A stretch of DNA of 64,000 bases from Tsukamurella spumae (lineage in GTDB: Bacteria > Actinomycetota > Actinomycetes > Mycobacteriales > Mycobacteriaceae). Under the pieces are notes generated by a model. The model saw nothing but the letters and a program-made list of their open reading frames with translations. It had not been told where the DNA came from and did not search any database. A program made the position numbers and the translations under genes. Where the stretch lies: the NCBI RefSeq assembly GCF_012396015.1, contig NZ_JAAXOQ010000011.1, forward strand, positions 62,001 through 126,000, read 5' to 3'. Position 1 is the first letter of the stretch; every line of letters begins with the position of its first letter. Positions 1 to 64,000 of this stretch are shown here, piece after piece.

Positions 1-728
1 TCGGCGACGGTGGCGTCGGCGTCCAGGGAGTCGATCCGCTGCCGCGGCGTGATGAGGTCCTCCGCGGTGAGCTCGCCGAACTCCAGAGAGCGGCCCACCA
101 GCTCCGCGGTCATCTCGTCGATCGCGCCCGACGCGGCCGAATTGCGCACCAGCGCACTGAGTTCCTGCGCGGACCGCGCCGAGCTCAGCTCCTCCGCGGG
201 CTCGATGCCGAGCCGCCGGACCAGCCGGTTCGCGGCCGAGTTGAGGAAGGTGATGGCCCAGCGGAACATCGCGGAGAAGGCGGCCTGCGGGCCGGCGCTC
301 CAACGCGCGGTCTGCAGCGGGCGGGCGATGGCGAGGTTCTTCGGCGCCAGCTCGCCGAGCACCATCGACAGGGAGGTGGCGAGGACCAGCGCCAGCACCA
401 CGGTCAGGGCGGCGACCACGGCCTCGGGGGCGCCGGTCCACTCCAGTGCGGGGCGCAGGAACTTCGAGAGCACCGGCTCTGCCAGGTAACCGGTGACGAG
501 CGTGGTGATCGTGATGCCGAGCTGGGCGCCCGACAGCTGGAAGGTGAGGGTCCGGTGGGCCCGTTGCACCTGCTTGGAACGGCGGTCGCCGCGTTCGCGG
601 ACGTCCGCGTCGACGGTCGACTTCTCGAGCGCGGTGAGCGAGAACTCGGCCGCGACGAACAGCGCCGTGCCCAGCGTCAGGGCGAGGAAGCCGACGATGG
701 CGCCGACCGTGATCAGGGCGCTAGCCAT
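1..728 (-). CDS. CNNM/HlyC-CorC family membrane protein (C-terminus cut by window edge)
   Basis: Reading leftwards from an ATG at 728, the frame stays open to the window edge, so only about 242 N-terminal residues are seen. It starts with a hydrophobic segment (ITVGAIVGFLALTLGTALF), then AAEFSLTALEKSTVDADVRERG, which is typical of the DUF21/CNNM transmembrane domain. More membrane segments follow, with GELAPKNLAIARP and then EEL..ARSAQEL and LEFGELTAEDLITPR, which leads into the CBS pair. Family members are proposed divalent-cation (Mg/Co) exporters or regulators. It lies downstream of guaB1 in the same direction, matching the Rv1841c/Rv1842c-Rv1843c order of M. tuberculosis. The CBS and CorC_HlyC domains lie outside the window. 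Confidence 0.9.
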   Translation of the reverse strand, partial: MASALITVGAIVGFLALTLGTALFVAAEFSLTALEKSTVDADVRERGDRRSKQVQRAHRTLTFQLSGAQLGITITTLVTGYLAEPVLSKFLRPALEWTGAPEAVVAALTVVLALVLATSLSMVLGELAPKNLAIARPLQTARWSAGPQAAFSAMFRWAITFLNSAANRLVRRLGIEPAEELSSARSAQELSALVRNSAASGAIDEMTAELVGRSLEFGELTAEDLITPRQRIDSLDADATVA

Positions 729-865
729 CGGCGCGCCTCCTCGACGTGGTCAGTGCGGTCTGCGCTCGTCGTCGGCGGCGTTTGCCGGGTCTTCGGGGCT
801 TCATGGTCCTTCCCAGAGGATCGTCGGTGGAATCCACTGCATCCTACCGGCGATCCATCGAGTCC

Positions 866-2311
<1,446 letters not shown>

Positions 2312-2353
2312 TCATCCTACTCGATGGCGTCGTGGCGCGGCTCACGACCGCGA

Positions 2354-3295
2354 TCAGTGCAGGATCAGGCGAGAGAGCTCGGTGAGCCAGGGGACGGCCA
2401 CGGCCACCGTGGGCACCACCAGGATCAGGCCCGCGAGCAGGTAGACCGCGCCGCTGAACATCGTGCTGGCCGGGGCCATGGACAGCCGCTCGACCCGGAC
2501 GACGGTTCCCGTCGACCCGACCGCCAGCGCGCCCCGCGGCGCGGGACTCTTGGCGCAGGTGACCAGCGCGTTCGCCAGGGGGAGCGGGCCGGCGGCGGCG
2601 ACGGCCTCGTCGTCGGCGAGGAGCTCGACCAGCAGCTTGACCGAGTCGAGCGCCGCCGACGAGCGGACGAGGCGCGGGAACGCGTGGTGCACCGCGGTGA
2701 AGGCCTCGAGCACCAGGTCGTGCCGGGAGCGCAGATGCGCGCGCTCGTGCGCGAGCACCGCGGTCAACTCCTCGTGGCTGAGCTGGGTGAGAGTGCCGAC
2801 GCTGAGCACCACGCGGTGCCGCAGCCCGGGCAGGCAGTAGGCGAGCGGCTCGTCCACCCCGAGCACCCGTAGGTCCGTGGCGGAGACGGGATGGTCACCG
2901 TCGACCGCCTGGGACAGGATGTCGACGACGGTGCGGTGCCGGGCCCGGCGCCACCGCGTGCGGATGGCGAGGCGGACGGTGGAGGTGATCAGGCGCGCGC
3001 CGATGACCAGGGTGAACGCGAAGGCGATGACCGACACCGTCCACGGCACGACGCCGAGCTGCCGGATCTCGTCGATCGGGTTCGTGGTGGGGCGGCCGTC
3101 GGCGCCGGGGACGAGGAGGCGGCTCGCGATGACCAGCCCGGCGCTGAACGCCGACAGCACGGCGGCGAGCGCGATGGCCTGCCACAGTACGAGGGCGGCG
3201 CGGGGCGTGCGGATCGGCCAGGTGGCCCGGGACAGCCAGGTGGGCACCGGTCCCGCCAGCAGCAGGGCCAGCACTCCGAAGATCAGGGCCGCCAT
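2354..3295 (-). CDS. M56 family metallopeptidase (BlaR1-like, no sensor domain)
   Basis: A 313-residue membrane protein with helices near residues 1-18, 36-60, 85-105 and at the C-terminus. The zinc-protease motif HERAH is at 183-187 (LTAVLAHERAHLRSRHD). It is much shorter than BlaR1/MecR1 and has no penicillin-binding domain, like Rv1845c. It lies 18 bp downstream of blaI and is surely co-transcribed with it. The expected role is signal-dependent proteolysis that relieves BlaI repression, possibly linked to cell-wall or respiratory stress as proposed for the mycobacterial pair. The signal cannot be read from sequence. Confidence 0.88.
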   Translation of the reverse strand: MAALIFGVLALLLAGPVPTWLSRATWPIRTPRAALVLWQAIALAAVLSAFSAGLVIASRLLVPGADGRPTTNPIDEIRQLGVVPWTVSVIAFAFTLVIGARLITSTVRLAIRTRWRRARHRTVVDILSQAVDGDHPVSATDLRVLGVDEPLAYCLPGLRHRVVLSVGTLTQLSHEELTAVLAHERAHLRSRHDLVLEAFTAVHHAFPRLVRSSAALDSVKLLVELLADDEAVAAAGPLPLANALVTCAKSPAPRGALAVGSTGTVVRVERLSMAPASTMFSGAVYLLAGLILVVPTVAVAVPWLTELSRLILH

Positions 3296-3313
3296 GGGCT
3301 TGAGCCTACTGGG

Positions 3314-3712
3314 TCACGACGATCGCGCGGTACGCTCGGTGGTGCCGTCGACCCCGGCCTCGAGCTTGGCCAGCGCGCGGCGCAGCGCCTGCGCCTCATC
3401 GGCCCCGACGCGCTCGACGAAATGGACGAGCGCGGCCTCGCGGGAGCTCTCGGCCTGGGCGAGCGCATCGAACATCAGGTCCGCGACGAGTTCCTCGCGG
3501 CCGAAGGTCGCGGCGTAGCGATGCGCCCGATCGGTGCGGATCTGCGTGACCAGCTTCTTCTTCGCGAGCCGCTGCAGCACCGTCATCACGGTCGTGTACG
3601 CGAGTTCGCGGTCAGCAGAGAGCCATTCGTGCACCTGTCGCACGGTCTGCGGTTCGGTGGACGCCCAGAGGTGGTCCATGACCGCGCGCTCGAGATCTCC
3701 CAATGCCGCCAT
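3314..3712 (-). CDS. blaI: BlaI/MecI/CopY family transcriptional repressor
   Basis: A 132-residue winged-helix repressor starting MAALGDLERAVMDHLWAS. The HTH region is TVRQVHEWLS...YTTVMTVLQRLAKKKLV, and the C-terminal dimerisation/cleavage region is typical of BlaI. I chose ATG 3712 over a longer in-frame start at 3775 because the family begins here and because TAGAAT (3725..3720) lies exactly 7 nt upstream, giving a leaderless mRNA. A perfect palindrome at 3746-3762 upstream of the promoter suits autoregulation. The gene heads a blaI-M56 unit and is divergent from the small RNA gene. It corresponds to Rv1846c, which regulates beta-lactamase and respiratory genes in M. tuberculosis. Confidence 0.92.
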   Translation of the reverse strand: MAALGDLERAVMDHLWASTEPQTVRQVHEWLSADRELAYTTVMTVLQRLAKKKLVTQIRTDRAHRYAATFGREELVADLMFDALAQAESSREAALVHFVERVGADEAQALRRALAKLEAGVDGTTERTARSS

Positions 3713-3719
3713 TGGACCG

Positions 3720-3762
3720 ATTCTACCCGGGATGGTGCGGATCGCTACGACAGGATGTCGTA
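3720..3762 (-). promoter_or_regulatory. blaI promoter and candidate BlaI operator
   Basis: The perfect inverted repeat TACGACAGGATGTCGTA lies at 3746-3762. It fits the TACnACA...TGTnGTA form of BlaI-family operators. On the minus strand it covers the expected -35 area of a promoter whose -10 is TAGAAT (3725..3720), with transcription predicted to start at the blaI ATG. Occupation by BlaI would block its own transcription. The site is seen in the sequence; the assignment to BlaI is inference. Confidence 0.7.
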
Positions 3763-3785
3763 ATCCACGCCACATCGATGAGGGC

Positions 3786-3815
3786 TTGCTAAGTTAGGCG
3801 AGGCTGCCCTAGAAT
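3786..3815 (+). promoter_or_regulatory. IdeR-type iron box overlapping a promoter
   Basis: TTAGGCGAGGCTGCCCTAG at 3794-3812 matches 14 of 19 positions of the IdeR/DtxR iron box (TTAGGTTAGGCTAACCTAA). Both outer half-site cores, TTAGG and CCTA, are intact. It overlaps a -10 TAGAAT at 3810-3815. A -35-like TTGCTA lies at 3786-3791, 18 bp upstream of the -10. Iron-loaded IdeR bound here would block transcription running rightwards from about 3822. Confidence 0.75.
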
Positions 3816-3821
3816 AAGTGA

Positions 3822-3948
3822 CGTCGCCGAGAGCGACACGAGATCCACATCGGACCGGTTCGCGAACTGAGGGCTGCAGTAATCCGCCCGGTCTGTGCCT
3901 AGGCGGGTCCGGGGATGGCTGAGCCCCGGGCCCGCCGCTCTCGTTTCC
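3822..3948 (+). ncRNA. mrsI: Putative iron-responsive small RNA, MrsI-like
   Basis: No protein gene lies between the IdeR-boxed promoter and the pspC stop at 3973. The predicted transcript of about 125 nt ends in a strong 13-bp hairpin (3902-3936) followed by a short pyrimidine-rich tail (GCTCTCGTTTCC). In M. tuberculosis the IdeR-repressed sRNA MrsI (ncRv11846) lies in the same place, on the opposite strand between blaI (Rv1846c) and the thioesterase-like Rv1847. Here blaI and that thioesterase flank it, with pspC in between. MrsI spares iron by repressing mRNAs of iron-using proteins. Position and regulation support orthology; I could not compare the sequences. The 5' end is inferred from the -10. 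Confidence 0.65.
3902..3936 (+). terminator. Rho-independent-type terminator of the small RNA
   Basis: The arm GGCGGGTCCGGGG (3902-3914) pairs with CCCCGGGCCCGCC (3924-3936) through 13 pairs, including one wobble, around a 9-nt loop. The sequence after it, GCTCTCGTTTCC, is only modestly T-rich, as is usual in high-GC actinobacteria. Confidence 0.75.
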
Positions 3949-3972
3949 GGGTGCGATCGCACCGCGAGAGGA

Positions 3973-4200
3973 TCAGTCCTTCGGCATGACGAGCCACAGC
4001 AGCAGGTACAGCAGGAACTGCGGACCCGGCAGCAGGCAGGACACGACGAACAACACGCGCACGAGCGTGGCGTCGATGCCGAAGTAGCGGGCGATGCCGG
4101 CGCACACGCCGCCCAGCCAGTTGTTGTGGAGGTCGCGGGCGAAGCGCTTCTGCGGTGCCGGGGCGGAGGGGGACTGGGTGAAGGGCATGTTCTCGGTCAT
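3973..4200 (-). CDS. PspC domain-containing small membrane protein
   Basis: A 75-residue protein. After a polar N-terminus it has the PspC signature WLGGVCAGIARYFGIDATLVRVLFVV, then a helix ending LLYLLLWLVMPKD. It is a single-domain, one- or two-helix membrane protein of the kind linked to envelope stress. The frame is open far upstream, but the ATG at 4200 with GTGGAG just upstream gives the correct family N-terminus. It converges on the sRNA gene and is divergent from the thioesterase at 4300. Confidence 0.88.
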   Translation of the reverse strand: MTENMPFTQSPSAPAPQKRFARDLHNNWLGGVCAGIARYFGIDATLVRVLFVVSCLLPGPQFLLYLLLWLVMPKD

Positions 4201-4299
4201 GACTCCACGATGCCGCCCGGCGGTCCGGTCCCGCATCGGGGTCTTCCCGGAATCCGGCCCGGAGATCGGCCCGACGACGCGTCGTCCTAGGGTGGGTTC

Positions 4300-4725
4300 A
4301 TGACGCAACCGACCCCCGGACAGCAGCAGGTCATCGACGGGATCCAGGCTCAGGGCTCCGCCGGCTTCGACACGCTCCTCGGCCTCGAGTACACCGCTCT
4401 CACGCCGGACGGCGTCGAGGCGACGCTCACCCTGCGCCCCGAGCTGCACCAGCCCTTCGGCATCACCCACGGCGGCGTGTACTGCGCGATCGTGGAGTCG
4501 GTGGCGAGTGTGTCGGGGGTGATCTGGCTCGGCGGCAGCGGTCACGTCGTCGGCGTGAACAACAACACCGACTTCCTGCGCGCCCTCTCCACCGGCGTCC
4601 TGTCGATCCGCAGCACTCCCGTCCACCGGGGTCGCCGGCAGCAGCTGTGGCTGGTCGAGATCGACTCCGAGGACGGTAAGGCCGTCGCGCGCGGTCAGGT
4701 CCGGCTGCAGAACATCGACGCGTAG
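4300..4725 (+). CDS. PaaI-type hotdog-fold thioesterase
   Basis: A 141-residue single hotdog domain. It has the PaaI-family pattern LRPELHQPFGITHGGVYCAIVESVAS, with HGG preceding the central helix, and ends with a strand ARGQVRLQNI. It should hydrolyse an acyl- or aryl-CoA; the substrate is not evident. It corresponds by position to Rv1847. TAGGGT (4288-4293) lies 6 nt before the ATG, so the mRNA is probably leaderless. A hairpin at 4747-4778 separates it from convergent ndh. Confidence 0.88.
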   Translation: MTQPTPGQQQVIDGIQAQGSAGFDTLLGLEYTALTPDGVEATLTLRPELHQPFGITHGGVYCAIVESVASVSGVIWLGGSGHVVGVNNNTDFLRALSTGVLSIRSTPVHRGRRQQLWLVEIDSEDGKAVARGQVRLQNIDA

Positions 4726-4746
4726 CGGCGAGCGCTCGAAACGCCG

Positions 4747-4778
4747 ACGAGCGCGCCCCCGGTCGGGAGCGCGCTCGT
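4747..4778. terminator. Bidirectional terminator hairpin
   Basis: ACGAGCGCGC (4747-4756) is the exact complement of GCGCGCTCGT (4769-4778), with a 12-nt loop. It sits between the convergent thioesterase and ndh stop codons and can serve both strands. Confidence 0.7.
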
Positions 4779-4799
4779 TCGTCGTGTGCGGGGCCGGTG

Positions 4800-6260
4800 T
4801 CAGCCGGCCTTCTCGGCCTTCTCCGCCTCGGCCGACGGTGCGCCCGGGGCCTGCACCTGGATGTCCGCCTTGGGTGCGGACTTCGGTAGCGCCTTCGTGG
4901 GCGAGCTGGTGTGCACCGGCGGGATCGCCGGCCTCGCACCTGACTGCAGCGCGTCGAGCGCCGTCCGCGCGTAGACCTGCTGCTCGGTGATCGTCATCTG
5001 GCCGCGCTTGTTGGTCAGGAAGGTGATGGCCCACGAGGTCAGCGTGATGACGCGGTTCTGGTAGCCGACGATGTACCACAGGTGCAGGGCGAGCCAGCCG
5101 ACCCAGGCGAGGAAGCCGCCGAACTCGAGCTTGCCGACCTTCGCCACGGCGCTGGCGCGCGAGACGGTGGCCATCGACCCCTTGTCGAAGTACTTGAAGG
5201 GCTTGCGCTCGGCCGGGGTCTGTCCCTTGAGGCCGGCGCTGATCGCCTTCGCGGCGTAGGTCGCGCCCTGGATCGCGCCCTGCGCCATGCCCGGCACACC
5301 GTCGACCAGCATCATGTCGCCGACGACGAAGACATTCGGATTGCCGGGGATCGACAGGTCGGGCAGGACCTTGACACGGCCGGCGCGGTCGGTCTCGGCA
5401 CCGGACTGCTCCGCGAGCACCTTGCCCAGCTTGCTGGCGGCGACGCCGGCGGACCAGACCTTGCACTGCGCCTCGATGCGCCGCTGGGTGCCGTCCTTCT
5501 CCTTGACGATGAGGCCGTCGGCGTCGACGTCGACCACCATCGCGTTGAGCTGGATCTCGACGCCCATCTTCTCGAGCCGCTTGGCCGCCATGGTGCCGAG
5601 CTTCTCGCCCATCGGGGGGAGCACGGCCGGGGCGGCGTCCAGCAGGATCACGCGCGCCTCGGTCGGGTCGATGTTGCGGAACGCGCCCTTGAGCGTGTTG
5701 TCGGACATCTCCGCGATCTGCCCGGCCAGCTCGACCCCGGTGGGGCCGGCGCCGATCACCACGAAGGTGAGCAGGCGCATGCGCTCCTCGTGGTCGTTGG
5801 ACAGCTCGGCCTGCTCGAAGGCGCCGAGGATGCGGCCGCGCAGCTCGAGCGCGTCGTCGATGGTCTTCATGCCCGGCGCGAACTCGGCGAACTGGTCGTT
5901 GCCGAAGTAGGACTGGTCCGCGCCGGCCGCCACGATGAGGCTGTCGAACGGGGTGACCGTCTCGCGCTCGAGCAGGTGGCTGGTCACGGTGCGGTTCTCG
6001 AGATCGATGTCGGAGACCTCGCCCAGCAGCACCTCCGCGTTGCGCTGCTTGCGCAGGATCATCCGGGTCGCGGGGGCGATCTCGCCCTCGGACAGGATGC
6101 CCGTCGCGACTTGGTAGAGCAGCGGCTGGAACAGGTGGTGAGTGGTCTTCGCGATCATCGTCACGTCGACGTCCGCGCGCTTGAGGGCCCGGGTGCCGAA
6201 CAGGCCGCCGAAGCCCGAACCGATGACGACCACCCTGTGGCGGTGCGTTCCGTCGCTCAT
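4800..6260 (-). CDS. ndh: Type II NADH:quinone oxidoreductase (NDH-2)
   Basis: A 486-residue flavoprotein with an N-terminal FAD-binding motif VVVIGSGFGG (residues 11-19) and a second nucleotide fold FVVIGAGPTGVELAGQIAE for NADH. HLFQPLLYQVATG and the late VVGDMMLVDGVPGMAQGAIQGATYAAK are diagnostic. A C-terminal amphipathic region (FLAWVGWLALHLWYIVGYQNR) anchors it to the membrane. It passes electrons from NADH to menaquinone without proton pumping and is the main NADH dehydrogenase of mycobacteria (Rv1854c). A variable Ala/Pro/Glu-rich tail of about 40 residues follows the conserved fold. AGGAGC lies upstream of the ATG. Confidence 0.95.
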   Translation of the reverse strand: MSDGTHRHRVVVIGSGFGGLFGTRALKRADVDVTMIAKTTHHLFQPLLYQVATGILSEGEIAPATRMILRKQRNAEVLLGEVSDIDLENRTVTSHLLERETVTPFDSLIVAAGADQSYFGNDQFAEFAPGMKTIDDALELRGRILGAFEQAELSNDHEERMRLLTFVVIGAGPTGVELAGQIAEMSDNTLKGAFRNIDPTEARVILLDAAPAVLPPMGEKLGTMAAKRLEKMGVEIQLNAMVVDVDADGLIVKEKDGTQRRIEAQCKVWSAGVAASKLGKVLAEQSGAETDRAGRVKVLPDLSIPGNPNVFVVGDMMLVDGVPGMAQGAIQGATYAAKAISAGLKGQTPAERKPFKYFDKGSMATVSRASAVAKVGKLEFGGFLAWVGWLALHLWYIVGYQNRVITLTSWAITFLTNKRGQMTITEQQVYARTALDALQSGARPAIPPVHTSSPTKALPKSAPKADIQVQAPGAPSAEAEKAEKAG

Positions 6261-6332
6261 TACTCTCGTTGCTCCTGGTATCGCGTCGTAGCCGGGATCC
6301 CCGGCATGTGCAGTCCTACCGTAGTCCTCTGT

Positions 6333-6902
6333 TCAACTCTCGTCGCGACGCACGCCCGAACCCGTGGCGCGGCGCTCGCGGTACGCGGCCACGTGGGTCC
6401 GGTTCCCGCAGTTCCCCTCGGTGCAGAAGCGTCGGGAACGATTCTTCGACAGGTCGACGAGAACCCGGTCACAGTCGTCGGCCGCGCAGGTCTTCAGACG
6501 GTCCACGCTGCCGCTGCGGACCAGGTCGACGAGGGCCATCGCGAACTCGGCGCGCATCCGGACGGGGAACGGGGCGTCGTCGGGGATGAAGTGCAGATGC
6601 CAGTCCCAGGCGCCGTGCCGGGTCAGGCGCGGCTGCTGCGGCGTGGCGGCCAGCATCTCGTTGACCAGCCGGGCCACCTCGTCGGGATGGCCGGCGGCCC
6701 ACACGCGTGCGAGCTCCGCGCGCAGCTCGTGGATGGGGGCGAGGTCCTTGCTCTCCGCGGAGCTCCAGCCCGTGAACTCGTGGCGGCGCAGGAACTCCTT
6801 CAGCGCCGCGGCGGTGCCGAGCCGCTCCTCGTGTCCGTAGTCGGTGTTCACGAGGTCGGCGGCCATGATCAGCGAGGGCTCGGTGTCATGAGCGAATTTC
6901 AT
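6333..6902 (-). CDS. CGNR zinc-finger / ABATE-domain transcriptional regulator
   Basis: A 189-residue protein with an N-terminal ABATE-type ligand domain (LVNTDYGHEERLGTAAALKEFLRRH). The C-terminal CGNR zinc finger has cysteines 139, 144, 160 and 165 (KTCAADDC...RRFCTEGNCGNR). Such proteins are usually local transcriptional regulators. ATG 6902 is preceded by AAGGAGT at ideal spacing, which favours it over an upstream in-frame start at 6935. It is divergent from an EamA exporter. A 17-bp imperfect palindrome and a 12-bp direct repeat lie between them, suggesting it controls the exporter. Confidence 0.85.
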   Translation of the reverse strand: MKFAHDTEPSLIMAADLVNTDYGHEERLGTAAALKEFLRRHEFTGWSSAESKDLAPIHELRAELARVWAAGHPDEVARLVNEMLAATPQQPRLTRHGAWDWHLHFIPDDAPFPVRMRAEFAMALVDLVRSGSVDRLKTCAADDCDRVLVDLSKNRSRRFCTEGNCGNRTHVAAYRERRATGSGVRRDES

Positions 6903-6960
6903 TTGACTCCTTACGACAGGTGCCGCTACTGTCACTAGCGTACCTCACTTGACTCCTTAC
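6903..6960. promoter_or_regulatory. Divergent control region with palindrome and 12-bp direct repeat
   Basis: TTGACTCCTTAC occurs twice, at 6903-6914 and 6949-6960. On the minus strand each copy reads GTAAGGAGTCAA followed by ATG or GTG, so the ribosome-binding/start block of the CGNR gene appears duplicated. The upstream GTG is out of frame with the real start. Between the copies lies CGCTACTGTCACTAGCG (6924-6940), an imperfect dyad with 5-bp perfect outer arms, a likely operator. Confidence 0.5.
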
Positions 6961-6986
6961 TGATGACATGAACACGGAGGTGACGC

Positions 6987-8009
6987 ATGGGTCGGGGTAT
7001 CGCTATCGCTCTGGTTTCGGGATTCGCGTTCGCGATGTCCGGCCCGTTCGGCAAGCCGCTGCTCGCCGCCGGATGGAGCCCGGCCGGCGTCGTGCTCGTG
7101 CGCATCTGGATCGCGGCGATCGTCACGCTGGTGCCGATGCTGATCTTCGCCCGCGCGCGGCTCGCGACGCTGCGGCACGCGCCCTTCACGGTGCTCGCCT
7201 ACGGACTGCTCGCTGTGCTCGCCGTGCAGCTCGCGTACTTCAACGCCATCGCGCACATGTCGGTGACGGTCGCGCTGCTCATCGAGTTCTCCGCGCCGCT
7301 GCTGGTGCTGGTGTACCTCTGGGCCCGGTTCGGGAAGCGCCCGACGGTGCGCACCGCGCTCGGTGCGGCACTGGCGGTCGCGGGGCTGGTCGCGGTCGTG
7401 GGCGCGGCATCGGGCGGTGCGGTCGTCTCGCCGATCGGCCTGGTCTGGGCGTTCGTGTCGCTGGTGGGCCTGGCGGCGTACTTCCTGCTCGCCGAGGACG
7501 GTACCCGCGCCGACGACCTCGATACCGCGGCGCAAGAGGGTGATTCGAAGCCCGCGGTGGACCAGTTGGCCCTTGCGGCCGGCGGCCTGCTCGTGGGTGC
7601 GGTCGTGTTGTCGCTGACCTCTCTGGCCGGTCTGACTCCGGTGCGGATCTCCACCGCGCCCGTGGTTCTCGGCGGTCTCGGCACCACGCCGTGGTGGGTG
7701 CCCGCCGTCGTCATCGGCGCGGTCGCCACGGGACTGGCCTACGTCGCCGGCATCGTCGCGATCAACCTGGTGGGCCCGACACTCGCGTCCTTCCTCGGGT
7801 TCTCCGAGGTCATCGCGTCCGGCGTGGTGGCCTGGCTGATGCTGGGGGAGGCGCTCACGCCTCTGCAGATCGTGGGCGCGGTGGCGATCGTGGCGGGCGT
7901 GATCGCCGTCAAGCGGGGCGAGCGTCGCGATCCGGACGATTCCGGGCGGCCCGTCGCTCCAGCCAGTCCGTGCGATGGATCTCGTACTCGACCCGTGCAT
8001 ACGGCGTGA
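6987..8009 (+). CDS. EamA/DMT family transporter
   Basis: A 340-residue membrane protein with about ten hydrophobic segments in two EamA repeats. The first starts IALVSGFAFAMSGPFGKPLL; the second ends LVGPTLASFLGFSEVIASGVVAWLMLGEALTPLQIVGAVAIVAGVI. A polar insert of about 25 residues (EDGTRADDLDTAAQEGDSKP) interrupts the middle. It probably exports a metabolite or drug; the substrate is unknown. GGAGGTGA (6976-6983) is a near-perfect ribosome-binding site. The last 101 bp overlap the convergent GNAT gene, giving an unusual polar tail. Confidence 0.88.
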   Translation: MGRGIAIALVSGFAFAMSGPFGKPLLAAGWSPAGVVLVRIWIAAIVTLVPMLIFARARLATLRHAPFTVLAYGLLAVLAVQLAYFNAIAHMSVTVALLIEFSAPLLVLVYLWARFGKRPTVRTALGAALAVAGLVAVVGAASGGAVVSPIGLVWAFVSLVGLAAYFLLAEDGTRADDLDTAAQEGDSKPAVDQLALAAGGLLVGAVVLSLTSLAGLTPVRISTAPVVLGGLGTTPWWVPAVVIGAVATGLAYVAGIVAINLVGPTLASFLGFSEVIASGVVAWLMLGEALTPLQIVGAVAIVAGVIAVKRGERRDPDDSGRPVAPASPCDGSRTRPVHTA

Positions 8010-8433
8010 GGTCCGCATCGCCCTCCGCGCCGAGGTCGACCTCGCCCTGCAGCGACTCCCAGTCGAGCATCGCGATGTCCAGCTGCGACATGCCCAGCCC
8101 GGCGAGGACGCGGCGCGACGCGAGGTTCGACCAGGCCGTGGACGCGTAGACGCGACCGGTGAGGCCGCGCGCGAAGGCGTCGCCCACCAGGGCGTGCGCC
8201 GCCTCGGCGCAGAACCCCCGTCGACGGTGCGCCTCCGCCACCGAGTAGCTCAACTCCAGGCCGCGCACACTGCTGTGCCGGGAGGCGCGCAGGGCGATCC
8301 GGCCCAGCGTGCGGCGGCTGTGCCGGTCGACGATGTGGAAGCGTCCGTCGAAGGCGGACGAGCTCGAGGCGCCGGCGGCGGGCGCGAGGTGGAGGCGAGC
8401 CGTCTCGATGTGCGCCTGCAAATCACCCCTCAC
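7909..8433 (-). CDS. GNAT family N-acetyltransferase
   Basis: A 174-residue protein of the RimJ/RimL-like type. LELSYSVAEAHRRRGFCAEAAHALVGDAF supplies the acetyl-CoA pyrophosphate loop (RRRGFCAEA), and YASTAWSNLASRRVLAGLGM is the usual C-terminal acetyl-CoA contact. The acceptor is unknown. GTG 8433 follows TACGCT (8446..8441) by 7 nt, so it is probably leaderless. The 3' end overlaps the EamA gene by 101 bp. Confidence 0.85.
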   Translation of the reverse strand: MRGDLQAHIETARLHLAPAAGASSSSAFDGRFHIVDRHSRRTLGRIALRASRHSSVRGLELSYSVAEAHRRRGFCAEAAHALVGDAFARGLTGRVYASTAWSNLASRRVLAGLGMSQLDIAMLDWESLQGEVDLGAEGDADLTPYARVEYEIHRTDWLERRAARNRPDRDARPA

Positions 8434-8525
8434 GGTGCACAGCGTATCCGCTCGGGCCCCGCGGGAGGCGCAGTTCCCGCGGGTGTCGCGACGGCGGAAC
8501 GCCGATGGCTGCCATACTGTCCGGC

Positions 8526-9398
8526 GTGACGTACCGAATCGCTCTTGCCACCTCCGCGGCGCAGCCGGATCTCGACGACCGCGGCCAGGAGATCCTCGCC
8601 GCCCTGCGCGCGGCCGGCCACGACGCCGAGGCCGCCGTGTGGTCCGACTCGAGTGTCGACTGGGAGCAGTTCGACGCGGTCGTGATCACCGGCGCGTGGG
8701 ACTACGCACAGCGCTACGACGACTTCCTGGGCTGGGCGTGGCGCGCCGCCGCACAGTCGCTCGTGCTCAACCCCGAGCCGCTCGTCCGCTGGTACGCGGA
8801 CAAGCGCTACCTCGCGGACTACGCGTCCGAGGGCCTGCCGATGGTCCCGGCGCAGTTCATCACCGTGCACGACGCCACGCTCGATCACGACTACCTCGGT
8901 GTCGAGCACGTCGTCCGGCCCACGATCAGCGGCGGCCTCGCGGAGGCCTTCCGGTTCGGCCCGGAGGACGGCGCGGCCAGTCGCGCGAAGCTGGAGGAGA
9001 TCAAGGCGGCGGGTACGTCGGTCATGGTCTTCCCGTACGTCGGCGAGGTCGGCGGGGTCTCGCTGGTCTACATCGGCGGCGAGTACAGCCACGCCTTCGG
9101 TCGTGACCTGGCCGCCGAGGTGAACGCGGAGCCCGGTGCGGGGCGCCCCGTCGAGCAGCTCACCGATGTCGAGCCGACGGCGGCCGAGCGGGAGATCGCC
9201 GATGCCGCGCTCAAGCCCATCGATCCCGCGAACCCGCCGCTGTACGTGCGCGTCGATCTCGTCCGCACCCCGGGGGGTGACCCGCTGATCCTCGAGGTCC
9301 AGGTCGTCCAGCCCGATCTGCACCTCGAGCGCATCGAGAACGGTGCGGTGAAGTTCGCCGACGCCGTCGTCGCCCGAATCGCTTCGACGAAGGCCTGA
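8526..9398 (+). CDS. ATP-grasp fold protein (RimK/DcsG-like)
   Basis: About 290 residues. It begins TYRIALATSAAQPDLDDRG, as ATP-grasp proteins of this group do. It continues with WDYAQRYDDFLGW, LNPEPLVRWYADKRYLADY, VVRPTISGG, FPYVGEVGGVSLVYIGGEYSHAF and VRVDLVRTPGGDPLILEVQVVQPDLHLE, the ATP- and Mg-binding end of the fold. It should ligate a carboxylate to an amine or thiol; the substrates are unknown. I chose GTG 8526, where TACTGT (8515-8520) lies 5 nt upstream. An in-frame ATG at 8505 would add seven atypical residues. Confidence 0.85.
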   Translation: MTYRIALATSAAQPDLDDRGQEILAALRAAGHDAEAAVWSDSSVDWEQFDAVVITGAWDYAQRYDDFLGWAWRAAAQSLVLNPEPLVRWYADKRYLADYASEGLPMVPAQFITVHDATLDHDYLGVEHVVRPTISGGLAEAFRFGPEDGAASRAKLEEIKAAGTSVMVFPYVGEVGGVSLVYIGGEYSHAFGRDLAAEVNAEPGAGRPVEQLTDVEPTAAEREIADAALKPIDPANPPLYVRVDLVRTPGGDPLILEVQVVQPDLHLERIENGAVKFADAVVARIASTKA

Positions 9399-9420
9399 CC
9401 GGCACCGTCGTACCACGTCA

Positions 9421-9453
9421 GAAGCCTCCGCCCGGATACCGGGCGGAGGCTTC
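9421..9453 (+). terminator. Strong terminator hairpin after the ATP-grasp gene
   Basis: GAAGCCTCCGCCCGG (9421-9435) and CCGGGCGGAGGCTTC (9439-9453) form a perfect 15-bp stem with a 3-nt loop, followed by TCGCGTT. Confidence 0.85.
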
Positions 9454-9465
9454 TCGCGTTGGGGG

Positions 9466-9495
9466 TTGCCAAATGAACTATCGCGATATATCGTG
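9466..9495 (+). promoter_or_regulatory. padR promoter with candidate PadR operator
   Basis: TTGCCA (9466-9471) and TATCGT (9489-9494), 17 bp apart, form a likely promoter. Two overlapping 10-bp perfect palindromes, TATCGCGATA (9479-9488) and CGATATATCG (9484-9493), cover the spacer and -10. This AT-rich dyad stands out from the GC-rich surroundings and resembles PadR-family operators, so autorepression is likely. Confidence 0.65.
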
Positions 9496-9545
9496 AACGC
9501 ATCGGGTTGCGAAACATGCGACCCCCTACCGAAAGGAGTGCCACC

Positions 9546-10301
9546 ATGCGTAGGCACACTCACAACGAGCACTTCGATGCACGATTCCGCAACAGCGGCT
9601 TCCCGTCCGAGTGCGGCCCCGGAGAGGGCCGTGGCGAGGGACGCGGCCGCGGGCGTGGCCGTGGATTCGGTCCGGGCGGGCCGGGGTTCGGCCCCGGAGG
9701 CTTCGGACCCGGCGGGCCCGGTTTCGGTCCCGGCGGACCCGGCCCCTTCGGCCCGGGCGGCCCCGGACGGGGGCGCGGTCGTGGCCGCGGCCGGCGCGGC
9801 GTCCAGCGCGGCGACGTCCGCATCGCAGTGCTCCGGCTCCTGGAGACCGAGCCGATGCACGGCTACCAGATCGTCTCCTCCATCGAGGAGCGCACGGCGG
9901 GGGCCTGGAAGCCCAGCCCCGGCGCCATCTATCCCACGCTCAGCCAGCTCGAGGACGAGGGGCTGATCACCATCGAGCGGGAGAACGGCCGCAAGGTCGC
10001 CACGCTCACCACCGCGGGCCGCGAGCACATCGAGACCGCGCTCGCCGATGCCCCGGACCCGTTCGCCGGCTTCGACGGCGGCTCGGCCGAGCGGGGGCAC
10101 CTCCGCGAGACCTTGCGCGAGCTGCACGAGGTCACCCGGCGCGTCGCCCGTACGGGCGATCCCGAGCAGACGGCCGCGGTCGACACCATTCTCGGCGACG
10201 CGATCAAGCAGGTCTACCTGCTGCTCGCCGGTGTGGACCGCACGCCCCCCGCGGCCGCCGACGAGGCTACCGAGGTGTCGGATCCGGACGACGAGCAGTA
10301 G
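9546..10301 (+). CDS. PadR family transcriptional regulator with Gly/Arg-rich N-terminus
   Basis: A 251-residue protein. Residues about 28-85 are a low-complexity tract of GRG and FGPGG repeats. The PadR winged helix follows: RGDVRIAVLRLLETEPMHGYQIVSSIEERTAGAWKPSPGAIYPTLSQLEDEGLI, then TTAGREHI and a coiled-coil dimerisation helix. ATG 9546 has AAGGAG 6 nt upstream and is preferred to an upstream ATG at 9507. It probably represses its own promoter and an unlinked or adjacent efflux gene. The end overlaps convergent modC by 35 bp. The basic, flexible tract may bind DNA or RNA non-specifically. Confidence 0.88.
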   Translation: MRRHTHNEHFDARFRNSGFPSECGPGEGRGEGRGRGRGRGFGPGGPGFGPGGFGPGGPGFGPGGPGPFGPGGPGRGRGRGRGRRGVQRGDVRIAVLRLLETEPMHGYQIVSSIEERTAGAWKPSPGAIYPTLSQLEDEGLITIERENGRKVATLTTAGREHIETALADAPDPFAGFDGGSAERGHLRETLRELHEVTRRVARTGDPEQTAAVDTILGDAIKQVYLLLAGVDRTPPAAADEATEVSDPDDEQ

Positions 10302-11277
10302 TCACCCGGCGCGCGCGGGTCAGGTCCGGCACCAGGCGGACCGCGGCGCCGGGAGGAAACTCCCGGTGCCGCTCGGCCGGTAGCTCGGCCACCAGGTCGA
10401 CGGTGCCCGCGGTCCCCGCGGGCGCGACCCTGCTCGTCACCCGGCAGCGCCCGCCTGCCACACTCACCTCGACGACGGTGCCGGACAGTCCGGCACCGTC
10501 GTCGTTCGTGGCGCCGACCTCGAGGTCGTCGGGCCCGAACACCCACGCCCCGTCGCCGTCCGGCAGCAGATTCATCCCCGCCAGCCGGGCGGCGAAGGGC
10601 GTCGCGGGGGAGAGCAGCAGGTCCGCGGCGGGACGCTGGTCGGCGACGCGGCCGTCCTCGAGCACGGCCGCCTGATCGGCGAGGGCCACCACATCGGCCG
10701 CGTCGTGGGTGATGAGCACGCAGGTGCGGCCGTCGAGCAACCTACGGAGAACCGATCGGACCTCGGCCCGGGCGCCCACGTCGAGCGCGGAGAGGGGCTC
10801 GTCGAGCAGGAGGACCTTCGGCTCGGCCGCCAGGGCACGCGCGAGCGCGACCCGCTGCGCCTGGCCGCCGCTGAGCTCGTGCGGGCGCCGATCCCGCAGC
10901 TGTGCGGCCCCCACCGCCTCGAGCCAGTGGTCCGCGGCGGCCGCGGCGGATCGGCGGTCCGCCCCGGCGCTGCGGGGCGCGAAGGCCACGTTGGCGTGCA
11001 CCCGCAGATGCGGGAACAGTCGTGCGGTCTGGCCCAGCAGCGCCACGCGCCGACGGTGCGCCGGGACCCACCGCCCGGCACCGTCGAAGACGGTCTGCCC
11101 GGCGACGACGACGCGGCCGGAGTCGGGCCGGACCAGCCCGGCCACGGCGTCGGCGACGGTCGACTTCCCGGTCCCGTTGGGTCCGAGGAGGGCGAGGGTC
11201 TCCCCGTTCGGAACCGTGAACCGGGCGTCGACGCCGCGCGCGGCCACGGTCAGGTCGACGGTCAGCCCGGGGCTCAT
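10267..11277 (-). CDS. modC: Molybdate ABC transporter ATP-binding protein ModC
   Basis: A 336-residue ABC ATPase with Walker [10 protein letters not shown] (32-40), signature LSGGQAQR, and Walker [13 protein letters not shown] with a following H-loop. The C-terminal domain ([20 protein letters not shown]...) is the molybdate-binding MOP/TOBE type. It energises molybdate import with ModA and ModB. ATG 11277 overlaps the modB stop as ATGA, a translational-coupling arrangement; a longer ATG at 11286 is possible. A perfect 16-bp inverted repeat lies inside the coding sequence at 10471-10503. The order modA-modB-modC matches Rv1857-Rv1859. Confidence 0.93.
10471..10503. repeat. Perfect 16-bp inverted repeat inside modC
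   Basis: GACGACGGTGCCGGAC (10471-10486) and GTCCGGCACCGTCGTC (10488-10503) are exact reverse complements separated by one base. Each arm contains the window-wide 9-mer GACGGTGCC/GGCACCGTC. It encodes [11 protein letters not shown] near the start of the MOP domain. Confidence 0.9.
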
Positions 11278-12080
11278 CTCCGCCATGCGCGGACCCCGTA
11301 CACCGCCGAGACGATCACGGCCGACGCGGCCAGCAGTACCAGCGACAGCGCCACCGCCGCCTGCGGATCGGTCTCGTTGCGCAGGTAGATCTCCAGCGGC
11401 AGCGTGCGGGTGGTGCCCGCGAGGGATCCGGCGAAGGTGAGCGTTGCGCCGAACTCGCCGAGCGCCCGCGCGAAGGTCAGCACGACGCCGGAGGCGATGG
11501 ACGGCAGCACCAGCGGGAGGGTGATGCGGCGCAGCACGATCGACGGCGAGGCGCCCAGGGTCGCTGCGGTCCGCTCGTAGTCGGTGCCGAGGGTGCGCAG
11601 CGCGCCCTCCACGGCCAGCACGAGGAAGGGCAGGGCGACGAAGGCCTGCGCCAGGACCACGGCCACCGTCGTGAACGCGATGTGCCCGCCGATCCCGCCG
11701 TACTGGCCCACCAGGCCGCGGCGGCCGAAGGCGTAGAGCAGCGCGATGCCGCCGACCACCGGGGGCAGCACCAGTGGCAGCAGGACCAGCGGACGGAGCA
11801 CCCCGACGAACCGGGATCGACTGCGCGCCAGGATCACCCCGAGCGGAACGCCGAGCACGATGCACAGCAGCGTCGCCGCGCACGAGGTCTGCAGGGACAG
11901 CAGCAGGGCGGCCCGCGAGTCCTCCGAGGTGACCAGGTCCCCGAACCGCGGCCAGTCGACCTTCGCCACGATGCCGATCAGCGGAACGAGCACGAAGGCG
12001 GCGCCGAGCGCGGCGGGAGCGAGGATCCAGCCGGGGAACGCCCTGTCCGGGCCGGGAGCGGAGCGCGCGGACCGGTTCAG
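11274..12080 (-). CDS. modB: Molybdate ABC transporter permease ModB
   Basis: A 268-residue permease (M. tuberculosis ModB is close to this length). It has the segments [49 protein letters not shown] and the EAA loop [22 protein letters not shown]. No ATG, GTG or TTG occurs in frame before the first membrane helix. The first normal start is GTG 11993, which would delete half of helix 1. The best start is CTG at 12080, which overlaps the modA stop as CTGA. Automated annotation may give a truncated 239-residue form. Confidence 0.88.
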
Positions 12081-12859
12081 CTGGGTGCCCCGAAGCCTGC
12101 CGCAGCCAGGGCCGCCCGGCCCTGCGGACCGCGAACGAATTCGACGAACTCCTTCGCTCCCGCGGCGTTCTCGGCGGCGGTCAGCGCCGCGATCGGGTAG
12201 ACGTTGACGGCACCGTCGGCCTGCGGGAAGTCGACGGACCCGACGGCGCCGTTCGTGCCCTTGACGTCCGTCTTGTAGACCAGGCCTGCGTCGGCCTGGC
12301 CGTGCCGGACCTTGGCGAGAACGCTCGAGACGGAGTCCTCCTCGCTGACGGGGTGCAGGGTCACGTCGGCGGCCTTGGTGACCTTGGCGGTCGCCGTGCC
12401 GCACGGCACGGGCTGCGCGCACACCACGACGCTGACGCCCGGCTTGGTCAGGTCGGCGAGCGAGGTGACGCCCTTCGGGTTGCCGGGTGCGGTGGCGATG
12501 GTGAGGACATTGGTGGCGAAGGGCTGCGGGTCGGCGACCAGCGATGCCGCCCTGGCCTTGTCCATGGTGGGGGTGTCCGCGGTGGCGAAGACATCGGCGG
12601 GCGCGCCCTGGGTGAGCTGTGCGAGCAGACCCGACGAGCCGCCGAAGGAGAACTTGACGGTGGTGCCGGGGTGCTTCGCGCCGAACTCGGAGCCCAGCTT
12701 CTCGAAGGTGGCCTGCAGGCTGGCGGCGGCGTAGACGATCACGGTGCCGCCCGATCCGGCCGCACCGGACGAGGGCGCGGAGGCGCCGTCGCTCGAGGTC
12801 GAGCAGGCGGTGAGGCTCGCCGCGAGCACGGCGGCGGTCAACAGTCGTGTGGCGCGCAT
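12077..12859 (-). CDS. modA: Molybdate ABC transporter substrate-binding lipoprotein ModA
   Basis: A 260-residue lipoprotein with a signal peptide ending in the lipobox SLTAC (Cys19) and a Ser/Gly-rich linker. The periplasmic-binding fold has [45 protein letters not shown] and AGLVYKTDV, all typical of ModA. It captures molybdate or tungstate outside the membrane and delivers it to ModB. GGGAGA precedes the ATG. It is the first gene of modABC and is divergent from a thioesterase with only 50 bp between starts. No ModE gene is adjacent. Confidence 0.94.
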
Positions 12860-12909
12860 CGCGTCTCCCGGTGAGCAGAGGGAAGGGGGTTGTGCTCGAC
12901 AATAGTCCC

Positions 12910-13350
12910 ATGACGAATCACGAGGTACTGGTCCCGATGCGCTGGTCGGACATGGATGCGTTGCAGCACATCAACAACGTGTCGATGCTGCGGCTGCTCG
13001 AGGAGGCGCGCATCCGGTTCATGATCCGGTTCGGCTCGGGACCGGACTCGGGCCGGATCACGATGTTCGTCGCGCACCAGGAGATCGACTACGTTCGCCC
13101 GCTGCTGTACTCACAGGAGCCGGTGCGGATCCTGATGCGCGTCACCAGGATCGGCGGGTCGGGCTTCGACATCGGCTACGAGGTGCTCGATGCGGACGGC
13201 CGGGTGGCCGCGTTGTCGGAGGCGTCCATGGTCGTGGTGGACGGTGCCGCGTCCGGCCGCCCCGCCCCGATTCCGGACGCCCTGCGCGCGCAGCTCGAGG
13301 AGGTCCTCGGCGAGCCCGTGCCCTTCCGCCGGCGCCGCGAGAGCGTCTGA
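12910..13350 (+). CDS. Hotdog-fold acyl-CoA thioesterase (4HBT/YbgC-like)
   Basis: A 146-residue single hotdog domain. [30 protein letters not shown] carries the catalytic aspartate and HINN motif of the 4-hydroxybenzoyl-CoA thioesterase/YbgC group. The rest, [18 protein letters not shown]...[11 protein letters not shown], fits. ATG 12910 has GACAAT 7 nt upstream and so may be leaderless; in-frame upstream starts give an atypical N-terminus. It is divergent from modA. The substrate is not evident. Confidence 0.87.
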
Positions 13351-13359
13351 CGGTCGCGG

Positions 13360-13875
13360 CTACCCGAGGACCATCGCCGCGAGGTAGCGGCGCGTCATGA
13401 CCGCCTGCAGGAGGCGTCCGACGGGCGCTCCCAGGCGGGTGTACCAGCGCCCGGGGCGGGAGAACGCGCTCACGACCGCGACCACGGCACCGTCCGCCCG
13501 CAGTTCGACGGAGAAGAGCTCCTCGCCGCTCTCGGGGTGCCCGGGCAGCGTGCCGTAGGCGAAGCCGGCCCGGTCGGGGGTGTCGACGACGTAGATCACG
13601 CGGCACGGGATGCGGATGGGGCCGAACAGCGGCGTGGTCATCACCATGACGGTGTCCGCCTCGGCCCGCGGTGTGCTGGCCCGGACCCGCAGCCCGGCTC
13701 CGCGCTGCATGCCGTAGGCGCGGATCGAGTCCCGGACCGCGGCGAAGTCCTCCGGGCCGTGGCCCACGACGCGTTCCGCGCGAAAGACGTGCGCGTCCCC
13801 GGGCGGGGTGCCGCGCGTCGCCCCCACCTCGGGGTAGGTGAACGGGGCCCGTGCCAGTGCCTCCAGGTCCGTCAT
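13360..13875 (-). CDS. DUF1990 family protein
   Basis: A 171-residue protein resembling the DUF1990 family: PFTYPEVGATRG near the start, GLRVRASTPRAEADTVMVMTTPLFGPIRIPCRVIYVVDTPDRAGFAYGTLPGHPESGEELFSVEL in the middle, then a C-terminal FSRPGRWYTRLGAPVGRLLQAVMTRRYL. The family has no settled function. ATG 13875 follows TACCGT by 8 nt, a possible leaderless start. It is convergent with the thioesterase, 9 bp apart. Confidence 0.85.
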   Translation of the reverse strand: MTDLEALARAPFTYPEVGATRGTPPGDAHVFRAERVVGHGPEDFAAVRDSIRAYGMQRGAGLRVRASTPRAEADTVMVMTTPLFGPIRIPCRVIYVVDTPDRAGFAYGTLPGHPESGEELFSVELRADGAVVAVVSAFSRPGRWYTRLGAPVGRLLQAVMTRRYLAAMVLG

Positions 13876-13916
13876 ACCGCCCGACGGTACGCCGCCGCCC
13901 CGGGCGGGACGGGGCG

Positions 13917-14765
13917 TCACCGTCGGGCCAGGCGGGCCGCGGCCACGGCCCCGACGACCCCGGAGGCGATCACCGCGACGCCGTGCCAGCCCGTGAGCGT
14001 GACCGACTCCTGCAGCACGACGGCGCCGAGGACGGCGGCGCAGATCGGCTCGGCGAGGGTGATCGCCGGCAGCGAGGCCGAGATCGGGGCGGGCTGGAAG
14101 GCCCGCTGCTGCAGGTACATCGCGCCGATCCCGCACAGCACCAGGACGTAGAGCCGCCAGTCGGTCAGCAGCCGGGCGGTGTTCGCGACGAACTCCGCGT
14201 GCTCGTAGGACGTGAGCACAGGCTTGGTGAGCACCGTCGCGACGCCGAACAGGGTGCCCGCGGCGACGCCGAAGGACAGCGCCCGTGCGGACCCGGGCAG
14301 CGTGCGGACCAGCCCGATCGCCGTGGTCGCCGCCGCGACGACCCCCACCGCGATGAGTGCGGGCAGCCAGGTGGCGCCCGGGGCGTCGGGCACGCCGTCG
14401 GTGGGCCGCCCCGCGACGAGGAACACCGCCAGCGCTATCGCGAGGACTGCGGCCCAGGTCCACTCGCGGGTGGTGACGCGGGTGTGGTTGAGCAGCGCGG
14501 AGATCGGCAGCGCGAACAGCAGCGCCGCGACGATGAGCGGCTGCACCACCAGGACCGGCCCCAGTGCCAGCGCCCAGGCCTGGAAGGCGTAGCCGCCGAG
14601 GTCGCCCACCAGGCCCAGCCACCAGCGGGGCCGGCGGATCAGCTCGGCGATGAGTGAGGAGCCCTCGTCGACGCTCGCCGCCTCCGTCTGCTGGGCGGCG
14701 GATCCGCACGCGAACAGGAAGGCGGCGACGAGGGCGAGGACGATCGAGGCGGCGGTGGCGGACAC
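13917..14765 (-). CDS. DMT family membrane protein
   Basis: A 282-residue protein with about nine hydrophobic helices, related to multidrug/metabolite transporters: FLFACGSAAQQ..., YAFQAWALALGPVLVVQPLIVAALLFALPISA, and a late PISASLPAITLAEPICAAVLGAVVLQESV that is diagnostic of EamA-like repeats. The substrate is unknown. GTG 14765 has TAGATT (14777..14772) 6 nt upstream, indicating a leaderless start. It is divergent from the SRPBCC gene. Confidence 0.85.
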   Translation of the reverse strand: MSATAASIVLALVAAFLFACGSAAQQTEAASVDEGSSLIAELIRRPRWWLGLVGDLGGYAFQAWALALGPVLVVQPLIVAALLFALPISALLNHTRVTTREWTWAAVLAIALAVFLVAGRPTDGVPDAPGATWLPALIAVGVVAAATTAIGLVRTLPGSARALSFGVAAGTLFGVATVLTKPVLTSYEHAEFVANTARLLTDWRLYVLVLCGIGAMYLQQRAFQPAPISASLPAITLAEPICAAVLGAVVLQESVTLTGWHGVAVIASGVVGAVAAARLARR

Positions 14766-14846
14766 GCGAGAAATCTACGCTCGGTGGTGGTGCGCGCCGT
14801 CGCGCACGCTACGTTGAGTCCATCAATCACGGCTGAAGGAGTGAGT

Positions 14847-15278
14847 GTGGCGAAGGTCGAGAGCCGGATCGAGATCGCGCTCGCGCCGGACACGGCGTGG
14901 GCGAAGGCCGCGGACCTCGAGACGCTCCCGCAGTGGGTGACCCTGCACGACGGGTGGCGGGGCCCGCTGCCCGAGCTCGCCGAGGGGGCGCGGATCGCCT
15001 GCGTGGTCAAGGTGAAGAACTTCCGCAACCGCGTCGACTGGGTCATCACCGAGTACGACCCGCCGCGGAAGCTGGTCCTGGACGGCAAGGGTGTGGCGGG
15101 CACGAAGTACAAGCTCACCGTGAGCATCGCGCCGTCCGGCGCGGGTTCGACGGTGACCCTCCGTACCGATCTCGGCGGCGCGCCGCTGTTCGGCCCGATC
15201 GGGGCGACGGTGGCGCGGGCGCTCAAGGGCGACATCGAGGACTCGCTGCAGCGGTTCCAGCGGATGTTCGCCGAGTAG
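14847..15278 (+). CDS. SRPBCC (START-like) family protein
   Basis: A 143-residue helix-grip protein. VESRIEIALAPDTAWAKAADLETLPQWVTLHDGWRG and a C-terminal helix GATVARALKGDIEDSLQRFQRMF are typical of polyketide-cyclase-like/SRPBCC proteins, which bind a hydrophobic ligand. GTG 14847 has GAAGGAG just upstream; in-frame starts further upstream lack a site. Ligand and role are unknown. Confidence 0.83.
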   Translation: MAKVESRIEIALAPDTAWAKAADLETLPQWVTLHDGWRGPLPELAEGARIACVVKVKNFRNRVDWVITEYDPPRKLVLDGKGVAGTKYKLTVSIAPSGAGSTVTLRTDLGGAPLFGPIGATVARALKGDIEDSLQRFQRMFAE

Positions 15279-15324
15279 TAGGCCGAGCGGCAGGCCGAGC
15301 GAGGGCGACGGAGAGGACGCGCGG

Positions 15325-16131
15325 GTGGAACTGACGGACCTGGTCGGTGCCGCGGTTCGCGGCGGCCTGAGCTGGGGGTCCGACACGCTCGCGCGGCTGC
15401 GACAGCGTGCGGGCATGGACGGGCCGCGTCCGTGCGATGCGCTGATCCTCGACGTCGACGACACGGTGGTGGACACCGCCGCAGCGATGCGCGCCGCGGC
15501 GCGGGCGGCCGCACTCGAGGTGTGGCCCGAGTCGGGCGCCACCACGCGCGAGCGGTTCGCCGAGCACTTCCTGCGCGACCCGCACGGGGTGTTCGCCCGG
15601 TACACCGCCGGGGAACTGCGGTTCCACGAGATGCGCAAGGCCCGGATCGCGGCCGCGGCGCAGGACCTCGGGCTGCTCTGGGAGCCGCGGCGCTATCGCC
15701 GGTACTGCAGCGGTTTCGATCCGGCGTTCGCGGCGGCGCAGCGGCTCTTCCCGGATGCGATGCCGGCGGTGCAGGCGGCGGAACGGTGGGGGATCGTCGT
15801 GGTGCTCCTGACGAACTCGTCGACGGCCGCCACCAGGATGAAACTCCAGGTCCTCGGCGTGTCCGATCGGTTCCCGCACGTCGTCACCACCGACACCCTG
15901 GGGATCGGCAAACCCGATCCCGCGGTGTTCCTACACGCCTGCGAGCTCGCGGGTGCGGCGCCGGGGGACTGCGTCGCGGTGGGCGACAGCTACGCCAATG
16001 ACGTCGCCGCCGCGCGAGTGGCGGGGCTGCGTGCCCTCTGGCTCGACCGGTCCGGCGCGGGCGTGGGCGGCGAGCCACCCGCGATCCGTTCGCTGGCCGA
16101 GCTACCTGCGGCGTTGACCCGGGCGGTCTGA
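15325..16131 (+). CDS. HAD family hydrolase
   Basis: A 268-residue HAD-superfamily enzyme. Motif I is ILDVDDTVVDT (nucleophile Asp43, acid Asp45), motif II VVLLTNSS, motif III a lysine in GIGKPDPAVF, and motif IV CVAVGDSYANDVAAARVAGL. The helical cap between 50 and 140 suits a phosphoglycolate-phosphatase-like or dehalogenase-like enzyme. GTG 15325 has GGAGAGGA 7 nt upstream. It lies 31 bp before recC but is separated from it by a possible promoter. Confidence 0.85.
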   Translation: MELTDLVGAAVRGGLSWGSDTLARLRQRAGMDGPRPCDALILDVDDTVVDTAAAMRAAARAAALEVWPESGATTRERFAEHFLRDPHGVFARYTAGELRFHEMRKARIAAAAQDLGLLWEPRRYRRYCSGFDPAFAAAQRLFPDAMPAVQAAERWGIVVVLLTNSSTAATRMKLQVLGVSDRFPHVVTTDTLGIGKPDPAVFLHACELAGAAPGDCVAVGDSYANDVAAARVAGLRALWLDRSGAGVGGEPPAIRSLAELPAALTRAV

Positions 16132-16162
16132 CCTGTCGGAGGCTCGTGTTAGAACTGCGCAC

Positions 16163-19100
16163 ATGCTCACCGTGCACCGTTCCGAACGTGGCGACGTCCT
16201 CGTGGACGCGCTGGCGGACGTGCTCGCGGTTCCCGCGGCCGACCCGTTCCGCCCGGAACTGATCGCGGTCCCGGCGCGCGGGGTGGAGCGCTGGATCATC
16301 CAGGGATTGGCCACTCGGCTGGGCGTCGCCGCGAACATCGAGTTCCCCACCCCCGCCGGTCTGGTCGCCGAGGCGGTGGCCGCGGCCTCGGGCATCGCGC
16401 CGGACGATGACCCGTGGCGCGGGGAGCGGCTGGTGTGGCTCGTTCTCGCGGCGATCGACGAGATGGCCTTCGAGCCCTCGGGGGCGGTCCTCGCCCGGCA
16501 CCTCGGGGTGGTCCGCCCCGGGGGCTGGGCCGCGCAGCCCGGGCACCGTCCCCGGCGCCGCTATCCGACCGCGGAGCTGCTCGCGGGTCTGCTGCGCTCC
16601 TACGGCGCGAACCGGCCCGGCATGCTGGTGGACTGGGCGGCGGGCCGCGACACCGACGGCATCGGTGGGGAGCTGCCCGAGGACCTGTCCTGGCAGGCCG
16701 AGCTCTTCCGTCGCGTCCGCACTCTCGCGGGATCGCCCAGCCCCGCCGAGCGGCTCGAGGCCGCCTGCGCGCAGTTGCGGGCGGAGCCGGGCATCGTCGA
16801 CCTGCCCGAGCGGCTGTCGGTGTACGGACCCACCCGCCTCCCCGCAGACCAGGCGGCGGTCCTCGCGGCGCTCGCCGTGGGCCGCGAGGTGCACCTGTGG
16901 CTACCGCATCCCAGCCCGGCCCTGTGGGCCGAGCTGTCGGGCGGTGCCGCCCCGCCCGCCGGGCCCGTGCCCCGCACCGCCGGCGGCCCGACCGCAACGA
17001 ACCCCCTGCTCGCGTCCCTCGGGCGCGAGGCGCGGGAGCTGCAGGCGCGCGTCGCGCCGCTGATGGATGCCGATGTGCACCACCCGACGCCGCCCCGCGC
17101 CGCGACCCTCCTCGGCGGCGTGCAGTCGGGTATCGCCGACGATGCCCCGCTCGCCGCGGGACGCACCGCGGACGGCTCGATCGAGTTCCACGCGTGCCAC
17201 GGTCCGGCGCGCATGATCGAGGTCCTCCGGGAGCGGCTGGTCCGGCTGTTCGAGGACGATCCGACGCTGCAGCCGCGCGAGGTCCTCGTCACCTGCCCGG
17301 ACATCGAGACCTATGCGCCCCTCATCCGTTCCGCGTTCGGCCAGGCCGTGGTGGACTCCGGTGGTCCCGGCCAGGCGGGGGAGGCGATACACCCGGCCCA
17401 GCGTCTGCGGGTGCGCCTGGCCGACCGATCGCTGCGGTTCACCAACCCCCTGCTCGACGCGCTGGTCACGGTCCTCGAACTCGCCGACGGTCGCGCCACC
17501 GTCGCCGAGGTGCTCGACCTGGGGGCCACCGATCCGGTACGGCGCCGGTTCCGGTTCAGCGATTCCGACATCGAACGGCTCCGGGAGTGGGCCGGCCCGT
17601 CGGGCGCCCGCTGGGGCCTCGACGAGGCGGCGCGCGAGCGCTACGGGCTGCGCGGGTTCCCGCAGAACACACTGGCCACCGCGCTGGACCGGATCGTGCT
17701 CGGCGTCGTCGCCGATGAGACCGACGGGGCGTGGCTGGGCCTGGGCCTGCCGCTGGACGATGTGGACTCCACCGACATCGACCTCGTCGGCCGGTTCGCC
17801 GAGTACCTCGACGTGCTCACCCGCGCGACCGCGGAGAGCCGCGGGCGCCGGCCGGCTCGGGACTGGGCGGAGTCGCTGCAGCGGCTGGTCGGCGAGATCG
17901 GGGCGGTGCCCGCCGCGGACGCGTGGCAGGTCACCCAGGCCGGTCGCGAGCTGACCGCGGCCCTGCGCGACGGATCGGACCGTGACCTGACGCTGACCGA
18001 GGTGCGCGCCATGCTGGGCTCGCGCCTGGGTGCCAAGCCCACCCGCGCCAACTTCCGCACGGGCGAGCTCACGGTGTGCACGCTGGTGCCGATGCGGTCG
18101 GTGCCGCACCGCGTGGTGGTGCTGCTGGGCTTGGACGACGAGGTGTTCCCACGGTCCACGCGATACTCCGGCGACGACGTCCTGGGGCGTACCCCGTGCG
18201 TCGGCGAGCGCGATCCGCGCGCCGAGGACCGGGAACTGTTCCTCGACGCGGTCACCAGCGCCACCGACCGACTGCTGGTCTTCTACACGGGCGCGGATCC
18301 GGTCAAGGGCACGCGGCGTCCGCCGGCGGTCCCGGTCGCCGAACTCCGCGACGCGGCGCGGGCCCTCCTCACCGACGTGGACGCCGCCGTCGGGGACGCG
18401 GCGGACGACGAGAGCTCGGAGATCGCGGGGCTCGAGTTCCGGCATCCGTTGCAGCCCTTCGACCCCGGCAACTTCGACCCCGACCGGTTCGGACTCGGCG
18501 CGCCCTTCTCGTACGATCCCGCGGCGTACGCGGGGGCCAGGGCAGCGGCATCGACACCGGAGCCGGTTCCGCCCTTCCTCGCCGCGCCGCTGGCCGCGTC
18601 CGCGGTCGAGGACGTCGATCTCGATGCGCTGGTGCGGTTCTGCGAGCACCCCGTCAAGGCCTTCCTGCGCCAGCGCCTGCACTTCACCGTGCCGGATCAG
18701 GACGACGAGCTCGCCGAGGCGCTGACGATCGCGCCGGACGGCCTGCAGCAGTGGGAGATCGGCGAGCGCATGCTCGCCTCCGCGCTCGCGGGCACGCCGC
18801 CCGAGCGGTTCGCGGCGGCGGAGATGCGGCGCGGAACGCTACCGCCCTTCGCCCTCGGTTCCGCCGTCCTCGATCGGGTCGCCGCCGATGTCGCGGACTT
18901 GGCCCGCGTTGCCGGCCCGCACCTCGTGGGCGCCGCGACCACCGTCGATATCGGCGTGGACCTGGGCGACGGGCGCAGGCTGGTCGGGTCCGTGCCGGCG
19001 GTGCGGCCCGACGGGGTCGTGCGCGCCTCGTTCAGCAAACTCGCGGCGAAGCACCGGGTCTCGGCGTGGGTGTCGCTGCTCGCGCTGGCCGCCGGTGGCT

Positions 19101-19513
19101 ACGAGGAACGCTCCGCCCTCATCCTGGGGCGCGGCTACCGGGGTGTCTCTGCGTCGCGGCTGCAGGCCCCCGCTGATCCGATCGCGGAGCTGCGGGCGCT
19201 GGTGGACCTGCGGGACCGCGGGCTCGCCGAGCCGCTGCCGCTGTTCCCCAAGTCCTCGCCCGCGTACATCGCGACCGCGCTCGGCGGCAAGAGCACGAAG
19301 ATCTCGTTGGAGGCCGCCCGCGCCGAGTTCGACGGGAAGTTCGGCGACGGGACGGACCAGTCCATCCGGTACGCGCTGGGCGATTCCGCCTTCGACGATG
19401 CGCTCGGCCCGCCGCGGGGCTCCGAGGCGGAGTTCTCCCGCGCGGGAACGCGGTTCGGCGCGCTCGCCGCGCGGCTGTGGGTGCCGCTGCTGACCCATGA
19501 GGAGCTGTCATGA
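16163..19513 (+). CDS. recC: Exodeoxyribonuclease V subunit gamma (RecC)
   Basis: A 1116-residue protein, the usual RecC length. It begins LTVHRSERGDVLVDALADVL, with the inactivated helicase-like motifs FRPELIAVPARGVERWIIQGLATRLG and later REVLVTCPDIETYAPLIRSAFG, VCTLVPMRSVPHRVVVLLGLDDEVFPRSTRYSGDD and AEDRELFLDAVTSA. The C-terminal domain retains only a relic nuclease fold. RecC scans for Chi-like sequences and splits the duplex in the RecBCD complex. It is first in the recC-recB-recD operon; the stop overlaps recB by 4 bp. TAGAAC 7 nt upstream of ATG 16163 may be a weak leaderless -10. Confidence 0.95.
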   Translation: MLTVHRSERGDVLVDALADVLAVPAADPFRPELIAVPARGVERWIIQGLATRLGVAANIEFPTPAGLVAEAVAAASGIAPDDDPWRGERLVWLVLAAIDEMAFEPSGAVLARHLGVVRPGGWAAQPGHRPRRRYPTAELLAGLLRSYGANRPGMLVDWAAGRDTDGIGGELPEDLSWQAELFRRVRTLAGSPSPAERLEAACAQLRAEPGIVDLPERLSVYGPTRLPADQAAVLAALAVGREVHLWLPHPSPALWAELSGGAAPPAGPVPRTAGGPTATNPLLASLGREARELQARVAPLMDADVHHPTPPRAATLLGGVQSGIADDAPLAAGRTADGSIEFHACHGPARMIEVLRERLVRLFEDDPTLQPREVLVTCPDIETYAPLIRSAFGQAVVDSGGPGQAGEAIHPAQRLRVRLADRSLRFTNPLLDALVTVLELADGRATVAEVLDLGATDPVRRRFRFSDSDIERLREWAGPSGARWGLDEAARERYGLRGFPQNTLATALDRIVLGVVADETDGAWLGLGLPLDDVDSTDIDLVGRFAEYLDVLTRATAESRGRRPARDWAESLQRLVGEIGAVPAADAWQVTQAGRELTAALRDGSDRDLTLTEVRAMLGSRLGAKPTRANFRTGELTVCTLVPMRSVPHRVVVLLGLDDEVFPRSTRYSGDDVLGRTPCVGERDPRAEDRELFLDAVTSATDRLLVFYTGADPVKGTRRPPAVPVAELRDAARALLTDVDAAVGDAADDESSEIAGLEFRHPLQPFDPGNFDPDRFGLGAPFSYDPAAYAGARAAASTPEPVPPFLAAPLAASAVEDVDLDALVRFCEHPVKAFLRQRLHFTVPDQDDELAEALTIAPDGLQQWEIGERMLASALAGTPPERFAAAEMRRGTLPPFALGSAVLDRVAADVADLARVAGPHLVGAATTVDIGVDLGDGRRLVGSVPAVRPDGVVRASFSKLAAKHRVSAWVSLLALAAGGYEERSALILGRGYRGVSASRLQAPADPIAELRALVDLRDRGLAEPLPLFPKSSPAYIATALGGKSTKISLEAARAEFDGKFGDGTDQSIRYALGDSAFDDALGPPRGSEAEFSRAGTRFGALAARLWVPLLTHEELS

Positions 19514-22500
19514 CCGCCCGCGAATCGGTGCTAGGCGTGACCCCGTTCGAGCTCACGGGGCCGCTACCCACCGGCGGCGCCACCACCGTCCTCGAAGCGA
19601 GCGCGGGTACCGGCAAGACCTATGCGATCGTCGGGCTGCTCACCCGGTACGTCGCCGAGGGCGTCGCGGAGCTGGGGGAGATGCTCCTCATCACGTTCTC
19701 CCGCGCCGCCACCCAGGAGCTGCGGGAACGCGCCCGTGCGCGCCTGCTCTCCGCCGAACGGGCCCTCCGTGATCCGGAGGCCGCCCGCGCCGCCCAGGAC
19801 GAGCTGATCCGTCACCTCGCCGCGGGGGACCCCGGCGAGGTCGCGCTGCGGCACCGCAGGCTGGTCGCCGCCCTGTCCGACTTCGACGCGGCCACCATCA
19901 CCACCACCCACGGCTTCTGTCAGCGGATGCTCGACGCACTGGGCCTCGCGGGCGATCTGGAGCCCGGGGTCACCTTCGTGGAGGACATCGGCGACCTCGT
20001 CCAGGAGGTCGCGGAGGACGCTTACCTGGCGATGTTCGCGGGGCGGCCGCGGCCGCCCTTCCCGCTGCCGATCGCACTGCAGTTCGCGCGCACCGTCGTC
20101 GCGAATCCCCGCGCCGCGATCACGCCGCGCGACGCGGCGGAGGGCTCCGATGTCGCGCTGCGCGTCGCCTACGCGGACTCCGTCCGCAAAGAGGTGGAGC
20201 GCCGCAAGCGGGCCGGCCGGCTGCGCGATTTCGACGACCTGCAGGGGCTGCTCCGCGACGCGCTGACCGACCCTGCGCACGGGGAGCGGGCCTGCGCGCG
20301 GCTCCGTGAGGCCTACTCGGTGGTGCTGGTCGACGAGTTCCAGGACACCGACCCCGTGCAGTGGGACATCCTGCACGCGGCGTTCCACGGCAGCCGCACG
20401 CTCGTGCTGGTGGGCGACCCGAAGCAGGCCATCTATGCCTTCCGCGGCGCAGAGGTCTACAGCTACCTCGAGGCGTCCAAGGCCGCCACCACGCACCAGG
20501 CGCTCGACGTCAACCGCCGCTCCGATCGGCCGCTGGTCGACGCCCTGCAGCACCTCTACGGCGATGTCGCGCTGGGCGACTCGCAGATCGTGGTGGGCCG
20601 GGTCAGCGCGCACCACCCGGATTCCCGGCTCGACGGTCCGCCGCTGCGGCTGCGGTACCTCGGGTCGAACGGGGTCGGGCCCAAGACCCAGTACGGCATT
20701 CCGCGTGTGCCCGGCGTCCGCGCGGCGGTGCTGCGGGACACGGCGGCGGACATCGTCCGGACCCTGGTCGCCGAGGAGAGCTACGACGACGCCCACGACG
20801 GGCCCCGCGCACTGCAGCCGCGCGACATCGCCGTGCTCGTGCGTAAGAACGAGCACATCGCCGAGCTGCAGACACTGCTGCAGAGTCTCGGCGTGGCGGC
20901 GGTCGCCGCAGGCGGTGCGAGCGTGTTCACCACCGCGGCCGCCGTCGACTGGCTGCGGCTCCTGCAGGCCCTGGAGAACCCCGGCCGCGGCGATCGGGCC
21001 CGCCTGGCCGCGCTCACGCCGCTGTTCGAGTTCACCGCCCGCGACCTCGACGAGCGCGGCGACGAGCTGGTCTCCGAGATCAGCGGCCGGCTGCGGACGC
21101 TTGCCGGGATCTTCGCCCGCTCGGGCTTCGCGGCGATGTTCGACGCGCTCGCCACGCGTTCGCGGTTCGACGAGCGGATGCTCGGCCGGATCGGCGGCGA
21201 GCGCACTCTCACCGACCTGCGGCACGTCGCCGAGCTGGTGCAGCACGCCACCGTCACCCACGGTCTCGGCCTGGGCGCCGCGACCCGGTGGCTGGCCGAG
21301 CGCATCGCCGACCCGGGCCGCGGCGGCACCGCCGATCCCGCGCGCCGCCTCGCGACCGACACCGAGGCGGTGCAGCTCATGACGGTCCACGCCAGCAAGG
21401 GTCTGCAGTTCCCCGTGGTGTACCTGCCCTTCGCGTGGGATTCCTTCGGCGGCTTCGGCGATCGCGACACCTTCACCTTCCACGACGCGGGGGAGCGGCT
21501 GGTCGATGTCGGCGGAAAGGATGCGCCGGGCTACGGCAAGCGGCTGGCCGTCTCGCGTGAGGAGGAGGCGGCTGAGGAACTGCGCCTGCTGTACGTGGGT
21601 GCCACGCGGGCGCAGTCGCGGCTGGTCCTGTGGTGGGCGCCGAGCACCACCACGAAGGGATCGCCCCTGCACCGGCTGCTGTTCTCCGAGGTGGGCGGCG
21701 GTCGCGTGCCCGCGGAGCAGGCCCCCATTCCGCACGACGACGAGACCGGCGCGCGGCTGCGGGAGTGGGCGGCGCCCGTCGAGGCGGCCGTGTCGATCGA
21801 GGCGGTGGACCTGTCCGCGCCCGCGCCGCCGCAGTGGCGTCCCCCGTTCGCCGGCTTCCCGGAGCTGGTGCTCGGCCGCGCCGAGCGTCGGATCGACCCC
21901 ACCTGGCGGCGCACGAGCTACTCGGCGCTCACCGCGGATGCCGCGCACGGCCCCGCGGAGGCCGCCCCGGACACCGGCAGTGAGCCGGACGAGCCCGGCA
22001 TCGCCGACGAGCCCCTGGACGAGCCGCTGGTCGCCGCCGCGTCGGATGCCGCCGGCGCGGGCGGCGCACCGTCGTCCCTGATGAACGGTCTGTCGGGCGG
22101 GGCCGTGTTCGGCACCCTCGTGCACGAGATCCTCGAGCACGTCGACACCGGCGCCCCGGATCTGGAGGCCGAGGTGCTCACGCGCTGCCGCGAGGCGTCC
22201 GAGTTCGGCGCGGTCCCCGACGATCCCGCGGAACTGGCCGGGGCGCTCGTCGCGGTGCTGCGCACTCCACTCGGCGTCGGGGACCTGGCGGGGCTGACCC
22301 TGGCCGGCATCGCGCCCGGCGATCATCTCGCCGAGCTCGATTTCGAACTCCCGCTCGGCGCGGACGACGGCGGCGCGGCCACGCTGGCGCAGATCGCGGA
22401 TCTGCTCGACGCGCACGTGCCCGCCGACGATCCGCTGGCGCCCTACGCGGAGCGGCTGCGCGAGGTGCCGGGGGCCGCGCTCCGCGGCTACCTGACCGGC

Positions 22501-22872
22501 AGCATCGACTCGGTCCTGCGGGTCACGGGCCCCGACGGCACCGTCCGGTACACGGTGGTCGACTACAAGACCAACCGGCTCGCCCGCGGCGACCTCACCA
22601 CGGCCGACTACACGCCCGCGGCGATGGCGCGCGAGATGATCTCGTCGCACTACGTGCTGCAGGCGCTGCTGTACTCCGTTGCGCTGCACCGGTTCCTGCG
22701 ATGGCGAGTACCCGGCTACCGGCCGGAGAAGCACCTCGGGGTCGTGCAGTACCACTTCGTGCGCGCGATGATCGGTCCCGAGACCCCGCGCGGCGCAGGC
22801 GTCTTCGAGTGGCACCCGCCGGCGGCGCTCGTGGTCGCGGTGTCCGACGCGCTGGCGGGAGGAGCAGCATGA
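19510..22872 (+). CDS. recB: Exodeoxyribonuclease V subunit beta (RecB)
   Basis: A 1120-residue UvrD/Rep-type 3'-5' helicase plus nuclease. Walker A LEASAGTGKTYAIV is at about 29-41 and motif II is VVLVDEFQDTDPVQWDILHAAF. QLMTVHASKGLQFPVVYLPFAW and LLYVGATRAQSRLVLWW are later helicase motifs. The C-terminal nuclease has VVDYKTNRLARG (catalytic Asp1018 and Lys1020) and a QALLYSVALHRF tail. It processes DNA ends for RecA-dependent repair. ATGA overlaps at both ends couple it to recC and recD. Confidence 0.95.
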   Translation: MTARESVLGVTPFELTGPLPTGGATTVLEASAGTGKTYAIVGLLTRYVAEGVAELGEMLLITFSRAATQELRERARARLLSAERALRDPEAARAAQDELIRHLAAGDPGEVALRHRRLVAALSDFDAATITTTHGFCQRMLDALGLAGDLEPGVTFVEDIGDLVQEVAEDAYLAMFAGRPRPPFPLPIALQFARTVVANPRAAITPRDAAEGSDVALRVAYADSVRKEVERRKRAGRLRDFDDLQGLLRDALTDPAHGERACARLREAYSVVLVDEFQDTDPVQWDILHAAFHGSRTLVLVGDPKQAIYAFRGAEVYSYLEASKAATTHQALDVNRRSDRPLVDALQHLYGDVALGDSQIVVGRVSAHHPDSRLDGPPLRLRYLGSNGVGPKTQYGIPRVPGVRAAVLRDTAADIVRTLVAEESYDDAHDGPRALQPRDIAVLVRKNEHIAELQTLLQSLGVAAVAAGGASVFTTAAAVDWLRLLQALENPGRGDRARLAALTPLFEFTARDLDERGDELVSEISGRLRTLAGIFARSGFAAMFDALATRSRFDERMLGRIGGERTLTDLRHVAELVQHATVTHGLGLGAATRWLAERIADPGRGGTADPARRLATDTEAVQLMTVHASKGLQFPVVYLPFAWDSFGGFGDRDTFTFHDAGERLVDVGGKDAPGYGKRLAVSREEEAAEELRLLYVGATRAQSRLVLWWAPSTTTKGSPLHRLLFSEVGGGRVPAEQAPIPHDDETGARLREWAAPVEAAVSIEAVDLSAPAPPQWRPPFAGFPELVLGRAERRIDPTWRRTSYSALTADAAHGPAEAAPDTGSEPDEPGIADEPLDEPLVAAASDAAGAGGAPSSLMNGLSGGAVFGTLVHEILEHVDTGAPDLEAEVLTRCREASEFGAVPDDPAELAGALVAVLRTPLGVGDLAGLTLAGIAPGDHLAELDFELPLGADDGGAATLAQIADLLDAHVPADDPLAPYAERLREVPGAALRGYLTGSIDSVLRVTGPDGTVRYTVVDYKTNRLARGDLTTADYTPAAMAREMISSHYVLQALLYSVALHRFLRWRVPGYRPEKHLGVVQYHFVRAMIGPETPRGAGVFEWHPPAALVVAVSDALAGGAA

Positions 22873-24686
22873 CCACGGCCGAGAAGACCTTGCTGCAGAC
22901 CTTCGCCGACGCGGGGGTCCTCGGCCCGGCCGACGTGCACGTCGCGGCCGCGCTCGGCCGCCTCGGCGGCGAGACGGACGAGTCGGTGCTGCTGGCCGCA
23001 GCGCTCGCCACCCGCGCCGTCCGGCTCGGTTCGGTGTGCCTGGAGCTCTCCCGTCTGCGGGACGTCGCCGTCGACGGTGACGGCGAGGTCGACGTGGACG
23101 CCCTGCCGTGGCCCGAGGTTGCCGCGGTTCGCGACGCGTTGCGCGGTAGCCCGCTGGTGGTGGGCGGCGCGGCCGGCCCGCTGCGGCCGCTGCGGCTGGT
23201 GCGCGACGAGCTCCTCTACCTGGACCGGTACCACCGCCAGGAGGAGACGGTGCGCGCAGTGCTCGACGCGCGTGGGGGTGCCGCGCCGGGCGTGGACATC
23301 GCGCGACTGCGCGAGGGCCTGCGGGAGCGGTTCCCCGAGCCGGGGCCGGACCGGCAGCGGCTCGCGGCCGCCGCGTCGGTGCTCGGGCAGACGACGGTGC
23401 TCGCCGGCGGTCCCGGCACCGGCAAGACCTACACCGTGGCTCGGATCCTCGCACTGCTCTTCGACCAGCACGGCCCGGACCTGCGGATCGGGCTCGCCGC
23501 CCCCACCGGGCGGGCGGCCGCACAGCTCGCCGGCGAGGTCCGCACCCAGGGCGCCGCGCTCGGCCTGCCGCGGGAGATCCCGGCGCAGACGATCCACCGC
23601 ATGCTCGGCTTCAAACCGGGCAATGCCAGCCGGTTCCGGCACGACGCGAGCAATCACCTGCCCTACGACGTGGTGGTCGTGGACGAGACCTCGATGGTCT
23701 CGCTGACGATCATGTGCCGGTTGCTGGAGGCGCTGCGGCCCGAGGCCAGGCTCATCCTGGTGGGCGACCCGGACCAGCTGGCATCGGTCGATGCCGGCGC
23801 CGTCCTCGGGGACCTGGTGGCGCGTGGCGTGACCACGGCGCCGTCGCCGGAGCTGGATGCGCTGCTGGCCGACGAGCGAGCGCGCACGGGAGGCGACGAG
23901 GAGGTCCTCGACGAGGCGGAGCTGGGCGAGGCGCGGCGGGGCGTGGTCCGGCTGCGCCGTGGCCGCCGATTCACGGGCGCGCTCGGCGAGCTCGCCGATG
24001 CGGTCCGCCGGGGTGACGCCGACCGCGTGATCGAGCTGGCCCGCGACGGCGGGGGCGGCGCGATCGAGTGGTGCGAGCCGGAGGATGTCGAGAGCCTGCG
24101 CGCCGACGTCCGGGCGGCGAGTGCGGCCACCGTCGCCGCCGCGCAGCAGGGGCTCGTGGCGGACGCGGCCACCGGCGTGCAGCAGCACCGGGTGCTCTGC
24201 GCGCACTCCGAGGGACCGTCCGGGGTCACCCGGTGGGCGCAGCTCGCCGAGGAGTGGGCCGGCGCGCGCACCGGAGGGGCGGGCTGGTACGCCGGACAGC
24301 CGCTGCTCGTGACGGCCAACGACTACGACACCAAGGTCTACAACGGCGACGTGGGCGTGGTGATCGCCCACGACGGCGACCCGTCGGACCTGCGGGCCGC
24401 GTTCGCGCGCGGCGCCGACGTCGCGTTGCTGTACCCGAACCAGCTGGTCGCGGTCCGCACGGTCTACGCCATGACGATCCACCGCAGCCAGGGCAGCCAG
24501 TACGACGCGGTGTCCGTGGTGATCCCGCCCGCCGATTCGCGGTTGCTCACCCGTGAGCTGCTCTACACCGCGATCACCCGCGCCCGGCGCAAGGTCCGGC
24601 TGCTCGGCGGTGAGGAAGCGCTGCGCGCCGGCGTGCAGCGGCAGGTGTTGCGTGCGAGCGGCCTCCGGGGTGAGGGTGGGACATGA
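22869..24686 (+). CDS. recD: Exodeoxyribonuclease V subunit alpha (RecD)
   Basis: A 605-residue superfamily 1B 5'-3' helicase. A helical N-terminal domain is followed by Walker A LAGGPGTGKTYTVARIL (near 178), GLAAPTGRAAAQL, VVVDETSMVSLTIMCRLLEAL and LILVGDPDQLASVDAGAVLGDL. The last motifs are YAMTIHRSQGSQYDAVSVV and LLYTAITRARRKVRLLG. ATG 22869 overlaps the recB stop as ATGA; the frame is open further upstream, but those starts lie inside recB. It is the third gene of recCBD. Confidence 0.95.
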   Translation: MTTAEKTLLQTFADAGVLGPADVHVAAALGRLGGETDESVLLAAALATRAVRLGSVCLELSRLRDVAVDGDGEVDVDALPWPEVAAVRDALRGSPLVVGGAAGPLRPLRLVRDELLYLDRYHRQEETVRAVLDARGGAAPGVDIARLREGLRERFPEPGPDRQRLAAAASVLGQTTVLAGGPGTGKTYTVARILALLFDQHGPDLRIGLAAPTGRAAAQLAGEVRTQGAALGLPREIPAQTIHRMLGFKPGNASRFRHDASNHLPYDVVVVDETSMVSLTIMCRLLEALRPEARLILVGDPDQLASVDAGAVLGDLVARGVTTAPSPELDALLADERARTGGDEEVLDEAELGEARRGVVRLRRGRRFTGALGELADAVRRGDADRVIELARDGGGGAIEWCEPEDVESLRADVRAASAATVAAAQQGLVADAATGVQQHRVLCAHSEGPSGVTRWAQLAEEWAGARTGGAGWYAGQPLLVTANDYDTKVYNGDVGVVIAHDGDPSDLRAAFARGADVALLYPNQLVAVRTVYAMTIHRSQGSQYDAVSVVIPPADSRLLTRELLYTAITRARRKVRLLGGEEALRAGVQRQVLRASGLRGEGGT

Positions 24687-25582
24687 CCGAACGCAGGCGC
24701 GTGCTCATCCAGGGTGCCGGGGCGGTCACCGCCGCCGCGGGCGCGCTGCTCGCCGAAACCGGCGCCGAGGTCCGGGCGGCCTCGCGCCGCGACGGGGTGA
24801 TCCTCACGGCCGTCGCGCCCGACGGGGCCGTCGCGCACGTGCCGGTGGTGACCTACCCGCAGGTCGAGGCCGACGAAGTGCAGGGCGAGGTCGATCTCCT
24901 GATTCTCACGTCCGCGCCCGGCGAGCTCGCGCCCGACGTCGCGGCCGCGCTGGCCGCGCTGGCCGCGGCACGACCGGCGGCGATCGGCGTGACCAGCCCG
25001 GTGATCGGCGATGCGGCGATCGCGCAACGGATGTTCCCGGGCGCCGAGGTGGCGACGCTCGCGCCCGGTCTGCTCGCGTTCGCGACCTCGCGCGGTACCG
25101 AGACGCGGGCCGAGTACTGGGTGCCGCCGCTCGTCCCGGCGTTCGCCGCCGTCGGGGTCGACGGTGCGCCGGAGCTGCCGCGTCGGCTCGCCGCCGAGTA
25201 TCCGAAGGTGGTCGGCCGGACGCCGGCGAAGGCCGCCGATGCCGTCGGCGTGCTGATGGTGCCCTACGCGGCCGAGCTGGCGGTCGTCGGCGGCGACTGG
25301 CCCACCTTCCTGCGCCGGCTTCGCCGTCCGGGTCGGGCGATGGCCGAGGCGATGCGCGCCGACGTCGGGCTGCGGGTGTTCGCGCCGCCGCCACTGGTGG
25401 TGCGTGCCGTGCTCCGGCGGATGGACGCGATGGTGCCCTTCGATTTCCCCAAGTTCGCCGGCAACCATTTCGTCCGGCACGCCGGGCAGAGCCAGCGCAT
25501 CCTCGACGCCTGGCGGGCCATGACGCCCCGCGCCACTCCGGCGCTGGATTCGCTCCGCGAGGATCTCGCCGCGGTCGTGTAG
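24683..25582 (+). CDS. Ketopantoate reductase-like (ApbA/PanE family) oxidoreductase
   Basis: A 299-residue protein with an N-terminal dinucleotide fold VLIQGAGAVTAAAGALLAETGAEVRAASRR and a helical C-terminal domain (KFAGNHFVRHAGQSQRILDAW). This fits 2-dehydropantoate 2-reductase-like or octopine-dehydrogenase-like enzymes, but the usual GxGxxG reads GAGAVTAA and the catalytic lysine is not obvious to me. It starts inside the recD stop (ATGA), so it is translated with the RecBCD operon, although no recombination role is known for the family. The true reaction is uncertain. Confidence 0.7.
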   Translation: MTERRRVLIQGAGAVTAAAGALLAETGAEVRAASRRDGVILTAVAPDGAVAHVPVVTYPQVEADEVQGEVDLLILTSAPGELAPDVAAALAALAAARPAAIGVTSPVIGDAAIAQRMFPGAEVATLAPGLLAFATSRGTETRAEYWVPPLVPAFAAVGVDGAPELPRRLAAEYPKVVGRTPAKAADAVGVLMVPYAAELAVVGGDWPTFLRRLRRPGRAMAEAMRADVGLRVFAPPPLVVRAVLRRMDAMVPFDFPKFAGNHFVRHAGQSQRILDAWRAMTPRATPALDSLREDLAAVV

Positions 25583-25600
25583 TCGCGCCGCGGACCGGCG

Positions 25601-26644
25601 TCAGGGCTGCACGAGCAGCCTGATCGGGTTGCCCTCGTGCCGCTCGAGCCGGTCGATGCCCGCCGCGATGTCCTCCAGCGGCACGATCCCGCTGACGGAC
25701 CGGGACAGGTCGAGGCGTCCGAGCGAGACCAGCGTCGCGAGGGTCTCGATGTCGACGTTCTTGTAACCGAGGTGGCCGAGCACCTGCTTGCGGGTCAGCC
25801 CGAACATCGTCGTGGACCCGACGGTCGGTTCCTGATCGCTCATCCCGACGGAGATCAGACGCCCCCCGACGGTGAGGTGGCTCAGCGCCTGCTCGAAGGT
25901 CGCCTTGAGGCCCACGGCGTCGAACGCGACGTCCAGGCCGCGGCCTCCGGTGACCTCGGCGATCTTCGCTCCGAGCTGCTCGTCGCGGGAGTCGAAGGCG
26001 TGGTCGGCGCCGACCTCGAGGGCGCGCTCGAGCACCTCGGGGTTGATGTCGACCGCGACGATCGGCGCCGCCCCGACGAGTCGTGCCAGCTGCACCACGT
26101 GCGTGCCGACCCCGCCCAGGCCCCACACGCCGACGGACTCGCCGACGCCGACCTTGCCGGTCCGTACGACCGCGCCGTACGGCGTCGAGACCGCGTCCGC
26201 GAGGATCGCCGCCTGCTCGAGGGGGACGTTGTCCGGGACGCGGGTCAGTCCGGCGGCCTGGGCGACGGTGTACTCCGCCCAGGCCCCGTCGTAGGCGAAC
26301 GCCATGATCTTGACCTGCGTGCAGTCGGCGAAGTTCCCGCGCCGGCAGTTCGGGCAGGTCGTGCACGGCCGGCCCGCGGCGACGATCACGCGGTCGCCCT
26401 CGGCCCAACCGGTCACCCCGGGGCCCAGCTTCGCGACCGTCCCCGACGCCTCGTGGCCCTGCGTCACCTCCGGGAGCATCGCCGGGAACGTGCCGTTGAT
26501 GAGGCTGAGATCGGAGTGGCAGATGCCGCAGAACGCGACCTTCACCAGCACCTCGCCGGGACCGGGTTCGGGAATGGGTACGTCCTCGACGCTGATCGTC
26601 CGGGTGTCGGCATGGAAGCGCTGTGCGCGCATGGTGGCGGTCAT
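25601..26644 (-). CDS. Zinc-dependent alcohol dehydrogenase
   Basis: A 347-residue medium-chain dehydrogenase. The catalytic zinc motif is FCGICHSDLSLINGTFPAMLPEVTQGHEASGTV and the structural-zinc cysteines are in PCTTCPNCRRGNFADC. The NAD(P)-binding loop is VGVWGLGGVGTHVVQLARLVGA, with Asp (VAVDIN) following, which suggests NAD. It oxidises a primary or secondary alcohol of unknown identity. ATG 26644 was chosen; a second in-frame ATG lies 12 bp downstream. It converges on the recCBD operon 18 bp from its last gene. Confidence 0.9.
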   Translation of the reverse strand: MTATMRAQRFHADTRTISVEDVPIPEPGPGEVLVKVAFCGICHSDLSLINGTFPAMLPEVTQGHEASGTVAKLGPGVTGWAEGDRVIVAAGRPCTTCPNCRRGNFADCTQVKIMAFAYDGAWAEYTVAQAAGLTRVPDNVPLEQAAILADAVSTPYGAVVRTGKVGVGESVGVWGLGGVGTHVVQLARLVGAAPIVAVDINPEVLERALEVGADHAFDSRDEQLGAKIAEVTGGRGLDVAFDAVGLKATFEQALSHLTVGGRLISVGMSDQEPTVGSTTMFGLTRKQVLGHLGYKNVDIETLATLVSLGRLDLSRSVSGIVPLEDIAAGIDRLERHEGNPIRLLVQP

Positions 26645-26730
26645 CGCTCCATCATCGGTGGCGTCCCGTCGGTTGGAGCGATTTCGGGATGTTCGCCCGA
26701 GGTACGGCTGACCGGGTCTGTGGGCCGATG

Positions 26731-27021
26731 TCAGCCCACGCTGCGCAGCGGATCGTGCTCCGCCATAAGCTTGTCGATCCGGGCCTCGTCCACGCGGACG
26801 CGGATGCTGTTCGCCTCCTGCTGGTCGCGGACGACCTTGGCGAGGTTGAACGTGCTGGTGATGAGGAACAGGGCGCCCACGATGAGGAAGCCGCGCTGCC
26901 ACGGATCCACGGGTAGGTAGAAGGCGCCCACGAGCAGGGACCCCGCCGAGACGGCGAAGGCGATGGCGGACTGGATGAAGAACGCTGCGGTGGGCTTCGG
27001 AGCCGTTGCTGTACTGGTCAT
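26731..27021 (-). CDS. YiaA/YiaB two-helix domain membrane protein
   Basis: A 96-residue protein with two hydrophobic helices (AFFIQSAIAFAVSAGSLLVGAFYLP and WQRGFLIVGALFLITSTFNLAKVVRDQQEAN), matching the YiaA/B two-helix domain. The short polar tail RVDEARIDKLMAEHDPL is acidic and basic. Function is unknown. ATG 27021 is preferred; ATG 27027 would add two residues. The open frame extends far upstream, but only this part has the family fold. Confidence 0.82.
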   Translation of the reverse strand: MTSTATAPKPTAAFFIQSAIAFAVSAGSLLVGAFYLPVDPWQRGFLIVGALFLITSTFNLAKVVRDQQEANSIRVRVDEARIDKLMAEHDPLRSVG

Positions 27022-27189
27022 GGGCATCAGCCTGCCGTGCGCCGGACGCCCGCGGATGCGTAGAAGTACTCGGTTCGTGCGGGTACTTCGCACTGTGAAA
27101 GCGGCCACACGATTGGGCGCGAGCGGCCCGGTGCTGCGATGGTTGATGAGAGAAGAACGACGACATTCTATCGCAGCGACGGAGGTGGC

Positions 27190-28665
27190 ATGACGACGGT
27201 CCTGGTCCTCGCGGTACTCGCGGCGCTGGTCGGGGGAACGATCTGCCTCCTGCTGGCCGTTCCCGGCCGCCGCGCACCGCTGCCCGGCCGGTTCCTCGTC
27301 GCGGTCCTGATCGGGCTGGTCGTCGGCGAGACGGTCTCGATGCTCGCGCTGAACGGTGCGATCGAGGACCGGCTGCGGGCCGATGCCGTCGCCGCCGCAA
27401 CCGCAGTGCCCGCGGTCCGTGCCGCGCAGGCCGACCTCGACGCCGCGCGGGCCGATCGGGCCGCGCTCGACAGCTCCGTCACCGAGGCGAGCGCCCGGCG
27501 CGATCAGGCGCTCGTCGTGGCTCGCTGCGAGTACCGGCCGGGCCCGGCCTGCCCGCAGACCTCGATCACCGGCGTGCCCGGCCAGGGGCCCGAGACGCGC
27601 ACCGCCAACCAGCGGCTCGCGGCGGCGCAGGCCGACCTCGACCGCGCGACCGCCGCCCGCGCGGCCCGGTCCCCGGCCCTCGACGCGCGGGTCGAGCGCG
27701 CCCGCTCCGATGCGCAGTCCGCGCGGGAGGCTGCGGTCGCCGACGGCGACGACGGGATCGGCGCCCGCTGGGTCGCGCTGAACGGTGTGACGGTCCATTC
27801 GTTCCCGGCCGCGGCGCTGCGGATCGTGATCGACCTCGTGAGCATCGTGCTGGCGCTGCTCCCGCTGCTTCTGCGCCTGTGGCGCGGCGACACCACCCGC
27901 GACATCCGGCGCCGACAGGAGCTCGAGAGCGAGCGACTGGCCGCAGCGGCGCAGCTCGCGATCGACCGCGGGCACCAGGAGCGGCGCATCGAAATCGCAC
28001 TGGCACAGGATCATCCGACCCGGGTGCTGGAGGCGGCGGGCTTCGAGCCCGTGGCCGTGACGGCGCGCCGGTACGTGCGGGAGGCACCGTCGGGTCCGGC
28101 ACCGTCGGGGACGACGGTCGCGAGTCACGCGCCGGACGACGACTTCCTGCCGATCGCCGCCGCCGCGGAGGCGGCGAGCCTCGCCGCGCTCCGGCCGGAC
28201 CAGCCGGTCGCGGACGAGACTCCCACGGGTCCGATCCCCGTGATCACCAGCGCCACTGACGATCCCGAGCCCGCCGAGGAGGCGACCGTGTCCGACCGGA
28301 CGAACCCACCCGTTCCCGCCCGCGCGACGGAGACCGCGCCCGCGGTACCGCAGCGGGAGGTCGCGCGCACGCCCAACCCGTTCGTGCCGCCCGTGCTCGA
28401 CGACGCCGCGCGGACCCTCGCCGGGTTCGTGCGCCCGCTCGTGCCGCCGATCGTGGCGCGGGTACTGCCGGGGGTCCAGCAGACGCGGACGATCCAGCAG
28501 TCCTACGAGGAGGTCGAGGAGGTGACCTTCTCGATGCGACGCACCCGGAAGGTCACCGTCGGGACGGTCGAGCAGAGCGCCGCGGCACCGTCGTCCGACG
28601 GTGCCGGGCTATCCGGCCAGCGTCCGGGCGAGCTCGGCCAGCCGCGCGAGCTCCCCGGGGGTTAG
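27190..28665 (+). CDS. DUF4407-like membrane protein with coiled coil
   Basis: A 491-residue protein. Two N-terminal helices (VLVLAVLAALVGGTICLLLAV and FLVAVLIGLVVGETVSMLAL) precede an Ala-rich coiled coil (about 65-200) that includes CEYRPGPACPQTSITG. A third helix pair (FPAAALRIVIDLVSIVLALLPLLLRLW) follows, then a long Pro/Ala-rich tail. The central part resembles DUF4407 proteins, but the N-terminal membrane region is shorter than in typical members. GGAGGT immediately precedes ATG 27190. The last 57 bp overlap the convergent marR gene. Function is unknown. Confidence 0.75.
   Translation: MTTVLVLAVLAALVGGTICLLLAVPGRRAPLPGRFLVAVLIGLVVGETVSMLALNGAIEDRLRADAVAAATAVPAVRAAQADLDAARADRAALDSSVTEASARRDQALVVARCEYRPGPACPQTSITGVPGQGPETRTANQRLAAAQADLDRATAARAARSPALDARVERARSDAQSAREAAVADGDDGIGARWVALNGVTVHSFPAAALRIVIDLVSIVLALLPLLLRLWRGDTTRDIRRRQELESERLAAAAQLAIDRGHQERRIEIALAQDHPTRVLEAAGFEPVAVTARRYVREAPSGPAPSGTTVASHAPDDDFLPIAAAAEAASLAALRPDQPVADETPTGPIPVITSATDDPEPAEEATVSDRTNPPVPARATETAPAVPQREVARTPNPFVPPVLDDAARTLAGFVRPLVPPIVARVLPGVQQTRTIQQSYEEVEEVTFSMRRTRKVTVGTVEQSAAAPSSDGAGLSGQRPGELGQPRELPGG
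28583..28606 (-). terminator. Hairpin just after the MarR stop codon
   Basis: CGGCACCGTCG (28583-28593) and CGACGGTGCCG (28596-28606) are perfect complements around a 2-nt loop, ending 3 bp beyond the MarR stop codon at 28609. It is built from two copies of the window-wide 9-mer. It lies inside the coding sequence of the convergent DUF4407 gene, so it may act as a terminator only for the minus strand. Confidence 0.55.
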
Positions 28666-29025
28666 TGACCGGATCGCGGGCGGCGCCGGGTCCTCGACCG
28701 CCGCCATCGCGTCGACGACGACGCGCCCGGCATCGGTGATGGTGACGACCTTCACGCGCCGGTCCTCGGGGGAGACGGTGCGTTGCACGTGCCCGCGTGC
28801 CTGGAGATCGTTGACGGCCACGGTGGTCGCCGGGGCGTCCATGTCCGCGAGCGCGGCGAGCTCCTTGAGCGTGAGCGGCCCGTAGCGGTCCAGCCGCTTG
28901 AGCACCCGCAGCCGGCTGAAGGGGAGTCCGGTGCGCTCGGTGACGGAGCGTCGCCAGTCCGAACGGCTGTCGAGGACGGCGTGGACGAGGAGGCTCCAGA
29001 CCTCGTCGGGGCTTTCAGCGGACAT
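28609..29025 (-). CDS. MarR family transcriptional regulator
   Basis: A 138-residue winged-helix protein: LPFSRLRVLKRLDRYGPLTLKELAALADMDAPATTVAVNDLQARGHVQRTVSPEDRRVKVVTITDAG is the complete MarR DNA-binding domain with the basic wing. ATG 29025 overlaps the 3' end of the upstream MFS gene by 11 bp, so both are one operon. It probably represses that operon through the nested palindromes at 30381-30404 and is released by a drug-like ligand. Confidence 0.9.
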   Translation of the reverse strand: MSAESPDEVWSLLVHAVLDSRSDWRRSVTERTGLPFSRLRVLKRLDRYGPLTLKELAALADMDAPATTVAVNDLQARGHVQRTVSPEDRRVKVVTITDAGRVVVDAMAAVEDPAPPAIRSLTPGELARLAELARTLAG

Positions 29026-30391
29026 CCGCAACCTCTTTCGCTGTGAGCAGGGGAACGATCCGCTCGCGCGAGCGCTCGGCGCGGGCACCGGTGGACACCA
29101 GCGCGAGGATCACCATGACAGCGGTGAAGCCGGCGGTCGCCCACCACAGCGACGCTCCCATGAGCAGCCCCGACAGCGCCACCCCGAGGCTGACGCCGAG
29201 CTGTCGGCTGGTGCTCGCCACGGCGGCCGCGGCCCCGGCCCGATCGAGTGGCATGCCGCTGACGGCGGAGTTGGTGATCGGCGCGTTGACGAGTCCGAAA
29301 CCCGTGCCGAAGACGGCGAACACGATGCCCAGCACGAGCAGCGGCGTGGTCGGCCCGACCGCGGTCAGCGCGACCGTCGCGCAGGTCATCAGCACGCCCG
29401 CGCCGAGCAGTGAGGGACGCGGACCGAACCGGGCGACGAGGCGGCCGGACACGGGGGAGGCGACGAACACGCACAGCGCCATGGGCAGGAGCATCAGCCC
29501 GGTCTGCACGGCGGAGAAGTGACGGGTGTTCTGCAGATACAGCGACATGGTGAACAGGAACGCGCCGAAGCCCGCGAAGGCGCAGACCGCGGTGAGCGTG
29601 GCCGCCGAGAACGGGATGCTGCGGAAGAAGCGCAGGTCGATGAACGGCGACGGATGGCGGCGCTCGTGGGCGATGAAGCCGGCCAGCGCGACGGCGGTCA
29701 CGAGCAGGACCAGCGGCTCGCGTTCGATGAGACCGAACACGGCGGTGAACATGACCGCGATGGCCAGTATCTGGCCGAGGGGGTCGATGCTGCGCGGCGT
29801 CGCGGCCTTCGATTCGGGCACGACGGCGTAGGTAAGGGCGATCGCGACGGCGCAGATCGGCAGGTTCACCCAGAACACCGACTGCCAGCCCAGTGCGTCG
29901 ATGAGCACGCCGCCCACCAGCGGTCCGACGGCCGTCGAGACACCGACGACCGCGCCCCACAGGCCGATCGCGCGGGCGCGCTCGGCCGGATCGATGAAGA
30001 CGGCGGTGACGATCGACAGGGCCACCGGCGACAGCATCGAGCCGCCGACCGCCTGGATCCCACGGGCCGCGATCAGGACCTCGACGGAGGGCGCGAGGCT
30101 GCACAGCAGCGATCCTGCGGCGAAGATCGTGAGCCCGAGTCGGAAGATCCGTCGGCGACCGAAGCGGTCCGCCGTGGCGCCGGACAGGACCAGCAGGCTC
30201 GCGAGAGTGAGCGTGTAGATGTCGACCACCCATTGCAGGTGGGTGACGGACGCCGACATGTCGCGGCCGATCGCGGGGAGCGCGACGTTGACGATCGTCG
30301 CGTCCATCGACGAGATGAGCAGGCTGAGGCTGCAGGCGACGAGGATCAACGCTCGTCGTCGGGGTCCGAGGTGCGGAATGCTTGTAGGCAT
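29015..30391 (-). CDS. MFS drug efflux transporter (EmrB/QacA, DHA2 type)
   Basis: A 458-residue major facilitator protein. It has SLLISSMDATIVNVALPAIGRDM and LQWVVDIYTLTLASLLVLSGATADRFGRRRIF (motif A), motif C in ALSIVTAVFIDPAERARAIGLWGAVVGVSTAVGPLVGG, and about 14 helices. It is a proton-driven multidrug exporter. It is followed in the same operon by the MarR gene. ATG 30391 is exactly 6 nt after TACAAT (30403..30398), so the mRNA should be leaderless and its start lies within the operator. Confidence 0.92.
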   Translation of the reverse strand: MPTSIPHLGPRRRALILVACSLSLLISSMDATIVNVALPAIGRDMSASVTHLQWVVDIYTLTLASLLVLSGATADRFGRRRIFRLGLTIFAAGSLLCSLAPSVEVLIAARGIQAVGGSMLSPVALSIVTAVFIDPAERARAIGLWGAVVGVSTAVGPLVGGVLIDALGWQSVFWVNLPICAVAIALTYAVVPESKAATPRSIDPLGQILAIAVMFTAVFGLIEREPLVLLVTAVALAGFIAHERRHPSPFIDLRFFRSIPFSAATLTAVCAFAGFGAFLFTMSLYLQNTRHFSAVQTGLMLLPMALCVFVASPVSGRLVARFGPRPSLLGAGVLMTCATVALTAVGPTTPLLVLGIVFAVFGTGFGLVNAPITNSAVSGMPLDRAGAAAAVASTSRQLGVSLGVALSGLLMGASLWWATAGFTAVMVILALVSTGARAERSRERIVPLLTAKEVADVR

Positions 30392-30404
30392 ACAAGGATT
30401 GTAT
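30381..30404 (-). promoter_or_regulatory. MFS-marR promoter with nested palindromic operators
   Basis: Two perfect inverted repeats overlap: CTTGTAGGCATACAAG (30381-30396) and ATACAAGGATTGTAT (30390-30404). The second covers the -10 TACAAT and the first covers the predicted transcription start, which is also the start codon. This is the size and symmetry expected for a MarR operator. Confidence 0.72.
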
Positions 30405-30465
30405 GACCACAACTAATAGAATGGAAACAGATTTCCGTAGCGAACGCCTCGTACGCATTGTTTGC

Positions 30466-30471
30466 TATACT
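30466..30471 (+). promoter_or_regulatory. Extended -10 promoter of the NfeD-like/flotillin operon
   Basis: TATACT at 30466-30471 preceded by TG one base upstream (TTTGCTATACT) is a near-consensus extended -10. No good -35 is seen at the proper distance. It would start transcription about 28 nt before the GTG of the NfeD-like gene. Confidence 0.55.
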
Positions 30472-30505
30472 GCAATCAGGAGATCCGAGCGCAGAGGAGG
30501 CGCCC

Positions 30506-31039
30506 GTGGTTACCGTTTTCGCAGTCTGTGCCGTGGTCGGCGTGCTCGTCCTGGTCGCGTCACTCGTCCTGGGGGACATCGACATCGGGGGCACCGATAT
30601 CGGCGGCCCGCACGCCGACGCCGGTCTGCCCTGGCTCAGCGCGCCCGCCCTCGCGGCGGCCGTCGGGGTGTTCGGCGTCGTCGGGTGGCCGCTGTCCGCC
30701 GGAACCTCGGTGCCGATGGCCGCAGTGGTGATCGTGGCCGCGGGCGCGGGCGTCCTCGCCTACGGCGTGCTCATGCTGGTGCTCCGGGCGATGCGTCGCT
30801 CCCAGGCCGGCACCGTCGCCGGGCTCCGTGCGGCGATCGGCACCATCGGCGAGCTGAGCATGGAGATCCCCGCGGGCGGCTGGGGGCAGGTGCGCTACCT
30901 GGACTCGGAGTCGGTGCGCGCCGTCACCAACGCCGTCCTCGTCGACCCGGGGGCGTCCGCGCGCCCGGGTCAATCGGTCCTCATCGTCGATGTCGACGGT
31001 GACCGGCTCGTGGTGCAGCCGCTCGACACGCAGGACTGA
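30506..31039 (+). CDS. NfeD-like membrane protein
   Basis: A 177-residue protein with three hydrophobic segments (FAVCAVVGVLVLVASLVLG, LAAAVGVFGVVGWPLSAG, MAAVVIVAAGAGVLAYGVLMLVL). A C-terminal beta-rich domain follows (GTVAGLRAAIGTIGELSMEIPAGGWGQVRYL...GQSVLIVDVDGDRLVVQPL), which has the OB-fold pattern of NfeD. NfeD proteins partner flotillins, and a flotillin gene follows 57 bp downstream. GTG 30506 has AGGAGG 5 nt upstream. It likely helps organise membrane microdomains. Confidence 0.82.
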   Translation: MVTVFAVCAVVGVLVLVASLVLGDIDIGGTDIGGPHADAGLPWLSAPALAAAVGVFGVVGWPLSAGTSVPMAAVVIVAAGAGVLAYGVLMLVLRAMRRSQAGTVAGLRAAIGTIGELSMEIPAGGWGQVRYLDSESVRAVTNAVLVDPGASARPGQSVLIVDVDGDRLVVQPLDTQD

Positions 31040-31096
31040 TGCGTCGCCGCCGGCGCGCCTCACGAACGAACGCAGAAGGATTCAGGAGGGAACGAG

Positions 31097-32653
31097 ATGG
31101 TGATGATCCTGATCGCGGCCGGTGCCGCGGTGATCGTGATCCTGTTGGCGATGTGGATCTTCTTCCACAACTACATCAAGTCCCCGCCGGACCAGGTGGC
31201 CATTTTCACCGGGCGCGGGGAGATGAAGGTCGTCCGCGGCGGTGCCCGGTTCAAGATGCCGGGACTCGAGCGCGTCGACTACATGCCCCTGCGTCCGTTC
31301 GAGGTGCGCATCGCGCTCAGCAACGCCCGGAGCATCGACGGTGTGCCCGTCGAACTGCAGGCCGTGGGCCTCGTCCGCATCGGCACCACCGACGAGATGA
31401 CCCGCACCGCGGCGCAGCGCTTCCTCACCGCGAACATGGCCGAGCTGGAGAACCAGATCAACGAGATCCTGGCCGGCAGCCTGCGCGGGATCGCGGCCAC
31501 GATGACCGTCGAGCACCTCAACAGCAACCGCGAAGCCCTCGCGCGCGGCGTCGTCGAGGAGGCCGGGGGCGACCTCGCGCGCATCGGCATGGAGGTCGAC
31601 ATCCTCAAGATCGCCGGCATCGAGGACCGCAACGGCTACCTCGAGTCGCTCGGCCAGAAGCGCATCGCCGAGGTCAAGCGCGACGCCGACATCGGTAAGG
31701 CCGAGGCCGAGCGCGACTCCCTGATCCGCTCCGCCGACGCCCGCCGGGCGGGCGAGATCGCCCAGACCGAGGCGGAGACCGCGATCGCCGAGGCCCAGCA
31801 GAGCCGGGACGTGCGCGTCGCCCAGCTCCGTGCCCAGACCGAGGCGCAGAACGCGGAGGCCGACCAGGCCGGGCCGCTGGCCAAGGCGAGGGCGGAGAAG
31901 AACGTCGGCATCGCGCTCGAGGAGGCCGAGGCGGCCCGCATCGAGGCGCGCACCGAGGTCGAGCGCAAGCGTCGCGCGCAGGCTGAGGCGGCGCTGGAGG
32001 CCGACGTCATCGCGCCCGCCGAGGCGCAGCGCCAGGCCGCGATCACCCGGGCCGAGGGTGAGCGGCAGTCCGCGATCCTCACCGCCGAGGCCCGCGCCAA
32101 CTCGACCCGGCTCGACGGCGAGTCGGCCGCCGATGCCCGCAAGTCGGCCGCGGCCGCCGTCGAGGCCGAGCTGCGCGCCGACGCGGCCGGCAAGCTCGCG
32201 CAGGCCGAGGTGCACGCCGAGTCGATCCGGCTCGAGGGCGAATCGAAGGCGACGGCCCGCAAGTCCGCGGCCGAGGCGCTCGAGGCCGAGCTGCGCGCCG
32301 ACGCGGCGGGTAAGCAGGCCCAGGCCGAGGCCTTCAACCAGTACAACTCGGACGCCGCGCGACTGCTGCTGGTGCCGCAGGTGCTTGCCACGATCGAGGG
32401 CGCGGTCCGCGCCCAGTCGGAGGCCACCGCCGCGATCGACAGCATCAACATCATCGGCGGCGGGAGCAACGACGCCACCGGGGGACTGCTGGGCCTGTCC
32501 GCACAGTCCATCGCGTCGATCGTCGCGGCACTGCGCGCGCAGGGGATCGACCTGTCGAAGCTGCTCGACGGTGGCGCCCCCGCAGTCGGCGCCGGGGAAG
32601 CGGCCGAGCCCGTGGCACCGGCGGAGCGGCCGGGCACCGTCGACGACGAGTAG
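31097..32653 (+). CDS. Flotillin-family (SPFH) protein
   Basis: A 518-residue protein. It has an N-terminal anchor (MILIAAGAAVIVILLAMWIFFHNYI), an SPFH domain (residues about 30-180: VAIFTGRGEMKVVRGGARFKMPGLERVDYMPLRPFEVRI) and a long Ala/Glu-rich coiled coil with repeated AEA.R..GE units (about 200-400). The C-terminal region QVLATIEGAVRAQSEATAAIDSINIIGG is typical of FloT/YuaG. It scaffolds membrane microdomains. AGGAGG precedes ATG 31097. It is co-transcribed with the NfeD-like partner. Confidence 0.92.
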   Translation: MVMILIAAGAAVIVILLAMWIFFHNYIKSPPDQVAIFTGRGEMKVVRGGARFKMPGLERVDYMPLRPFEVRIALSNARSIDGVPVELQAVGLVRIGTTDEMTRTAAQRFLTANMAELENQINEILAGSLRGIAATMTVEHLNSNREALARGVVEEAGGDLARIGMEVDILKIAGIEDRNGYLESLGQKRIAEVKRDADIGKAEAERDSLIRSADARRAGEIAQTEAETAIAEAQQSRDVRVAQLRAQTEAQNAEADQAGPLAKARAEKNVGIALEEAEAARIEARTEVERKRRAQAEAALEADVIAPAEAQRQAAITRAEGERQSAILTAEARANSTRLDGESAADARKSAAAAVEAELRADAAGKLAQAEVHAESIRLEGESKATARKSAAEALEAELRADAAGKQAQAEAFNQYNSDAARLLLVPQVLATIEGAVRAQSEATAAIDSINIIGGGSNDATGGLLGLSAQSIASIVAALRAQGIDLSKLLDGGAPAVGAGEAAEPVAPAERPGTVDDE

Positions 32654-32660
32654 TGCGCCG

Positions 32661-33080
32661 GTGAAGCCCGGCGATGCCGAGGCGCTGCGCCTCGCGGTGG
32701 GTCTGCTGGAGGAACGACTGCGGCGGCTGCCCGCCGCCGGGCTGCGCGGCTCCGAGCTGTTCGTCCTCACCACCGTCGAGGCGCTGGGCCCCGCGGCCTT
32801 CCCGACGGCGATCGGCGACCGCCTGGACATGAAGCGCTCGAACGTGTCCGCCGCGATCGCCGGCCTGCGGCGGCGGGGCTTCCTGCAGGGCGACGCCGAC
32901 GGTTCCGACGGGCGGCGGCGGCCCGTCGCCCTCACCGATCGCGGGCGCGCCGTACTCCACGCCCGTGATGCCGCGCAGGACGCGTGGCTCGTGGACGCCG
33001 GCGGCACGCACCTCACCGCGGACGAGGTCGCGCAGCTCCGGGGCTCGATCCCGCTGCTCCTGCGGCTGGCCGGGGGATGA
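32661..33080 (+). CDS. MarR-like winged-helix DNA-binding protein
   Basis: A 139-residue protein: GLRGSELFVLTTVEALGPAAFPTAIGDRLDMKRSNVSAAIAGLRRRGFLQGDADGSDGRRRPVALTDRGRAVL is a MarR-type winged helix. The start GTG 32661 lies 7 bp after the flotillin stop, so it may be in that operon. The frame is open upstream, but that part is a flotillin shadow. Target and ligand are unknown. Confidence 0.8.
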   Translation: MKPGDAEALRLAVGLLEERLRRLPAAGLRGSELFVLTTVEALGPAAFPTAIGDRLDMKRSNVSAAIAGLRRRGFLQGDADGSDGRRRPVALTDRGRAVLHARDAAQDAWLVDAGGTHLTADEVAQLRGSIPLLLRLAGG

Positions 33081-33137
33081 GAATCATCCCGAGCGCAACT
33101 CTGGGCGCGGCCGGCGCCCGGCGATAGTCTCGGCGGC

Positions 33138-33635
33138 GTGAGTGGTCTCTTCTCCTTCCCGAACCCCGTCAACGAGTACGCGGCCCGCGCGACCGCGGCC
33201 CTCGTGGTCGTCCTCGCGGTGGTCACGATCATCGCCGGGCAGTGGTGGCTGTACGCCGCGCTGGCCGTCGGGTTCGCGCTGCGCGTCGCGGGCGGTCCCC
33301 GGTATTCGCCGTTCGGCAGGCTCTCGGTGCACGTGCTCGCCCCTCGGCTCGGCCCGGCCAAACTCGTGCCCGGCCCGCCGAAGCGGTTCGCGCAGACCAT
33401 CGGCCTCGTCTTCTCGACCGTCGCGCTGGTGCTCTTCGTGACGGGGAACCACCTCGCGGCGCAGATCGTGCTCGGCCTGCTGGTCGTCGCCGCGCTGCTC
33501 GAGTCGGCACTCGGCCTGTGCCTGGGCTGCATCGCCTTCGGCTTCCTGCAGCGCCGCGGCGTGATCCCGGCCTCCGTGTGCGAGGCGTGCGCGGGCGTGA
33601 ACACGACCCCGCCGACGCTGACCGTGCCCCAGTAG
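33138..33635 (+). CDS. DUF4395 family membrane protein
   Basis: A 165-residue protein with about four helices. NEYAARATAALVVVLAVVTIIAGQWWLYAALAVGFALRVAGGPRYSPFGRLSVHVLAPRLG and a C-terminal LGLCLGCIAFGFLQRRGVIPASVCEAC with conserved cysteines match DUF4395. In other actinobacteria such genes sit beside thioredoxin/rhodanese genes, but none is adjacent here. GTG 33138 has TAGTCT (33125-33130) 7 nt upstream, indicating a leaderless mRNA. Confidence 0.85.
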   Translation: MSGLFSFPNPVNEYAARATAALVVVLAVVTIIAGQWWLYAALAVGFALRVAGGPRYSPFGRLSVHVLAPRLGPAKLVPGPPKRFAQTIGLVFSTVALVLFVTGNHLAAQIVLGLLVVAALLESALGLCLGCIAFGFLQRRGVIPASVCEACAGVNTTPPTLTVPQ

Positions 33636-33651
33636 CACCCACCGACGAAAA

Positions 33652-33690
33652 GAACGCCGCCGCGGATACCTGCGCTCCGCGGCGGCGTTC
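33652..33690. terminator. Bidirectional terminator hairpin
   Basis: GAACGCCGCCGCGGA (33652-33666) and TCCGCGGCGGCGTTC (33676-33690) form a perfect 15-bp stem with a 9-nt loop. It sits between the convergent DUF4395 and flavodoxin genes; GAAAA precedes it on the plus strand. Confidence 0.82.
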
Positions 33691-33721
33691 GACTGTCAGG
33701 GTGCGTCCCTCTCGGGGGAGA

Positions 33722-34165
33722 TCAGATCTGGTCGACGATCTTCTCGGCCCACTCGACGGCCTTCTCGTCCACGTCGTCGGTGCCGGAGTTGTCGTGCTCG
33801 AAGCGGTCGCCCACCTGCGTCGCGCCGAGGCCGGTCAGGTTCTTGACGATGGTCTTGCCGGCGGCGTTGTAGGTGTCGACGTAGATCGAATCACCCAGGC
33901 CGAACACGGCGAACCGCAGCCCCGAGAGGTCGGGAGCGGCCTCGAGCAGCTCCTCGAAGAACTCGGTCGAACCGGCGGGCAGCTCGCCCTCGCCGTAGGT
34001 GGCGCACGAGAACACGTGGAAGTCCGCGGGATCCAGCGCGTCGATCTCGCCGTCCATCATGTCGTGCAGCTCGACGGAGCCGGCCTTGGCGAACACGTCG
34101 AACATGGCGTTCGCGGCGCCCTCGGCGGTGCCGGTCGAGGAACCGTAGAAGATGTGAACAGACAC
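33722..34165 (-). CDS. Flavodoxin-like protein (MioC-type)
   Basis: A 147-residue single flavodoxin domain. The FMN phosphate loop is HIFYGSSTGTAEGAAN; the flavin-stacking loops are FSCATYGEGELPAGSTEFFEEL and FAVFGLGDSIYVDTYNAAGK. It is a soluble, acidic electron carrier; the partner is unknown. GTG 34165 is chosen because the protein then begins exactly at the first strand. TAGAAT (34179..34174) lies 8 nt upstream, and the sequence before the start (CACCTCCC) is the opposite of a ribosome-binding site, so it is probably leaderless. Confidence 0.88.
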   Translation of the reverse strand: MSVHIFYGSSTGTAEGAANAMFDVFAKAGSVELHDMMDGEIDALDPADFHVFSCATYGEGELPAGSTEFFEELLEAAPDLSGLRFAVFGLGDSIYVDTYNAAGKTIVKNLTGLGATQVGDRFEHDNSGTDDVDEKAVEWAEKIVDQI

Positions 34166-34241
34166 GGGAGGTGATTCTAGGCGATCCCGGCGCGGGACCG
34201 TCGGCGGCGTTGCCGCGATGTGACGTCCTAGTGTTGGCCGC

Positions 34242-35039
34242 ATGCCTCACGCCACGCTGCCCGACGGTGCCCGGCTCGCCTACACCATCCGCCCCGCGGC
34301 GCCGGGCGCCACGGGGCCCGGGGTGCTCCTGTTCGCCGGGCAGGCGCTCGCGGGATCGTCGTGGGATCCGGTGGCCGACGCGTTCCGGGCCGCCGGGCCG
34401 GTCGTCACCTTCGACCACCGGGGCATCGGCGAGAGCGACGACGCGTTCCCGCGGCGCTGGAGCACCCGGGACTGCGCCGAGGACGCCCTCGCGGTGCTCG
34501 ACGCGGCGCGCGCCGCCGGTGCGATCGGCGACCGGGTGGACGTCTACGGATTCTCCATGGGAGGCCGCGCGGGCCAGTGGCTCGCCGCGGACCATCCCGA
34601 CCGGGTGCGCCGGTTGATCCTCGGTGCCACCACCGTCGGCGACGCCCACGGCGTGGCACGCCCCAGCGAGGTGCTCCGCATCCTGGTCCGCTCGGACCGA
34701 CGCGCCCTGCTCGAGCTCTTCTTCACCCCCGGGTGGCTCGACGAGCACCCCGAGGCGGCCGCGGCGATCCTCGCCCGGCCCAGGTCACTGCCCGCGCAGC
34801 GCGCCCACTTCGCGGCCAGCACCGACCACGACGCCGCCGAGGCCCTCCCGTGGATCGAGGCGCCCACGCTGATCCTGCACGGCGCCGAGGACCGCATGTG
34901 CCTCGCCGAGAACGCCTCGATCCTGCGGGACGGGATCGACGGCGCGCGGCTGCGCGTGTACCCCGGCATGCGGCACGGCTACCACCTGCAGGAGCCGAAG
35001 GCCACCGTCGAGGCCCTGGAGTTCCTGACCGCTCCCTGA
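34242..35039 (+). CDS. Alpha/beta hydrolase
   Basis: A 265-residue alpha/beta-hydrolase fold enzyme. The nucleophile elbow is YGFSMGG (Ser105), the oxyanion strand VLLFAGQALAGSSWDPV, the Asp in LILHGAEDRM, and the catalytic His in YPGMRHGYHLQEP near 245. An ester or C-C bond substrate cannot be named. TAGTGT (34229-34234) lies 7 nt before ATG 34242, so it is leaderless. It is divergent from flavodoxin. Confidence 0.87.
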   Translation: MPHATLPDGARLAYTIRPAAPGATGPGVLLFAGQALAGSSWDPVADAFRAAGPVVTFDHRGIGESDDAFPRRWSTRDCAEDALAVLDAARAAGAIGDRVDVYGFSMGGRAGQWLAADHPDRVRRLILGATTVGDAHGVARPSEVLRILVRSDRRALLELFFTPGWLDEHPEAAAAILARPRSLPAQRAHFAASTDHDAAEALPWIEAPTLILHGAEDRMCLAENASILRDGIDGARLRVYPGMRHGYHLQEPKATVEALEFLTAP

Positions 35040-35061
35040 CCGGCACTGCTACGGTCCCTCC

Positions 35062-36201
35062 ATGGCGGACTTCGGTGGTTTCCAGGACGGCGTCTACGCA
35101 GAGGGGCTGCTCGCGAAGCACCGCCGCTTCCCGTACACCTTCGACGACCTCGAGGCCCGCGCGCAGCAGGTGCTCGACTCCGAGACCTTCGACTACGTGC
35201 GCGGCGGCGCCGGCGACGAGACCACCCAGGACGTCAACGTCACCGAGCTGCGGCGCTACGGATTCGTCCCGCGGATGCTCCGTGACCGCAGCGTGCGCGA
35301 CCTCTCGACGACCTTCCTCGGCGCGGAGCTCGAGGCCCCGGTGGTCCTGTGCCCCGTCGGCGTGAACGGACTGGTGCACGAGGGCGGCGATCTCGCGGTG
35401 GCCCGCGCCGCCGACGCCCTCGGTGTGGCGGCGATGTACTCCACCCTCGCCGAGGCGACGCTCGAGGAGGTCGCCGACGCGCGGGGCGACTCCTTCGCGG
35501 CGTTCCAGCTGTACCCGACGAAGGACGACCGGCTCACCGACAACCTGGTGCGCCGCGCCGACAAGGCGGGCTTCGACGCGCTGACCATCACGCTGGACAC
35601 CGGCAGCCTCGGCTGGCGCCCCCGCGACCTCCGCAACGGCTACATCCCGTTCCTGCGCGGGCGGTGCCTCGCCAACTACCTCAGCGATCCGCGATTCATC
35701 GAGCTCTGCGGGGTGGACGCCCCGCCGCCGCTGCACGCCGGGATCGTGTGGTCGTCGCTGTTCAGCAAGCCGACCTTCTCCTGGGACGACGTGGCCCGGA
35801 TCCGCCGCAGCACCGACCTGCCGATCATCCTCAAGGGCATCTGCCACGCCGAGGACGCCCGGCGGGCGGCGGCCGAGGGCGTCGACGCGATCGCCTGCTC
35901 CAACCACGGCGGCCGCCAGTCGAACGGCGGCCTGCCCGCGATCAGCCACCTCGAGGGCGTTCTCGACGCGGGCCTGCCCGTCACCTTCGACAGCGGCATC
36001 CGCGACGGCGTCGACATCCTGCGCGTCGTCGGCCTCGGCGCGACCCTGGCGGGCATCGGGCGGCCCTATGTCCACGGCCTGACCATCGGCGGTCAGGAGG
36101 GCGTCGAACACGTGGTGCGTTCGCTGCTCGCCGAGGCGGACCTGACCATGGCCGCGGACTGCTTCACCACGCTCGCCGACCTGCACGTCGTCAAGCGGTG
36201 A
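35062..36201 (+). CDS. FMN-dependent alpha-hydroxy-acid oxidase (lactate 2-monooxygenase-like)
   Basis: A 379-residue TIM-barrel flavoenzyme of the LldD/glycolate oxidase family. It has an early FDYVRGGAGDE; the FMN-binding VLCPVGVNGLVHEGGDLAVARAA; LPIILKGICHAEDARRAAAEGVDAIACSNHGGRQ with the catalytic His282; and DSGIRDGVDILRVVGLGATLAGIGRP. Length and the N-terminal YAEGLLAKHRRFPYTFDDLEARA resemble lactate 2-monooxygenase. TACGGT lies 6 nt upstream of ATG 35062, so it is leaderless. Substrate specificity is inferred only. Confidence 0.88.
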   Translation: MADFGGFQDGVYAEGLLAKHRRFPYTFDDLEARAQQVLDSETFDYVRGGAGDETTQDVNVTELRRYGFVPRMLRDRSVRDLSTTFLGAELEAPVVLCPVGVNGLVHEGGDLAVARAADALGVAAMYSTLAEATLEEVADARGDSFAAFQLYPTKDDRLTDNLVRRADKAGFDALTITLDTGSLGWRPRDLRNGYIPFLRGRCLANYLSDPRFIELCGVDAPPPLHAGIVWSSLFSKPTFSWDDVARIRRSTDLPIILKGICHAEDARRAAAEGVDAIACSNHGGRQSNGGLPAISHLEGVLDAGLPVTFDSGIRDGVDILRVVGLGATLAGIGRPYVHGLTIGGQEGVEHVVRSLLAEADLTMAADCFTTLADLHVVKR

Positions 36202-36719
36202 CCCCGGGAGCCGGTGCGCCCGACTTCGACTGGTTCGGCTTCGAGGACGTCGTGGCCGACGAGTTGCGCACCGTCGCCCGGGCACTGGTGTACCAGGCCG
36301 ACGGCGAGCTGCCCTACGCCTACGTGCTGACCGTCTTCTACGCCGAGCGCGCCGGGCCGATCCTGCTTCCGCATCCGGCGCTGGGCACCGTCGAATCCGT
36401 TCCGCCGCACGAGCTCTGGGACCCGCCCGCGTGGCCCCGATCCGATCGGGGCTGGGCGCGCCGGGCACCGCTGGACGCGTGGCAGGACCGGCTGGAGCGG
36501 CTCGTCGAGGGCCTCGGCGAGGAGGACTGGGACGCCGCCCACGCCCGGTACGGGTACGCGCTGCTCGGCGCGATGCGCCGGGCCAAGGCCGAACTCGTCG
36601 CCGACGGCACCTTCCCGTCGGGCATCGTCTGCGTGCTCGACGACGAAGAAGAGGACCTTCTTCGGAAATCGGCCACGGCCCGCGAGCTGCGGGCGTTCCG
36701 GGCGGTCCGGCAGGAGTAA
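36198..36719 (+). CDS. Conserved hypothetical protein
   Basis: A 173-residue protein that I do not recognise. It is acidic and starts TPGAGAPDFDWFGFEDVVADELRTVARALVYQADGELPYAYVLTVFY. It then has WDPPAWPRSDRGWARRAPLDAWQDRLERLVEGLGEEDWDAAHARYGYALL and a CVLDDEEEDLLRKSATARELRAF tail. No signal peptide or membrane segment is seen. GTG 36198 overlaps the stop of the upstream oxidase as GTGA, so it is translationally coupled to it. The alternating Tyr/Phe/Trp pattern suggests a small globular fold. A DUF4303-like family is possible but not shown. Confidence 0.75.
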   Translation: MTPGAGAPDFDWFGFEDVVADELRTVARALVYQADGELPYAYVLTVFYAERAGPILLPHPALGTVESVPPHELWDPPAWPRSDRGWARRAPLDAWQDRLERLVEGLGEEDWDAAHARYGYALLGAMRRAKAELVADGTFPSGIVCVLDDEEEDLLRKSATARELRAFRAVRQE

Positions 36720-36728
36720 CTTCCTCCC

Positions 36729-37898
36729 ATGACCTTCACCTTCTCGACGCTCGCGCTGGTCACCGCGCTGGGGCTGCTGGGACCCGTGCTGGCGTTGCGC
36801 TCGTCCTGGCACATCCCCGTGATCGTCGGGCCGGTCGTGGCGGGCGTCGCCTTCGGGGCGACGGGATTGCGCGTTCTGGACGCGTCGGACCCGACCTTCA
36901 CCTTCCTCGCCGACATCGGCTTCGCCCTCGTGATGTTCGTCGCGGGCACCCATGTCCCGGTGCGGGATCCGGCGGTGCGGTCCGCCCTCGGGGCCGGTGC
37001 CCTCCGGGCGGTGATCGTCGGCGTCGTCGCGGCGGTGTTCGGGACCGGGCTCGCGGCCGCCTTCGGCACGGGCCACGCGTCGCTGTACGCCGTGCTCATG
37101 GCCTCGTCGTCGGCGGCCGTGGTGCTGCCCATCATCGACTCCGCCGGGCTCACCGGAAAGCCGATCCTCGCGCTCACGGCGCAGGTGGCGATCGCGGACA
37201 CCGTCTGCGTCGTGGCCCTGCCGCTGGTGATCGATCCGTCGACGGCGGGGCGGGCCGCGGTCGGCGCCCTCGCGGTGGGTGCCGCGGCCGTGGTGCTGTA
37301 CCTGCTGATGCGGCTGACCGAGGAGCGCGGGTGGCGCAAGCGGGTGCACCGGGTATCGGAGGAACGACGGTTCGCCGTCGAGCTCCGGGTGAGCCTCGTG
37401 GGGCTGTTCCTGCTCGCGGCCGTCGCGACGAGAATGCATGTCTCCGTGATGCTCGCCGGCTTCGCGATGGGCCTGGCCGTAGCCGCGGTCGGTGAGCCCC
37501 GCCGCGTCGCCAAGCAGCTCTTCGCCATCGAGGAGGGCTTCTTCGCGCCGCTCTTCTTCGTCTGGCTGGGGGCCCGCATCGACCTGCGGGACCTGGTCGC
37601 GCACCCGAAGTTCATCGTGGTCGGGCTGGCGCTGGGACTCGGGGCGATCGCCGCGCACGTCGTGATGCGGGTCATCGGGCAGCCCGCGCCGCTCGGCGTG
37701 CTCGCCGCGGCCCAGATCGGCGTCCCGGTCGCCGCGGTCACCGTCGGCGAACAGCTGCACGTGCTCGCCCAGGGCGAGGGGTCCGCACTGATCCTCGGTG
37801 CGTTGCTGACGATCACCGCGGCCGCGCTGGCCGCGGGGCGCGCTGGTGCTGCCGGCGCGAGTCAGGGGAAGGCGTACTCCACGACGACCGGAGCGTGA
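36729..37898 (+). CDS. Kef-type cation:proton antiporter (CPA2 family)
   Basis: A 389-residue membrane protein with about 12 helices. FALVMFVAGTHVPVRDPAVRSALG, MASSSAAVVLPIIDSAGLTGKPILALTAQVAIADTVCVVALPLV (the ion-path aspartate region) and FAIEEGFFAPLFFVWLGARIDL are typical of CPA2 antiporters. There is no TrkA-N domain. It exchanges K+ or Na+ for protons. It follows the hypothetical gene by 9 bp. The 3' end overlaps convergent xthA by 37 bp. Confidence 0.9.
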   Translation: MTFTFSTLALVTALGLLGPVLALRSSWHIPVIVGPVVAGVAFGATGLRVLDASDPTFTFLADIGFALVMFVAGTHVPVRDPAVRSALGAGALRAVIVGVVAAVFGTGLAAAFGTGHASLYAVLMASSSAAVVLPIIDSAGLTGKPILALTAQVAIADTVCVVALPLVIDPSTAGRAAVGALAVGAAAVVLYLLMRLTEERGWRKRVHRVSEERRFAVELRVSLVGLFLLAAVATRMHVSVMLAGFAMGLAVAAVGEPRRVAKQLFAIEEGFFAPLFFVWLGARIDLRDLVAHPKFIVVGLALGLGAIAAHVVMRVIGQPAPLGVLAAAQIGVPVAAVTVGEQLHVLAQGEGSALILGALLTITAAALAAGRAGAAGASQGKAYSTTTGA

Positions 37899-38728
37899 TC
37901 CGACAACCGCTGATCCGGAGAGGGTTCCTTGTCTACCGTGACCGACAGCGCCGTCCGGGCCAGTCGCGGTGTCGCGAGGTGGTGGTCGATCCGCCAGCCG
38001 ACGTCCTTGGTGAAGGACTCGCCCGCCCAGCTCCACCAGGACAGCGGCCCCGGTCGGTCGCCGTGCAGGGAGCGCACCACGTCGACCAGCGTCCGCGGGC
38101 CGATCTGCGCGTCGAGCCACGCGCGTTCCTCGGGGAGGAAGCCCTCCATCTTCTGCGCGGGCCGCCAGTTCGTCACGTCGTGGGGCAGGTGCGCCAGGTT
38201 CAGGTCGCCGAGCAGCAGGAACTCGCGACCCGCCGCCTGCGCCGCCCGGCGTTGGCGACCCAGCTCCCGCGCGAACGCGTCGAGGAACCGCATCTTGCGC
38301 TCGAACTTCGCGCCCCCGTCGGGCTTGTCCCGCATGTTCCCGGGCCGCTGCAGGTGGGCGGGAACGCCGCCCTTGGGCAGGTACAGGCAGGCCACCGTCA
38401 GGCCCGGCAGATCCACCTCCACGTACCGGCCCTCATGGGCGAACTCACGCAGTCCCCGGGCGCGCGGCGGATGCGAGTCCCAGGTCCGTACGGCCGACGG
38501 TGCTTCCCGCGTCAGGATCGCGACGCCGTTGCGCCCGGGGACGGAGCCGCAGTCCACGGCGGCGTGATAGCCGGGGAACTCGCCGACCGCGTCCGGCGGG
38601 CAGCGCAGTTCCTGCAGCGCGACGATGTCCGGCCCGCGTCCCGCGAGCCACGCGTCGAAGCCCCGCCGGCGGGAAGCTCGGATCCCGTTGACATTGAACG
38701 CGGCGACCCGCAGCGGAGCGCGGGTCAG
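37862..38728 (-). CDS. xthA: Exodeoxyribonuclease III
   Basis: A 288-residue AP endonuclease/exonuclease III. It has FNVNGIRASRRRGFDAWLAG, the metal-binding Glu in IVALQELRCPPD, LLLGDLNLAHLPHDVTNW, WWSWAGESFTKDVGWRIDHHLAT and the terminal LSDHAPVVVEY. It repairs abasic sites and 3'-blocked ends. The strand-forming N-terminus has no ATG, GTG or TTG upstream of it. The first ordinary start (GTG 38557) would delete about 57 residues including the catalytic Glu. CTG 38728 overlaps the upstream dehydrogenase stop as CTGA; a second CTG at 38713 is also possible. It is operonic with that dehydrogenase. Confidence 0.88.
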   Translation of the reverse strand: MTRAPLRVAAFNVNGIRASRRRGFDAWLAGRGPDIVALQELRCPPDAVGEFPGYHAAVDCGSVPGRNGVAILTREAPSAVRTWDSHPPRARGLREFAHEGRYVEVDLPGLTVACLYLPKGGVPAHLQRPGNMRDKPDGGAKFERKMRFLDAFARELGRQRRAAQAAGREFLLLGDLNLAHLPHDVTNWRPAQKMEGFLPEERAWLDAQIGPRTLVDVVRSLHGDRPGPLSWWSWAGESFTKDVGWRIDHHLATPRLARTALSVTVDKEPSPDQRLSDHAPVVVEYAFP

Positions 38729-39891
38729 GGCGCCGCGACCGTGCTCGACGGGTCGATGAGGATCTTCGCGTGCACCTCGGGATCGCCGAGCGCCTCGAAG
38801 GCGGCCTCCACGCCCGCAAGGCCGACGGTACCTGTGACCAGCGGCTTCACGTTCACCTTGCCGTCGGCCATCATGTGCAGGGTGTCGTGGAACTCGCCCG
38901 GGTCATAGCCGAAGGCGAACCGAAGCTCGATCTCCTTGTTCCCGGCCAGGGCGGGCATGATTTGGTCGGGCTCCATGCACACGCCCACCACGACCACGCG
39001 GGTGCGCAGCGGCGCGGCCTCGATGATCGAGTTGATCATGCCGGGCACGCCGACGCACTCGAAGACCACGGGACCCGACGGGGTCTCGCCGATTCGGTCC
39101 GCCAGGCGGAAGACGTGCCACCACGGCACCGGCCCGGGGACGAGCGTCAGCTTGTCCATGGTGCTCACGCCCAGCTTGAACAGGTCGCTCGCCCTGCGGA
39201 TCTCGTTGCGGGGCTGCTTGTAGGCCTCCCACGGCTGCTGTTCGCGGGGGTCGACCACCACGTGGGCGCCCATCTGCTTCGCGAGGGCGCGGCGGCCGGG
39301 GGAGAAGTCGCTCGCGATGATCTTCTTCACGCCCGACGCGCGGAGCATGGAGATCACGGCCAGCCCGATGGGGCCGCAGCCGATCACGATCGCGGTTCGG
39401 CCGCGGCCGACCTCGGCGCGGCGCACCGCGTGCCACGCGACGGCCATCGGCTCGGTGAGTGCGGCCTCCTCGTCGGACAGCTTGTCCGGCACGGGCATCG
39501 TCATCGACTCCTGGACCAGGACCTGCTCCGCATACGAGCCGGGGGCGCGTTCGGAGAGCCCGACGAGCTGCGGCTCGCTGCCCACCATGACGGTCGGCAG
39601 GGACACCACGCGCGTGCCCACGGGCCAGCGCTTGCGGGTACCGGGGCCGTACTCGGCGACGGTACCGACGAACTCGTGTCCCATGACGATGTGCTGGTCG
39701 GTGCGCATGCAGTCGTCGTACCCCGCCTTGGCCGCGAGATCGGCGACGAGGTCGGCGTGGTGGCGGGCGTGCAGGTCGGATCCGCAGATCCCGGTCCGGG
39801 TGACATCGAGCAGCACCTGGCCGCGGGCGGGGCTGGGCGAGGGGACCTCCTCGACGGTGAGGTTGCCTTCGTTGACCACGACAGCTTTCAT
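38725..39891 (-). CDS. Zinc-binding alcohol dehydrogenase family protein
   Basis: A 388-residue medium-chain dehydrogenase. It has TGICGSDLHARHHADLV, IVMGHEFVGTVAEYGPGTRK, a dinucleotide loop AIVIGCGPIGLAVISMLRASGVKKIIASDF, and FECVGVPGMINSIIEAA. The catalytic-zinc residues are present. The four-cysteine structural-zinc lobe seen in the enzyme at 25601 is missing, and an insert near 230-270 is unusual. The reaction is unknown. ATG 39891 lies 7 nt after TATTCT (39904..39899), so it is leaderless. Its stop overlaps the CTG of xthA. Confidence 0.87.
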   Translation of the reverse strand: MKAVVVNEGNLTVEEVPSPSPARGQVLLDVTRTGICGSDLHARHHADLVADLAAKAGYDDCMRTDQHIVMGHEFVGTVAEYGPGTRKRWPVGTRVVSLPTVMVGSEPQLVGLSERAPGSYAEQVLVQESMTMPVPDKLSDEEAALTEPMAVAWHAVRRAEVGRGRTAIVIGCGPIGLAVISMLRASGVKKIIASDFSPGRRALAKQMGAHVVVDPREQQPWEAYKQPRNEIRRASDLFKLGVSTMDKLTLVPGPVPWWHVFRLADRIGETPSGPVVFECVGVPGMINSIIEAAPLRTRVVVVGVCMEPDQIMPALAGNKEIELRFAFGYDPGEFHDTLHMMADGKVNVKPLVTGTVGLAGVEAAFEALGDPEVHAKILIDPSSTVAAP

Positions 39892-40029
39892 ACACCCGAG
39901 AATAAACTGTGGTGGGCGGGCACCGGACGCTCGCCCGTGCGGCGTCCGCCACAGCGGCCCGTCCGTGGCGCGGTGGCTTCGTCGCACCGTGATCGCAACA
40001 CTCGGCACGATGCGGATGGACCTGGTTCG

Positions 40030-40494
40030 ATGGCAGGCGTGAGCGCATCGGAAGAAACCCGCATCGTCTCCGCCTCCCGCGACATCGCGGCCCCGGCGGA
40101 CATCCTGTTCGAGTTCATCGCCGACCCGTCGCGTCAGCCCGAGTGGGACGGCAACGACAACCTCGCGGAGTCCGCTCCCGGCCAGCGCGTCCGTGCGACG
40201 GGCGATGTGTTCCGCACCCTTCTCACCAATGGTCACGTGCGGGAGAATCACATCGTCGAGTTCGCCGAGGGGCGCCTCGTCGCGTGGCGGCCCGCGCCCG
40301 TCGGCGAACCGGCGCCGGGGCACCTCTGGCGCTGGGAGCTCGAGCCGCTGGAGGACGGCGGCACGCGCGTCACGCACACCTACGACTGGACGCAGCTGCA
40401 CGACGAGCAGCGTCTGCCGCGCGCCCGGGCGACCACAGCCGACCGGCTGGCGGCGTCGCTCGATCGGCTCGCATCGCGCGCCGAGAACGGGTGA
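40030..40494 (+). CDS. SRPBCC family protein
   Basis: A 154-residue helix-grip protein: ASRDIAAPADILFEFIADPSRQPEWDGNDNLAESAP, then HLWRWELEPLEDGGTRVTHTYDW and a terminal helix ATTADRLAASLDRLASRAEN. It probably binds a lipid or hydrophobic ligand. ATG 40030 is chosen; GTG 40039 is an alternative. Its stop overlaps the permease start as GTGA, so the two are coupled. Confidence 0.82.
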   Translation: MAGVSASEETRIVSASRDIAAPADILFEFIADPSRQPEWDGNDNLAESAPGQRVRATGDVFRTLLTNGHVRENHIVEFAEGRLVAWRPAPVGEPAPGHLWRWELEPLEDGGTRVTHTYDWTQLHDEQRLPRARATTADRLAASLDRLASRAENG

Positions 40495-41735
40495 CCGGCC
40501 CGGCTCTTCGGCGCACGCTGGGCCTCGGCGACGCCGTCGCCGTGGGCCTGTCGGCGATGGTCGGCGCCGGTGTCTTCGTGGCCTTCGGGCCCGCCGCCGC
40601 GGCCGCCGGGTCCGCGTTGTTCGCCGGGCTCGCGGTGGCCGCAGCCCTCGCGTACTGCAATGCGAGCAGTTCCGCGCGGCTGGCCGCGCTGTACCCGCAG
40701 TCCGGCGGGACCTATGTCTACGGCCGGATCCGACTCGGCCCGTTCTGGGGTCACCTCGCCGGGTGGAGCTTCGTGGTCGGGAAGTCGGCGTCGTGCGCCG
40801 CGATGGCCCTGACGGTGGGCCACTACGCCTGGCCGCGGCACGCGCACGCCGTCGCGGTCGCCGCGGTGGTCGCCCTGACCGCGCTCAACATCGCCGGGGT
40901 CGAACGCTCGGCGCGTATGGCCCGCCTCGTCGTCGCCGGCGTACTCGCGGTGCTCGTCGCCTTCGTGGCCGTTGCTCTCACCGCGGACGGTGCGGACCCG
41001 GCCCGGGCCGTCGAGGGCGTCGCTGCGGGACCGTTCGGGGTGCTCCAGGCGGCGGGGCTGCTGTTCTTCGCGTTCGCGGGCTACGCCCGGATCGCCACCC
41101 TGGGCGAGGAGGTCCGGGACCCCGCGCGCACGCTGCCCCGGGCGATCTTCGTCGCGCTCGGTACCGCGCTGGCGGTGTACGCCCTGGTCGGCCTCGCGCT
41201 GGTCGCGGTCCTCGGAGTGGACGGGCTCGCGCGGTCGGCCGCGCCGGTCGCGGACGCCGCCCGCGCCGCCGGGTTCCCCGTGCCCGTGGTCACGGTCGCC
41301 GCCGCGGTCGCGGCCCTCGGGTCGCTGCTCGCGTTGATCCTCGGCGTGTCCCGCACCTCGCTCGCCATGGCGCGCGACGGGCACCTGCCCCGGGCGCTCG
41401 CCGTGGTCGACGAGAAGCGCCGGGTGCCGGTGCGCGCCGAGCTGGCGGTGGGCGCCGTCGTCGCGGTCGCCGCCGCCACCGTCGATCTGCGCGCGGCGAT
41501 CGGCTTCTCCTCGTTCGCGGTGCTCGGGTACTACGCCATCGCGAACGCCTCGGCCTGGACGCTCGACCCCTCGGTGCGGGCCCGGATCGTGCCCGGCTCG
41601 GGCCTCGTCGGATGCCTCCTCGTGGCGCTGTCGCTGCCCAGGGAGTCGGTCGTGGGCGGCATCGTCGTGCTCGCGGCCGGCGCCCTCGCCTACTGCGCGA
41701 CGCGCGCTAACAACCCTGCTGGTACAGAGCCTTGA
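40491..41735 (+). CDS. APC family amino acid permease
   Basis: A 414-residue transporter with about 12 helices. LGLGDAVAVGLSAMVGAGVFVAFGPAAAAAG is the unwound first helix of the LeuT-type fold. Other marks are YPQSGGTYVYGRIRLGPFWGHLAGWSFVVGKSASCAAMA and FFAFAGYARIATLGEEVRDPARTLPRAIF. It imports or exchanges an amino acid or amine. GTG 40491 overlaps the SRPBCC stop. The last 29 bp overlap the convergent ydcF-like gene. Confidence 0.88.
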   Translation: MTGPALRRTLGLGDAVAVGLSAMVGAGVFVAFGPAAAAAGSALFAGLAVAAALAYCNASSSARLAALYPQSGGTYVYGRIRLGPFWGHLAGWSFVVGKSASCAAMALTVGHYAWPRHAHAVAVAAVVALTALNIAGVERSARMARLVVAGVLAVLVAFVAVALTADGADPARAVEGVAAGPFGVLQAAGLLFFAFAGYARIATLGEEVRDPARTLPRAIFVALGTALAVYALVGLALVAVLGVDGLARSAAPVADAARAAGFPVPVVTVAAAVAALGSLLALILGVSRTSLAMARDGHLPRALAVVDEKRRVPVRAELAVGAVVAVAAATVDLRAAIGFSSFAVLGYYAIANASAWTLDPSVRARIVPGSGLVGCLLVALSLPRESVVGGIVVLAAGALAYCATRANNPAGTEP

Positions 41736-42264
41736 GCCAGCCCGCGCTCTGGTACCCCCAGCCGAACACCGTCTCGACGGGGCCGCGCCGTTCGGGGAAG
41801 TCGGTCATCTGCAGGGCGGCGCCGTAACAGCGCTCCAGGATGAACCGGGCGCGCTCGACGTGCGCGGTGGTCGTGACCACGATGATGTCGGTCCAGCCCC
41901 GGAGCTGAGCGAGCCGCTTGATCTCCTGTGCCTCTCCGCGGGTGGTCCACGGCTTGGGCAAGAAGCACATGACGTCGACACCCGCGATCTGCCGCGCGCA
42001 CAGATCGTGCATCCGGCTGTCGTCCTCACCGACCGAGTTGGACAGCACGACCTGGGACGCGAGGCCCTGCTCGGCGAGCCGGAGCCCGTACTCGAACCGG
42101 TCGTAGGGGTTGCCGCCGAGCACCACGATCGCGTCCGCATGCTGGAGCGACCGGTCGACCTGGGGCTGCACGTACGCGCGGTCCACGGTGATCCCGACGG
42201 TGACCACCAGTACGAGCGCGACCACGGCCGGGAGGACGCGGCGCAAGCGCCGCTGTCCGCTCAC
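41707..42264 (-). CDS. YdcF family (DUF218) membrane-anchored protein
   Basis: A 185-residue protein with one N-terminal helix (VLPAVVALVLVVTVGITV) and an extracytoplasmic DUF218 domain: DAIVVLGGNPYDRFEYGLRLAEQG, then VVLSNSVGEDDS and PWTTRGEAQEIKRLAQLRGWTDIIVVTTTAHVERARFI. Such domains are linked to envelope glycan metabolism (SanA, ElyC). GTG 42264 overlaps the upstream hydrolase stop as GTGA; GTG 42276 is an alternative. It is the last gene of the leftward glycan operon. Confidence 0.85.
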   Translation of the reverse strand: MSGQRRLRRVLPAVVALVLVVTVGITVDRAYVQPQVDRSLQHADAIVVLGGNPYDRFEYGLRLAEQGLASQVVLSNSVGEDDSRMHDLCARQIAGVDVMCFLPKPWTTRGEAQEIKRLAQLRGWTDIIVVTTTAHVERARFILERCYGAALQMTDFPERRGPVETVFGWGYQSAGWLKALYQQGC

Positions 42265-43844
42265 CGCTGCCTGCACCAGTCCAGTATCGCGGTTGCAACG
42301 ACCCGTCGCACCTCGGGGTGGTGTCCGGGGTGGTCACCGGTGGGGATGCGGACCGTCCGGACCGAGCCGGCGGACCGTCGGCGCGCGAGGGAATCGATGC
42401 CCTCGGGGCCGCGCTGATCGTCGAACCAGCCGGCGTCCGGTGGCGAGAGCACCAGCACCGTGTCCGTGCCCCCGTCGACGACGGGCCGCAGCAGCACCTC
42501 GGGGACCTGGGTGACGCCCCGTCGGCCGAGGTAGCGCCAGCCCGGGTACGGGAGGCGGCGCCGGAGCAGGTGTTTGAGCCGCCCGCGCGCACTGTGCGCG
42601 AACGCGGGGTCCGACCGGGGCGTCCCGAGGTCCTCCGCGGGGTCCTCGGCGATCGCGGCCTTGAGCCGCCAGGAGTACAGCACGGAGTTGACCAGGACCG
42701 TCGCGTCGGCCCGGACGGCGCGCGCGGCGTGCGCCGCGAACCACGACCCCGAGCACAGCCCGGCGGTGAGCAGCGGCCCCGTGCAGCTGTGCGCCGCGGC
42801 GACCGCGTCGTCGATGCCCGTCGCGGGGAAGAGGGGCACGACCTCGCCGGCGGAGACGGGTCCCGACTCGCCGGCACCGCGACGGTCGAACCGCACGGCC
42901 TCGCCGCCCAGCGCGGCGACCTCCCGTGCCAGCGCGACCCACGCGCGGTTCGGACCGTGCCGGGTGTCGTTCGCCGTGGCGCACAGCACCACGGAGCCGG
43001 TGGCGGCGCCCTGCGCCGGGAGGGTCCGTACCGCGGTCGCGCCGTCGATGTCCTCGATGCGCTCCTCCACGCGGCCGAGGCGCGCCCGGGTGCGGATCTC
43101 GGGGTCGACGGTGACCGGTGCACGGTCCGGCAGCGCCGCGGACAGCCAGGCGGCGATGTCGTCGAGGCCGCGATCGGGGATCCGGACCAGGTGCGTCGAG
43201 GCCTCGATGAACTCGGCCATGCCGTGGACGGTGAGGCGGTCGGCGTCCGCGGCGCCGACCGGCTCCGCGTCGGGCCGGGCCGCGACGAGCGTGCGCGGCG
43301 CGGTCAGCGCGTCCGCGGGTAGCCGCGAGAGGCCGGCGACGGCGTCCGCGTGTACGTCCAGACCGATCCAGGTTCCCGGTCCCGCGCCGACCGCCATGTG
43401 CGCCAGCGCCGTCCGGGACCGGGCGAAGGCCCGGCCCCCGATCGGGTCCCACAGCACCGCGGCGGGCGGTGCGAGCCCGGCGGCACCCGCGAGCGCGGCC
43501 CCGGCGCGGAGCGCCACGACCGCGGGTGCGCCCACGCCGAGCGCGCGCAGGTACGCGTCGGCGGTGCGGATCGAGTCGATCCAGGTCGTGACGGCGTCGG
43601 CGCGGCCGGCGTCGCCGGCGGAATCGCCGGTCCCGGCGTAGTCGAAACGCAGCACGACGAGGCCGTCCTCGGCGAGCAGGTCCGCCAGCCGTCGTAGGCC
43701 GCGCAGCGCGTCGTGTTGCTCCTTCGCCAGCGGCGGCACGATCAGCACCGCCCCGCGGACCGACCGCGATGCGGGCAGGTGCACCGCACCGTAGAGGGGC
43801 GCCGCCTCGGGGCCGAAGTAGGTGCGGATCTCAGTCGAGTGCAT
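42261..43844 (-). CDS. Two-domain alpha/beta hydrolase of the glycan cluster
   Basis: A 527-residue protein made of two alpha/beta-hydrolase-like halves. Half one (about 10-245) has AVLIVPPLAKEQHDALRGLRRLADLLAEDGLVVLRFDYAGTGDSAG. Half two (about 265-527) has VVLCATANDTRHGPNRAWVALAREVAALGGEAVRFDRRGAGES and a nucleophile-like GLCSGSWFA, ending in GDHPGHHPEV. In half one the elbow region reads ALRAGAAL, with no Ser, so that half may be inactive. Similar hydrolases accompany exosortase A-type polysaccharide loci. It may release or transfer acyl or aminoacyl groups. It overlaps its neighbours by 14 and 4 bp. Confidence 0.75.
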   Translation of the reverse strand: MHSTEIRTYFGPEAAPLYGAVHLPASRSVRGAVLIVPPLAKEQHDALRGLRRLADLLAEDGLVVLRFDYAGTGDSAGDAGRADAVTTWIDSIRTADAYLRALGVGAPAVVALRAGAALAGAAGLAPPAAVLWDPIGGRAFARSRTALAHMAVGAGPGTWIGLDVHADAVAGLSRLPADALTAPRTLVAARPDAEPVGAADADRLTVHGMAEFIEASTHLVRIPDRGLDDIAAWLSAALPDRAPVTVDPEIRTRARLGRVEERIEDIDGATAVRTLPAQGAATGSVVLCATANDTRHGPNRAWVALAREVAALGGEAVRFDRRGAGESGPVSAGEVVPLFPATGIDDAVAAAHSCTGPLLTAGLCSGSWFAAHAARAVRADATVLVNSVLYSWRLKAAIAEDPAEDLGTPRSDPAFAHSARGRLKHLLRRRLPYPGWRYLGRRGVTQVPEVLLRPVVDGGTDTVLVLSPPDAGWFDDQRGPEGIDSLARRRSAGSVRTVRIPTGDHPGHHPEVRRVVATAILDWCRQR

Positions 43845-44826
43845 CGATGATCTCCCTTGCCCGGTCCTCGTAAGTGTGCCCGCCGCGGGTGATCGCGGCG
43901 TGTCCGGCGGCGGCGATCCGCGCGGCGGCGGCGGGGTCGGCGACCACCCGCGCGACGATGTCGTCGATCTCCGCGGGGTCGTCGTAGAGCAGCGCCTCCC
44001 GGCCGTCGGCGAGCAACTCCGCGTGCTCGCCGGTACGCGGTCCCACGAACAGCCCGCCCGCCGCCGGCACCTCGAACGTGCGGCAGGTGTGCGTGTCCCG
44101 GTTGTCGGAGTTGAGCAATACCAGGTTGGCGCCGATCGCCGCGATCGCCGCCGACAGGTCGGTGCCGTACTGCGGACCGCGCACCGTCGCGCGCCCCGAG
44201 CGCAGGCCGAGCCGGCGACGCCAGCCGTTCCCGGCCAGGTAGAAGTCCTCGCCGTACGCGCGGGCCAGGCCGGTCAGCAATTCCGCGCGGTCCGGGCGGG
44301 CGTTGCCGACGAAGCCCGCGGCGTACCGTCGGGCCGTCCGCGGCGGGACCGGACGGTGCCAGGCCGGGTCGTACGCGCTGAGGACGTGGACGACCCGCCG
44401 CGCGCCGCGCGCGAGGAGCTCGGGCACGTTGTGCGCCTTGGTCGTCACGATCGCGTCCCATCCGGGCTCGCCCGCGAGGTACGCGGGGGTGGTGTTGACG
44501 GGATTGGACACGTCGTCGGCGCTGTAGTGCACGCGCCGCGCCGCGGGCAGCGCGAGCAGCCGCTCCTGGTCCAGATGGACCGCCGTGTAGCAGAACAGCA
44601 GGTCGGGAGTGGGCCGGGACTCCAGCGCGCGGTGCACGGCGTCGACGGTGCCGGGCGCGCGTTGCCCGGTCCGCTTGGCGAACCACCAGGCGGGGGACAG
44701 GCGCCGCGGCAGGGTGACCGGTGTGGTGTCGACGACGTCCACCTCGTGTCCCGCCGCGCGGAAGCCGTTCGCGAGGGAGCGGGCGTTGCTGCCGTACCAG
44801 TCGTCGCCGGCGAACAGGATCCTCAT
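43831..44826 (-). CDS. CgeB-like glycosyltransferase
   Basis: A 331-residue GT-B-like protein. It has MRILFAGDDWYGSNARSLANGFRAAGHEVDVVDTTP, DLLFCYTAVHLDQERLL, GFVGNARPDRAELLTGLA, then NLVLLNSDNRDTHTCRTFEVPAAGGLFVGPRTGEHAELLADGREALLY and a helical C-terminus. The late motif (FEVPAAGG) is the nucleotide-sugar site of CgeB-type transferases. The sugar is unknown. It overlaps the flippase by 4 bp and the hydrolase by 14 bp. Confidence 0.83.
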   Translation of the reverse strand: MRILFAGDDWYGSNARSLANGFRAAGHEVDVVDTTPVTLPRRLSPAWWFAKRTGQRAPGTVDAVHRALESRPTPDLLFCYTAVHLDQERLLALPAARRVHYSADDVSNPVNTTPAYLAGEPGWDAIVTTKAHNVPELLARGARRVVHVLSAYDPAWHRPVPPRTARRYAAGFVGNARPDRAELLTGLARAYGEDFYLAGNGWRRRLGLRSGRATVRGPQYGTDLSAAIAAIGANLVLLNSDNRDTHTCRTFEVPAAGGLFVGPRTGEHAELLADGREALLYDDPAEIDDIVARVVADPAAAARIAAAGHAAITRGGHTYEDRAREIIDALD

Positions 44827-46049
44827 GCGGCTGCGCCCGCCGACTCGAGCCGCCGGACCCGCAGCACCGAGAACCCCGCCGCGGCGGTCTGCGCCGCGAC
44901 CACCCCGAGCACCACCGTGAGCGGGTCGTGCGTGCGCATCGCCACGAGCAGGGCGACCGCGATGACGACGGCACCGACCGCGCCGACCAGCAGCACGCCC
45001 CGCGCGTCGTCGCGTACCGGCAGCACGGCCGTGGCCACGAAGGACGCGACGGCCAGGCCCGGCAGCGCCCAGGCCTGCACCTGGAGGAGGGGAACGGCAT
45101 CGTCAAACGCCGCACCGAAGACGAGGGGCACCGCCCACGGGGCGAGCACGGTGGCGGCGGCCGCGAGACCGACGCCACCGGCCGCGACCACGACGACCGT
45201 CCGGCGGGCGACCGCCCAGAACTCGCCGTCCGCGCGCCGGGCGAGGCGGGGGAGCAGGCTCATGCCCACCGCGTCCAACAGCGACCCCGCGGCATGCACG
45301 GGTCGGTCGCTCGCGCTGAACAGGCCGAGCGAGTGGGGGCTCAGAGCGGGGGAGAAGACGGTCGCGGCGCTCGGCCCGTAGGTCGAGGAGAGCAGCCGGG
45401 CGGCGAGGACGGGCGCTCCGGTGCGCAACAGGGCCACCGGCGGCCGGGGCCTCGCGGGCCGCCCGTAGTCGCGGACGGTGCGCGCCCAGGACCACGCGAC
45501 CGCGACCACTCCTCCGGCCAGCAGGCAGGCCATTGCCGCCTCCGGCGTCCGTACCCGCGGCAGGATCGTCACCAGCAGCACCAGGTAGACCACGCGCCCC
45601 GCGGTCTGCTGCAGCACGACGGCGCCGAAGCGCTGCGCGCCGATGAGCACCCAGTCCTCGCCGGACGCGCTCACCGACCCGACGACGAGCCCCAGCGCGG
45701 CCATCTCGACGCCCCGCGGCACCGGTAGTACGACGGTCAGCGCGAACAATGCCGCGAACACGCCGAGGGCGGCGCACCGCAGCCCGGCGTAATCGCCGCG
45801 CAGTCGGTCGAGGCCGGGCCTTCCGACGCGCGCCGCGGTGAACGCGGTGATGCCCAGGTCGGTGAACAGGGCACCCAGGAAGTAGGTCGACATGGCGACG
45901 GCGAGCAGCCCCATACCCGCCGGTCCGAGCACCCGCGCACACAGCGGGATCGTCACCAGCGTGATCACGTACTGGCCGTACCGGCCCGCCGAGACCAGCG
46001 CGACATCGCGCAGCACGCCCGCGGACCCGCGGAGCCGGACCGGGGTCAT
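44823..46049 (-). CDS. Wzx-type polysaccharide flippase (MOP superfamily)
   Basis: A 408-residue membrane protein with about 12 helices. It has DVALVSAGRYGQYVITLVTIPLCARVLGPAGMGLLAVAMSTYFLGALFTDLGITAFTAARVG, LLSSTYGPSAATVFSPALSPHSLGLFSASDRPVHAAGSL and AVPLVFGAAFDDAVPLLQVQAWALP. It should flip an undecaprenyl-linked oligosaccharide, or a related lipid-linked unit, across the membrane. No Wzy-like polymerase is visible nearby. ATG 46049 overlaps the upstream glycosyltransferase stop. Confidence 0.87.
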   Translation of the reverse strand: MTPVRLRGSAGVLRDVALVSAGRYGQYVITLVTIPLCARVLGPAGMGLLAVAMSTYFLGALFTDLGITAFTAARVGRPGLDRLRGDYAGLRCAALGVFAALFALTVVLPVPRGVEMAALGLVVGSVSASGEDWVLIGAQRFGAVVLQQTAGRVVYLVLLVTILPRVRTPEAAMACLLAGGVVAVAWSWARTVRDYGRPARPRPPVALLRTGAPVLAARLLSSTYGPSAATVFSPALSPHSLGLFSASDRPVHAAGSLLDAVGMSLLPRLARRADGEFWAVARRTVVVVAAGGVGLAAAATVLAPWAVPLVFGAAFDDAVPLLQVQAWALPGLAVASFVATAVLPVRDDARGVLLVGAVGAVVIAVALLVAMRTHDPLTVVLGVVAAQTAAAGFSVLRVRRLESAGAAA

Positions 46050-47185
46050 CGTCCGTCCCGGGCCACCCGCGCCAGCAGGGAGTCCGCGATCGCTGCGGAG
46101 GTCTTCAGGTCCAGGTCCCGGCCGCGGTCCGCCGCGGCGGCGGCGAGCTGCTCGCGTTGCTCCCAGTCCTCGATGAGCGTGTCGAGCGCCACGGCCAGCA
46201 GGTCCGGCCGACGGGGCGGGACCAGCACACCGTTGCGTCCATCGTCGATCAGCTCGGTGGGGCCGCCCGCACCCGCCGCGACCACGACGCGCCCGGCGGC
46301 CATCGCCTCGGCCACGACCTGCCCGAAGGGCTCGGTGAGCCGTGAGTAGTGCACCACGACATCGGCCGCGGCGGCCTCGGCGAGCGGGTCCGGCACGTGG
46401 CCGGTGAACTCGACCCGGTCGGTGAGCCCGAGGCGCCCGACGAGTTCCTCGAGTTCGGCGAGGTAGGCGTCGTCGCCGTCGAAGTGCGCACCGCCGACGA
46501 ATCGCACCCGCGGGGCGGACTCCATCTGGGCCAGGGCGCGCAGCACCAGGTCCTGCCCCTTCCAGGGCGTGATCCGCGCGATCATGGCGATCCGGACGTC
46601 CTTCGGCGATCGCTGCGGAGCCGGCGCGGGGACGGTCGTCATGTCGACGCCGGGCGGACACACCGCGGTCGGGCTGCCGCCGGTCGAGATCGTGGCGAGC
46701 GTCCCGCGCGAGTTCGCGAGGTAGCCCGCGGCCGCGATCCGGCCCAGCACTCGGAGGGGGAATCGCTTGCCGCCGAAGTACTCCGCGCTCACCCGGTCGT
46801 GGACCTGCCAGACGAGCGGGACACCGGCGCGGCGCGCGGCGACCGCCCCGACGAGCAGCGATCTGGTCGACTGCGCGACCAGCACGTCGGCGTCGTAGGC
46901 GCGCAGCAGCGGCGCGAGCCGCCGACCGTCGCGCAGCATCCCGACGGCGCCGCGGGCCACCGCGAGCGGCCCGGAGCCCCGGCGGACCTTCGCCGACCGG
47001 CCCCGGACCACCGTCACGGGCACGCCGTCGGCCTCCAGGACGTCGGTGAGCGGACCCGCGGCGAGCAGCACCACCGACGCGGGAACGCCCCGGCGCCGCA
47101 GCTCGCCGGCGAGCCGGGCGAAAGCCAGTTCCGCACCCGACGGTGCTGCGGTGTGGCCCAGGAAGACCGGACGCCGGGCGCTCAT
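46046..47185 (-). CDS. Glycosyltransferase family 4
   Basis: A 379-residue GT-B enzyme: VFLGHTAAPSGAELAFARLAGELRRRG, PLVWQVHDRVSAEYFGG, IAMIARITPWKGQDLVLRALAQM and the EX7E motif EPFGQVVAEAMAAGRVVVAAGAGGPTELI. It uses a nucleotide-activated sugar on a lipid-linked acceptor. ATG overlaps join it to its neighbours (ATGA at both ends). Confidence 0.9.
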   Translation of the reverse strand: MSARRPVFLGHTAAPSGAELAFARLAGELRRRGVPASVVLLAAGPLTDVLEADGVPVTVVRGRSAKVRRGSGPLAVARGAVGMLRDGRRLAPLLRAYDADVLVAQSTRSLLVGAVAARRAGVPLVWQVHDRVSAEYFGGKRFPLRVLGRIAAAGYLANSRGTLATISTGGSPTAVCPPGVDMTTVPAPAPQRSPKDVRIAMIARITPWKGQDLVLRALAQMESAPRVRFVGGAHFDGDDAYLAELEELVGRLGLTDRVEFTGHVPDPLAEAAAADVVVHYSRLTEPFGQVVAEAMAAGRVVVAAGAGGPTELIDDGRNGVLVPPRRPDLLAVALDTLIEDWEQREQLAAAAADRGRDLDLKTSAAIADSLLARVARDGR

Positions 47186-48246
47186 GCGGCCACCGCCCGG
47201 TACAGGTCGGCGTGGCGTTCCGCGGCGGTGGCCCAGCCGAACCGCTCCGCGTACGCGCGACAGGCGGCCACGCCCGGACGGTCCCCGTCGAGCGCCGCGA
47301 CCAGACGGTGCGCGAGCGCCTCCGCGTCGGTGGCGGGGACCACCAGATCGGGCTCGAGGCCCCGGACCGCGTCCGGCAGCCCGCCGATGTCGGTCACCAC
47401 GGGCGCGCGGCCGGCGGCGAGCGATTCGAGCGCGACCAGGCCGAAGCCCTCCCACGATCGCGAGGGGACGACGGTGACCGTCGCCGCGGCGTACCTGCGC
47501 GCCAGCTCGGCGTCGTCGATCGGACCCACGAGGGTCACCGTATCCGCAATCCCGAGCTCCGCTGTGCGTTCGGTGAGCTCCCGCCCCAAGGGGCCGTCGC
47601 CGACCACGTCGAGCCGCGCCAGGGGATGGCGCGCGCGGACGCCGCGCCACGCGTCGAGCAGGACGTCGATGCCCATCCGGCGCTCGAGCCGGCGCACGCA
47701 GAGCACGCGGGGCGGACCGTCGGGCACGGCGGCCGCGGGGAACCGCTCAAGGTCGACCCCCGGCGGGATGACCGCGACGAGCCCGCGGTCGGCGCCGTAG
47801 CGCTCGACGAGGACATCGGCGAAGGCCTGCGAGAGCACCACGAAACGGTCGCTGCCGCGGTACCGGGCGCGCTCGATCAGGGCCTTGAGCGCGACCGCGA
47901 CTCGCCCCTCGCCCGCGGCGGCGCTCTCCAGCGCCCACGGGCCGTGGAAGTGCGTGACCAGCCGGGCGTCGTGCGGCGCGGGGCCGAACAGCGCGAAGTG
48001 CCGGTCGAGGACGCGGGTGCCCGACGGTGCCGGACGTCGCGACGCCCGTACCCGTGTGAGCGTCGACCCGGCATCGGGACCCCACGAGGTGCCGCCGGCC
48101 TCGGGCGCGCCGAAGGCGGCCGCCGAGACCTCCAGGTCCGCGCGGCGTCGCAGCGCGCCGAACAGGCCCGCGAAGTAGCGGGGGAGTCCGCCGGGCGCGA
48201 CGGACGGCCACTGCGTCCCGGTGAGGTGGATGGCCGGCCCGGTCAC
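47182..48246 (-). CDS. Glycosyltransferase family 4
   Basis: A 354-residue GT-B enzyme: IHLTGTQWPSVAPGGLPRYFAGLFGAL, LVTHFHGPWALES, VLCVRRLERRMGIDVLLDAWRGVR and the EX7E motif SWEGFGLVALESLAAGRAPVVTDIGGLPDAV. GTG 48246 overlaps the stop of the amino acid:carrier ligase as GTGA, so the glycan and aminoacyl genes are translationally coupled here. The acceptor sugar is unknown. Confidence 0.9.
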   Translation of the reverse strand: MTGPAIHLTGTQWPSVAPGGLPRYFAGLFGALRRRADLEVSAAAFGAPEAGGTSWGPDAGSTLTRVRASRRPAPSGTRVLDRHFALFGPAPHDARLVTHFHGPWALESAAAGEGRVAVALKALIERARYRGSDRFVVLSQAFADVLVERYGADRGLVAVIPPGVDLERFPAAAVPDGPPRVLCVRRLERRMGIDVLLDAWRGVRARHPLARLDVVGDGPLGRELTERTAELGIADTVTLVGPIDDAELARRYAAATVTVVPSRSWEGFGLVALESLAAGRAPVVTDIGGLPDAVRGLEPDLVVPATDAEALAHRLVAALDGDRPGVAACRAYAERFGWATAAERHADLYRAVAA

Positions 48247-49196
48247 AGCTGCGCGTTCACGGCGTTCGGCCAGGACCGGCGGTCCAGGCCGTGCGCGGCG
48301 AGCAGTGCGAGCGCGATCCGCTCGATCCCGAAGCCCAAGCAGGCGCTGTGGGCGGGCGCGCCGTCCACGGTGGTGATGTCGAAGTGCACCCCGAAATGAT
48401 CGCGGTGGTAGTTGCTCGACGCCACGGCGACCCCCGGCAGGTCGTCGCCGTAGAGGGGGACGATCAGCTCGGTCTTGAGGTTGCCCGCGGACTGGCTGGC
48501 CGCGAGCATGCGGCCCCCGCGCCCGAAGAACGGATCGGTCGCGGGCGCGCGCTGGACCCGCAGGTCCAGCTCGGCGAGCAGATCGGCCGCGCGCGCGGCC
48601 CAGGTGTCGCGGTGCGCGACGGCGGCGCGGTCGGAGCCGACCCGCACGATCTCCCGCATCCGGAAGGACTGCATGCGCGCCGGGTCGATCGAGGGCTCCC
48701 TGCGGTAGCAGTGGCCGGAGACGTCGATCCACGCGCCGTCCCGCGGCAGTTCGCCGGTGAGGGTGGGGTAGACGCAGTGGCAGGCCGACGGCACCAGGGC
48801 CACGTCGCTCGCGCGGAAGTGCCCGCCCCAGTCGTGGCCGGCGGCGCGCCCCGCGAGGAGCAGACGGTGCTCCGCATCGCCCCCGGGGTAGGTGGACACC
48901 ACGCCCGCGAGGTGTGGGAACGACGCGATGTAGTCGGTGCGATCGATGACCTCGCGCGGCATCACAGGGGGGAAGGACAGGACGGTGGCGGCCCCGCCGT
49001 GCACCTCGCGGACCGCGGCGGCGACGAGCGCGTCGATCGCGGAGGTCAGCTCCGTGAAGCCGGCGCCGTGGCCGTACACGCCGTCGACTCCCGTGGGGAT
49101 GAGGAGCCCCGCGTCGAAGAGGGACGTGCGGAATTCCTGCTGACGGCGGTACAGGTCAGTAAAGTCGACTACACGTGCTGTCGCGGCCCGGGTCAT
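48243..49196 (-). CDS. Amino acid:[carrier protein] ligase (SerRS-like)
   Basis: A 317-residue class II aminoacyl-tRNA synthetase-like catalytic core without a tRNA-binding arm. The likely zinc ligands are Cys139 (VPSACHCVYP), Glu182 (FRMREIVRVG) and Cys286 (HSACLGFGIERIALALL). Motif 2 is CYRREPSIDPARMQSFRMRE. This matches the characterised bradyrhizobial enzymes that activate small amino acids and load them on a carrier protein instead of tRNA. A carrier protein gene lies 142 bp away, divergently. GGAGATGAGG precedes ATG 49196. It heads a seven-gene leftward operon with glycosyltransferases and a flippase. The amino acid (Gly or Ala in studied cases) cannot be read here. Confidence 0.9.
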   Translation of the reverse strand: MTRAATARVVDFTDLYRRQQEFRTSLFDAGLLIPTGVDGVYGHGAGFTELTSAIDALVAAAVREVHGGAATVLSFPPVMPREVIDRTDYIASFPHLAGVVSTYPGGDAEHRLLLAGRAAGHDWGGHFRASDVALVPSACHCVYPTLTGELPRDGAWIDVSGHCYRREPSIDPARMQSFRMREIVRVGSDRAAVAHRDTWAARAADLLAELDLRVQRAPATDPFFGRGGRMLAASQSAGNLKTELIVPLYGDDLPGVAVASSNYHRDHFGVHFDITTVDGAPAHSACLGFGIERIALALLAAHGLDRRSWPNAVNAQL

Positions 49197-49221
49197 TCGG
49201 CCTCATCTCCGGCGGTGGAAC

Positions 49222-49254
49222 TGTTGTCACTGCAACACGCTACCAGGCTAGGGT
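49222..49254. promoter_or_regulatory. Divergent promoter region of the aminoacyl-glycan cluster
   Basis: In the 142-bp gap between the ligase and carrier-protein starts, TTGTCA (49224-49229) and TAGGGT (49249-49254, 19 bp apart) form a possible rightward promoter. The inverted repeat TGTTG-N6-CAACA (49222-49237) overlaps the -35 and could bind a regulator of both operons. Confidence 0.45.
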
Positions 49255-49338
49255 GTACGGCGGCGGCGCACATGTCGTGAACGCAAAGCGGATGCGCACC
49301 CTCCGGGGCTGCGGGTGCGCCGCAGGTGAGGAGACCGT

Positions 49339-49575
49339 GTGGAAGAGCCGATCCGGGAGATCGTGGCCCGGCACGGAAGGCTGGCCAGGGCGATGTCGGA
49401 CGTTGCGGGTGGTGACGATCTGTATGCACTGGGGCTCACCTCGCACGCTGCCGTGAATGTGATGCTGGCGATCGAAGATCGATTCGCGATCGAGTTCCCA
49501 GATTCAGACATGAGCAAGAACACATTCGGCACATTGGACTCGATCGTCGCCACGGTCCGCCGACTCGGCGGCTGA
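49339..49575 (+). CDS. Acyl/aminoacyl carrier protein
   Basis: A 78-residue, mostly helical carrier protein. The phosphopantetheine site is LGLTSHAAVNVMLAIED with Ser35, so the usual DSL reads TSH as in carriers paired with amino acid:[carrier protein] ligases. A short loop and FAIEFPDSDMSKNTFGTLDSIVATVRRL complete the fold. GTG 49339 has GAGGAG 5-6 nt upstream. It is first in a rightward operon with a glycosyltransferase and AcpS. Its likely cargo is an aminoacyl group loaded by the divergent ligase. Confidence 0.9.
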   Translation: MEEPIREIVARHGRLARAMSDVAGGDDLYALGLTSHAAVNVMLAIEDRFAIEFPDSDMSKNTFGTLDSIVATVRRLGG

Positions 49576-49581
49576 GCGCCG

Positions 49582-50688
49582 ATGACCCGCATCGCGGTCG
49601 TCCATGAACGGTGGACGGAACAGGGCGGCTCGGAGCAGGTCGTCCGCGCGCTCGCCGAGGAATGGCCCGACGCCCTCGTCCACGTCGCCTTCGCCGACCC
49701 GCGGACCGTCCCGCCGGGGCTGCGCGACCGGATGGCGGTCACCCGCCTGGATCGCGTGCACCGCGCCCTGGGGCGCCGCGCGCACGCGCCGCTCATCCCG
49801 CTGGCCCCGGCCGCCTGGGGCCGACACCCCGCCGATGCCGGCGTCGACGCGGTGGTCATCAGCCATCACGCCGTCGGCGTCTCCGCGGCGCGCGCGTGGT
49901 CCGGCGTGCCGGTGATCGCCTATGTCCACTCGCCGGCCCGGTGGGCCTGGATGCCCGAGCAGCGCTCCGCGGAGTCGCACGGCCCCGTCGGACGCCTGGC
50001 CCTGGCCGCCCTCGCCGCCCGGACCCGCGCCGTCGAGGCCGCGGCGGTACCGCACCTGTCCGTGGTGGTCGCGAACTCGACGGCGGTCGCCCGCCGGATC
50101 GAACGCTGGTGGGGCGTGCCCGCGCGGGTGGTCGCGCCGCCCGTCGACGTCGACCGGTTCACGCCCGACGGTGCCGCGCCCGGCGGGTACTTCCTGGTCG
50201 CGGGCAGGCTCGTCCCCGCCCGCCGCGTCGATCTCGCGATCCGTGCGGCGCAGCGTGCGGGTGTGCGGCTGGTCGTGGCCGGCGAGGGACGCCACGACGC
50301 GGCCCTGCGCGGGCTCGCCGGTCCGGAGACCACCTTCCTCGGCCGGGTCAGCGACGCCGAGATGGTGCACCTGCAGCGCGACGCGATCGCGACGATCATG
50401 CCCGCCGAGGAGGACTTCGGCATCGTGCCGGTGGAGGCCATGGCGGCGGGGACGCCCGTCATCGCCCGCGCCGCGGGCGGGGCCCTCGACACCGTCGTGC
50501 CCGGAACCTCCGGGGTCCTCGTGCCCGACGGGGCCCACGGGGACTTCGTCGCCGCGCTCGCGGGCGCGATCCGGGACTTCCGGCGCGAGGACTTCGACCC
50601 GGCGCTGTTGCGCGCCCACGCGGAGCTCTACTCGGCGTCGATGTTCCGGATGCGGATGCGCGAGATCGTCGACGGGGTCGCCGGATGA
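49582..50688 (+). CDS. Glycosyltransferase family 4
   Basis: A 368-residue GT-B enzyme: IAVVHERWTEQGGSEQVVRALAEEWP, VPVIAYVHSPARWAWMPEQRSAES, VANSTAVARRIERWWGVPARVVAPPVDVDRFTP and the EX7E motif EEDFGIVPVEAMAAGTPVIARAAGGALDTV. It resembles mannosyltransferase-like WcaI/PimB-type enzymes. It lies 6 bp after the carrier protein and overlaps acpS by 4 bp, so it is tied to aminoacyl transfer. Confidence 0.9.
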   Translation: MTRIAVVHERWTEQGGSEQVVRALAEEWPDALVHVAFADPRTVPPGLRDRMAVTRLDRVHRALGRRAHAPLIPLAPAAWGRHPADAGVDAVVISHHAVGVSAARAWSGVPVIAYVHSPARWAWMPEQRSAESHGPVGRLALAALAARTRAVEAAAVPHLSVVVANSTAVARRIERWWGVPARVVAPPVDVDRFTPDGAAPGGYFLVAGRLVPARRVDLAIRAAQRAGVRLVVAGEGRHDAALRGLAGPETTFLGRVSDAEMVHLQRDAIATIMPAEEDFGIVPVEAMAAGTPVIARAAGGALDTVVPGTSGVLVPDGAHGDFVAALAGAIRDFRREDFDPALLRAHAELYSASMFRMRMREIVDGVAG

Positions 50689-51080
50689 ACCGCGTCGGGA
50701 TCGATCTCGCGGCGGTCGCCGACATCGAGGACTCGCTGGCGAGCTTCGGCACCCGCTTCACGGACCGCGTCTTCACCCCGGCCGAGGTCGCGGACTGCGC
50801 GGGCGATCCGCGGCGGCTCGCGGCGCGCTGGGCGGCCAAGGAAGCGGTGATCAAAGCGCTGCGGCTCGGTCCCGACGACGCCGCGCCGCCCCGTGAGATC
50901 GAGGTGGTCGGCGGCGCGCACGGACCCGAGGTGCGCCTGCACGGCGGCCTCGCGGAGCGCGCACGGCGAGCGGGCTGGCACCGGGTCGAGGTCTCCCTCA
51001 CGCACACCGACTGCCACGCCGCTGCGGTCGTGCTCGCCGAGCTGGACGAGGCCGGCGCGCCGCACTCGCGTACGGACTAA
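50685..51080 (+). CDS. AcpS-type 4'-phosphopantetheinyl transferase (holo-ACP synthase)
   Basis: A 131-residue AcpS-family enzyme. The metal-binding residues are Asp7 (VGIDLAAVADIE) and Glu53 (RWAAKEAVIKAL), with EVSLTHTDCHAAAVVLAE at the C-terminus. It transfers phosphopantetheine from CoA to Ser35 of the linked carrier protein. ATG 50685 overlaps the glycosyltransferase stop. The housekeeping acpS should lie elsewhere in the genome, so this copy is probably dedicated. Its last 4 bp overlap the convergent sugar transferase. Confidence 0.9.
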   Translation: MNRVGIDLAAVADIEDSLASFGTRFTDRVFTPAEVADCAGDPRRLAARWAAKEAVIKALRLGPDDAAPPREIEVVGGAHGPEVRLHGGLAERARRAGWHRVEVSLTHTDCHAAAVVLAELDEAGAPHSRTD

Positions 51081-52447
51081 CCGCCGCCGCGGCCGAAGAG
51101 CACCGTGCCCACCGACATGAGCACGATCTTCGCGTCGAGCCAGAGGCTCCAGTTCTCGATGTAGTAGTTGTCGTAGGACGCGCGATCCTTGATGTCCGTG
51201 TCGCCGCGCAGCCCGTGGATCGCGGCCCATCCGGTCAGGCCCACCTTGACCCGATGGCGCGACTGGTAGGCCGGGATCTCCTGGCCGAACCGGTCGACGA
51301 AGTGCGGCCGCTCCGGGCGCGGGCCCACCACCGACATGTCGCCGCGCACCACGTTCCACAGCTGCGGCAACTCGTCGATCGAGTGCCGGCGCAGGCAACG
51401 GCCGAGCCGGGTGATGCGGAGCGACTCGTCCGTCCAGGCGCGGTCCGACTCCTCGTCCGGCACGGGGCGCATGGTGCGGAACTTGTACAGCGAGAACAGC
51501 CGGCCGTCCTGCCCGACGCGCGTCTGCCGGAAGAGGATGGGCGCGGCCGGCTCCTGGACCTTGATCGCGACCGCGACCGCGACGAGCAGCGGCGAGAACA
51601 ACACGAGGCCCAGCAGCGATGTGGCCAGGGAGGTGACGCGCTTGATCCGCCAGTGGCTGGTGCGCAGGGCGAGTCGGCGCACCAGGACGAGCGGCGTCGT
51701 GTGGATCCGGTCCATGTCGCGGTCCTGGTGCACGAACTCGTAGAGCCGGGGCACCACGTAGATCTCGCAGTCCAGGTGGTCGCACTCGCGCAGCGGCTCG
51801 ACCAGTGTCGAATCGCGGTCGCGGGAGTACGCGACGATGACGGTGTCGATCTCGCGCTCGAGAATCAGCGCCGCGAGGTCGGAGCGGCGCGGGATCACCT
51901 CGACGGGGAAGGCCGTGGCGTCCAGCGGATCGTCGTCCATCACGAGCGCGGGCCGCAGCCCGTACACCGGATACTCGAACATCGAGTTCACCAGTTCGCC
52001 GGCGACCTTGCCGCCGCCGATCACGAGCGTGCGCGATCCGCGTTCGGGGCGGCGCTCGCGGCCGCGCCGCACCGTCCAGTAGTAGACGATGCGCAGGGCG
52101 AACAGTGTGAGGAAGCACAGGCCCGCTTGGACGAAGCGCGCGCGGTCGTGGTCCCACAGCGCGAGGACGGCGAACGGCCAGAGCAACAGGCCCGCGATGA
52201 TCAGTTGCGGCGCGGTGTCGAGCGCGCTCAGCGTGATCCGCGACCGGTACAGCCCGAACAGGTACAACACGGCCACCGTGACCGCGCCCGCCAGCACGAC
52301 CCGCGCCGGCGGCGGGACGGGCACGCCGCGGATCAGGTCGGTCACGAACACGAAGGCCACCAGGACGACGAAGTCGAGGATCGCGAGCACCCACGTGTGG
52401 CGGCGTGTGCGGCGGCCGCTGCCCGGGGGGACTCCGATCGTGGTCAT
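51077..52447 (-). CDS. Polyprenyl-phosphate sugar-1-phosphate transferase (WcaJ/CpsE type)
   Basis: A 456-residue initiating glycosyltransferase. Four N-terminal helices and a CoA-binding-like domain (TLVIGGGKVAGELVNSMFEYPVYGLRPALVMDDD) precede a fifth helix (LATSLLGLVLFSPLLVAVAVAIKVQ) and the catalytic region: LFSLYKFRTMRPVPDEES, LRRHSIDELPQLWNVVRGDMSVVGPRPERPHFV, then GLTGWAAIHGLRGDT. It moves a sugar phosphate to the polyprenyl carrier to start the repeat unit. It is convergent with acpS and divergent from the condensation-domain gene. Confidence 0.92.
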   Translation of the reverse strand: MTTIGVPPGSGRRTRRHTWVLAILDFVVLVAFVFVTDLIRGVPVPPPARVVLAGAVTVAVLYLFGLYRSRITLSALDTAPQLIIAGLLLWPFAVLALWDHDRARFVQAGLCFLTLFALRIVYYWTVRRGRERRPERGSRTLVIGGGKVAGELVNSMFEYPVYGLRPALVMDDDPLDATAFPVEVIPRRSDLAALILEREIDTVIVAYSRDRDSTLVEPLRECDHLDCEIYVVPRLYEFVHQDRDMDRIHTTPLVLVRRLALRTSHWRIKRVTSLATSLLGLVLFSPLLVAVAVAIKVQEPAAPILFRQTRVGQDGRLFSLYKFRTMRPVPDEESDRAWTDESLRITRLGRCLRRHSIDELPQLWNVVRGDMSVVGPRPERPHFVDRFGQEIPAYQSRHRVKVGLTGWAAIHGLRGDTDIKDRASYDNYYIENWSLWLDAKIVLMSVGTVLFGRGGG

Positions 52448-52557
52448 GCGCTGCTCGGATCATCTCGGTGTCGGTCTGTCGATCGCATACTAGGTCACCC
52501 CGGTACCGGGACTACAACGTCAGCAGTACGACACCCCGCGCGAGTAGGGTGTCCGGG

Positions 52558-53982
52558 GTGCAACCGCTCCCGTCCCAGCTCGCGATGCTGCGTCTGGAGG
52601 CGCAGAACCCGGGGTCGGCCGCGCTCCGGATCGAGGCGGCCTGGCGCACCTCCGAGCGGGTCGACGAGCATGCGTTGGTACGCGCCGCCGCGGGCGCCCT
52701 GGACGAGACGGAGGTCGCCGGGCTCGGTGCGCGTCACGGGGCCGACGGTGTCGTCGGCTTCGTCCCGGCCCCGCGTTCAGCGATCGACGTCCGCGCCTTC
52801 GACACCGAGAGCGAGTACCGCGCCTGGCGCGCCGCCCCGGTCCCGTCGCCCGACGGTGCCGCGCTGGTCGGCATCGCCGTCGTCCGGGTCGGCACCGATC
52901 ACGTGTTCGTGGTCCGCGCTCACCACGCGGTACTCGACGGCTACGGGCTCGAGCTCCTGGCGCGACGGGTCCTGCAGCGCTACCCGCGCGAGGTCGCGGG
53001 GCTCCCGCTGCCGCATGTCGGGCTCGGGAGTCTCGAGGAGGTCGCCGCGCAGGTCGCGCCGGCGCGCCTACCGGATCTGACGTTCTGGTCGGGGGCCACA
53101 GACGGCGTCGGGCAGCCGGGCCGCGAGATCGCCTTCACCCCCCGTGCGGCCCCACAGGCGGAGCGACCGCTGCTGTACCGCGAGAGCATCCGGGTTCCGG
53201 GCCTGCACGACCGGGCGGCGTGGCCGAGCGAGGCGGTGGGCACCGTCGGCGCGTACACCGCGCGGTACCTGGGTACGACCGACGCCCGGATCGGGGTGGT
53301 GTTGGCGCTGCGCCGCACCCCCGCGCAGCGGGCCACGCCCGTGCAGTGGATGGCGGTGGTACCGATGCGGCTCGAGGTGCTCGCCGATTCGACGCCCGCA
53401 GCCCTGGGCGGTCGGGTGAACCGATGGCTGACGGCCGCGGGGAAGCGGGTCGCCGACGGCGAGCGTCCCGAGGAGCTGCTGACGGCGTTGCCGGCTGCGT
53501 GGCGTACCGGCCGGCTGTACGGTCCGGCGGTCAATGTCCTGCCGTACGTGCGTCACGAGGGCTGGACCGTCGACGTGGGGGCGTGGGGGCCGGTGGAGGA
53601 CTGCCTGTTCAACATCTGGCCGGGTCCGGACGACGAGCTCGTGGTCGAGGGAGCCTTCCATCCGGAGCTGTACACGCCGGAGCGGGCCCGGGGGCACGTC
53701 GAGGCGTTGACCGCGCTGCTGACGGTGTCCCTGGCGTCGCCCTTCCACCCCTTCGCGACGATCCCGAAGAAGCCGATCGCCGCCGACCGGATCGCCGTAC
53801 CGGGCGGGTGGATCTCGCCCGCCGAGCTGCAGGGTGCCCTCGCGAGCGCCGGATTCACCTCCCACGAGACGGAGCTCCTGACGACCGAGCCGGTCACCGT
53901 GGTGCTGCGCGGCGTGGCACCGCACCGGCTCCTCGCGGCGCGGGCGGTGCTGCCGCCGGGCGTGCGCCTCCGCGTGCGCTGA
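52558..53982 (+). CDS. Stand-alone NRPS-type condensation domain protein
   Basis: A 474-residue protein, the length of one condensation domain. The catalytic motif HHAVLDG (residues 122-128, fitting HHxxxDG) is intact. The C-terminal half has IGVVLALRRTPAQ...PMRLEVLA and VNVLPYVRHEGWTVDVG...CLFNIWPG, typical of the domain, without a clear DFGWG motif. Such enzymes join carrier-bound aminoacyl or acyl groups to an amine or alcohol. Here the donor may be the aminoacyl carrier protein 3 kb away. GTG 52558 lies 7 nt after TAGGGT (52545-52550), so it is leaderless. PapA-type acyltransferases are related alternatives. Confidence 0.82.
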   Translation: MQPLPSQLAMLRLEAQNPGSAALRIEAAWRTSERVDEHALVRAAAGALDETEVAGLGARHGADGVVGFVPAPRSAIDVRAFDTESEYRAWRAAPVPSPDGAALVGIAVVRVGTDHVFVVRAHHAVLDGYGLELLARRVLQRYPREVAGLPLPHVGLGSLEEVAAQVAPARLPDLTFWSGATDGVGQPGREIAFTPRAAPQAERPLLYRESIRVPGLHDRAAWPSEAVGTVGAYTARYLGTTDARIGVVLALRRTPAQRATPVQWMAVVPMRLEVLADSTPAALGGRVNRWLTAAGKRVADGERPEELLTALPAAWRTGRLYGPAVNVLPYVRHEGWTVDVGAWGPVEDCLFNIWPGPDDELVVEGAFHPELYTPERARGHVEALTALLTVSLASPFHPFATIPKKPIAADRIAVPGGWISPAELQGALASAGFTSHETELLTTEPVTVVLRGVAPHRLLAARAVLPPGVRLRVR

Positions 53983-54029
53983 TCGGCCGGAACCGCGCGC
54001 TCCTCGCCTCCGGGGTCCCGGTGAACGCG

Positions 54030-54090
54030 CAGCGCCGCCCCGATCCGTCCGTGCCGGCAGGCACGAACGGTGTTCATCGGGGCGGCGCTG
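54030..54090. terminator. Long bipartite terminator hairpin
   Basis: CAGCGCCGCCCCGAT (54030-54044) pairs perfectly with ATCGGGGCGGCGCTG (54076-54090). Inside, CGTGCC and GGCACG form a second stem. It lies between the convergent condensation-domain and LGFP genes. Confidence 0.75.
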
Positions 54091-54116
54091 TGAGCGGTCC
54101 TGCCTGGTCGAACGAC

Positions 54117-54719
54117 CTAGGAGACGGTGGCCTTACCGTCGGCGAAGGTGATCGTCCCGTGCTGGAAGGTCTGCTTGATCACGCCACCCTCCGAGGTCTC
54201 GTCGCTCGTCGGGTAGCCGAGCTTGCCGGCCTCGTGGCCCGACTCGCCCCACTTGTCGCCGATCACGCCGTGGACGACGTGCGCGCCGCTGGCCTCCGAC
54301 CAGTAGATGGTGCCGCCCTTGAGGGTGAGGAACTTGCCGTGGCTGTCGGGCAGCGCGGCGACGGGGCCGAGCGGGGCGCCGAGGTGGCCCTTGCCGTAGC
54401 CGTACTTGGCGTACTCCGCGAGGATCGGCGCATCCGTGATGGTGACCTCGGTGCCGCCCGCGGTCTGCAGCGTTGTCGACGGAACCGCAGGCTTCGCCTC
54501 GGAGCCGCTGCCGGTGACATTGCTCACCGCGGCGCCGGCGGCGGAGGTGGCCTGTGCGGCGGCGTCGCCCGCGGCCGAGGTGGCGGCGGCTGCAACGCTG
54601 CCCGCGGCGGAGGTGGCGGAGCTCGCCGTGTCCTTCGCCTTCTCACAGGCGGCAAGGCCGGTGGAAAGGACCGTGACGGCGGCGATCGCGCCGATCGTCC
54701 GAGTGATCCGAGCGTTCAT
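54117..54719 (-). CDS. LGFP repeat-containing lipoprotein
   Basis: A 200-residue secreted protein. The signal peptide ends in lipobox GLAAC (Cys25). A low-complexity Ala/Ser/Thr stretch (SAAGSVAAAATSAAGDAAAQATSAAG) forms a wall-spanning linker. Then two LGFP-like repeats appear: LGAPLGPVAALPDSHGKFLTLKGGTIYWSEASGAHVVHG and LGYPTSDETSEGGVIKQTF. LGFP repeats are thought to bind the cell wall of mycolata. ATG 54719 is chosen over an upstream start. It lies beside the glycan cluster but is transcribed separately. Confidence 0.9.
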   Translation of the reverse strand: MNARITRTIGAIAAVTVLSTGLAACEKAKDTASSATSAAGSVAAAATSAAGDAAAQATSAAGAAVSNVTGSGSEAKPAVPSTTLQTAGGTEVTITDAPILAEYAKYGYGKGHLGAPLGPVAALPDSHGKFLTLKGGTIYWSEASGAHVVHGVIGDKWGESGHEAGKLGYPTSDETSEGGVIKQTFQHGTITFADGKATVS

Positions 54720-54782
54720 GTGAGTGTCCCATCGACAGCGTGAATTCGAACGCACGCATATAACCACATTTACGACACCCGC

Positions 54783-55550
54783 TCAGTGCGGACGTACGGT
54801 TTGAATCTGGTCGATCGTTCCCAGCGGTCCGTGAGCGTCGTGAACGATCGAATGCGTCAGACCAGCGCCGTCGGGACCGGTGGAGACGCGGGTGTCGAAC
54901 CCGAGCGCCTCGCCGTCGGGGTCGCGGAAGAGGTGTGCGGTGAGATCGAGGTTCGGGTAGGCCACCTCCTCGGGGCGAAAACGCGCGGTCATCCCATTTG
55001 CGATGTCAAAGAACCGCGCCGCGCGGGCGACCGGGCCGGAGGGCTCGTCGAGCAGCGGGACCGGCGATTGGACCCAGTACGCGGCGCGGCCCGGACGGGT
55101 CTGGACGCGTCGTGCCCGGGTGGAGGCGATGTAGCCCCCGGGCCAGACGGTGCTCGCCTCCCACGCCGGCATCTCCGTGGCGGGAGGGATCGCGTCGAAC
55201 TCGGTCCCGGCCAGCGCGGTGGTGTCCCGGCGGTCGAGCAACCACGCGCGCAGGACGAGTGCGGGGCGGCCGTCGTGGCTCAGGCTCGCCTCGACGAGCT
55301 CGATGGTGCGACCGGGACGAACGGTGCGCACCTGGACCTCGACGGTCTCCATCGGCAGCGTCCCGAGGATGTCGTAGCTCAGGCGCGCCAGCCGCAGGCC
55401 GTCGTCGCGGCGGGCGTCGCGATCCTGCTCGACGATGTGGGCGAGGAGCGCCATCGGCGGCGCGATGTGCTGCTCGGAGGTGTTCCAGCCGCCCGAGACG
55501 TGCTCGGTGGGGCGGAACGCGGTGGCGGAGACCCGGTCGAAGTACGGCAT
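54783..55550 (-). CDS. Double-hotdog acyl-CoA thioesterase
   Basis: A 255-residue protein of the TesB-like double-hotdog type: FRPTEHVSGGWNTSEQHIAPPMALLAHIVEQD (first hotdog), VRPGRTIELVEASLSHDGRPALVLRAWLL, and the second hotdog with YPNLDLTAHLFRDPDGEALGFDTRVSTGPDGAGLTHSIVHDAHGPLGTIDQ. It hydrolyses acyl-CoA or a related thioester; the substrate is unknown. An unusually AT-rich stretch (55578-55610) just upstream of ATG 55550 may hold its promoter. Confidence 0.85.
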   Translation of the reverse strand: MPYFDRVSATAFRPTEHVSGGWNTSEQHIAPPMALLAHIVEQDRDARRDDGLRLARLSYDILGTLPMETVEVQVRTVRPGRTIELVEASLSHDGRPALVLRAWLLDRRDTTALAGTEFDAIPPATEMPAWEASTVWPGGYIASTRARRVQTRPGRAAYWVQSPVPLLDEPSGPVARAARFFDIANGMTARFRPEEVAYPNLDLTAHLFRDPDGEALGFDTRVSTGPDGAGLTHSIVHDAHGPLGTIDQIQTVRPH

Positions 55551-55630
55551 GGGCTGAGCGTACGCGTCCGACCGGCGGATATGTCGAATATGGTTAATTT
55601 GGACTAACTGAAAGTGGCTGCCCGGAAGCG

Positions 55631-55663
55631 CGCGCCCCGCACACCGGGGGTGTGCGGGGCGCG
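55631..55663 (-). terminator. katG terminator
   Basis: CGCGCCCCGCACACC (55631-55645) pairs perfectly with GGTGTGCGGGGCGCG (55649-55663) around a 3-nt loop, 24 bp after the katG stop codon. Confidence 0.8.
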
Positions 55664-55686
55664 GCGGCCGGGGCGAGCGAAGAGGA

Positions 55687-58068
<2,382 letters not shown>

Positions 58069-58083
58069 CTATCGGGGTCGGCC

Positions 58084-59352
58084 TCAGGCCCGTGCGAACT
58101 CGCGCGCGATCGCGTCCAGCAGGACGGTGTAGCGCCCCGCCTCGGGGTGGGATCCGGGCTTTCCGCTGGACACCACCGCGGCCGCCAGGTCACGCTCCGG
58201 ATCCGCCCACATCGCGATCTGGGTGAGCCCCGTGTGACCGAAGGCGCGGGGCGCGTTGCGCCCGAACGGGCCGAACCGCTCCGACCCGAGCATGTAGCCG
58301 GTGCCCCAGCGCAGCGGCGCTCCGCCGGTCGCGAAATCGGGACGCAATCGGCGGGCCTGAACCGTCGCCGTGGCGATGGTCTCCGGACGGAGCACGCGGA
58401 CACCGTCGAGCTCGCCGCCGCGCCGGAGGATCTCGGCGAAGCGGGACAGCTCGGCCGCGTTCGAGACGAGATTGGACGAGGGCACGATCCCGGTGAGGAA
58501 CCGTGGCGAGTTGGACATCGGCACGATCTGCTGCATGGTCCCGCCGACCACCTTGCGGAACGCCGCCTCGATCGCGGCCGGGGCGGGGGCGCCCGTCGCG
58601 TAGCTCAGCCCGACGGTGCCGATGTCCTCCGGCGCGACGCCGAAGTTGGTCCAGCGGAAGGCCAGCGGGTCGAGGATCTCCGTGGCGGTGATCTCCCGGA
58701 TCGTGCGGCCGGTGGCGGCGAGGACGAGCTCGCGGACGAGCGGGCCCCAGGTCAGCGCGTGGTAGAAGTGGAGCCGGCCGGGGGAGTAGATCGGCTTGAT
58801 GCTCGCCAGCATCTCCCGGGTGTACGCGCTGTCCTCGGACCGCCGCAGATCCGGCCGCGGCCCCGTGTTGATCGGGATGCCCGCGCTGTGGGTCAGCACG
58901 TGCCGCACCGTGATCCGGTCCTTGCCGCCGGAGACGAACTCCGGCAGGTAGTCGCAGACGTGCGCGTCGAGCGCGAGGTCGCCCCGCTCGATCAGCCGGT
59001 GCAGCACCGTGACCGCCACGCCCTTCGCGGTGGAGTAGGTGCAGAAGGGGGTGTCGACGGTGACCGGGAGCGGCTCGGTCGCCTCGTCCCGGTTCGAGGG
59101 GAGATCGGGGCCGTTGCCGCGGGCGTGTCCGATCGCCCGGTTCAGCACGGTGCGACCGTGCTGCCGGACGCACACCTGGATCGCGGGCTGCATGCCGGCG
59201 GCGTACCACGAGCGTGCTGCGAGCCAGACCCGCTCGACGGCCCGCGGATCGACATCGGTGCGGTCCTCGGGCCCGATGTCGGTGATCGCATCCAGGTCGC
59301 GAGGGACGTGGATGCGACCCCTCGCGGAGGTGTCGACGATGCGGCTGCTCAC
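58084..59352 (-). CDS. Serine hydrolase, beta-lactamase/LipE-like family
   Basis: A 422-residue class C beta-lactamase-fold esterase. The nucleophile motif is CTYSTAKGV (Ser107, Lys110), the second motif FYHALTWG (Tyr-X-Ala in place of Tyr-X-Asn) and the third FGHTGLT (HTG in place of KTG). This combination is typical of esterases such as mycobacterial LipE rather than beta-lactamases. No signal peptide is seen. GTG 59352 lies 6 nt after TAAGCT (59364..59359), so it is leaderless. It is divergent from the lysoplasmalogenase gene with a 28-bp gap. Confidence 0.88.
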   Translation of the reverse strand: MSSRIVDTSARGRIHVPRDLDAITDIGPEDRTDVDPRAVERVWLAARSWYAAGMQPAIQVCVRQHGRTVLNRAIGHARGNGPDLPSNRDEATEPLPVTVDTPFCTYSTAKGVAVTVLHRLIERGDLALDAHVCDYLPEFVSGGKDRITVRHVLTHSAGIPINTGPRPDLRRSEDSAYTREMLASIKPIYSPGRLHFYHALTWGPLVRELVLAATGRTIREITATEILDPLAFRWTNFGVAPEDIGTVGLSYATGAPAPAAIEAAFRKVVGGTMQQIVPMSNSPRFLTGIVPSSNLVSNAAELSRFAEILRRGGELDGVRVLRPETIATATVQARRLRPDFATGGAPLRWGTGYMLGSERFGPFGRNAPRAFGHTGLTQIAMWADPERDLAAAVVSSGKPGSHPEAGRYTVLLDAIAREFARA

Positions 59353-59358
59353 GGCACG

Positions 59359-59374
59359 AGCTTACGGATAGATT
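59359..59374. promoter_or_regulatory. Back-to-back leaderless promoters
   Basis: The minus-strand -10 TAAGCT (59364..59359) and the plus-strand -10 TAGATT (59369-59374) are only 4 bp apart. Each is 6 nt from a GTG start codon, within a 28-bp gap. Any -35 elements would lie in the opposite gene, so the two promoters must compete. Confidence 0.6.
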
Positions 59375-59380
59375 TGCGCG

Positions 59381-60076
59381 GTGACCCGAGCCAGCACCGT
59401 CCTCAAACTCGCCTACGCCGCACTCGCCGCCGTCGACGCGACCCTCTCCGCGTCCTCCCGGCCGTCCCGGCATCACGCGCGGCGGTTCACCAAGCCGCTC
59501 TTGCTGCCCGTGCTGGCCGCCTCCTTCGCCACCGACCCCCGGTCGCGGCGCTCGCCGCTGCGCACGAGCACGCTCGCCGGGCAGGCCGCGGGGTGGGTGG
59601 GCGACGTGGCACTGCTGCGCGACGAGCCGAGGGACTTCGCGCTCGGCGCGACCGCCTTCGCCACCGGTCACGCCGCGTACATCAGCGGGCTGCTCGCACA
59701 ACGGGATCCGCACGCCTCCCTCGCCGGACCCGCGCTGGTCGGCGCGGCCTGGGCGGCAGGTGCCCCGAGGACTCTGCTCGCCGCGTACCGCACGGCCCCG
59801 GCCCTCGCCCCGGTGCTCGCGGTGTACTCGGCGGTCCTCAGTGGTACGGCCGCCTCCGCGACGGTGCTCGGCCCGCAGATCTCGACGGGTGCGCGTCGCG
59901 CGACGCTCGCGGGCGCGGGTCTGTTCCTGCTCAGCGATTCGATCCTGGGACTGCGCAAGTTCGTGCTGGCCGACCCGCCGGCGCTGCTCGAGGGCGCGGT
60001 CATGGGCACCTATTGCGGCGCGCAGTTCCTCCTCGCCGAGGGAGCGGCCCGGGCGGGAGCTGCGGGCGCTCCGTAA
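59381..60076 (+). CDS. Lysoplasmalogenase (YhhN/TMEM86 family)
   Basis: A 231-residue membrane protein with about seven helices. RFTKPLLLPVLAASFA, AGQAAGWVGDVALLRDEPRDFALGATAFATGHAAYISGLL and LFLLSDSILGLRKFVLADPP carry the conserved aspartates of the YhhN family. Family members hydrolyse the vinyl-ether bond of lysoplasmalogens. GTG 59381 is leaderless after TAGATT (59369-59374). Confidence 0.87.
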   Translation: MTRASTVLKLAYAALAAVDATLSASSRPSRHHARRFTKPLLLPVLAASFATDPRSRRSPLRTSTLAGQAAGWVGDVALLRDEPRDFALGATAFATGHAAYISGLLAQRDPHASLAGPALVGAAWAAGAPRTLLAAYRTAPALAPVLAVYSAVLSGTAASATVLGPQISTGARRATLAGAGLFLLSDSILGLRKFVLADPPALLEGAVMGTYCGAQFLLAEGAARAGAAGAP

Positions 60077-60118
60077 CCGGCCGCGCTCGACCCGCTGACC
60101 GGGTGCCCGTGCACCGGC

Positions 60119-61057
60119 TCAGTGCGCTGCGGAGGCGCCGCGCAGCTTCGCGACCAGGTGTACGACGCACACGATCACCGCTCCCACGGCGAGCCCGAAC
60201 ACCGCTGAGGCGAGGGTGTTCGCGAGCCACCCGATCACGCCGCCGACGGCGGGGATCAGGTCGCGCGCCCACACCTCGAAGTGATGCACCACGGAGTACG
60301 GCCAGTGCCATCCGAGGTCGTCGAGGCCCACGAGCAGGATGTGCCCGCCCACCCAGCACATCGCGACCACGCCGACCGTCGACAGGGTGCTCAGCACCAC
60401 CGGCATGGCCTTGACCAGCCGCCGGCCGAGGGCACTCACGGCGGGCGAGGACCGCTGGGCGAGCGCCAGACCCACATCGTCCATCTTCACGATGGCCGCG
60501 ACCACGCCGTACACCAGCGCGGTGATCGCGAGCGCGACCACGACGAGCACCACCGCCTGCTCCCAGAGCACCACGCCCGCGATCTCGTTGTAGGAGATCA
60601 CCATGATCTCGGCGGAGAGGATGAAGTCGGTGCGGATCGCGCCGCTCACCACGGTGTTCTCGTCCACCGGCCCGTCGGAGCCCGACGGTTGCTCCTCGTG
60701 CCCGGCGATCCACTCCCAGACCTTCTCAGCGCCCTCGAAGGAGAGGTAGGCGCCGCCGAGCATGAGGATCGGGGTCAGCAACCACGGGGCGAAAGCGCTC
60801 AGCAGCAGGATCGCCGGGAGGATGAAGAGCAGCTTGTTGCGGATCGAGCCCTTGGCGATGCGGGCGATGATGCCGAGCTCGCGCTCGGGGCGCACGCCCT
60901 GCACGTACCGCGGGGTGACGGCGGTGTCGTCGACGACGACGCCGACCGCCTTCGCGCTCGCCTTGCCGGCGGCAGCGGCGACGTCGTCGACCGAGGCCGC
61001 CGCCATCCGTGCGAGCGCGGCGATGTCGTCGAGCAGTGCAGCGAGTCCTCCGGCCAT
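60119..61057 (-). CDS. DUF808 family membrane protein
   Basis: A 312-residue protein matching the DUF808/YedI family: MAGGLAALLDDIAALARMAAASVDDVAAAAGKASAKAVGVVVDDTAVTPRYVQG, then AKGSIRNKLLFILPAILLLSAFAPWLLTPILMLGGAYLSFEGAEKV and TDFILSAEIMVISYNEI. About seven helices follow. Function is unknown; a transport role is often assumed. ATG 61057 gives the family N-terminus. It is divergent from icd. Confidence 0.9.
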   Translation of the reverse strand: MAGGLAALLDDIAALARMAAASVDDVAAAAGKASAKAVGVVVDDTAVTPRYVQGVRPERELGIIARIAKGSIRNKLLFILPAILLLSAFAPWLLTPILMLGGAYLSFEGAEKVWEWIAGHEEQPSGSDGPVDENTVVSGAIRTDFILSAEIMVISYNEIAGVVLWEQAVVLVVVALAITALVYGVVAAIVKMDDVGLALAQRSSPAVSALGRRLVKAMPVVLSTLSTVGVVAMCWVGGHILLVGLDDLGWHWPYSVVHHFEVWARDLIPAVGGVIGWLANTLASAVFGLAVGAVIVCVVHLVAKLRGASAAH

Positions 61058-61214
61058 GGCGACAGCGTAACGGCGCGGTCGTTCCACGTTTGCCGGAGTG
61101 CCGCCGCACGGCCGACGAAGTGGGGGAGGATACTGAGTGAGCCGTTACATGGAGACGTCCGAGCCCTTCACACACGGGGCGGAAGACCAAGACATTCGGG
61201 AGAAGCAAACACAC

Positions 61215-63452
<2,238 letters not shown>

Positions 63453-63462
63453 CCGACTCCCG

Positions 63463-63500
63463 GAACGGGCATCGCCGACCTCGGTCGGCGGTGCCCGTTC
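63463..63500 (+). terminator. icd terminator hairpin
   Basis: GAACGGGCATCGCCGACC (63463-63480) pairs with GGTCGGCGGTGCCCGTTC (63483-63500), with one wobble, around a 2-nt loop. It follows the icd stop by 10 bp and also faces the convergent TetR gene. Confidence 0.78.
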
Positions 63501-63503
63501 GCG

Positions 63504-64000
63504 CTATCGGGGGGAGGGGGCGGCGAGCGTCACGATCATGTCGATGACCGTCTCCAGATCGCCCGCGGAACGCTCCCTGTCGGGACTGGCCACGTGCTGC
63601 AGGATCAGGCCGTCGACGGCGGCCAGAATGACGCGTGCCAGCCGGTCCACCGGGATCGCGCTCGTCTCGTGCGCCCTCTCGATCGCCTCGGTGCACCACT
63701 GCCGCACCGCATCGGCGTAGCGCTCGTACTGCACCCGGGCGAGGTCCTCGAGGCCCGGCGTCCGCAGCGCGTGGGTCACCAGCTCGTACTGCACGACCTG
63801 GAGTTCGCGCTCGTCGGCCACGAGCGCGGACCAGAAGTTGCGCATGCCGTTGCGGATGGCGTGCTCGAGTCCGGCGTCCGTCTCGGCCGTGCGGCGGAGC
63901 ACCTCGGAGATGTCGTCGACGACCTGCTCGATCACGGCCTGCAGCAGCTGTTGCTTGCTGGGAAAGACGTGCTGCAGGGTCCCGAGTGGGATGCCGGCCT
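63504..64000 (-). CDS. TetR family transcriptional regulator (N-terminus cut by window edge)
   Basis: About 165 C-terminal residues are seen. The frame enters at the window edge with GIPLGTLQHVFPSKQQLLQAV, the recognition helix of a TetR HTH, so the GTG at 63935 is not the true start. It continues as IEQVVDDISEVLRRTAETDAGLEHAIRNGMRNFWSALVADERELQVVQYELVTHALRTPG, a BetI-like ligand domain, and ends ETVIDMIVTLAAPSPR. The target lies outside the window. It converges on icd. Confidence 0.9.
   Translation of the reverse strand, partial: AGIPLGTLQHVFPSKQQLLQAVIEQVVDDISEVLRRTAETDAGLEHAIRNGMRNFWSALVADERELQVVQYELVTHALRTPGLEDLARVQYERYADAVRQWCTEAIERAHETSAIPVDRLARVILAAVDGLILQHVASPDRERSAGDLETVIDMIVTLAAPSPR

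Follow-up and report, generated by a model that had tools for sequence, protein, structure and literature searches.

A SerRS-like ligase and its carrier protein in a Tsukamurella glycan cluster: a possible route for decorating a lipid-linked glycan with an amino acid-derived group

What could a system that activates amino acids on a carrier protein be doing among genes that build and export a glycan? The question is raised by the window analysed here, a 64,000-nucleotide stretch of Tsukamurella spumae DNA. An amino acid:[carrier protein] ligase, a carrier, an AcpS and a condensation protein were confirmed where an earlier, sequence-only reading had placed them, inside a glycan cluster. The role of carrier aminoacylation by such ligases is called unknown in the available text of a 2022 review (PMC9437257). 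The answer we tentatively favour, at somewhat short of an even chance, is that the cluster uses a carrier protein to decorate a lipid-linked glycan with a group derived from an amino acid. The unusual mix of parts could help reveal the purpose of this poorly understood ligase family.

The genes form two runs. The first, on the reverse strand, consists of seven overlapping genes, with the ligase (48243..49196, 317 aa) at its head and reaching left to 41707 in gene coordinates. It includes three glycosyltransferases, two of them family 4-like (47182..48246, PF13692, 107.2 bits; 46046..47185, PF00534, 111.4 bits, start set by inspection) and a third at 43831..44826 (PF13524, 87.9 bits), together with a Wzx-like flippase (44823..46049, PF01943, 54.3 bits, start set by inspection). 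A two-domain alpha/beta hydrolase (42261..43844) follows, overlapped by the last gene of the run, which encodes a YdcF-like DUF218 protein (41707..42276, PF02698, 46.1 bits, cut-off 27.6); a permease lies at about 40.5-41.7 kb. The second run, on the forward strand, contains the carrier (49339..49575), an adjoining family 4-like glycosyltransferase (49582..50688, PF00534, 82.8 bits) and an AcpS-type phosphopantetheinyl transferase (50685..51080). Beyond it are the initiating sugar-phosphate transferase, a polyprenyl glycosylphosphotransferase on the reverse strand (51077..52447; TIGR03025 365 bits, cut-off 295.55; PF02397 213.5 bits), and the forward-strand condensation protein (52558..53982). 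The genes named earlier hold their places, but the cluster reaches beyond the earlier coordinates, to 41707, and contains a conserved hydrolase that had been missed. With a sugar-phosphate transferase, four glycosyltransferases and a flippase packed closely around the ligase, a direct search for the acceptor becomes feasible. However, none of the 12 cluster genes could be recognised from Pfam or NCBIfam profiles as encoding a polymerase, an acyl donor or a step of amino-sugar synthesis, which weakens the glycan-decoration explanation.

The identities of the proteins and their conserved catalytic residues can be read from the sequences themselves. The ligase matches the curated family NF005479 with 391.2 bits (cut-off 357), and the Bll0957-type ligases 4h2w and 3mey align to it with E-values of 2.6e-60 and 6.1e-60, respectively. 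Cys139, Glu182 and Cys286, which we take to be its zinc ligands, were read directly in the window, as the sequence-only reading had it. In an alignment of 57 rows of at least 300 bits each (weaker ones were left out, likewise from the tree), both cysteines occur in 57/57 rows and position 182 is Glu in 54 and Asp in 3; R165, R174 and R293, presumably the class II motif arginines, are invariant in all 57. The carrier passes the curated family NF005480 (90.5 bits, cut-off 72), matches the structures 4h2w_C and 2jq4, and scores 24.2 against the DltC model, far under its cut-off of 68. Its predicted attachment residue, Ser35, is kept in 43/43 rows, again in line with the earlier claim. In the 4h2w structure one chain is a ligase and another a carrier, both of the families at this locus, and this pairing, with the two curated matches, argues for the glycan-decoration explanation. 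The strong homology suggests that the ligase would load an amino acid on the carrier, most likely a small one; the Bll0957 amino acid:[carrier protein] ligase of rhizobia was reportedly described by Mocibob in 2010 and 2013. The AcpS passes PF01648 (55.6 bits, cut-off 25) and is an extra one, since this genome has three PF01648 proteins, of which two lie elsewhere. It stays below the holo-ACP synthase equivalog TIGR00516 (52.7 against 59.8) and below the cut-offs of the PRK models.

In 11 of 16 Tsukamurella genomes, the genes for ligase, carrier, AcpS and condensation protein are neighbours in a constant order. In G010 and G012, ligase and carrier lie in a rearranged run with a condensation protein of 31-32% identity. 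Glycosyltransferases accompany the set in 13/13 Tsukamurella genomes and the flippase in 12/13, the contig of G002 ending before the flippase, so that the reported interleaving of glycan genes with the carrier pathway is borne out. Two further observations support the glycan-decoration explanation: in locus L086 of G012 the carrier, glycosyltransferase and condensation genes are joined by 4-base overlaps, and both Segniliparus (L078) and a cluster of the DUF1839 type (L081) have relatives of the same glycan genes beside the ligase. Ligase and carrier could instead be relics kept by synteny, with the glycan pathway running without them. The intact-looking ligases without an adjoining carrier in stripped loci of G010 and G012 are consistent with this, as is the G014 ligase, which reads in three pieces. 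However, the catalytic columns are kept throughout the ligase rows (Glu or Asp at position 182) and the carrier rows, and the decay of the G014 ligase coincides with the loss of glycan genes from the same stretch. We therefore regard the relic explanation as very improbable.

A newly named partner, the two-domain hydrolase, follows the ligase across genomes; their gene coupling and co-inheritance are likewise direct observations. The hydrolase is present in 29 and the ligase in 36 of 101 related genomes, and every one of the 29 also has the ligase (Fisher 4.8e-19 by genome and 3.8e-9 by genus, relatedness uncorrected). Class-wide, in 296 genomes, ligase and hydrolase were each found in 16, with an overlap of 13. 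The overlapping run that joins ligase, hydrolase and glycan genes, together with this co-inheritance, favours the glycan-decoration explanation, which is weakened by the class-wide exceptions (3/16 each way) and by the absence of the hydrolase from 11 of 48 carrier-linked stretches; for five of these (L067, L081, L083, L086 and L088) it is present outside the stretch. Two genomes without a ligase match at E 1e-40 (G164 and G263) have the hydrolase, a carrier, an AcpS and, in the same stretch, an amino-acid-adenylation-type enzyme, which also speaks for the explanation. The G164 enzyme is just below the TIGR01733 cut-off (313.8 against 317.4), and the G263 enzyme contains carrier and thioesterase domains of its own. 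With two cases, this may be chance, as such enzymes are perhaps common in these genomes. No carrier was seen at the G156 hydrolase locus, which is at a contig edge, or at the second hydrolase locus of G202 (L117).

The assignment of the hydrolase draws on a predicted model, its co-occurrence with the ligase and weak profile matches. The best NCBIfam matches are the exosortase A-associated hydrolases 1 and 2, far below their cut-offs (TIGR03101, 66.6 against 202.75; TIGR03100, 61.2 against 168.45), and here, in contrast to these, two domains make up one protein. Nothing linking the hydrolase to exosortase was found in PMC1569441. The candidate catalytic residues are Cys364, which takes the nucleophile position in a G-x-C-x-G motif, Asp470 and Asp504-His505; in the N-terminal half this position is occupied by Arg113. 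Cys364 is kept in 30/30 rows of an alignment without pieces under 300 bits, and in the model (pLDDT 88) it lies between a strand (358-363) and a helix (365-377). Among solved structures, its fold comes closest for the most part to esterases and lipases, which weakens the glycan-decoration explanation.

The sequence-only reading knew of no described system with this set. As stated, this is not supported, since a 2010 note in proof, in the available text of PMC2922099, predicted, for the usual ligase module, that a carrier-bound amino acid is passed on to a sugar at the cell surface. This module of rhizobia and relatives (Bll0957) has the same ligase and carrier families and is linked to surface-saccharide genes; a dehydrogenase-like protein, a conserved uncharacterised protein and a glycosidase are linked to the ligase (PMC2922099, same text). 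The Tsukamurella locus instead has the condensation protein. We take the conserved uncharacterised protein (Atu2574) to be DUF1839. None of the dehydrogenase-like protein, DUF1839 or a GH2-like glycosidase was found in the window stretch, and DUF1839 was not found in the whole genome. Among the 48 carrier-linked loci (nine duplicates, L031-L038 and L040, were left out of this count, the alignments and the tree), 20 have the dehydrogenase, DUF1839 and glycosidase set and 13 the condensation protein, never in the same locus. These are two alternative processing sets, and the condensation protein here stands in place of the other. The remaining 15 loci, Segniliparus included, have neither the condensation protein nor DUF1839, so the condensation step is not needed in every locus, which weakens the glycan-decoration explanation. 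Among the matches listed, we found no literature report of a condensation domain beside an amino acid:[carrier protein] ligase. The named hydrolase and the alternative sets turn the old prediction into a specific, testable form. In the ligase tree (56 rows), a Tsukamurella-Segniliparus group of 17 rows, with unstarred support of 90/94, sits among ligases of the DUF1839 type, and the labels cluster relative to shuffles, this clustering being inflated by near-copies. The direction of the swap between the two sets is one that we infer.

The condensation protein scores 16.2 bits against PF00668 (cut-off 30.6); of its relatives, that in L086 passes with 50.8 and that in L072 fails with 23. Solved condensation domains fit it both by sequence and by predicted model, and it has the fold and the HHxxxDG motif in common with VibH, RzmA, the first C domain of CDA and ObiF1. 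The motif is conserved in 11/11 orthologs, while in the relatives in L086 and L088 Asp replaces the first His. Confidence in the model is moderate (pLDDT 71, pTM 0.55), and its best Foldseek matches have TM-scores of about 0.45 with an rmsd of 9-10 A, which weakens the glycan-decoration explanation. The claim of a stand-alone condensation domain with HHAVLDG thus survives as to fold and motif, but its start at 52405, which would overlap the start of the sugar transferase, is doubtful. The GTG at 52558, itself uncertain, agrees with the start in 2/7 relatives (L031 and L040), the other five starts being longer. Unlike VibH and the starter domains, the protein lies in a glycan cluster with no NRPS gene recognised nearby. 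Its strong matches among the 101 genomes are confined to Tsukamurella, whereas the Cys-hydrolase follows the ligase widely; it is therefore not the general partner of the ligase. The interpretation given in the sequence-only reading is supported in part.

How could these parts work together? In the pathway that we favour, the AcpS would attach the phosphopantetheine arm to the carrier, and the ligase would adenylate a small amino acid and form a thioester with it on the carrier. The condensation protein would then form an amide with the amino acid on the carrier, like starter or free-standing condensation domains. The Cys-nucleophile hydrolase would take the acyl group off the carrier and pass it to the glycan, or would edit the carrier. 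Assembly of the glycan on a lipid carrier would fall to the sugar transferase and glycosyltransferases, and its export to the flippase. The amino acid, the order of steps, the roles of condensation protein and hydrolase, the acceptor and the product are those that we infer. Alternatively, the condensation protein itself may take the amino acid off the carrier and attach it to a sugar amino group, as in VibH, the hydrolase being an editing thioesterase only. We consider this alternative possible but rather doubtful, and think N-acylation on the carrier marginally more probable than handing the amino acid straight to a sugar. The product could also be free, an N-acyl amino acid or a small lipid, the glycan genes merely sharing the cluster. 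Acylation of an amino acid on its carrier is what starter condensation domains do, and starter-type entries (RzmA and CDA) are among the structural matches; moreover, a distant ligase branch has an AurF-like protein family as its neighbour, a natural-product-like setting. However, the overlapping run that holds ligase and hydrolase also encodes three glycosyltransferases and the flippase, and glycan-gene relatives follow the ligase in other genera, which makes a free product unlikely.

The favoured pathway has parallels in known systems. D-alanylation of teichoic acid by Dlt, in the available account, likewise uses a dedicated ligase (DltA), a small carrier (DltC) and an envelope polymer, but DltA is acyl-CoA-synthetase-like and the ligase here tRNA-synthetase-like. 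The transfer step of Dlt is carried out by DltB/DltD. Butirosin BtrH, with a papain-like superfamily fold, transfers an acyl group from a carrier to a sugar, and DUF1839 has been put in the same superfamily (PMC10318531, available text); in the Tsukamurella genome, DUF1839 was not found.

Finally, the C-terminal tail of the condensation protein aligns in the expected register with the C-subdomain of NRPS adenylation domains. More speculatively, the locus might be a dismantled NRPS starter module rebuilt for glycan decoration: a condensation domain with a scrap of adenylation domain would act in trans on a free carrier loaded by the class II tRNA-synthetase-like ligase, and the Cys-hydrolase would hand the N-acyl amino acid to the lipid-linked glycan. 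We hold this to be rather unlikely, but if true, a single pathway for a surface glycan would combine ribosomal-type amino acid activation with a genuine nonribosomal domain. Even with the threshold relaxed to E 10, Pfam gives no AMP-binding_C match for L086 or L072, and the tail of the window protein by itself scores lower (15.7). With NRPS proteins obtained from 5/8 stretches, the tail alignment (11/13 tails used by the program) gives an hhalign P of 0.0043, equalled by 2/400 random segments, which is suggestive only of an adenylation remnant. For the L086 and L088 tails, P is 0.0026, also with 2/400 random segments equal.

The cluster is real, and the majority of the searched genomes of the genus keep it. 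Both its ligase (48243..49196, minus strand), whose closest named relative is from Tsukamurella pseudospumae (96%), and its carrier (49339..49575, plus strand) pass the NCBIfam cut-offs, and each has a match in structure 4h2w, which contains both a ligase and a carrier chain. The catalytic columns of the ligase are kept in 57 rows (at least 300 bits), with Asp for Glu at position 182 in three of them; that of the carrier is kept across 43 rows (at least 60 bits). The source genome (79 contigs, 4.46 Mb) encodes three PF01648 proteins, so the AcpS of the cluster is an extra one, and its linkage suggests that it acts on the neighbouring carrier. Seven genes run leftward, neighbours sharing 4 to 16 bases: the ligase, two glycosyltransferases, a flippase, a further glycosyltransferase, a two-domain alpha/beta hydrolase (42261..43844, minus strand) and a YdcF-like protein. 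The rightward run comprises the carrier, a glycosyltransferase and the AcpS; past it lie a sugar transferase (51077..52447, minus strand) and a stand-alone condensation-fold protein (52558..53982, plus strand, start uncertain). An LGFP-repeat protein (54117-54767) adjoins the condensation gene, as it does in Tsukamurella relatives.

By sequence, the condensation protein is closest to ObiF1, RzmA and VibH. Its structure model (from 52561; 8 sequences, pLDDT 71) agrees with these relatives, with low TM-scores, as expected from a model that is only moderate. The end of the protein may be a scrap of an adenylation domain, one result speaking against this.

The sequence-only reading had proposed that ligase, carrier, AcpS and condensation protein belong together, and most genomes of the genus bear this out: in 11 of 16 the cluster includes an ortholog of the condensation protein, at 48-100% identity, the cluster of G002 being visible only as far as a contig end. 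Two others (G010, G012) carry a rearranged cluster with a 31-32% condensation relative, and one (G007) the DUF1839 form described below. G014 keeps the carrier, with the ligase in pieces and the condensation protein absent, and no ligase was found in G008. In G012 and G010, a stripped locus without carrier (L071 and L073, respectively) retains an intact-looking ligase, sugar transferase and YdcF, and a second ligase, with carrier, lies elsewhere. In Tsukamurella sp. PLM1 (L037 / L074) the ligase is in three pieces; the carrier is still present, and the fetched stretch has lost the glycan genes. L048 has a tandem pair of ligase genes.

After deduplication, 67 ligase loci (at least 250 bits) were compared in stretches of up to about 20 kb, some shortened by contig ends; 48 include the carrier. 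Among these 48, the hydrolase occurs in 37, AcpS in 35, a dehydrogenase-like protein in 26, DUF1839, a GH2-like glycosidase and the sugar transferase in 20 each, the flippase in 14 and the condensation protein in 13. Dehydrogenase-like and GH2-like proteins, which together with DUF1839 are the customary partners of the ligase, accompany DUF1839 in all 20 of its loci. None of the 48 combines DUF1839 with the condensation protein, and 15 have neither. By whole genome, DUF1839 is found in 12 of 101, every one a ligase genome, and none of these 12 gives a strong condensation-protein match. PMC10318531 classes DUF1839 as a papain-like superfamily member with a C(T/S)H triad.

The four genes listed in the sequence-only reading stand, but the list lacked the conserved hydrolase. 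Among the 101 related genomes the ligase is present in 36 and the hydrolase, at E 1e-12, in 29, each of which also carries the ligase. The hydrolase is missing from seven genomes that have the ligase: G014, and six relatives at the order level whose ligase matches are weaker (E 1.5e-51 or worse). In a class-wide sample of 296 genomes (ligase E 1e-40, hydrolase E 1e-20), each is found in 16 and both in 13; G073, G137 and G283 have only the ligase, and G156, G164 and G263 only the hydrolase. Some genomes belong to both samples, and these counts ignore kinship. At L109 and L110, hydrolase, carrier and AcpS occur without a ligase of the cluster type and near an amino-acid-adenylation-type enzyme; at L110 an A-T-TE protein overlaps the hydrolase start.

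In 30 aligned hydrolases (at least 300 bits each), the C-terminal half has G-x-C-x-G with Cys364 in every row. Of the 29 rows reaching that region, Asp504 is kept in 27 and His505 in all; position 470 is Asp in 25 and Glu in four. No aligned row has Ser or Cys at the corresponding site of the N-terminal half. In the model (pLDDT 88), each half matches alpha/beta hydrolases and Cys364 is flanked by a strand and a helix. A thiol nucleophile would fit acyl exchange with the carrier thioester.

The central idea of the sequence-only reading already appears in PMC2922099, in its note in proof, and therefore is not new. In the literature searched, no description of the condensation-protein form was found, nor any demonstration of the system's chemistry. 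The cluster is a new form of a system that had been predicted, and is worth experimental work.

A distant ligase branch lacks the carrier family of the cluster (L055, L056, L057, L058, L059, L061, L098, L099, L100). At nine loci its ligases adjoin protein family F9, whose single scanned member, at L061, is by Pfam an AurF-like N-oxygenase, and a small carrier-like ORF is present at L058, L059 and L098.
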